Positions 1-25,538 of a DNA stretch of 25,538 nt are shown here, piece after piece; the stretch's first letter is position 1, and every line of letters starts with the position of its first letter. Source of the stretch: a virus; IMG/VR virus record IMGVR_UViG_3300017963_000707, positions 1 through 25,538 of that record; one strand, written 5' to 3'. Below the pieces are notes generated by a model. That model saw only the letters and a program-made list of their open reading frames with translations. It had not been told where the DNA came from and searched no databases. The position numbers and the translations under genes were made by a program.

Positions 1-141
1 ATACCAAAGGACCCAATCCGGCGCGTACTCGTCCTCGATGGCATCCTCCCACGTTGCGTATTTTTCCACACGCTCCAGGTCCTGCCTGCACGCCCCGGCC
101 GCCCGTGCTTTTTCCACCAGTTCCTTTAAGTTAGGCTTCAT
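1..141 (-). CDS. Small conserved phage protein, C-terminus cut by window edge
   Basis: The visible part starts MKPNLKELVEKARAAGACRQ and runs 47 residues to the window edge, ending in an acidic stretch followed by DWVLWY. The order of a short helical N-terminus, an AGAC element and a D-W-x-L-W element resembles a widespread small phage protein family of unknown function; that is recollection, not a search result. The start is the ATG at 141. It is preceded by a strong GGAGGAAAG Shine-Dalgarno site that lies inside the last codons of the upstream nuclease gene, and the two genes overlap by 11 bases, so they are probably translationally coupled. It would be the most downstream gene of the leftward operon visible here. 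No catalytic motif can be seen. Confidence 0.6.
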   Translation of the reverse strand, partial: MKPNLKELVEKARAAGACRQDLERVEKYATWEDAIEDEYAPDWVLWY

Positions 142-631
142 GCTTTCCTCCCAGCATTTCACAATGTTTTGCAAATCGGTTTATATTAGTCCAAATTTTG
201 CCACGCTTGAACAGGTAAAATATACATCGTGGACAATGATCGTGAGATGTGAAATAATCGTCAATGTTGGCGCTTACGGAAATAATAAATTTTTCCGTAA
301 AAAAACCATGATACATCTTGCAATGATATAAGTCAAGAACTATTGCGATATCTTTGCAAACTTGCGTAATGAGAAACACTCGCCCACCTGCATCACAAAT
401 GGCCCTCATGTTTGCTCGCTGCAAGGCTGTTGCAGCCCGCAGTAAGTCCTTTTGTTTATTTACATGGTTTATTTTCACCTCAGCTAAAAACGCTTGCGAA
501 CGGTTGACTACAAATAAATCAGGTCGCCCGGCGGTGGCAGCAGTGCCCCGCAATTTCCATATTAACGTGTGTTGGTCGTCATGTTGCCATGATCGTTTTA
601 ATTCGTTGACGAACTTTGTTTCAGGCTTCAT
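131..631 (-). CDS. PD-(D/E)XK nuclease (VRR-NUC / Hjc-like)
   Basis: This 166-residue protein has the core of the PD-(D/E)XK fold: an acidic N-terminal helix (E4, E10), then G35-R-P-D38 followed by a hydrophobic strand, then E51-V-K53. A Q/K-rich helix and a strand (RVFLIT, near 84-89) follow, as in VRR-NUC and archaeal Hjc-type resolvases. By family knowledge it would be a metal-dependent structure-specific or DNA-trimming nuclease acting in replication or recombination. The C-terminal third, with HCPRC near 130-136, is not recognised. The start at 631 has an AGGAGG site about six bases upstream. It sits downstream of the primase-helicase with a roughly 200-base structured spacer between them. 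Nuclease fold assignment is fairly sure; the substrate is inference. Confidence 0.75.
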   Translation of the reverse strand: MKPETKFVNELKRSWQHDDQHTLIWKLRGTAATAGRPDLFVVNRSQAFLAEVKINHVNKQKDLLRAATALQRANMRAICDAGGRVFLITQVCKDIAIVLDLYHCKMYHGFFTEKFIISVSANIDDYFTSHDHCPRCIFYLFKRGKIWTNINRFAKHCEMLGGKHEA

Positions 632-670
632 TTGTTTCCTCCTTTATCCCGTTTATAAATCAGCAATATA

Positions 671-748
671 ATGGATGGCGGCGCGTACACTCTCGCTTAG
701 AGCAACTGTTATTCACCGAATTGGTTTTAAATTTTTGCCGCCATCCAT
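671..748 (-). other. Structured spacer: 12-bp inverted repeat enclosing two hairpins
   Basis: On the minus strand ATGGATGGCGGC (748-737) pairs perfectly with GCCGCCATCCAT (682-671), enclosing 54 bases. Inside are two further hairpins: ATTC-GGT-GAAT (721-711) and CTCT-AAGCG-AGAG (702-690). The layout resembles a small multi-branched RNA in the 3' part of the early operon. The wider spacer (632-828) also holds an AGGAGG site (824-819) just after the primase stop, placed to translate only a nine-codon peptide (ATG at 810, stop at 781-783). No other gene is convincing in the spacer. Function is unknown; a regulatory RNA, an RNA-processing site or a DNA-level origin element are all possible. Confidence 0.5.
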
Positions 749-828
749 CAGCAGAAATGGTGCATAGCAGACCTTCTAAATTAATTCAGCCTGTTATGCA
801 ATTCAATCATATGCATCGCCTCCTTTCT

Positions 829-3606
829 TTAATTTCCATTTTCCAACTCCTTTTGTATTTCAATCAACAATTGTGTAAATCGTGGCGTCTTGCGGTATGT
901 TGTGTTTGGTTTGCGCAACGCCCGGTTTTTTCTTAAAAAACTTAAAAGTTCTTTCGCATCCTGCCTGTCACCGTTTACCCAGTCTTCCGCGTCATTTAAT
1001 TGAATGTATCCCTTGCCCAGCATTTCACCAACTGAATTGGCGCCCAATGCTCTTACTTTTTGCTTTACTTCCAACTCGTTATCAATTGTATTTTGTTTAA
1101 ATTGATGGTTACTGTAAATATCATAGCCCATAGATTTTTTAACGAACGACGCAACAAGCACGTTATATGCTGCTTCAATATGTTTATCATTTACAATTAT
1201 CTCATCACCGGTTTTGGTGGAAAACACCATACCGGCAATAGCAACAGATATCCTGGCAAGTTTAATGCGCTGCTCACTCGGTTCGACGAGCGGGATTGAC
1301 GCGTGAAACTTTTTGGCCAACTCCGTCGCGCTCCACAAAACCAGCTTTTCAGCGTCATTAGTAAATATCACCTGTTCCGGTTGTCTGGACCATATCCACC
1401 GTACACGGTTGGAGCATGCATCCCGGTTATATTTATGCGTTACTTCACTGCGTTTTAATTGGTTAATCTGTTCTGGTTTTATTTCGTCACTTGCCAACGT
1501 TACAACAAAATCAAACCGGGCTATGTCTTCTGCTTTACCTATCAGATCGCGTACGGCATGGATGCCCATTGAATATTCACTTACAGTTAAATTCTTTCGC
1601 GGGTTGCTCATGATGACAAGTCGAACCCTTGACATTGTTTTCTCAGTTTGTATTTTGGTTATTTCAGCAACGCCACTTGCCCGGATACCCGACAGCCGTT
1701 CAATCTCCTCAGTGCGCATACCTGAAAACTCGTCTAGGATTACCAATCCGCCGTCATTTAGTGGTAACTTCCCCCACGCAATCATTTTACGGTTGCCGAC
1801 AATATTGATACCGCCGACAAGCCCTGCATAACTTAAATTTTCAGCACCCACCATTTCACCCGCCCTGAAGTGTGATTGAATAGCAAATGCGGTGTCAGAT
1901 TTGCCACAACGCGTGTCACCCAGTATAAGCGTTTCAACCCATCCGCGCCGTACATCTTTGTTTTGAAATTTAAACCGCAACGCGCTATGATACGCCAGGT
2001 CGAAAGCCATCAACATGTCATTACGACCGTAAATGAATGTTACATTTTCACTTAAATCAGTATGAATTTCTTCGATTTTATCGAGAATACCTTGTCCTTT
2101 TTCTGGTTTAAATATCTGTAATTGATCCATAACATCTTTAGTTAGGTTGAAATTCTCGATGGCAGATACAGTCGGTTCAGCCTGTTGCGCCAGGTGCACA
2201 ACATGGTGTGTTGCCGGGTGCGGTGTTGTGTGTCCTGTGAATCTATAAGGCCGGTTGGTTTCGGCTATTCCGTCCACCAGTATCGCACGCCTCGACACAT
2301 AAGGTCTACCAATTTCGCTCTCGAAATTAATGTCAGGTATCAACATTAAGTCCTCGACGTTCTGGCTTGATAATGTCTCTGCTCCCCACGAGGTGCATTT
2401 AGATGGAATGTCCGCCATGCGGCGATACACGCCACGCGCCTGAAATTGTGAACATCCTACTACTTGTAAAATTTCCGGATCATACGGACCTATATCTATT
2501 TCGACACTGCCGGTGTCGATCAGCCCGCAAACATTACATAGCTTCACGGTGGTAGCCGACTGGCAGAACACCTTTACGCGTTTAGGAATTAAATATGGCT
2601 CAGTATCTTTTCCTGCCACAATAGCAATGAAACGCTGTTTCACTGAAGCGTTTACGGCCATCGACGCATCTTCAAGATTCATATCTACAGGCTCCATTTT
2701 GGCAATACGCTCCCGTTCTTTAACCGATGGCACATACAGATCAGTGTTATCAATTAACTTTTTCAAGTCGTCAGCTGTTGCGCCTTGTTTTATATAATCG
2801 GTTAAGTCGCCGTTTTCAGGTTCTTCAATTGGTAATTTTACATTCTTTACTTCAGGGCAAATGCGAGATAAAAACCGTACAACCTTGTTTGCAGCCTTCA
2901 CCCCAACATCATCAACGTCAAATATCACGGCTATTTTTTTATCCAAAAGCGCCGACAAATTGTCCGGCTTTAACGAACCGGCGCCGCCCGTGAACGCTGC
3001 CGCATTAAATCCTAATTGTTGTGCAAGTATCGTGTCAGGTTCACCCTCACATAATAATATAAAATCGCCGGTCAGTGCGTTTGCAGGAAACAGGTCCATG
3101 CGTGTGCCCAGTCCCTTAGCCCAACTCATAAATTTTGCATTACCTTTTTTCGCAACGTCATACAGGCGAATATTTAAAAGAATGTTATCACGGCTGTAAA
3201 TTGGTATAGTTATGTAATTATTTTTTAAACCAAGCTTGAAATTTTTAATAGTTGTTTTATTCCATTTACGATGCGTTTTTAAATAATCAACTGCCTTTTC
3301 GTTTTTCAATAGCGCCTTGTGTGCCTTTTCAACGTCCGCCTCAGTCGGCGCGTTTGACGGGCGGCCTGACTTTTTAGGTGTATCTGATTTCTTCGGCTTG
3401 TTAGGTAATAATCCACGCTCTTTTAAAAAATTGTATGCGTTGCCGCCCCTGCCGCAACTGAAACATTTAAACCGTGTACGTTCCTTGAATACGGTTAAAT
3501 TAGGCGTGTTTTTATCGTCGTGGAAAGGACAAAAAGCACGAACAATATCACCCATTTTTTTGGGCCGGTCCAAGTGGTGATCTTCGATAATATACTTATC
3601 AGACAT
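829..3606 (-). CDS. Primase-helicase: DnaG-like CHC2/TOPRIM primase fused to MCM-like AAA+ motor
   Basis: The 925-residue protein begins with a CHC2 zinc finger (C26-x2-H29 ... C48-x2-C51), then a TOPRIM domain with LLCEGEPD at 184-191 (E187, D191) and IFDVDDVG at 228-235 (D230, D232). A middle region (about 300-480) with C348, C357 and C360 could be an MCM-like OB/zinc domain. The motor has Walker A GDTRCGKS (563-570), Walker B GGLVILDEF (619-627), sensor-1 N668 and ARFDF (R697), which corresponds to the MCM SRFD arginine finger. Order and wording match MCM better than DnaB/RecA-type gp4 helicases. It should make primers and unwind the fork. The ATG at 3606 has GAGG six bases upstream. The front half is certain; the MCM label rests on motif resemblance. 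Confidence 0.85.
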   Translation of the reverse strand: MSDKYIIEDHHLDRPKKMGDIVRAFCPFHDDKNTPNLTVFKERTRFKCFSCGRGGNAYNFLKERGLLPNKPKKSDTPKKSGRPSNAPTEADVEKAHKALLKNEKAVDYLKTHRKWNKTTIKNFKLGLKNNYITIPIYSRDNILLNIRLYDVAKKGNAKFMSWAKGLGTRMDLFPANALTGDFILLCEGEPDTILAQQLGFNAAAFTGGAGSLKPDNLSALLDKKIAVIFDVDDVGVKAANKVVRFLSRICPEVKNVKLPIEEPENGDLTDYIKQGATADDLKKLIDNTDLYVPSVKERERIAKMEPVDMNLEDASMAVNASVKQRFIAIVAGKDTEPYLIPKRVKVFCQSATTVKLCNVCGLIDTGSVEIDIGPYDPEILQVVGCSQFQARGVYRRMADIPSKCTSWGAETLSSQNVEDLMLIPDINFESEIGRPYVSRRAILVDGIAETNRPYRFTGHTTPHPATHHVVHLAQQAEPTVSAIENFNLTKDVMDQLQIFKPEKGQGILDKIEEIHTDLSENVTFIYGRNDMLMAFDLAYHSALRFKFQNKDVRRGWVETLILGDTRCGKSDTAFAIQSHFRAGEMVGAENLSYAGLVGGINIVGNRKMIAWGKLPLNDGGLVILDEFSGMRTEEIERLSGIRASGVAEITKIQTEKTMSRVRLVIMSNPRKNLTVSEYSMGIHAVRDLIGKAEDIARFDFVVTLASDEIKPEQINQLKRSEVTHKYNRDACSNRVRWIWSRQPEQVIFTNDAEKLVLWSATELAKKFHASIPLVEPSEQRIKLARISVAIAGMVFSTKTGDEIIVNDKHIEAAYNVLVASFVKKSMGYDIYSNHQFKQNTIDNELEVKQKVRALGANSVGEMLGKGYIQLNDAEDWVNGDRQDAKELLSFLRKNRALRKPNTTYRKTPRFTQLLIEIQKELENGN

Positions 3607-3636
3607 TCAAATCCTCATTAATGATTTAAAATACCT

Positions 3637-3656
3637 GGGCGGCTATTAAACCGCCC
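3637..3656. terminator. GC-rich hairpin between ssDNA-binding-like gene and primase
   Basis: GGGCGG (3637-3642), an eight-base loop and CCGCCC (3651-3656) form a perfect six-bp stem. On the plus strand it is followed by ATTGTTTTTATTT, a reasonable U-tract, so it looks like an intrinsic terminator for antisense (rightward) transcription. In the direction of the leftward operon the following bases are AGGTATTTTAAA, a weak U-tract, so there it could at most attenuate transcription into the primase gene. The same stem bases and the same loop length recur at 17647-17666. Confidence 0.5.
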
Positions 3657-3663
3657 ATTGTTT

Positions 3664-4461
3664 TTATTTAAATGATTCAGTATCAAAAGAATCGTCTGAG
3701 ATTTTATCAGGCGACTCGTCAAAGTCCTGTGCCACGATGCCTTTGTTGTATGCGGATTTTATCATCGTGTAAATATCAGCATAGGCCTCAAGGTTCGAGT
3801 TTAGTCCGGCAGGACGTACCGTGTAAATGTAGAATTTTCCCTTGTCATTCTTGATGTATTCTTTGCCGATTTCATATTTAGCATAACACCACGGCATGCC
3901 AGGTTTAGATGTTGCTAAAGTTATAAGCTGTTGTCCTGTTTTATAACTCGATTTCATCATTGTTATAACGAATGGGATGGAGTTTTCAGGGTCGTCGTCG
4001 GCGAAAAGCGAAATGAACTCATGTACTGCTCTACACCTCGGTGGTTCGTTGTTCACCCAGCTCGCTGCATAATTGTACTCACACTCGTTACATGTGCCGT
4101 ACATCCTACCGGTTTTTCCATCACGAGAACTGCACTCTACTGGGTCGCCAGGCTCGTCAGGGAAAAGAACGGCAGCTTTGTTGTAAAATAATGGTATGAT
4201 GGTAATCGGCGCTTCATAGGTTTTCATTGTGATGTTGTTTAAAAACTGTCCTGGTCTTGGCGCTGTTTTGTCTTCTGGATCAACACATTTCGACATCTCC
4301 TGAACGATACCTACCCTGGCTAAGATGATGTCTGATGTGTCGACATTTTCCATGCCAGCAGCTACACCACTTTTGTCCGGCTTAAACACGTCCGGCAACT
4401 GGTCTGTTGTTATTTTTGCTATAGCCGTTTCTTTGGTTGTTTTCTTTCCGTTTTTAGACAT
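3664..4461 (-). CDS. Probable phage ssDNA-binding protein with Cys4 zinc site
   Basis: The 265-residue protein has a disordered lysine-rich N-terminus, a central four-cysteine set (C110, then C124-x2-C127, then C143) that could bind zinc, beta-rich flanking segments, and an acidic C-terminal tail (about 246-264) ending close to a phenylalanine. An acidic, Phe-containing tail is typical of SSB-type proteins, where it recruits partners. The position directly upstream of the primase-helicase fits such a role. I recall similar Cys-containing proteins beside phage primases but cannot verify a family. The start at 4461 follows a GGGAGG site, and the preceding gene stops 11 bases upstream. A recombination mediator is an alternative. 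Confidence 0.45.
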   Translation of the reverse strand: MSKNGKKTTKETAIAKITTDQLPDVFKPDKSGVAAGMENVDTSDIILARVGIVQEMSKCVDPEDKTAPRPGQFLNNITMKTYEAPITIIPLFYNKAAVLFPDEPGDPVECSSRDGKTGRMYGTCNECEYNYAASWVNNEPPRCRAVHEFISLFADDDPENSIPFVITMMKSSYKTGQQLITLATSKPGMPWCYAKYEIGKEYIKNDKGKFYIYTVRPAGLNSNLEAYADIYTMIKSAYNKGIVAQDFDESPDKISDDSFDTESFK

Positions 4462-4472
4462 TGGGTTCCTCC

Positions 4473-5021
4473 CTAGTTGTTACGTCTCATTGAGACATAA
4501 ACCGTTGCGTCTGGTTTTAGTTCTACTCCGGCAGGCCATGTGCTTGGGTCCAGCAAATCACATTGATTTTCGATGAACGATTTTAAAGTTGAATGGTGAA
4601 CATACAACTTTACAGATTCAGGATCGTCGATCATCTGTTGTTTCATTTCATCAGTCACCAGGTGTGGTGCAATGTGCAATTTTCCTAGCGACTCCTCGCC
4701 ACGACTCTCAAGCCACAAGAAAAACTTTACGTTATTTAATATTTTTGGATTGGATAACGTCTTCTTTTTGATCTTGGCTGCATCGTCTACCGCGAATTCG
4801 TCCAGGCCAGCCTCGTCCATTTTTTCACGCGCCAGTCTTTTTAATGCATAATCGTTCTGCTTCCACGCGTCGTCAACCTCTTCAAAAAATTTGCGCATCA
4901 ATTTTACCTGTACCAATTCTTCAGCGATTTCGCCGAGTGTCATCTTGTCATATAACTTTTTTCTTTCCTTTGTTGCTTCGATTAGTTCCAAATCCCGTTG
5001 TCTGATTTGTTCGGCCTGCAT
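4473..5021 (-). CDS. Conserved early phage protein with N-terminal coiled coil
   Basis: This is a 182-residue protein of unknown function. Residues 1-60 are strongly charged and helical, probably coiled coil. The C-terminal part has a KFFLWLESRGEES stretch, then a helix with TLKSFIEN, a WPAGVEL segment and the ending YVSMRRNN. That layout (WL-x-x-x-G, then T-L-K, then P-x-G-V and a basic S-x-R-R end) recurs in small early proteins next to ssDNA-binding or recombination genes in many phages. The match is from memory and gives no biochemical role. The ATG at 5021 is preceded by AAAGGAG. It ends 11 bases before the next gene of the operon. Confidence 0.55.
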   Translation of the reverse strand: MQAEQIRQRDLELIEATKERKKLYDKMTLGEIAEELVQVKLMRKFFEEVDDAWKQNDYALKRLAREKMDEAGLDEFAVDDAAKIKKKTLSNPKILNNVKFFLWLESRGEESLGKLHIAPHLVTDEMKQQMIDDPESVKLYVHHSTLKSFIENQCDLLDPSTWPAGVELKPDATVYVSMRRNN

Positions 5022-5054
5022 TGGTTTCTCCTTTCGCGTCCTGCGAGTAAGACC

Positions 5055-5408
5055 TTACTTGTTCTTTTTGTTTGTTTTTTTAGTTGATTTTTTCTTCGGT
5101 GTCGGCATGCCCTTTTTACTATCCTTCACGTCGGATATCAAGCCGAACTCCACTTTACCGTTTTCGTCGCCGAGTGGTAACTTACCTTGACGCATGTTTT
5201 TAGTTTCGATTAGTACAGACAGTGTGTTGTGCAACGAATATGTTATTTCGTTTACAAGCTGCTTTTCTTTCGGGTCATTTATGCTAGCCTCACGAATAGG
5301 CATAGCTGCAACACTGCCCTTGATGACGAAACCCACAGAATCATCACGTCTTTTAAATGTCAAACTTACCAAATCGGCATCGATAATCTTTACTTCCTCT
5401 GCCATCAC
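5055..5408 (-). CDS. Hypothetical early protein with lysine-rich tail
   Basis: The 117-residue protein is not recognised. The first 80 residues look beta-alpha mixed (VKIIDADLVSLTFKRR, then a VGFVIKGSV strand). The last 25 are a basic tail of Lys/Thr/Pro (near 93-117), which could bind nucleic acid or be flexible. Two starts overlap: GTG at 5408, and ATG at 5405 with AGGAGG nine bases upstream; the ATG gives MAEEVK and seems slightly better. Its Shine-Dalgarno site is encoded inside the end of the upstream membrane microprotein gene, whose TGA overlaps the start, so translation is probably coupled. Confidence 0.6.
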   Translation of the reverse strand: MMAEEVKIIDADLVSLTFKRRDDSVGFVIKGSVAAMPIREASINDPKEKQLVNEITYSLHNTLSVLIETKNMRQGKLPLGDENGKVEFGLISDVKDSKKGMPTPKKKSTKKTNKKNK

Positions 5409-5533
5409 TCTTTACCTCCTTTCTTAAAAATGTATATACGGCTTAAAATTATGCCGATGAAAATGTAAACAATGCAACAGCTTATAGAAAAGAAAAGGAA
5501 TATTAAGTAAACCAATTCAAATATCAACATCAT
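5405..5533 (-). CDS. Membrane microprotein, 42 residues
   Basis: An overlooked-size ORF begins at the ATG at 5533 (or the in-frame ATG at 5530), with AGAGG six bases upstream. It starts MMLIFELVYLIFLFF and continues with a long uninterrupted run of Ile, Phe, Leu, Val and Tyr containing SCC, then ends SRIYIFKKGGKE. Roughly residues 3-30 are long enough for one membrane helix. The basic end suggests a cytoplasmic C-terminus. It overlaps the end of the upstream gene by 17 bases in another frame, and its TGA overlaps the start of the downstream gene. It fills an otherwise empty 108-base gap in a compact operon, which supports it being real. Function is unknown; membrane tethering, superinfection exclusion or antiholin activity are possibilities only. 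Confidence 0.6.
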   Translation of the reverse strand: MMLIFELVYLIFLFFSISCCIVYIFIGIILSRIYIFKKGGKE

Positions 5534-5726
5534 CTAAAACCTCTACGTCCTTTATATTGACATTATACGTTTCGCCTTTATACTCGAAAACGTAAATTGC
5601 AATACTACGCCTTAGCGTCTTTAGAATTATCCACCTAAATTCCGCGTTGTGTTCGGTGCCTACAAGCTCTTCAGGCACGCCGATAATGCGCAACCTGGCA
5701 TCATCTTTTATTCTAATTCTCGTCAT
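5517..5726 (-). CDS. Small hypothetical early protein
   Basis: The 69-residue product begins MTRIRIKDDARLRIIGV and is predicted mostly beta-strand, with an acidic end (EVLDDVDI). The open frame extends upstream to 5753, but the ATG at 5726 is preceded by AGGAGG with a five-base spacer (5732-5737), and the upstream gene's TGA overlaps it in an ATGA junction, so this start is preferred. The fold could be SH3/KOW-like, as in other tiny phage accessory proteins, but nothing diagnostic is seen. It lies in a string of small genes between the SNF2 helicase and the ssDNA-binding-like gene. Confidence 0.65.
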   Translation of the reverse strand: MTRIRIKDDARLRIIGVPEELVGTEHNAEFRWIILKTLRRSIAIYVFEYKGETYNVNIKDVEVLDDVDI

Positions 5727-5914
5727 ATTTGCCTCCTGGGTGGTATTATCCAACTGTTCTTAATCGTTATTTTCCACTCTGGGTTTATTTCAATTATTAC
5801 ATGATTTTTGCGCACCTCAACTATAGTACCGGTAGTTTTTAAACCGCGAATGTTGCCATAAATAGATTCGTCAGGTACTTGAAATTGTACATGTTCGTTT
5901 TTAAAGCAGTACAT
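5723..5914 (-). CDS. Small beta-rich hypothetical protein
   Basis: Sixty-three residues starting MYCFKNEHVQFQVPD. The segment GTIVEVRKNHVIIEINPEW (near 29-47) alternates hydrophobic and charged residues around a turn, like an SH3 or KOW-type barrel that could bind nucleic acid. Three ATG codons lie in tandem (5920, 5917, 5914). GGGAGG at 5926-5921 is directly abutting the first and six bases from the third, so the third is chosen. The Shine-Dalgarno site and start lie within the last codons of the SNF2 helicase gene (14-base overlap). Function unknown. Confidence 0.6.
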   Translation of the reverse strand: MYCFKNEHVQFQVPDESIYGNIRGLKTTGTIVEVRKNHVIIEINPEWKITIKNSWIIPPRRQI

Positions 5915-7346
5915 CATCATCCTCCCATTCGTCTAAGTCATGTTTTTTTATATTTACGCCCAACACGTCTTTTATCATGTTGGCAATCTCACCTTTTTTA
6001 TGTATGCTGTTAAGTATTTTTTCATCGATAGTTTTCGCGGCAATTATATCAACAATTGTTACCGATCTCGTCTGTCCTATCCTGTGTGCTCTGGCTTCAG
6101 CTTGTACCCTGTCGCCGTACCTGTAATTATTTGAAACGAATATCATAGCCGTGGCGCGTTGTAGGTTTATGCCAGTGCCTAGAGATTGTGGGTTGGCGAT
6201 TAACACGTCTGACTTGCCGTTTAAAAAAACGTTCGCAGCTGTAATGTGTTGACCTTCGGTATGTTTCGAACTGACCGCCACACCCATTTTTTGCAACTCA
6301 ACAGTTAATTGTATTAGCTCATAATCAAACACCGTCCAGATAACGCACTGTCTACCACTCAGGTCGCCGGTGGTTAATAATTCCACAACGGTTTTGCGTT
6401 TGGTGTTGCCAACTTCATGGACCTGTTTCTTACCTATAATTTTTTCGTAATATGAAAAACCGCAACTAGCTTGCGCCATTTTTGTTATTTTAGCTAATGC
6501 ATTTGTTATAGGCATATATTCGTTTGTGCCAACATCCATCAACGCTTCTTTTTTAATCAGTTCGTAATGACGATGTTCATTTTGATTTAAACTCACGAAT
6601 CGCTGTTGATAGATTTTTGGTGGCAAGTCAATTGCAACATCTTCTTTCTTGATAGATACAACATATGGCTTTATTCGATCTAGTAAATGGTCGGTACGTT
6701 TATACCCTACAATCTGTTTTCCTTCAAATCCACCCATTACAGCATAACGGTTGCGAAACGCCCACCAGCTTTCTGGTAGGATGTTTTCATCTACAAATCT
6801 TATCTGTGAGTATAAATCCATCGGACCGTGTAAAATCGGTGTGCCGGTTAACGCATATCCTATCTTAGCACGTCGGCGCATTTCGTGAGCGGCTTTAGTA
6901 CGCTTTGCCTTAAAATTTTTAATATATGCGCTTTCGTCGGCAATTACTGCATATAGGTGCAGTTTGTTTTTTTTCAACCACTCAACGATTTCAACTGCCT
7001 GCTCGTAATTAATAAGTAATATCGTAGGCCCATACCGTAAGCCGTTTAGTGCTACTTCTCTTTTTGCTCTACGCTTGCGTGCAGACAGGCCGACAGTTGA
7101 ATAGATATTTATATCAGGCCGCCACTGCTCAGCCTCATTTAACCAAGTTAAATGGGCGCTGATTGGACACATAACAACATTCAGACATCGAGTAAGTGGA
7201 ATGCATTCATAAACCGAACGAGTTTTCCCCAAGCCCATCTCTAAAAACATGGCAAGGGACTTTTCACGTCCACGCGTGACGCATTCGAGTTGATGAGGGT
7301 ATAATGGTTTATTTTCCACGATTGTTTTTTCTTGATAGTCGTGCAA
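5901..7346 (-). CDS. SNF2-family DEAD/DEAH-like helicase or translocase
   Basis: This 481-residue superfamily 2 ATPase has Walker A MGLGKT at 37-42, Walker B/DExH-type ADES at 136-139, motif III LTGTP at 166-170, and in the second RecA lobe motif V GTGINLQ (390-396) and motif VI QAEARAHRIGQ (415-425). The last motif, with HRIGQ, is the SNF2 signature. Such phage proteins translocate on dsDNA; roles in replication, recombination or clearing proteins from DNA are proposed, but this one's is inferred. Length is short for SNF2, essentially a bare motor. The frame begins with TTG at 7346 without a clear ribosome site and overlaps the upstream gene by 38 bases; GTG at 7319 is an alternative that leaves all motifs intact. 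Confidence 0.85.
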   Translation of the reverse strand: MHDYQEKTIVENKPLYPHQLECVTRGREKSLAMFLEMGLGKTRSVYECIPLTRCLNVVMCPISAHLTWLNEAEQWRPDINIYSTVGLSARKRRAKREVALNGLRYGPTILLINYEQAVEIVEWLKKNKLHLYAVIADESAYIKNFKAKRTKAAHEMRRRAKIGYALTGTPILHGPMDLYSQIRFVDENILPESWWAFRNRYAVMGGFEGKQIVGYKRTDHLLDRIKPYVVSIKKEDVAIDLPPKIYQQRFVSLNQNEHRHYELIKKEALMDVGTNEYMPITNALAKITKMAQASCGFSYYEKIIGKKQVHEVGNTKRKTVVELLTTGDLSGRQCVIWTVFDYELIQLTVELQKMGVAVSSKHTEGQHITAANVFLNGKSDVLIANPQSLGTGINLQRATAMIFVSNNYRYGDRVQAEARAHRIGQTRSVTIVDIIAAKTIDEKILNSIHKKGEIANMIKDVLGVNIKKHDLDEWEDDDVLL

Positions 7347-7908
7347 TTTTGTTGCGCTTACGATTTTTAACGGACGGTTCGCGTTTTAACGTTTCGTACT
7401 CGTGAATTCGAGGCTGCGTAATGCCGGTCATGGCGGACAGGGTAGATTGGGTTAGGCCCTGAATATGCCGATGGTACATAAGCGGATGCGTGATTGCAAC
7501 GTCATCGGAAACTTCATCGACGAATTCTTCGGCGACGGCGCGGGGCAGGCCCGTCCGCGAGACGAGCTCTTCGATCATCGATAGCCTATGCCATTTTTTT
7601 TGACGGCCGATCCGGACGGTGAGGTGCTCGTTGTGGTCCCGCTCATCATCGGTCATTTCTTTTTTCACCCGTTCACACTTTTCGCGATATTCGCCGAGTT
7701 CTTTCTTGGCGGCCTGCCACCCGGCCCACTCGTCATCGGTCGGCTCCCGGGCCGTTGACGGATCGTCGTTTTGAACCACAACGAAACGTTCACGATCGCC
7801 CGGCAGATTCACATTGAAATACATCATCCAGCCGTCTGTCAATTCCATCCACGGTGTCCAAACCTGGAAGCCGGTTTTTGGGTCGTGGGCTTTTAAATCG
7901 ATTTTCAT
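7309..7908 (-). CDS. Hypothetical protein with C-terminal XRE-like HTH
   Basis: The 199-residue protein starts MKIDLKAHDPKTGFQVW after AAGGAG. Residues 1-60 are unassigned, with many aromatic residues; 60-110 are highly charged helix; and 149-172 (beginning at IQGLTQSTLSAMTGITQ) reads as a Cro/XRE-type helix-turn-helix, followed by a basic tail rich in Lys, Arg and Asn. It may bind DNA through the tail end, as a regulator or nucleoid-like partner. Hand counts show a marked GC rise here (39 of 60 at 7501-7560 against 19 of 60 at 6481-6540), hinting at a different source from its neighbours. Function beyond DNA binding is unknown. Confidence 0.6.
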   Translation of the reverse strand: MKIDLKAHDPKTGFQVWTPWMELTDGWMMYFNVNLPGDRERFVVVQNDDPSTAREPTDDEWAGWQAAKKELGEYREKCERVKKEMTDDERDHNEHLTVRIGRQKKWHRLSMIEELVSRTGLPRAVAEEFVDEVSDDVAITHPLMYHRHIQGLTQSTLSAMTGITQPRIHEYETLKREPSVKNRKRNKIARLSRKNNRGK

Positions 7909-7931
7909 GGTTTTCTCCTTTTTTTTTTAAA

Positions 7932-8195
7932 TTAAGCCATCATGAAACTGCCATCGGCTTCATCGATTATCATCATCCTGAAATTAAAGCCGATGAAATT
8001 CCTGAATTCTTCGCACTTCTTGCCAAGAATCCAACAAGCCACTTTCGTAAAATCCACGCCCGCCTCGATCTGGCTCTTCGGCAGCCAGGTCTTGAAGGTC
8101 TTGGTGGCGCCGGTCGGCGTGATGTACGGGATTTCGGCCTGGATTGCTTTTTCGGTTTCGCGGATTTTGTTGATTTTGAGGCTGATCATTTCCAT
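7932..8195 (-). CDS. Small conserved protein (WLPKSQ-type)
   Basis: Eighty-seven residues starting MEMISLKINKIRETEKAIQA. It contains TWLPKSQIEAG (near 36-46) followed by a helix, WILGKKCEE. Short proteins with a K-A-x-x-h N-terminal strand and a W-[IL]-P-K-S motif occur in phages, plasmids and chromosomes, without known function; this is recollection. The ATG at 8195 has GGAG eight bases upstream, inside the end of the regulator gene. Several other frames are open across this stretch, but only this one has a ribosome site and a family-like motif. GC content is raised as in the next gene. Confidence 0.6.
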   Translation of the reverse strand: MEMISLKINKIRETEKAIQAEIPYITPTGATKTFKTWLPKSQIEAGVDFTKVACWILGKKCEEFRNFIGFNFRMMIIDEADGSFMMA

Positions 8196-8392
8196 TTTCT
8201 TTCTCCTTTTTCCAAGAGCTTGTCCAGCTCCACACCTAAAGCATCCGCTATCTTTTGCGCTGTTTCTACCATCATACCCTTTTCGCCGTTTTCATAAGCA
8301 GAAATGGCGCTTTGTGCAATGCCGGCGCGTGCTCCAAGTTCGAGCTGCGACCATCTTTTTAGTTCGCGGTAGTGTTTGATCCTGTTTTTCAA
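8186..8392 (-). CDS. XRE-family transcriptional regulator
   Basis: From the TTG at 8392 the 68-residue product begins (M)KNRIKHYRELKRWSQLELG, the usual start of a single-domain Cro/cI-like XRE repressor. The HTH spans roughly 13-36 (SQLELGARAGIAQSAISAYE) and is followed by the TAQKIADALGVELDKLLE tail typical of the family. The frame is open to a GTG at 8419, but that has no ribosome site, whereas AAGGAG (8404-8409) lies 11 bases before the TTG. It is the first gene of the leftward early operon. A palindrome overlapping the promoter just upstream suggests autorepression. It could be the lysogeny repressor or a Cro-like early regulator. Confidence 0.8.
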   Translation of the reverse strand: MKNRIKHYRELKRWSQLELGARAGIAQSAISAYENGEKGMMVETAQKIADALGVELDKLLEKGERKWK

Positions 8393-8438
8393 TTGTTTTT
8401 CATCTCCTTCTTTTTTCACTATATACGTTAAATGATAC

Positions 8439-8458
8439 TATGATAATATACTATCATA
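8439..8458. promoter_or_regulatory. Operator-like palindrome
   Basis: TATGATA (8439-8445), six bases, TATCATA (8452-8458): perfect seven-bp arms with dyad symmetry. A further ATGATA copy lies at 8432-8437, eight bases from the first arm. The site covers the -10 hexamer and part of the spacer of the leftward promoter, 17 or more bases upstream of the XRE gene, so binding of that regulator would block RNA polymerase. Binding itself is inferred. Confidence 0.6.
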
Positions 8459-8471
8459 TATAGCCTGTCAA
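8443..8471 (-). promoter_or_regulatory. Sigma70-like leftward early promoter
   Basis: On the minus strand, consensus -35 TTGACA (8471-8466), a 17-base spacer and -10 TATTAT (8448-8443) predict a transcript start near 8436. This would drive the whole leftward operon. It is the best promoter match in the window. Confidence 0.7.
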
Positions 8472-8553
8472 TGGGGTGCGGTAGAAAAAATGCGGGAAAA
8501 TGCGAAATAAATGAAAAGTGTAATAAAATCAGGCAGTTAGGTTGTGGGGTGGT

Positions 8554-8679
8554 TTACTGAATGTCGGATAAAATAGCCTTTTTACCGGTGAATTCCTCCC
8601 ACCGGCGGACAGCAGGGTCGGGTTTTATCTTCGACATTTTGATTTTCAAATGTTCTAAATGTTTATTGATTTTGGTCAC
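8554..8679 (-). CDS. MicroORF after radical SAM gene; resembles methyltransferase C-terminal tail
   Basis: A 41-codon frame starts at GTG 8679, overlapping the radical SAM stop in a GTGA junction; an internal ATG at 8637 gives 27 residues starting MSKIKPDPAVRRWEEFTG. The AVRRWEEFTGKKA segment strongly resembles the extreme C-terminus of phage DNA methyltransferases of the N4/N6 type (from memory), here without the rest of the enzyme. It may be a remnant of a deleted methylase gene, or an independent microprotein. No good Shine-Dalgarno site is seen (GAGG lies 13 bases before the GTG). The coding stretch is enclosed by a hairpin, so it could also be chance coding in a structured element. Confidence 0.4.
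   Translation of the reverse strand: MTKINKHLEHLKIKMSKIKPDPAVRRWEEFTGKKAILSDIQ
8560..8638. repeat. Nested inverted repeat around the microORF
   Basis: AATGTCG (8560-8566) pairs with CGACATT (8632-8638), and GATAAAA (8567-8573) with TTTTATC (8623-8629), giving 14 bp with a two-base bulge. Inside, CCGGTG (8585-8590) pairs with CACCGG (8600-8605) around a nine-base loop that reads GGAGGAATT on the minus strand. Function unknown; no U-tract follows in either direction, so a simple terminator is unlikely. Confidence 0.5.
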
Positions 8680-9920
8680 TTGGATTTAAAAACCTCATCA
8701 AATCCTTCTTTCACCGTCCATAACTGCTCGGCCGTCATCTGCTCGCTCACAATAATTGGTCTATCTTTTACTGCCCCAAAATCCGAGTTGAAGCGTGACC
8801 AGTCACAAACCTTTTGTGTCGATGCACGTTTTTGCCAACCCTCTTTTTTCCACTTTTTCCACAGCGGAGTACCGGGATAAGGTATAATTAAGTATGCCTC
8901 ACCTGTTATTATTCTCACATCTGCCGCAAGCGCGATGCTCTCCATCGCCTGCTCATATGTTTCCTCTGGCGCACCATAAACAAACGAGGCCACTACATTT
9001 ATATTGTAGTCATTAAGTAATTTAATCGCTTTTAAATTATCCTTTACATGCGCCTTTGGGCCTTTTAAGTATTTCAAGATTTCATCATTCCCACTCTCGA
9101 GGCCCATTGCCACGTTCCTTACTCCGATTTTTTTCAGCAACTTCACAGTATCTTTATCTAAAATCGAGGCGCGAGCTAAACACGAAAACTCAATATCACC
9201 GTTTTTTATAACAGTATCGTCTCTTATTAGTTCATAGATTTTTTGCAGTCTGCTTTTATTAAAAGCGAATAAGTCATCATAAATATTTATAGCGCTCACA
9301 CCCTGTTCCTTCACCAAACGCTTTATCTCACTCACAACATGCTCAGGTGAATGGAACCTCACGCCGTGCCAAAAATTACAACTTGAACAAAATACGCAAT
9401 CAAACGGACAACCCCGACTCGTCATTATATGAGCTTCTTTATTAAATAATTGGCCTGCATATCGTATAGGCGGTTTCAGTTCGTCGAGATTCTCAACAGG
9501 CCGCCCTTCCCAGTAATTTGAATGATTTCTGATGTCGCCTATTTTAATTGTGTGTAATATTTCATTAAATGTTTTTTCACCCTCACCAATAACTTTAAAG
9601 ATTCCATCGGGAACCGATTCGGGACAATGTGTTACATGGTGACCACCCATAACAATAGGTGCATTTGTTGCCCCCTGAATAGCCTCAATAATTTTTAATG
9701 CAATGTTGAAGTTCTGAGTTACACTGGTTATACCAACTACTTCGGGCCTCAACCCCCGCACGTATTTTGCAACTTCAGGACCACCTCGTAATATCATTAT
9801 TTCTGGGTTTAAATTTTTAGGAATATTCGCAGCAAGATAGGCCAGGCTCAATGGTGGATAACGAGTTTCCACACCGTCACCGCGTGATACATTTATAGTT
9901 TCAATAAGTAGAATTCGCAT
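8676..9920 (-). CDS. B12-binding-domain radical SAM protein
   Basis: From the ATG at 9920 the 414-residue protein begins MRILLIETINV with a Rossmann-like N-terminal domain (about 1-130), including RYPPLSLAYLAA, typical of cobalamin-binding radical SAM enzymes. The cluster motif C171-x3-C175-x2-C178 (SRGCPFDCVFC) follows, then the radical SAM barrel with GLESGN near 269-274. The classical B12 DxHxxG motif is not evident, as in many members. Family members methylate or rearrange varied substrates; this one's substrate cannot be told. The frame is open to 10082, but a promoter-like element at 9928-9956 argues for the inner start. It stands apart from both operons and looks like an accessory (moron) gene. 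A phage-encoded copy is unusual. Confidence 0.8.
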   Translation of the reverse strand: MRILLIETINVSRGDGVETRYPPLSLAYLAANIPKNLNPEIMILRGGPEVAKYVRGLRPEVVGITSVTQNFNIALKIIEAIQGATNAPIVMGGHHVTHCPESVPDGIFKVIGEGEKTFNEILHTIKIGDIRNHSNYWEGRPVENLDELKPPIRYAGQLFNKEAHIMTSRGCPFDCVFCSSCNFWHGVRFHSPEHVVSEIKRLVKEQGVSAINIYDDLFAFNKSRLQKIYELIRDDTVIKNGDIEFSCLARASILDKDTVKLLKKIGVRNVAMGLESGNDEILKYLKGPKAHVKDNLKAIKLLNDYNINVVASFVYGAPEETYEQAMESIALAADVRIITGEAYLIIPYPGTPLWKKWKKEGWQKRASTQKVCDWSRFNSDFGAVKDRPIIVSEQMTAEQLWTVKEGFDEVFKSK

Positions 9921-9927
9921 ATGACCA

Positions 9928-9956
9928 AGAATAGCACAACTATTAAATGTTTGCAA
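9928..9956 (-). promoter_or_regulatory. Possible promoter of radical SAM gene, near-leaderless
   Basis: Minus-strand TTGCAA (9956-9951), 17 bases, TATTCT (9933-9928). The expected start point falls at or next to the ATG at 9920, so the transcript would be leaderless or almost so, consistent with the lack of a Shine-Dalgarno site. A small palindrome AATAG-N5-CTATT (9930-9944) overlaps the -10 and could be an operator. Confidence 0.35.
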
Positions 9957-10538
9957 AATATAGGTACCCTTCGAAATGTTGCAAAAATACCACGGTCGGA
10001 AAATAAACCAAAATCGTGATTTTTTAAAATTCGTCAAATGGCCCAAATCGGCCGTTTTTAGGGCTACCTTTACTTCTAACATATAATTTTGCTTAATTTA
10101 GACATGATAGGTCTACATTAAAATACACGTACTATATGTATTGTTTCTCTACCGGCGAGTAATTTAAATAGAAAAAAGTGCCTAAATCCAGTGAAACCAA
10201 AAAAGTCGATTGCTGTAAGTGGTTGATTTTATTACACCTGATTCAAAAAAAAAAAAAAAGGGGGTAGTAAGGGGGGGGTACATTATAAAAATAAATAAAT
10301 AAATTACGTTTTACTATAAGAATTATAATTAATTAAATATTTTTGGGAGTGCCCCCCCCCTCCAGGTAAGCCGGTTTTTTTTTTAATTCTTAAAATTATT
10401 ATGAAAATTATACAATAGGTATTGTTATTTTTAATTAATTTTAAAAAACAGGGAATGACCCTCTAAAAATATTTACTATTATTTTTTTTATTTTAAATAA
10501 GTGTGGCAAAAAAAATGTTTTTATGTTAAATTGAAAAC
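9957..10538. other. Intergenic region between the two arms, no convincing gene
   Basis: Very AT-rich stretch with an (AAAT)n run near 10288-10303, several TTAATTAA-like palindromes, and the homopolymer inverted repeat listed separately. Short open frames here lack ribosome sites and protein-like composition. TAGAC-N7-GTCTA near 10099-10115 is a small additional inverted repeat. No clear promoter for the rightward operon could be picked out. Plausible roles are replication origin, packaging site and promoter region. Confidence 0.5.
10245..10384. repeat. Homopolymer-tract inverted repeat (A15/G5/G8 ... C9/T10)
   Basis: A15 (10245-10259) and G5 (10260-10264) are followed by G8-TAC (10271-10281); downstream GTG-C9 (10349-10360) and T10 (10375-10384) complement them in reverse order. 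G8TAC pairs with GTGC8 over 11 bp with one G-T wobble, and the A and T tracts could extend the stem outward. The loop of about 67 bases is almost all A and T. It lies about 155 bases before terS. Confidence 0.6.
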
Positions 10539-11060
10539 ATGACGGATAAAAAACAACGAAAAACACGGAAGGCAGGACCAGGCCGACCGGTAGGATCGAA
10601 GAATTCATCAATCCGAGGACAAGCAATAGATATGTCATTAACAGAACTAGACAGGGTAGATCATGCCATGCTTCGCTTTGAACAAGGGGAACCTACCGTA
10701 TCTAATAAAGCCATTCAAGAAAAACTAGGGATACCAGAGCGCCAGGTATCTAAACGACGTAAACGCGACATTTATCAACAGGCATTAATTGAATTACATA
10801 AAACACACACCCAAGTCTTGAGGGACGGAAAGGTTAGGGCGGCAAGGAGGCTTGTCGCATTGATCGATGATTCAAGCCCTTCGATCGCACTTGCCGCGTC
10901 AAAGGCGCTATTACAATCTGACTTAGCAAGAACTATTAACTTACATTTACAAGGCGGGAAGCTCGAAGAGAAAATAGATACAATGTCTGTTGATGAGCTA
11001 GAGGAATTCATCAAGACAGGAACACTCGGACTCCCCGACGGTAAGCTAAACAATGATTGA
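10539..11060 (+). CDS. Terminase small subunit (putative)
   Basis: The 173-residue protein starts MTDKKQRKTRKAGPGRPVGS, a basic tail with the GRPVGSKN element seen at the N-terminus of many small terminases. A helix-turn-helix-like segment lies near 54-76 (NKAIQEKLGIPERQVSKRRK), followed by helical oligomerisation segments. It would recognise the packaging site and load the large subunit. The gene is directly upstream of terL and overlaps it by eight bases, which is the strongest support. No Shine-Dalgarno site precedes the ATG, so initiation may be leaderless or the start imprecise. Sequence alone would not prove TerS. Confidence 0.65.
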   Translation: MTDKKQRKTRKAGPGRPVGSKNSSIRGQAIDMSLTELDRVDHAMLRFEQGEPTVSNKAIQEKLGIPERQVSKRRKRDIYQQALIELHKTHTQVLRDGKVRAARRLVALIDDSSPSIALAASKALLQSDLARTINLHLQGGKLEEKIDTMSVDELEEFIKTGTLGLPDGKLNND

Positions 11061-12486
11061 TCCGTATATCTTAAAACAAAAAGCAAAAGCAAAATATAAA
11101 TTAGAACTACTTAAAGTGTATGATTCACCACACTACTTGGCAGAGTTGTTAGGGTATGATGTGGCCAACCACCACAAACAAATTCTTGATTTTCTAGTAA
11201 GGACAAACCCACTACCCAAAAGGTCATTGACACTTGCTCCTCGTGGAGCAGGTAAATCCACAATGGCAACTATCGTTTATCCGTTGTGGAGACTATTAAG
11301 AGACCCCGATTTAAGAATACTAATCGTATCAAACACACAACATCAGTCGATAGGATTTTTAAGAGAGATAAGAAAACATATAGAACAGTCGGTAAGGCTA
11401 GAGGCATTGTTCGGGATATTGGTGGGCGAGAAGTGGACCCAGGTTGAAATTGATTTATCTATAAGACGTAACATCACAAAAGAAGGAAACATTACAGCGT
11501 TTGGTGTATTCGGTGCATTGATCGCCCGCCATTATGATTTAATAATCATGGACGATGTTGTTGATCTTGAGAACGCCAAAACCGAAACAACTCGTGCACA
11601 ACTAATGCAATGGTTCGGTATGTCATTAATGCCGACGCTTGAGCCACACGGTGAAATTGTAATGGTTGGCACACGTTATCACTTGCATGATTTATATGCT
11701 AACATGATAGCTAACCAATACAAAGATGATTTTTTAATTATAAGGGCCATAGACGATGATGGTGTATCGTTTTGGCCTGAGAAATTTACAATTGAGTTTT
11801 TAGAAAACATTCGTAAGGAAATATCCACACCTATATTTAATGCACAGTACCAAAACGATCCACGTGACATGACAGGAGGACTATTTAAACCTGAGTGGTT
11901 TAGAAACAAGTGGCAATGGGTGAATAATGATTGTATCGCAGTGCCAGACAGTGAGGCAATACACATTCAGCATCTAAATATTTATATGGGTGTTGACTTA
12001 GCCATCGGGCAGCGAAAGGTACATGATTATACAGCAATCGTTATTGTGGGGTATCATCAACAGACTGGCGACATTTATATTTTAGAATGTGTTAAGGGCC
12101 GGTGGACGCCAGAAGAAACACGGCTAAAAATAATTAATGTGTACGATCGATGGAACAACAAAACAGCTGGTGCGGTGGCGCGTGTTGCAATCGAGAGTAT
12201 AGCATTTCAGGAATCAATGATATATGCGTTAAAGTCAACATACCCAGCTATGCCCGTAGTTGGTGTAAAACCTCACACTGATAAAGTAACACGCATTACA
12301 CCTATAATTGCAATGGCGGAGAACAACAGAATATTCACGGCATTCGACGGCACAACGGATTTACTTATTGATGAATTGATAGAATTTCCACAAGGCCAAC
12401 ACGACGATATGTGTGATGCTTTAGAAATGGCCATTACAGGGTCCAGACGGGGTGCAACTATAACCCATAAACCGGAGGGTATGTAA
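11053..12486 (+). CDS. terL: Terminase large subunit
   Basis: The 477-residue protein has the packaging ATPase followed by the RNase H-like nuclease. Walker A is APRGAGKST (62-70), Walker B LIIMDD (163-168) and the coupling motif VGT near 205-207. The nuclease acidic residues are D315 (YMGVDLAIG), E381 (AIESIAF) and D451 or D455 (HDDMCDAL). It drives ATP-powered DNA translocation into the procapsid through the portal and cuts the concatemer. The C-terminal part has the usual HDD element and length for the family. The start overlaps terS, giving translational coupling. All catalytic residues expected are present. Confidence 0.95.
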   Translation: MIDPYILKQKAKAKYKLELLKVYDSPHYLAELLGYDVANHHKQILDFLVRTNPLPKRSLTLAPRGAGKSTMATIVYPLWRLLRDPDLRILIVSNTQHQSIGFLREIRKHIEQSVRLEALFGILVGEKWTQVEIDLSIRRNITKEGNITAFGVFGALIARHYDLIIMDDVVDLENAKTETTRAQLMQWFGMSLMPTLEPHGEIVMVGTRYHLHDLYANMIANQYKDDFLIIRAIDDDGVSFWPEKFTIEFLENIRKEISTPIFNAQYQNDPRDMTGGLFKPEWFRNKWQWVNNDCIAVPDSEAIHIQHLNIYMGVDLAIGQRKVHDYTAIVIVGYHQQTGDIYILECVKGRWTPEETRLKIINVYDRWNNKTAGAVARVAIESIAFQESMIYALKSTYPAMPVVGVKPHTDKVTRITPIIAMAENNRIFTAFDGTTDLLIDELIEFPQGQHDDMCDALEMAITGSRRGATITHKPEGM

Positions 12487-12487
12487 T

Positions 12488-13048
12488 ATGATTGAGTGTA
12501 AGCCAAGCGAAGGAATGCCAGGATTGTATAACGCAGTGTTACGCCACTGGCAGCGCGTGACCAACAACGAGGAGAATTTAACAATCCTAGACTTAGGTTG
12601 CGGCGATTGCCAATTTATAGTTGAAATAATCGGCGAACGTGGTATGCATAACACAGGTGTACGGTACGGTATCGATGCGATTGCAGACCGTGTTAGACCG
12701 GGCTATGATTTACGGCGATTAGATTCTTACATAGTAGGCAACGCAATAGATTATATTTACAAATTCAAAGCAAACTCATTTGACGTTATTTTCCTTTTTG
12801 ATTTCCTCGAGCATCTGGACAAACAAGATGGGTGGGACTTGATAAGTGAAATGAAGCGAGTTGCCCATTATGGTATCGTCATGGAAGGTCCTGAAGGAGT
12901 TTGTATCCGCCCCGGCCCTGAATATCTTGGACACGTGTCACACTGGACTGCTGAAGAAATAGCAGACCGTGGTTTTGATGTTGAGGTATTCGATATGTTT
13001 CATGGCGATTGCAGTGCAATGGTCGCGTCGTACAAAAAGGATAGGTAA
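12488..13048 (+). CDS. Class I SAM-dependent methyltransferase
   Basis: The 186-residue protein carries motif I ILDLGCGD (33-40), the acidic residue ending strand 2 in YGIDAI (D63), and FDVIFLFDFLEHL (98-110), where the family usually has the post-strand-4 loop. It resembles methyltransferase_11/23-type small-molecule or sugar methylases more than DNA methylases, since no DPPY or PC motif is present. The start follows GGAGGG, located in the end of terL. Lying in a cassette with a glycosyltransferase, it may modify a glycan, a nucleotide or a virion protein; the substrate is unknown. Confidence 0.8.
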   Translation: MIECKPSEGMPGLYNAVLRHWQRVTNNEENLTILDLGCGDCQFIVEIIGERGMHNTGVRYGIDAIADRVRPGYDLRRLDSYIVGNAIDYIYKFKANSFDVIFLFDFLEHLDKQDGWDLISEMKRVAHYGIVMEGPEGVCIRPGPEYLGHVSHWTAEEIADRGFDVEVFDMFHGDCSAMVASYKKDR

Positions 13049-13049
13049 G

Positions 13050-13286
13050 ATGCCATACGAAAATGAACATGCAGCGAGGGTGCGAGAGCCTGGCCAATTT
13101 GAGACATGCCGTCGCAAGGATTTGGGTGGCGGCGTCACATTGATAGTTTGCAAAATGAAAGGGTCTACACAATGGTTATCACAATCATACAGATTCAAGA
13201 AGAGCGAATTCACGCCACAACAAGCACGCAAATGGATGGCAGACAATAATGAAAAGATTATCCTGTTCGAGGAAGCAAAGGAGTGA
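13050..13286 (+). CDS. Small conserved phage protein (NEHAAR-type)
   Basis: Seventy-eight residues starting MPYENEHAARVREPGQF. The order MPY-x-NEHAAR, a CRRKD turn, GGGVTLIVCKMK, a YRFKKSEFT segment and a QARKWM helix match a small protein or domain found in many phages, often beside head maturation genes; function is not established, and the match is from memory. The ATG at 13050 lies just after the methyltransferase stop, with a weak AGGTAAG site. The open frame extends upstream to 12969 inside the methyltransferase, which I regard as spurious. Confidence 0.6.
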   Translation: MPYENEHAARVREPGQFETCRRKDLGGGVTLIVCKMKGSTQWLSQSYRFKKSEFTPQQARKWMADNNEKIILFEEAKE

Positions 13287-13288
13287 TT

Positions 13289-13705
13289 ATGTTTAAATTT
13301 AGTGACGTATCCAAAGAGCGTTTAGCAATGGCACACCCTGCATTGCAGGATGTATTCAACGAAATAATTAATTTTGTAAATATCGGTATAACATGCAGTG
13401 TACGCACTGTTGAAGAGCAAAAGCGATTAGTTGCAGACGGCAAAAGCCAGACGATGAATAGCTATCACATACCAATTGAAGGTCAAAGATATAGCCGTGC
13501 AGTTGATATTGTGTGGTACAGCGATTTTAAAGGCGACTACGTTTGGAGTAGCAACCCTTACCGCATAATAGGTCCTGCTGTTGTGGAGCTGGGGCGGCGC
13601 AAAGGATATATCATTCGGTGGGGTGGCGACTGGGACAGAGACGGCGACCAACGGGACCAATCGTTTATGGACCTCGTGCATTTCGAATATCGGGGCAAAA
13701 TATGA
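13289..13705 (+). CDS. M15-family peptidase (endolysin)
   Basis: From the ATG at 13289 (AAAGGAG upstream) the product has 138 residues. The zinc-binding pattern of the M15 family is visible: H60 (SYHI), D73 (SRAVDI) and H131 (LVHFEY), with WGGDWDRDGD at 111-120 as in T5-type L-alanyl-D-glutamate endopeptidases. It should cleave peptidoglycan stem peptides and release progeny. There is no signal peptide, so it would need a holin; a two-TM candidate lies at 17401. An endolysin between terL and portal is an unusual place. A GTG at 13283 in the same frame is an alternative start. Confidence 0.85.
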   Translation: MFKFSDVSKERLAMAHPALQDVFNEIINFVNIGITCSVRTVEEQKRLVADGKSQTMNSYHIPIEGQRYSRAVDIVWYSDFKGDYVWSSNPYRIIGPAVVELGRRKGYIIRWGGDWDRDGDQRDQSFMDLVHFEYRGKI

Positions 13706-13974
13706 TTGACCAAAAAAAGCAATCGTCTATTAATCAAATGCATGAACTTGCGGTAACAGCACACAAACGTCTTAATTATCTGAGCGAGATAAAAGAATGG
13801 CTTGATGGTTTTGCATTAGTGATGGAGAAGTCAGCGCAAGATGGCGCGATTATTGACAACACAGTTCGTGAAAAAGTGGATAAAATGAAAACGCGCTGTA
13901 CTGAGATGATAATTGAAGATGCTGAAGAACTATTACAATACGATATTTATGGTGGGGTTAAATGGCAGGCATAA
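13702..13974 (+). CDS. Small helical hypothetical protein
   Basis: Ninety residues starting MIDQKKQSSINQMHELAVTA, nearly all predicted helix with hydrophobic heptads, so probably a coiled coil. Its ATG overlaps the endolysin stop (ATGA), and its 3' end overlaps the glycosyltransferase start by 13 bases. The frame extends upstream to 13618, but that part would lie inside the endolysin gene and has an Arg/Pro-rich non-protein look. No membrane helix or lipobox is present, so a spanin role is not supported. Function unknown. Confidence 0.6.
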   Translation: MIDQKKQSSINQMHELAVTAHKRLNYLSEIKEWLDGFALVMEKSAQDGAIIDNTVREKVDKMKTRCTEMIIEDAEELLQYDIYGGVKWQA

Positions 13975-15098
13975 AAACACATGTGCCTGAAGGCATGGAC
14001 AGGCCGTTACGTGTGTTGCATGTGTCTGCCGATACGTTTGGTTGCGGGTTTTATAGATGCTTCATGCCAAGTTATTTTATGATGGAGCAGGGACTTTGTG
14101 AAACAAGGATTTCGGGCAGTGGTGGTGCGACGAAACGTGAACATATCGAATGGGCGGACGTTGTTGTGTTTCAACGTATAATGGAGCCAATAAACGATGC
14201 ATGGGCCGCCGCACATTTTTTAGGTAAAAAGATCGTTGCGGAGAATGATGATTGGTACGAGAAGGTCCCCGGCAAGAGCGTGGCGAAAAGACATTTTCCA
14301 AATAAAATACTAGCGGGTATAAACAAGTCAATGAGCATAGCTGATGGTTTAACTGTAACAACCGATACATTAAAAAAAGCATATGGTAAATTTGGCGTGC
14401 CAGTTTATGTAATACCGAACGCAATGGATACAATGGTCGATTATCAATATCCGTACAGATTACCTCATCAGTCATTTGTTATAGGCTACCACGGTAGTGC
14501 AACTCATAGCGTTGATTTTGTTGGCGCCCGGGATGCGATAATCGACATCATGAAAGAATATCCACATGTTAGAATTCATGCACTGGGATATTTCCATCAA
14601 GACATTATAAACAAGTTTCCAGATCGCGTAATTGTGAGGCCGTGGGTAAACCTAAGTGAGTTTTTTAACGAGATAAGAATGTTAAATGCACATGTTGGAT
14701 TAGCGCCGATTGACGATATACCTTTTAACCACGCCAAAAGTAACTTAAAATGCATCGAATATGGATTGATACGCCGCCCGTGGATCGCGTCTAAAGTCGG
14801 CCCCTATGTTGATATAACTAAAAAAAGCGGTGGTGGTTTACTGGTTAAAAACAAATATCGAGATTGGTATCGGGCATTAAAAACTGTAATTGAAATGCAC
14901 CCCAACAGCCTCGAGGAAATGGGCCTTAAGGCTCGCAAATACGTTGAAGTGAATTATAATATTCGCATTATTGCGGAAATGTGGTATAATGCATTATTGA
15001 GAGTTCATAATGAACCTGCAAACCCAAGAAGGGCGCAAGCATTCCGAAAAGTCATGATGACAATAAATGAAGAAGTAAAGTTTAATCAGATTGTGTGA
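13962..15098 (+). CDS. GT-B fold glycosyltransferase
   Basis: The 378-residue protein has a GT4-like layout. The N-terminal Rossmann domain starts RVLHVSADTFGCGFYR (17-32) with a glycine-rich acceptor-side loop. The linker region has IPNAMD (151-156), then the second domain opens IGYHGSATHSVD (174-185), and the nucleotide-sugar site is near APIDDIPFNHAKSN...CIEYG (248-268), where E266 matches the EX7E-type region. Such enzymes transfer a sugar from a nucleotide donor. In phages the acceptor can be DNA, capsid or host surface glycan; the paired methyltransferase suggests glycan tailoring, but this is inference. The ATG at 13962 follows GGTGGGGTT. Confidence 0.75.
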   Translation: MAGIKTHVPEGMDRPLRVLHVSADTFGCGFYRCFMPSYFMMEQGLCETRISGSGGATKREHIEWADVVVFQRIMEPINDAWAAAHFLGKKIVAENDDWYEKVPGKSVAKRHFPNKILAGINKSMSIADGLTVTTDTLKKAYGKFGVPVYVIPNAMDTMVDYQYPYRLPHQSFVIGYHGSATHSVDFVGARDAIIDIMKEYPHVRIHALGYFHQDIINKFPDRVIVRPWVNLSEFFNEIRMLNAHVGLAPIDDIPFNHAKSNLKCIEYGLIRRPWIASKVGPYVDITKKSGGGLLVKNKYRDWYRALKTVIEMHPNSLEEMGLKARKYVEVNYNIRIIAEMWYNALLRVHNEPANPRRAQAFRKVMMTINEEVKFNQIV

Positions 15099-15109
15099 GG
15101 TAGAATACT

Positions 15110-16750
15110 ATGGCAATAGGACTGCAAGGTAAGCGTAGCGTTCACAGATACTGGGTTGACGAATTACAAGAGTTTAACGCCATTTTAAGCGGCCGATTTC
15201 GAGAGACAAGCCTGACAACAGGCCAGGTTTTAAATCGTCATGAGCGGCGTGAAATTGAGGCCGTCGATTATTACATCAAGGGTAGAAACAAATACAAATC
15301 GAAATATGATGATTATCGTATAACGGGTTATAGACACCATAAGCTATTATATCTCGGCGATTGGTATGATGTATTTCGATACTATCGCTACATGTTGGAC
15401 ACTGATATGCTTTCTACCAGGTCTGGCGGGTTCGTAAACAACCGTAACAAATTAGTGGTATATATTGCAATAAATGTTTTAGGATTATGTAGCCGTAAGA
15501 TTGCTGACCTGATGGCAGCTGAAACACCGACTATAAAGCCGTGGCATGATGCGCCGGAAGAAATCGAAAAAGCAATTGAACGCATAGCAGACAACAGCGA
15601 TTTTTCTACAATGCTATATGGCTCGACATTGGCCGGTGGGCCAAAAGGTGACACCATTTGGGTTGTTGAGGCATATGGCGGAGAGGGAAAGAAGAATGTA
15701 CGCATCAAGCGCATCATGCCTGAAATATGGTTTCCTGATTTAGACCCGGACGATACTGGCAGTATAAAAACTCACAAGTTCGCATGGAAAGTATCAGGCA
15801 CAGATGAAAACTGCATATTACGTCAGCAAATTTATAACGATTACGGAGTTATTCATACTGCCAATTGGTTGAATGACGATGAGGTTGGTAGATCGTTATC
15901 TGAAGAAGAGGAACTCAAGTTTTTAGGTTCGCCGTTACCGGAACCGTTTGTCGTGGATGGTCTAACAAATCCGCTTATAGCTCATATTCCTAATTTACAT
16001 TTTGATGAAACACACCCATTCGGCATATCTGATTATGTCGATGTGAAATCAATGGCCGATGAATTAGCACACCGCATGACGCAACTTGCAAGGGAACTGG
16101 ATAAGCATGCTAACTTATCGATGCGAGGACCTGACATAGCGAAAGAAAACACACCTGCCGGTAGGTATTTTAAATTCATGAAGGACGAGCCAGCACCTGA
16201 ATATATCACATTACCGACAGGTGCACTTGATGCAATGATGAAAGAAGTTGAGTCGTTAATAAAATGGGTTATGATAACGCTTGAGATAGCGCCGGGACTT
16301 GTCGGACTAAAAGAGGGTGCAGCGCCGCAAAGGGCCGAAGCGCTACGCATTGAGGCTAATAATTCAGTTGCCAAATCGTTACGCAAGCAACTTTACTTTA
16401 CAGTCGGTATTCAAAACGCTTTCCGCGCTGCAATGGAACTGGAGAATATTTTACAAATAGAGAACTACAAGGTTGATGGGTATGTGGGTGTAGAGTGGAA
16501 GGACGGTCTTCCTGACACACCGACTGAAAAGGCGATGTTGGCACAGATCAGGACCAATGCACAACCAACATGGTCTCAAGAAGATGCAATCGAATACCTA
16601 GAGGGGGAGAACGCACCAATAGTGCTTGAACGATTAGGGGTTGAAAAAGATTCGATGGCCACTGAATTTGACATACTCGAAGAGTTGGTGCCGACAGGCG
16701 AAGAAACAAACGCGATAGCTGCCCCAGAAGGCAGTGAAGAAATTATTTGA
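15110..16750 (+). CDS. Portal protein
   Basis: The 546-residue product matches SPP1 gp6-type portal proteins in size, place and segments. The N-terminal clip-like part has YIAINVLGLCSRKIADLMAAETPTI near 119-143. The wing includes PEIWFPDLDPDD. The helical stem/crown region runs from about 310 with SMADELAHRMTQLARELDKH, then LKEGAAPQRAEALRIEANNS (near 402-421), a typical portal helix. It forms the dodecameric DNA channel at the head vertex and docks the terminase and connector proteins. GAGGTAG precedes the ATG. The acidic, low-complexity C-terminus is usual. Confidence 0.88.
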   Translation: MAIGLQGKRSVHRYWVDELQEFNAILSGRFRETSLTTGQVLNRHERREIEAVDYYIKGRNKYKSKYDDYRITGYRHHKLLYLGDWYDVFRYYRYMLDTDMLSTRSGGFVNNRNKLVVYIAINVLGLCSRKIADLMAAETPTIKPWHDAPEEIEKAIERIADNSDFSTMLYGSTLAGGPKGDTIWVVEAYGGEGKKNVRIKRIMPEIWFPDLDPDDTGSIKTHKFAWKVSGTDENCILRQQIYNDYGVIHTANWLNDDEVGRSLSEEEELKFLGSPLPEPFVVDGLTNPLIAHIPNLHFDETHPFGISDYVDVKSMADELAHRMTQLARELDKHANLSMRGPDIAKENTPAGRYFKFMKDEPAPEYITLPTGALDAMMKEVESLIKWVMITLEIAPGLVGLKEGAAPQRAEALRIEANNSVAKSLRKQLYFTVGIQNAFRAAMELENILQIENYKVDGYVGVEWKDGLPDTPTEKAMLAQIRTNAQPTWSQEDAIEYLEGENAPIVLERLGVEKDSMATEFDILEELVPTGEETNAIAAPEGSEEII

Positions 16751-16764
16751 AAGGAGTTAAAAGA

Positions 16765-17040
16765 ATGGCCGAGAAGAAAACCACCAAAAACGAGGCAACT
16801 AAAAAACCGGGACATGATTTTGCGAACCTGGTCAAGATCAAAAAACTACTACTTGAATACGCCAATGAAAAAGCGGAACAAGGTGAAAAAAAAGTTGCCA
16901 ACAATGTGCGATTTGCTGTAGCCGAAATGGAAAACCCCAAGATTATTGAGATTGTCAAAATCGTTCTAGAGGACGGCATCACACCGGCTGAAGGCTTTGC
17001 ACTTTGTATGCTGACCATGTTTGCATCAATTTGCGATTAA
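16765..17040 (+). CDS. Small hypothetical protein after portal
   Basis: Ninety-one residues starting MAEKKTTKNEATKKPGHDFA. A lysine-rich N-terminus is followed by helices (VKIKKLLLEYANEKAEQGE, then EIVKIVLEDGITPAEGF). The ATG at 16765 has AAAGGAG eight bases upstream; the frame is open to a TTG at 16747, which lies before that ribosome site and is unlikely. No family recognised. It may be a small soluble head or lysis-cassette protein, since the next two genes encode membrane proteins. Confidence 0.6.
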   Translation: MAEKKTTKNEATKKPGHDFANLVKIKKLLLEYANEKAEQGEKKVANNVRFAVAEMENPKIIEIVKIVLEDGITPAEGFALCMLTMFASICD

Positions 17041-17048
17041 GGAGGTGA
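17041..17048 (+). promoter_or_regulatory. Strong Shine-Dalgarno deciding a TTG start
   Basis: GGAGGTGA, an almost perfect anti-16S match, sits six bases before TTG at 17055. It fixes the start of the cysteine-zipper gene on a rare start codon. Confidence 0.7.
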
Positions 17049-17054
17049 CGAGCA

Positions 17055-17399
17055 TTGAAAAAAATCATTAGCATGTTGCTTGCAGCCTTACTAATTATAA
17101 TGCCAACAACGATTTTTACACAAGAAGATTGCTGCGACAATTTTGAAGCGTGTGAACAAATCATGGACGAATGTATAGACAACCTGCAATACTGCACACA
17201 CGAGGTGGACGAATGCAGGACATTACTTCAGGCATGTGAGAAGAATAACAAGAATGATGGTGACATATCGCTTGCCGATTTGTTTCGCATGATACCTGGA
17301 TTCAACAAACTGGACAAACCGTTGCAGGTATTAATTGTAAGCGTTGTAACGCTTGGCGTTGCATACGGAATAACCTACTTAGAACCCCCAGGAGAATAA
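17055..17399 (+). CDS. Exported coiled-coil protein with cysteine every seventh residue and C-terminal TM
   Basis: The 114-residue protein starts (TTG) MKKIISMLLAALLIIMPTTI, a typical signal sequence. Cysteines then occur at 26, 33, 40, 47, 54 and 61, exactly seven apart, plus C27. Hydrophobic F30, M37, L44, V51 and L58 sit four residues after each Cys, so the stretch reads as a coiled coil with hydrophobic a and Cys d positions. A short amphipathic part follows, then a TM helix near 89-108 and the tail EPPGE. The layout recalls a single-chain spanin, but no lipobox Cys is at the signal cleavage site (QEDC). It precedes a holin-like gene, so a lysis role is plausible but unproven. Confidence 0.7.
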   Translation: MKKIISMLLAALLIIMPTTIFTQEDCCDNFEACEQIMDECIDNLQYCTHEVDECRTLLQACEKNNKNDGDISLADLFRMIPGFNKLDKPLQVLIVSVVTLGVAYGITYLEPPGE

Positions 17400-17400
17400 T

Positions 17401-17628
17401 ATGAAAAAAGGATTTTTCCAAAAAAATAAAATTCGTCTGGTAATTGTCACACTAATTATAGATGCAATATGCCAGCTTTTAAATGCATACGTGCTTGAGG
17501 TCCCGCCCGAAGTCAAAGCGAGCCTATTGGAAGTCGGGCTGTACGTTGCAGCTGCGATAAGCGGAATAGCTATTGCAGCAGAGGCACACATAGATGCAAA
17601 AGCAGTCAACAAGGGAGATTCACCATAA
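17401..17628 (+). CDS. Two-TM holin-like protein
   Basis: The 75-residue product starts MKKGFFQKNKIRLVIVTLII. It has two hydrophobic helices (about 11-32 and 42-62), a basic N-terminus and a short polar tail with HIDAKAVNKGDSP. Size and topology fit class II holins. It lies two bases after the exported coiled-coil gene and directly before a terminator, as the last gene of a cluster. An M15 endolysin that lacks a signal peptide is encoded at 13289, which needs such a pore. AGGAG precedes the ATG. Holins share no conserved motif, so this stays tentative. Confidence 0.5.
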   Translation: MKKGFFQKNKIRLVIVTLIIDAICQLLNAYVLEVPPEVKASLLEVGLYVAAAISGIAIAAEAHIDAKAVNKGDSP

Positions 17629-17646
17629 TTTCCTTTTTTTCCATCA

Positions 17647-17673
17647 GGGCGGTTTCTTCCCCGCCCATTTTTT
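17647..17673 (+). terminator. Intrinsic terminator after holin-like gene
   Basis: GGGCGG (17647-17652), eight-base loop, CCGCCC (17661-17666), then ATTTTTT. A standard rho-independent structure 19 bases after the holin-like stop. It ends just before the minor head gene, so head genes beyond it need read-through or their own promoter. Confidence 0.75.
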
Positions 17674-17684
17674 AATTGTTTATT

Positions 17685-18614
17685 ATGGCAACCAATATAG
17701 TTAAATTCAAACCGATAACCGATGCCCGAATGAACGAATTGACACGGGCAGGCGTAATTTATTCAGGGTACCAAAAAGCACAAGTACGCATTGAAAATAT
17801 AGTATGGGAGATAGAAAAAATAGGAGTGCCTGTAAGTGAAGCCGAATTCAAAAGATTAAAAAACTTACAATCACAATTAGACCAAACGACAAAACAACTT
17901 GAACGTATGGGGCAGAAAACAATTCCAAAGGGCATCAATGCAGCTTATCGAAACATTCAACTTGAATATGCAGATGCAATTACAGATGTGCTACCTGCTG
18001 ACATGCAATTTAAAGCATCATTTTCAACTATAGACCAACAAAAAGTTATCATTTACGCAGATCAAATAATGACTGATTTAAATGATGCTACAAGGGGTGC
18101 TACAAAAAGAGTAAACAACATCATTCGACGTACTGCATTATTAGGTGAAACTGATGCTAAAATAACCCAAGAATTGCAGACATCCCAAATAGCTGGAGAA
18201 TCCATTCGGCAAATGGCAGGTGTAGTGTCCAAAATCATACAACAAGAAATAGGCAAGAACAAGGGAGTCGTTGTTGTACGCGGCAAGGATGGTATAACGC
18301 GGCGCTACCGACTGGACAAGTATGCCGAAACAGTTGTACGCACGCGCACGCGTGAAGTTGCAACAGCAGCTGTAAAACAAACCATGTCTCAGGCCAGTGA
18401 AAAGCTGGGTGTCGATCCGATAGTTGAAATCACCAGACATGCAGACGAATCAGATATATGTAAAGGATGGCTAAACAATTCAGTTAACAACAGGTTTGCT
18501 TTAGTTCCGAACCACCCCATATACCCGTACTTTGACACAGCAGGTGGCGGAGGCCCACCGTGGCACCCCAATTGCATCCATGTTACAACGCCATACATAC
18601 CGGACGATTTTTAA
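17685..18614 (+). CDS. Minor head (morphogenesis) protein
   Basis: About 309 residues from the ATG at 17685. The C-terminal part has ADESDICKGW, then NHPIYPYFDTAGGGGPPWHPNCIH, matching the phage minor capsid/Mu F-like (SPP1 gp7) signature in which a Cys-x-x-Cys-like set and a P-x-HPNC-x-H element occur. The middle is helical with an RTRTREVATAAVKQT segment. It would associate with the portal and help head assembly or DNA ejection. No Shine-Dalgarno site precedes the ATG; the bases upstream are the terminator U-tract. The frame extends slightly to a TTG at 17676, also without a site. Confidence 0.8.
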   Translation: MATNIVKFKPITDARMNELTRAGVIYSGYQKAQVRIENIVWEIEKIGVPVSEAEFKRLKNLQSQLDQTTKQLERMGQKTIPKGINAAYRNIQLEYADAITDVLPADMQFKASFSTIDQQKVIIYADQIMTDLNDATRGATKRVNNIIRRTALLGETDAKITQELQTSQIAGESIRQMAGVVSKIIQQEIGKNKGVVVVRGKDGITRRYRLDKYAETVVRTRTREVATAAVKQTMSQASEKLGVDPIVEITRHADESDICKGWLNNSVNNRFALVPNHPIYPYFDTAGGGGPPWHPNCIHVTTPYIPDDF

Positions 18615-18655
18615 CTAACTTGACAAATCATCAAACTAAGGTAAGAATATAGTAT

Positions 18656-18898
18656 ATGCCTATTTACGAATACGAATGTGAGGAAAGACACGTGACGGAG
18701 AAGATATGCAGTCCGTTTGATGTACCTGATTTTACAATGTGCAAATGCGGCAAGCGGGCAAGGCGTATAATGTCTACATTTAATTTTGAATTTAAGAACG
18801 TGCTAAAGCTTATAGATGAAAAGCACAAGCACAGGATAGAATTGAAGCGAGAAAAATTAGCAGAAGAAAATTACAAAAAGGAGTCAATGAATGGCTGA
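18656..18898 (+). CDS. FmdB-like zinc ribbon protein
   Basis: Eighty residues starting MPIYEYECEERHVTE, the hallmark of FmdB/CxxC-CxxC-SSSS putative regulatory proteins, with further cysteines C18, C29 and C31 and a basic ARRIMSTFNFEF turn. The usual first CxxC knuckle is reduced to one Cys plus nearby His, so zinc binding may be altered. The tail (about 50-80) is a charged helix. Phage copies sit between head genes, and their role is unknown. Weak AAGG far from the ATG. It overlaps the scaffold gene by eight bases. Confidence 0.7.
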   Translation: MPIYEYECEERHVTEKICSPFDVPDFTMCKCGKRARRIMSTFNFEFKNVLKLIDEKHKHRIELKREKLAEENYKKESMNG

Positions 18899-19577
18899 AG
18901 AAGAAAAGGACAAGAAGTCAATAGAATTTGCCGAAGACGGCAAGGACAAAAAGGATACTGACGAAAAAACGTATAGTGAAGAGTACGTAAAGAAGCTACG
19001 TGGCGAAAGCCGTGATAGGCGTATTCGTATTCGAGAACTAGAAGACGAGATGAAAGAGCTTGAAACGCAAGTTGCCAAACTAAATAAAACATCCAAAAAA
19101 GACACAGATGAAAACAAAGACAAAACACCTAAACCTGAAAGCATTGAATTAGTGAATGAGCTAAAGATTGAAATTGAAAAAGCCAAGAAGCAAACACGGA
19201 ATGCTTTGCTTAAAACAGCTTACGCGGTGGAGGCCGCGAAACATGGTGTGGTTGACCCAGACAAGACTTTTCGTTTAATTGATATTGACGATAAACGGCT
19301 GGATGTTGACCTCGATAAGAGTTCGGTGGACGGTATGGACGAATTAGTCCAGGACCTCATAAAAGAATGTTCTTGGATTACAAGTACTCAAAAAAGTGAT
19401 AACAAGGACGCACCACCTGCAGGCGGTACCAAAGGGCCAGGTGCCAGACCACCGAACCAAACGCAACCCGATGGTGCAACTGATTTGCAAAAGTCTTTTG
19501 AAAAGGCGAACGAAATTGGCGGGGTAAAAGGCGCGACGCAATACCTTGCAGAAATCAGGGCTGCGAAAGAGAAATAA
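18891..19577 (+). CDS. Capsid scaffolding protein
   Basis: The 228-residue product is acidic and lysine/glutamate-rich, with a long coiled coil near 33-105, a middle helical domain (LLKTAYAVEAAKHGVVDPDK near 106-125, as in many phage scaffolds), a low-complexity Gly/Pro/Thr segment (172-195) and a short C-terminal helix. It directly precedes the major capsid gene. By family knowledge it templates procapsid assembly and is then removed; no protease gene is visible nearby. AAGGAG precedes the ATG. Confidence 0.8.
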   Translation: MAEEEKDKKSIEFAEDGKDKKDTDEKTYSEEYVKKLRGESRDRRIRIRELEDEMKELETQVAKLNKTSKKDTDENKDKTPKPESIELVNELKIEIEKAKKQTRNALLKTAYAVEAAKHGVVDPDKTFRLIDIDDKRLDVDLDKSSVDGMDELVQDLIKECSWITSTQKSDNKDAPPAGGTKGPGARPPNQTQPDGATDLQKSFEKANEIGGVKGATQYLAEIRAAKEK

Positions 19578-19607
19578 GTGGTGTAAAAAAAACAAGGAGA
19601 AAAGAAA

Positions 19608-20795
19608 ATGGCATTTACAGGAATAGCATCATACGATCCCGGCGCCCCCCCCGGCTATGACATAGCCGAAAGTCTTTCGCCCGTGGTTGCTATGATTGCG
19701 AGGGTTGACACTCCGCTGCTTGATCTTTTAGGCACGGACCCCAACCCTGTTTTTTCAACTCATTTCGAATGGCTGGATGAACTACTTGTACCTAATCGCA
19801 CAAACGCTGCAGCAAGTGCTGCAAGTGGTGCAACATCCATTACCGTAACCACAGGTGAAGGGCAGTATTTCAGGGCTGGGGACATGTTAAAGGTCTCAAA
19901 CATTTCAACAACTGCAAGTGCTTCATACGTCCGCGATGAAGTCATTCTAATCACAGCAGTTTCGACAGACACACTTACTGTTACTCGAGGTTATGGCAGC
20001 ACAACGGCTGCCGCAATCGGCAATGGTGACGAGTTACAGCGTATCAGTCGGGCTGCATTAGAGGGTGACGATTCGCCGGGCAGCGCATCGAGGTTGCGCA
20101 CTCGGCGAGGGAACTGGACTCAGATTTTCACTGAGGATGTCCTCGTGTCGGGTACACGTCAGGCGGTACAAAACATTGGCAACGTCGGCAACGAGCATGA
20201 CCACCAGCTTGCAAACCGCCTCAAAGAACTGCTGTCCGAACTTGAACGAGCCTGCATAAACTCCGTTGCACCTGCTGCCACGATGCAGGGTAGTTCTACA
20301 GTCCGCAGAACGATGGACGGCATCCTTGCACAGATTACTGCGAATGCGATAGACGGGAGTGGTTTTTCCACAGGCATAACAGAAGCCGGTCTCAATTTGG
20401 CATTCAGAACCGCATGGGATAACGGTGCATCCAACATCGACTTACTATTGGTACACGGTTACCAGAAACGTGCCATAAATTCGTTCATCGGTTCGAGTGA
20501 TAGATGGTGGACTCCGAACGATGTAAAATTTAAAGACGTAATCGCGGTGTATGAAAGCGACTATGGACCAGCAAAAGTCATGCTCAACCGTAATGTGCCA
20601 CGTGACATGGTAATCGGTCTAGACACAAACAGAGTAGGCGTCAAAGTTTTGAGCGGGCGTGGATTTTACGAAAAGCCACTTGCTGAAACTGGCGACTTCG
20701 TAAAATCACAGGTGATCGGTGAATACACAACCGAAGTGCGCAATGGGCCGGACGGCGCACATTTCATCATTTCGGACATTCCGTTCACCACGTAA
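19608..20795 (+). CDS. Major capsid protein, SU10-like (HK97 fold)
   Basis: The 395-residue protein has features of the SU10/DUF5309 capsid group: an N-terminal TPLLDLL segment, then an FEWLDELL strand, a beta-rich insertion (about 65-142, Ala/Ser/Thr-rich, SITVTTGEGQYFRAGDMLKV), then RRGNWTQIFTEDVLVSGTRQ and later NVPRDMVIGLDTNRVGVKVL. The insertion probably forms a surface domain, as in SU10. It builds the icosahedral shell. AAGGAG precedes the ATG, and a hairpin follows the gene. Ala-Ser pairs are often coded GCA AGT here. Confidence 0.85.
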   Translation: MAFTGIASYDPGAPPGYDIAESLSPVVAMIARVDTPLLDLLGTDPNPVFSTHFEWLDELLVPNRTNAAASAASGATSITVTTGEGQYFRAGDMLKVSNISTTASASYVRDEVILITAVSTDTLTVTRGYGSTTAAAIGNGDELQRISRAALEGDDSPGSASRLRTRRGNWTQIFTEDVLVSGTRQAVQNIGNVGNEHDHQLANRLKELLSELERACINSVAPAATMQGSSTVRRTMDGILAQITANAIDGSGFSTGITEAGLNLAFRTAWDNGASNIDLLLVHGYQKRAINSFIGSSDRWWTPNDVKFKDVIAVYESDYGPAKVMLNRNVPRDMVIGLDTNRVGVKVLSGRGFYEKPLAETGDFVKSQVIGEYTTEVRNGPDGAHFIISDIPFTT

Positions 20796-20830
20796 ACTAA
20801 AGCAACGTGAAGGCTTCCTCCTCTCGTTGT

Positions 20831-20863
20831 GGGCAAGGGGGTCACCGCCACACCCCCTTGTCC
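20831..20863 (+). terminator. Strong hairpin after major capsid gene
   Basis: GGGCAAGGGGG (20831-20841) pairs with CCCCCTTGTCC (20853-20863) over 11 bp with one G-U, around an 11-base loop. ATTTATAAAAATC follows, without a real U-run, so it may act as a partial terminator or an mRNA stabiliser that sets the high capsid-to-tail expression ratio. Confidence 0.55.
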
Positions 20864-20892
20864 ATTTATAAAAATCTATAAAGGAGCAATGA

Positions 20893-21204
20893 ATGCGAAA
20901 GAGCACCATCGAATTTACAGAAGGAGCAAAAAAAGAAACCATCAAGGAAAGATGTTTTCTTCACAATCGATTTAAATCATTTGCTATACCGACCGAAATA
21001 AACGGCCAGCAGGTGAACATTGTATTCAACAACTGGACATACTGCACGACAGATAAATCGATAATTGAATATTTACAGACACGGGTAGTCAACCGTATGG
21101 ATATCGTTGAAATACCGGCCGAAAGGCGGCAAGAAGCAATAGGCTTGTTAAAGGCGGGCCAGGCATCTGCGGGTGTTGTTGCCCGGTTGCTTGCCGTAAG
21201 ATAA
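20893..21204 (+). CDS. Small head-neck region protein
   Basis: The 103-residue protein starts MRKSTIEFTEGAKKETIKER. The middle (NIVFNNWTYCTTDKSIIEYL near 44-63) resembles small proteins found after capsid genes, and the end (AERRQEAIGLLKAGQASAGV) is helical. No firm family. AAAGGAG precedes the ATG. It ends immediately before the next ATG (TAAATG), so coupled translation is likely. It could be a decoration or completion protein. Confidence 0.55.
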   Translation: MRKSTIEFTEGAKKETIKERCFLHNRFKSFAIPTEINGQQVNIVFNNWTYCTTDKSIIEYLQTRVVNRMDIVEIPAERRQEAIGLLKAGQASAGVVARLLAVR

Positions 21205-22164
21205 ATGACATCTGAATACGATTACTTATTTCTGCCTGAAATTCAGCGCATTGCTTATTATAACTCAATTTCGCGTGGGCTGGACCCTGTGCAGAATTGG
21301 CGCGAAATGTGGACAATACAACTTACCGCATTTGAAGGTGACCCAACAAATAAGGACTGGAAGGAGATAGAGTTTGAGGCAATCAAGTTAATTCTAGAGG
21401 ATGCAAATTGGTCGATACCCACATTAAAGTCACAATACGACGAACGTAAGGCGATTTTGAAATATGCTGCAAACGACGTGGGATTTAGCGAAGAGGGCCA
21501 ATTAAAAGAACTGCTGGGGCGTGTATTTGGTTACAACGTTTGGATACCCAACAAATTTACACAAGGCGATGATAATTTTTTCCGTTGTTTTTTTAACAAT
21601 TGTGCACGTGAAGAGAATACCCAAACAGAGCCCAGTGTTGGGTGTTATCGCAAATGGCATTTACAACATGATAATGGCAACACGTATTTTGGTTTAAAAT
21701 CCAACAACCCAGGTGAATTAATTACATGGGCATTTTCATTACCGACATATGCCGACCTGTCTGCTTTAACTATTCGATGGATAGGCCGGTTTAAAAATAA
21801 CGGCAAGACAGTATTCGGTCCAAACACAGGCGGAACACTTTCAACAAATGGATTATGGGCACTGACAAAAGCCGGTGATGATAAAATATATTGGAATGTT
21901 CACGACGGCACCTCACTAAAATCGCTGCCATCTGACGATACACACAACAACGAGATAGTGGAAGTATATTGCATAGTTGACGGTACAAGTATACGGCTGT
22001 TTATAGATGGTGTTGAACAGGCTGCGTCACCTATGTCACTTGACGCAGTTCCAGCGTGGTTTTCTGATGACGCTATTTACGTTGGTGACCCGTTGATAGG
22101 TGTTAATCATTTTATTGGCAGTAATTTTGAACTGAGCATCAACCATGCGGTAATAACACCGTAA
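21205..22164 (+). CDS. Neck-region protein with C-terminal LamG-like beta-sandwich
   Basis: The 319-residue protein has an N-terminal helical part (1-115). From about 120 to the end is a beta-rich domain with the alternation of a laminin-G/concanavalin-like jelly roll: ALTIRWIGRFKNN, then KIYWNVHDG, HNNEIVEVYCIVDGTSIRLF and IDGVEQ. The N-terminal part is not recognised, but position between capsid and adaptor suggests a head completion or decoration protein. The sandwich may bind glycans or other virions' surface. Function is inferred from fold impression only. Confidence 0.5.
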   Translation: MTSEYDYLFLPEIQRIAYYNSISRGLDPVQNWREMWTIQLTAFEGDPTNKDWKEIEFEAIKLILEDANWSIPTLKSQYDERKAILKYAANDVGFSEEGQLKELLGRVFGYNVWIPNKFTQGDDNFFRCFFNNCAREENTQTEPSVGCYRKWHLQHDNGNTYFGLKSNNPGELITWAFSLPTYADLSALTIRWIGRFKNNGKTVFGPNTGGTLSTNGLWALTKAGDDKIYWNVHDGTSLKSLPSDDTHNNEIVEVYCIVDGTSIRLFIDGVEQAASPMSLDAVPAWFSDDAIYVGDPLIGVNHFIGSNFELSINHAVITP

Positions 22165-22175
22165 GGAGTTTAACA

Positions 22176-23012
22176 ATGGCCGATTATCCGTCATATGCAA
22201 CGCTACCGGCTATCGGTGCAATTCAACCAACCATAACTGTACCCTCAACAACCGACATTGACCGTATTAATTTCTATCTTCAAATGGAAGGCGCCAATAT
22301 AGAATTACGCAAATTCTATCAAAAATTACAAACGGTTTTTTCACTCTATGCCGTGCCGAACGGAACATGGACGTTAACGGCCGTTGCTGCAAGTGGGTCC
22401 AGTGCTGTTTACTCCGCAAGTGCATCCGTAAGTGTTGTTGCAGACATTACAACTGAAGTATCCTTAACACTGGCGACAGGCGGCCCGTCGGCGCCGACCG
22501 GCGTAACTGAGTTAAACCGTGGCAATTCTTATGGATGGCTCGAAGATGTACGCGGCTATTTCGCAGGACGTTACGGCGCAAGTGCTTGGGACACTCTGGC
22601 GGCAAGTGCGCAAGAACAAATAATAATCACTGCAACACAAATGATTGACAGTCAACTATCGTTTATCGGCATACGCCTTGATTCAGGACAAACCCTAGAA
22701 TTTCCGAGATTTTTGAGGCGGGGATCATTGGTAGATGCTGATAACATGCGGTTTATACCTCGTGAAGTTTTCGAAGCTATGTGTGAGCAGGCATGGTATA
22801 TTTACGATTGTGGCATAATTCAAAACATGCGCAAACAAATGCAGGCCGATGGAGTCAGTTCCGCATCAATGGGCAGACAAGCTGAATCGTTTGTCGAAAA
22901 CGCAAGAAACCTACCATCATTAAATCATCTCGCGTTGGAAAAATTAAAACCGTGGATAAGCAAAGCAATTGATTTTAATAACGCTTATTCGCCATACGAG
23001 CCGGTGAGCTAA
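22176..23012 (+). CDS. Head-tail adaptor (gp15/HK97 gp6-like) with N-terminal beta domain
   Basis: The 278-residue protein has an adaptor core from about 113: NSYGWLEDVRGYFAGRYGASAW, then the helix with TQMIDSQLSFIG, and LEFPRFLRRGS, matching the phage gp6-like/DnaT-like connector group. Before it, residues 1-105 include NGTWTLTAVAASGSSAVYSA and VSLTLATG, an immunoglobulin-like or fibronectin-like beta domain not usual in such adaptors. It would ring the portal and join head to tail. AAGGAG precedes the ATG. Confidence 0.7.
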   Translation: MADYPSYATLPAIGAIQPTITVPSTTDIDRINFYLQMEGANIELRKFYQKLQTVFSLYAVPNGTWTLTAVAASGSSAVYSASASVSVVADITTEVSLTLATGGPSAPTGVTELNRGNSYGWLEDVRGYFAGRYGASAWDTLAASAQEQIIITATQMIDSQLSFIGIRLDSGQTLEFPRFLRRGSLVDADNMRFIPREVFEAMCEQAWYIYDCGIIQNMRKQMQADGVSSASMGRQAESFVENARNLPSLNHLALEKLKPWISKAIDFNNAYSPYEPVS

Positions 23013-23326
23013 TGAAAGCGTGTTTAGCACTGGGCGACGTGGCAACTATTGAGAATAAGAGTGGCGTAAACAGTGCGGGTGAGGACAGCTACTCTTCACC
23101 TGTAACTGTCCGATGCCGCTTTGATCGTGTTACTAAATATTCAAGAACGCCCGACGCCAATACTGCGATAACAGATGGCGAATTTATTTTTAATAACGAT
23201 GTTGTGATAGCGAAAGGTGATCGTGTTTCATGCGAAGGATACATCGGTACAGCCATCGAGGTAACGCCGATAAACGATTTAAATGGTACACAATATTCAA
23301 TGCAAGTGCTCACGAGGTCTAAGTAA
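23012..23326 (+). CDS. Head closure / stopper-like protein
   Basis: The 104-residue protein is beta-rich, with TVRCRFDRVTKYSRTPDANT, a DGEFIFNNDVVIAKGDRV segment and YSMQVLTRSK at the end. This is the layout of small SPP1 gp16-like head closure proteins (a beta barrel with an OB-like fold). It starts at an ATG overlapping the adaptor stop by one base, and its stop overlaps the next ATG (TAATG). Placement between the adaptor and gp10-like protein supports the call. Confidence 0.65.
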   Translation: MKACLALGDVATIENKSGVNSAGEDSYSSPVTVRCRFDRVTKYSRTPDANTAITDGEFIFNNDVVIAKGDRVSCEGYIGTAIEVTPINDLNGTQYSMQVLTRSK

Positions 23327-23751
23327 TGTTAAAGATGCTATGGAATTTTGGCAGGACCGATAAATTACTTGAAAAAATGGTAAATGAAGGAATGGTGCAA
23401 GGGGCAATAAAGGGCGCTAAGATTTCCGGTATTCGCATTATCGGTAAGGCCATGAGGAAAGCACCCGTTAAAACAGGTTTATTACGGTCGAGCGGCTCTG
23501 TTCATTTTGACAATGAAAATATATTTTCAACAGGCAGTGAAGGGGCGGGCACGCAAGAAGCCACAAGAAAATGGCAAGTTGTATTAGGTTTCAACACTTC
23601 ATATGCTGCGGAACAGGATACCCGGCGCGATCTACCACACCCTAAAGGCGGCCAAGCGGGTTATATGACGGATACTTTTAAAGCAGAGCGAACGCCAACA
23701 TTAAAAACTATTGCTAATGAAATGAAAAAAGAAATGAAGGGCATAAGATAA
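23326..23751 (+). CDS. HK97 gp10-like neck/tail completion protein
   Basis: The 141-residue product has the family's KAMRKAPVKTGLLRSSGSVH segment (41-60), then VVLGFNTSYAAEQDTRRD (about 85-102) and a GYMTDTFKAE helix region. gp10-like proteins sit at the head-tail joint. TAATG overlap with the upstream gene, and TAAATG to the next, show a tightly coupled neck cluster. Nothing unusual in length. Confidence 0.8.
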   Translation: MLKMLWNFGRTDKLLEKMVNEGMVQGAIKGAKISGIRIIGKAMRKAPVKTGLLRSSGSVHFDNENIFSTGSEGAGTQEATRKWQVVLGFNTSYAAEQDTRRDLPHPKGGQAGYMTDTFKAERTPTLKTIANEMKKEMKGIR

Positions 23752-24642
23752 ATGGCCGATTTTTTACAAGAATTGCATAACTGGATTATCGGTAACGATG
23801 TATACCATATTGCAGATTCATGCGAAGCTTCTGCAGGATGGTCTAACATCGGCGCAAACACATATGACCCGACACCAGACTCGAACGATTACATTGAAGG
23901 AACAGCATCGCTTAAAACCGGCAACTCTGCATCCGGACAAACGTCGATAGGGCACAGTAAGATACTAGACAATCCGTTGAATATGGAACGTATGGAATTC
24001 GGAATATTCACTAAAGTAGAGGATATATCACAGCTATCGTCAACCGGCGCTGTTATCATTTATGCTGGAACAGACAACGTTGCTAATGTTTATTTCGACA
24101 CTTTTCCAGCCTCTGCCATCACAGAGGGCGAATGGTGCAGAGTCGGTAAAAGGCTTACCGATATGAATATATTAGGCCAACCGGACATTAGATCAATTAA
24201 TTACATTTCAGCACAGTGGCAGTTTGCGAATACAAGTGTTATCATTCCGTTAGGAGATATAAAATTTGATTATATCAATTATGGCCCTGCTGAACATTTG
24301 GCAAGTTCGGCAACGTTTTACAACAAGATGCCTGCAACACCTAACTTGTGTGTGGCCCTGTTCGACGCGGGTGGAGCTAATCAGGCACACTCACCGATGC
24401 AACGACGTTCTATAAGGATTTTAGTACGTGGTGCAAATCGAAGTGAAGGGATGGACTTGGCGAACCAGGCTCATGCCTTACTTCACGATGGCGCGGGAAG
24501 CGCACTGTATAAGAAATCTCTGACGAGATATAAAGTTGAATCATCGAGCGTGATAGCTCCTGTTCAACAAATCGGCATCGACGAAAACAGTTATCTGCTG
24601 TTAGGATTCGATGTTGAATTAATCACAAAGGAGATAAATTGA
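23752..24642 (+). CDS. Tail terminator protein with large inserted beta-sandwich
   Basis: The 296-residue protein starts MADFLQELHNWIIGNDVYHI, a tail-terminator N-terminal helix, and from about 191 resumes NKMPATPNLCVALFDAGGA, then RRSIRILVRGANRSEGMDLANQ and the GFDVELITKE end, as in SPP1 gp17-like terminators. Between them (about 22-180) lies a domain with SAGWSNIGANTYDP, EGTASLKTG, MERMEFGIFTKVED and GEWCRVGKRL, resembling a carbohydrate-binding-type jelly roll. Ordinary family members are about 130 residues, so the extra 160 look like an insertion. The core would end the tail tube and meet the head. Confidence 0.7.
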   Translation: MADFLQELHNWIIGNDVYHIADSCEASAGWSNIGANTYDPTPDSNDYIEGTASLKTGNSASGQTSIGHSKILDNPLNMERMEFGIFTKVEDISQLSSTGAVIIYAGTDNVANVYFDTFPASAITEGEWCRVGKRLTDMNILGQPDIRSINYISAQWQFANTSVIIPLGDIKFDYINYGPAEHLASSATFYNKMPATPNLCVALFDAGGANQAHSPMQRRSIRILVRGANRSEGMDLANQAHALLHDGAGSALYKKSLTRYKVESSSVIAPVQQIGIDENSYLLLGFDVELITKEIN

Positions 24643-24643
24643 T

Positions 24644-25168
24644 ATGGCTGGACTGACAGGAGACATAACTAAAATAGAAGTCGGTGCCCATGTCGTGAAG
24701 TTCGGCGCTTCTGGGTCCGAAGTTAATCTGGGATTTACGACCAAAGGTTCGGAAATCACATACACACCTGAATACGTTGATATAATGGTTGATCAACTTG
24801 GCAACACCGTCGTTGATAAACGTCTTTCAGGTGAACAGGTTCGGGTAACTTTAAACCTCATGGAAGTGGACACAGACCAGTTACTTCGTGTCATGCCTGC
24901 TGCAAGTGCTGCAGCAACCGGTATGGATGTTGGCCGACGTGCTGGATATTCGATCGCACAGGGTGCAAGTGGTGTGTTGATTCTTCACCCAGTGGAATTA
25001 GCTGACGCGGATAAAACAAGGGACTGGACGATACCCATAGCCGTTGTCGCATCCCCTGTTACTATTCCCAACAAGGTAGATGAAGCAACCACGTTACCAA
25101 TCGAATTCCAGGCAATAGCAAACCCGTCGGCAGACAACCCAAAACATCTGCTGCGATATGGTTACTAA
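24644..25168 (+). CDS. Major tail tube protein
   Basis: The 174-residue product starts MAGLTGDITKIEVGAHVVKF and shows the tube fold pattern: an N-terminal strand pair, GSEITYTPEYVDIMVDQLGN (35-54), RVTLNLMEVDTDQL, and a long C-terminal beta section with TLPIEFQAIANP. It would polymerise into the siphovirus tail tube. It is followed by the chaperone gene, which is the usual order. No sheath gene lies between, favouring a non-contractile tail. GGAG lies about ten bases before the ATG. Confidence 0.75.
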   Translation: MAGLTGDITKIEVGAHVVKFGASGSEVNLGFTTKGSEITYTPEYVDIMVDQLGNTVVDKRLSGEQVRVTLNLMEVDTDQLLRVMPAASAAATGMDVGRRAGYSIAQGASGVLILHPVELADADKTRDWTIPIAVVASPVTIPNKVDEATTLPIEFQAIANPSADNPKHLLRYGY

Positions 25169-25212
25169 GACAAGCACGGACGGTGGGTAAGAAAAATAAT
25201 TAAGGAGTTTTC

Positions 25213-25538
25213 ATGCGCGACCTGGACAAACTGCTATCAGAGCCGTACAAGGCGAAAATAAAAGGCAAGGTATATTCCATCGAGGACCCCGGCATAGAAC
25301 TAATGTTAAAATTAGTTCGTTCAAATGAAGCGTTGCAAAGGAATGAATTGGACGCTGAAGAATTCTTCAACACTATTCGTCAGGCAGTGCCGAATATACC
25401 AGACAAGGTGTACAACGCTCTCACGATTACTCAAATAGTTACGATGTTTAACGACATCGGAGCACATTTCATGTCGCCCAAAGGAGTTGCGCAAAAAGAC
25501 CCTTTGTCCGGAAGATCGAGGAAAAAAGGCAAAAAAAC
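25213..25538 (+). CDS. Tail assembly chaperone, 3' end beyond window
   Basis: From the ATG at 25213 (AAGGAG five bases upstream) 108 codons are visible: MRDLDKLLSEPYKAKIKGK, then helices with ELMLKLVRSNEALQRNELD and a KVYNALTITQIVTMFNDIG segment, and a basic end with GRSRKKGKK. Size, helical content and position after the tube fit the gpG-type chaperone, the first part of a frameshifted G/GT pair needed with the tape measure. The gene is cut by the window edge. Confidence 0.7.
   Translation, partial: MRDLDKLLSEPYKAKIKGKVYSIEDPGIELMLKLVRSNEALQRNELDAEEFFNTIRQAVPNIPDKVYNALTITQIVTMFNDIGAHFMSPKGVAQKDPLSGRSRKKGKK
25519..25537 (+). promoter_or_regulatory. A-rich candidate slippery site
   Basis: In the chaperone frame the codons are AGG AAA AAA GGC AAA AAA AC, two tandem AAA pairs where a -1 slip in a G/GT pair is usual. 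Tandem AAA codons let tRNA-Lys slip, though neither heptamer is the canonical A-AAA-AAG in frame. The window ends here. Confidence 0.35.

Follow-up and report, generated by a model that had tools for sequence, protein, structure and literature searches.

The fusion gene and its surroundings

The window analyzed here, the whole 25,538-nucleotide stretch (25.5 kb) of IMG/VR virus record IMGVR_UViG_3300017963_000707, derives from a tailed phage; its right-hand side carries terminase, portal, and SU10-type capsid genes, and its left-hand side a minus-strand replication module. The gene at issue occupies positions 829..3606 on the minus strand; it begins with an ATG at the 3606 end and specifies a protein of 925 amino acids (P0001), and a plus-strand reading of 829-3606 meets stops throughout. 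Judged by its open reading frame, translation, Pfam matches, and homologues, the whole gene encodes a DnaG-type primase joined to an MCM-type helicase. We consider it very probable that this fusion is the phage's primase-helicase, in which a DnaG-type primase (CHC2 and TOPRIM) stands ahead of an MCM helicase (OB/zinc domain, AAA+ motor, and C-terminal helices). Sequence comparison and structural modelling support the domain identities, the intact catalytic residues, the MCM-specific elements of the motor, and the OB/zinc tier, and the matches to CHC2, Toprim_2, and PF00493 each exceed their own curated Pfam cut-offs. The original prediction, which had proposed a bacterial-type primase coupled to an MCM-like motor in a self-contained replisome, was largely right in its interpretation, and needs correction on two points: the gene lies on the minus strand, and the fusion is not a singleton, dozens of phage genomes carrying it.

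Directly upstream of the fusion, at 3664..4461 on the same strand, is a gene for a Pam3_gp34-like protein (PF23977, E 5e-23); a gene for a SNF2-type helicase, recognized by Pfam, is found farther upstream at 5901..7346 (minus strand). A gp34-like homologue precedes the fusion on the same strand in 13 of the 13 related loci where one is detectable, and in the closest six it is 13-67 bases off; the SNF2 helicase is likewise upstream, on the same strand, in all 49 loci where it can be detected. The gp34-like protein has several cysteines, and it may be the phage's ssDNA-binding protein; in two other relatives (L008 and L011), the annotation of a gene just upstream of the fusion reads single-stranded DNA-binding protein. 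Downstream, positions 131-631 (minus strand) encode a small protein with a GRPDLFVV...FLAEVK stretch that resembles a VRR-NUC or PD-(D/E)XK nuclease, with weak PHROG matches to helicase and endonuclease families. Other genes of the window include one for a B12-binding radical SAM protein (8676-10082, minus strand; no PHROG match), perhaps with a role in auxiliary metabolism or in modification, and methyltransferase and glycosyltransferase genes (12488-13048 and 13962-15098, plus strand) between terminase and portal. In the Bacillus and Weizmannia relatives L002, L006, and L011, a queuosine-type cassette (QueC/D/E, GTP cyclohydrolase) adjoins the fusion.

A DnaB_C helicase was found in none of the 57 records that carry the motor, and a polymerase was found in 52 of them (PolA in 24, DnaE in a different 28); most of these virus records may be incomplete, although seven are genomes of deposited phages that are given as complete. 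In both BSP7 and Youna2, two ORFs share the PolA match. No family-A polymerase was found within the 25.5 kb window, so the replisome of this phage is incomplete in view. Taken together, the lack of DnaB, the phage-encoded polymerases, and the conserved synteny make the fusion the strongest candidate for the two roles of primase and replicative helicase. Mobile elements commonly encode initiator helicases, sometimes with a primase attached (PMC7581432), and the winged-helix-like C-terminal end of the fusion could recognize an origin; the protein might then be an initiator or restart helicase, its MCM ring opening the origin before host DnaB takes over. We regard such a role as unlikely, since the relatives look like phages with a self-sufficient fork: they bring a polymerase, a SNF2 helicase, and nuclease modules of their own, and they encode no DnaB. 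The model, moreover, leaves no room between TOPRIM and the OB fold for the helicase-binding C-terminal domain of DnaG, so that the primase would have no obvious route to the host DnaB.

The primase half

That the front half is DnaG-like, as originally proposed, is borne out by profile, structure-database, and residue-level comparisons. The CHC2 zinc ribbon (residues 16-63; 3418..3561, minus strand; PF01807, E 2.1e-12) retains a complete set of ligands, C26, H29, C48, and C51, and the DnaG chains 2au3 and 1d0q of the PDB match this region. The TOPRIM catalytic core (residues 185-271; 2794..3054, minus strand; Pfam Toprim_2, E 1e-4) contains E189, D230, and D232, which all 58 aligned fusions share; the CHC2 cysteines are kept in nearly all of the 58. 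Against TIGR01391, the equivalog for full-length cellular DnaG, the protein scores 76.7 bits and the cut-off is 283.6, a limit that defines cellular DnaG and not the wider DnaG-like group; we therefore describe the primase as phage DnaG-like rather than as a cellular DnaG. When N-terminal profiles were compared, the protein matched the DnaG profile only, leaving the archaeal/eukaryotic-type (AEP) profile unmatched.

The primase half might be inactive or serve only to bind template, with host DnaG or RNA polymerase doing the priming. The first study of BcMCM, the AEP-MCM fusion of a Bacillus cereus prophage (McGeoch & Bell 2005; Samuels 2009; Sanchez-Berrondo 2012; reviewed in PMC4538821), did not detect priming, and one 45.8 kb record (L087) has the motor and no CHC2 primase, from which it follows that the motor can exist without one. 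We nonetheless judge this possibility improbable, because a dead domain would be expected to drift, and the TOPRIM and CHC2 residues have not. The early negative result with BcMCM, a protein for which primase activity has since been reviewed alongside it (PMC4538821), also indicates that a fused primase can look silent.

The motor and the OB/zinc tier

The AAA+ core of the motor spans residues 518-712 (1471..2055; PF00493, E 4e-8); this and the following elements all lie on the minus strand. The four motifs quoted in the original prediction are present in the translation, where GDTRCGKS forms Walker A (residues 563-570, 1897..1920), GGLVILDEF falls at residues 619-627 and includes the Walker B motif VILDEF (residues 622-627, 1726..1743) with catalytic E626, IMSNPR forms sensor 1 (residues 665-670, 1597..1614), and ARFDF carries the Arg finger (residues 696-700, 1507..1521). 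In the 58-sequence alignment, K569, E626, N668, and R697 are invariant (58/58). DSSP assignment of the model places a pair of strands, 598-603 and 606-611 (1774..1815), between helices 593-597 and 613-616, at the position of the MCM helix-2 insert, and a pre-sensor-1 beta hairpin, 646-650 and 654-658 (1633..1671), ahead of the sensor-1 strand 662-667; both segments are aligned in the PDB match to MCM2. At the C terminus, DSSP, HHalign, and VIA point to a helical domain (residues 840-925, 832..1089) that replaces the MCM winged helix.

Since the PF00493 profile also matches in 14 of 14 control genomes, bacteria included, we place the MCM identity on profile searches of the PDB, on HHalign, and on structure. 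A profile built from eight motor halves gave 68 matches among PDB sequences (best E 3e-13); the best 60 of the 68 are all MCM, and the matches listed are to MCM2-9 or archaeal MCM. HHalign comparison of the 58 fusions with five archaeal-virus MCMs returned a probability of 99.2% (E 6e-20) over an alignment that extends to the C terminus. The AlphaFold2 model of the fusion, built from the 58-sequence alignment (pLDDT 89.2), superimposes by VIA on the SsoMCM-DNA structure 6mii with a Z of 30.7 over 459 residues (model residues 300-830); all 50 of the structural matches listed for the full model are MCM, and the alignment to 7w1y_E extends to fusion residue 915. The proposal that the motor is of the MCM type thus holds, although three observations count against it: identity to cellular MCM is low in the structural alignments, at about 13-18%, the Walker A sequence departs from the usual MCM wording, and none of the Pfam families MCM_OB, MCM_lid, and MCM_N was matched by sequence.

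The motor could instead be an MCM-like AAA+ of the DUF927/Cch type (SCCmec), as in gp22 of Faecalibacterium phage FP_Epona, and not a canonical MCM. Fusions of DnaG, DUF927, and a Cch HTH do exist, FP_Epona being the case in point, and DUF927/Cch helicases have been termed MCM-like (PMC5862659, PMC7581432). This we think very unlikely and have rejected: neither DUF927 (PF06048) nor the Cch HTH matches the fusion at E<=0.1, and the FP_Epona control scored 7.5e-55 for DUF927; the Pfam families listed for 50 members of the fusion family include neither of the two; and a tblastn search of FP_Epona with the fusion protein aligns the front part only, residues 16-433. Two further motors were considered and rejected, D5/SF3, which has no Pfam match in the protein at E<=0.1, and the RecA-fold DnaB_C, which is absent from the protein at the same threshold and from the whole window record. 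The groups that the original prediction had named as competitors for the motor are therefore unmatched, and the helix-2-insert strands and pre-sensor-1 hairpin, which it had also named, are in the model.

Between the primase and the motor lies the cysteine-containing sequence that had been thought a possible MCM-type OB/zinc domain (residues 300-486; 2149..2709, minus strand), an assignment that modelling and cysteine conservation now favor. Modelled in isolation, these residues give a pLDDT of 94.1, and each match listed by Foldseek and VIA is an MCM N-terminal domain (Z 11-13). C348, C357, and C360 are present in 57 of 58 sequences; C404 is aligned in 49 of the 58 and displaced by one column in eight more. 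One locus (L094) lacks all four cysteines jointly, and a probable C4 zinc site is the simplest reading of the four. Because HHalign of the OB domain by itself against archaeal-virus MCM was not significant, the OB assignment is one of structure prediction. The structural alignment begins at about MCM residue 60-66, corresponding to about model residue 298, with the TOPRIM domain lying before it, and the helical subdomain A that usually precedes the OB fold, an accessory and not a defining part of MCM, is mostly missing from the model. The OB/zinc tier has therefore been kept and most of subdomain A is absent; in the predicted structure, the primase occupies its place.

Spread, primase exchange, and comparison with known systems

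The search for homologues with both halves, recommended in the original prediction, found some 85 other loci with the same domain order, their identity being roughly 27-38% across almost the full length. Deposited phages account for 60 records with a match at E<=1e-5; in 46 of these, which belong to the loci just counted, 80% or more of the length is covered. They are mostly Microbacterium phages, with Bacillus, Weizmannia, and Arthrobacter phages and an uncultured siphovirus also represented, and a Paenibacillus phage matches too, with 79% covered. When viral contigs were scanned, the family alignment recovered 171 relatives, of which 80 were kept; the alignment was needed as query, the single protein having given only one weak locus. 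By N-terminal profile, 86 of 98 motor ORFs (a set that includes the window's own and some near-duplicates) are DnaG-fronted and seven are AEP-fronted, the remainder being truncated, split, or stand-alone. That the fusion is an artefact of chimeric assembly or of two genes adjoining by chance is scarcely credible: the window is a fragment of a virus contig and not an isolate genome, but the same fusion recurs in the loci just described, including isolate phages sequenced as complete genomes.

Two loci depart from the common arrangement. L087 encodes a stand-alone OB/zinc and MCM motor of 622 amino acids (7974-9842), and its record encodes its own PolA. In L088 the fusion is split between OB and AAA+ into two overlapping frames (7917-9473 and 9467-10747), either naturally or through a sequencing error.

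The same OB/zinc and AAA+ half is also found behind a primase of the PriS type (PF01896), in the p3 plasmid record of B. velezensis (L009) and in the Bacillus phage BboS-125 (L012), and Paenibacillus/Brevibacillus contigs carry the same PriS-first arrangement. The homology of L009 and L012 to the window's protein starts near residue 309, where the primase ends, and runs to about residue 910, with motors that are 30-31% identical; L090 has a second, divergent AEP front. Because one OB/zinc and AAA+ half carries either kind of primase, comparison of the DnaG- and AEP-fronted sequences shows that the primase has been exchanged at one fixed boundary. In an unrooted tree of the motors, the AEP label needs two changes. 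When the tree is rooted on archaeal-virus MCM, the well-supported branches force no more than one change, with a root branch of about 6 changes per column.

Eukaryotic replisomes suggest how such a protein might work, as they hold the catalytic subunit of primase on the MCM N-tier, above the exit of the lagging strand between the zinc-finger domains (PMC10501992). By analogy with MCM and BcMCM biochemistry, the fusion would form a ring, most likely a homohexamer, that moves 3'-5' on the leading-strand template. A primase tethered at the N terminus would then lie outside the zinc-finger tier, close to where the excluded lagging strand emerges, as the replisome structures suggest; the ring would be on the leading template and the primase on the excluded strand. 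There, CHC2 would capture template and TOPRIM would make RNA primers for the phage polymerase. The geometry would be opposite to that of T7 gp4 or DnaB-DnaG, whose ring runs 5'-3' on the strand that is primed. On balance, and with real reservations, we favor the view that a TOPRIM primase has replaced subdomain A and primes the excluded strand beside a 3'-5' ring, and that the same MCM half has acquired the non-homologous DnaG and AEP primases at one fixed junction, in at least one exchange and probably in two.

MCM is usually paired with primases of the archaeal/eukaryotic type, and DnaG with DnaB. A large phage family mixes DnaG and MCM in a single chain, and the same motor can bear either an AEP or a DnaG front. 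The family offers a compact, single-gene system for two questions: by what route a primase gains access to the excluded strand next to an MCM ring, and whether one primase chemistry can stand in for another on a shared helicase. Annotation can be sharpened as well: PHROG 18685, of unknown function, matches residues 320-914, the motor half (phrog_18685, E 2e-92), and dozens of deposited relatives generally go by the name "DNA primase" or "DNA primase/helicase."

AEP-fronted primase-MCM fusions are already known (PMC5862659, PMC4538821), and in the open literature, as far as our incomplete coverage of it extends, we found no description of a DnaG front on a canonical MCM. The closest characterized protein is BcMCM, which is reported to unwind DNA 3'-5' and to act both as primase and as polymerase (PMC4538821); it too carries its primase ahead of an MCM motor, and it differs in that fronts of the BcMCM type are PriS-type AEP (PF01896) where ours is DnaG CHC2/TOPRIM. 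L009 and L012 are likely its relatives and putative orthologues. Phage "DNA primase/helicase" proteins, those of Krampusvirus and of others (Hiddenleaf gp48, BSP7, Youna2, Wollypog, and API480), have the same DnaG-TOPRIM-OB/zinc-MCM order throughout; they are only 22-29% identical to the window's protein, and their records do not say DnaG-MCM. FP_Epona gp22 (L010, 5926-8682), annotated "DnaG primase - MCM-like helicase," likewise joins a DnaG front to an AAA+ motor, but that motor belongs to DUF927, not to PF00493, and ends in a Cch HTH. T7 gp4, with its zinc ribbon and TOPRIM front, and Twinkle resemble the fusion as one-chain primase-helicases; they differ in having a RecA-fold 5'-3' motor, of the kind for which our protein has no DnaB_C match. 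Finally, cellular MCM and CMG, working with Pol alpha-primase, share the OB/zinc tier and the MCM AAA+ motor, and in CMG the primase is positioned on the outer side of the N-tier (PMC10501992), but their primase is a separate AEP recruited by protein contacts, and their MCM retains the subdomain A whose place the phage primase appears to have taken.
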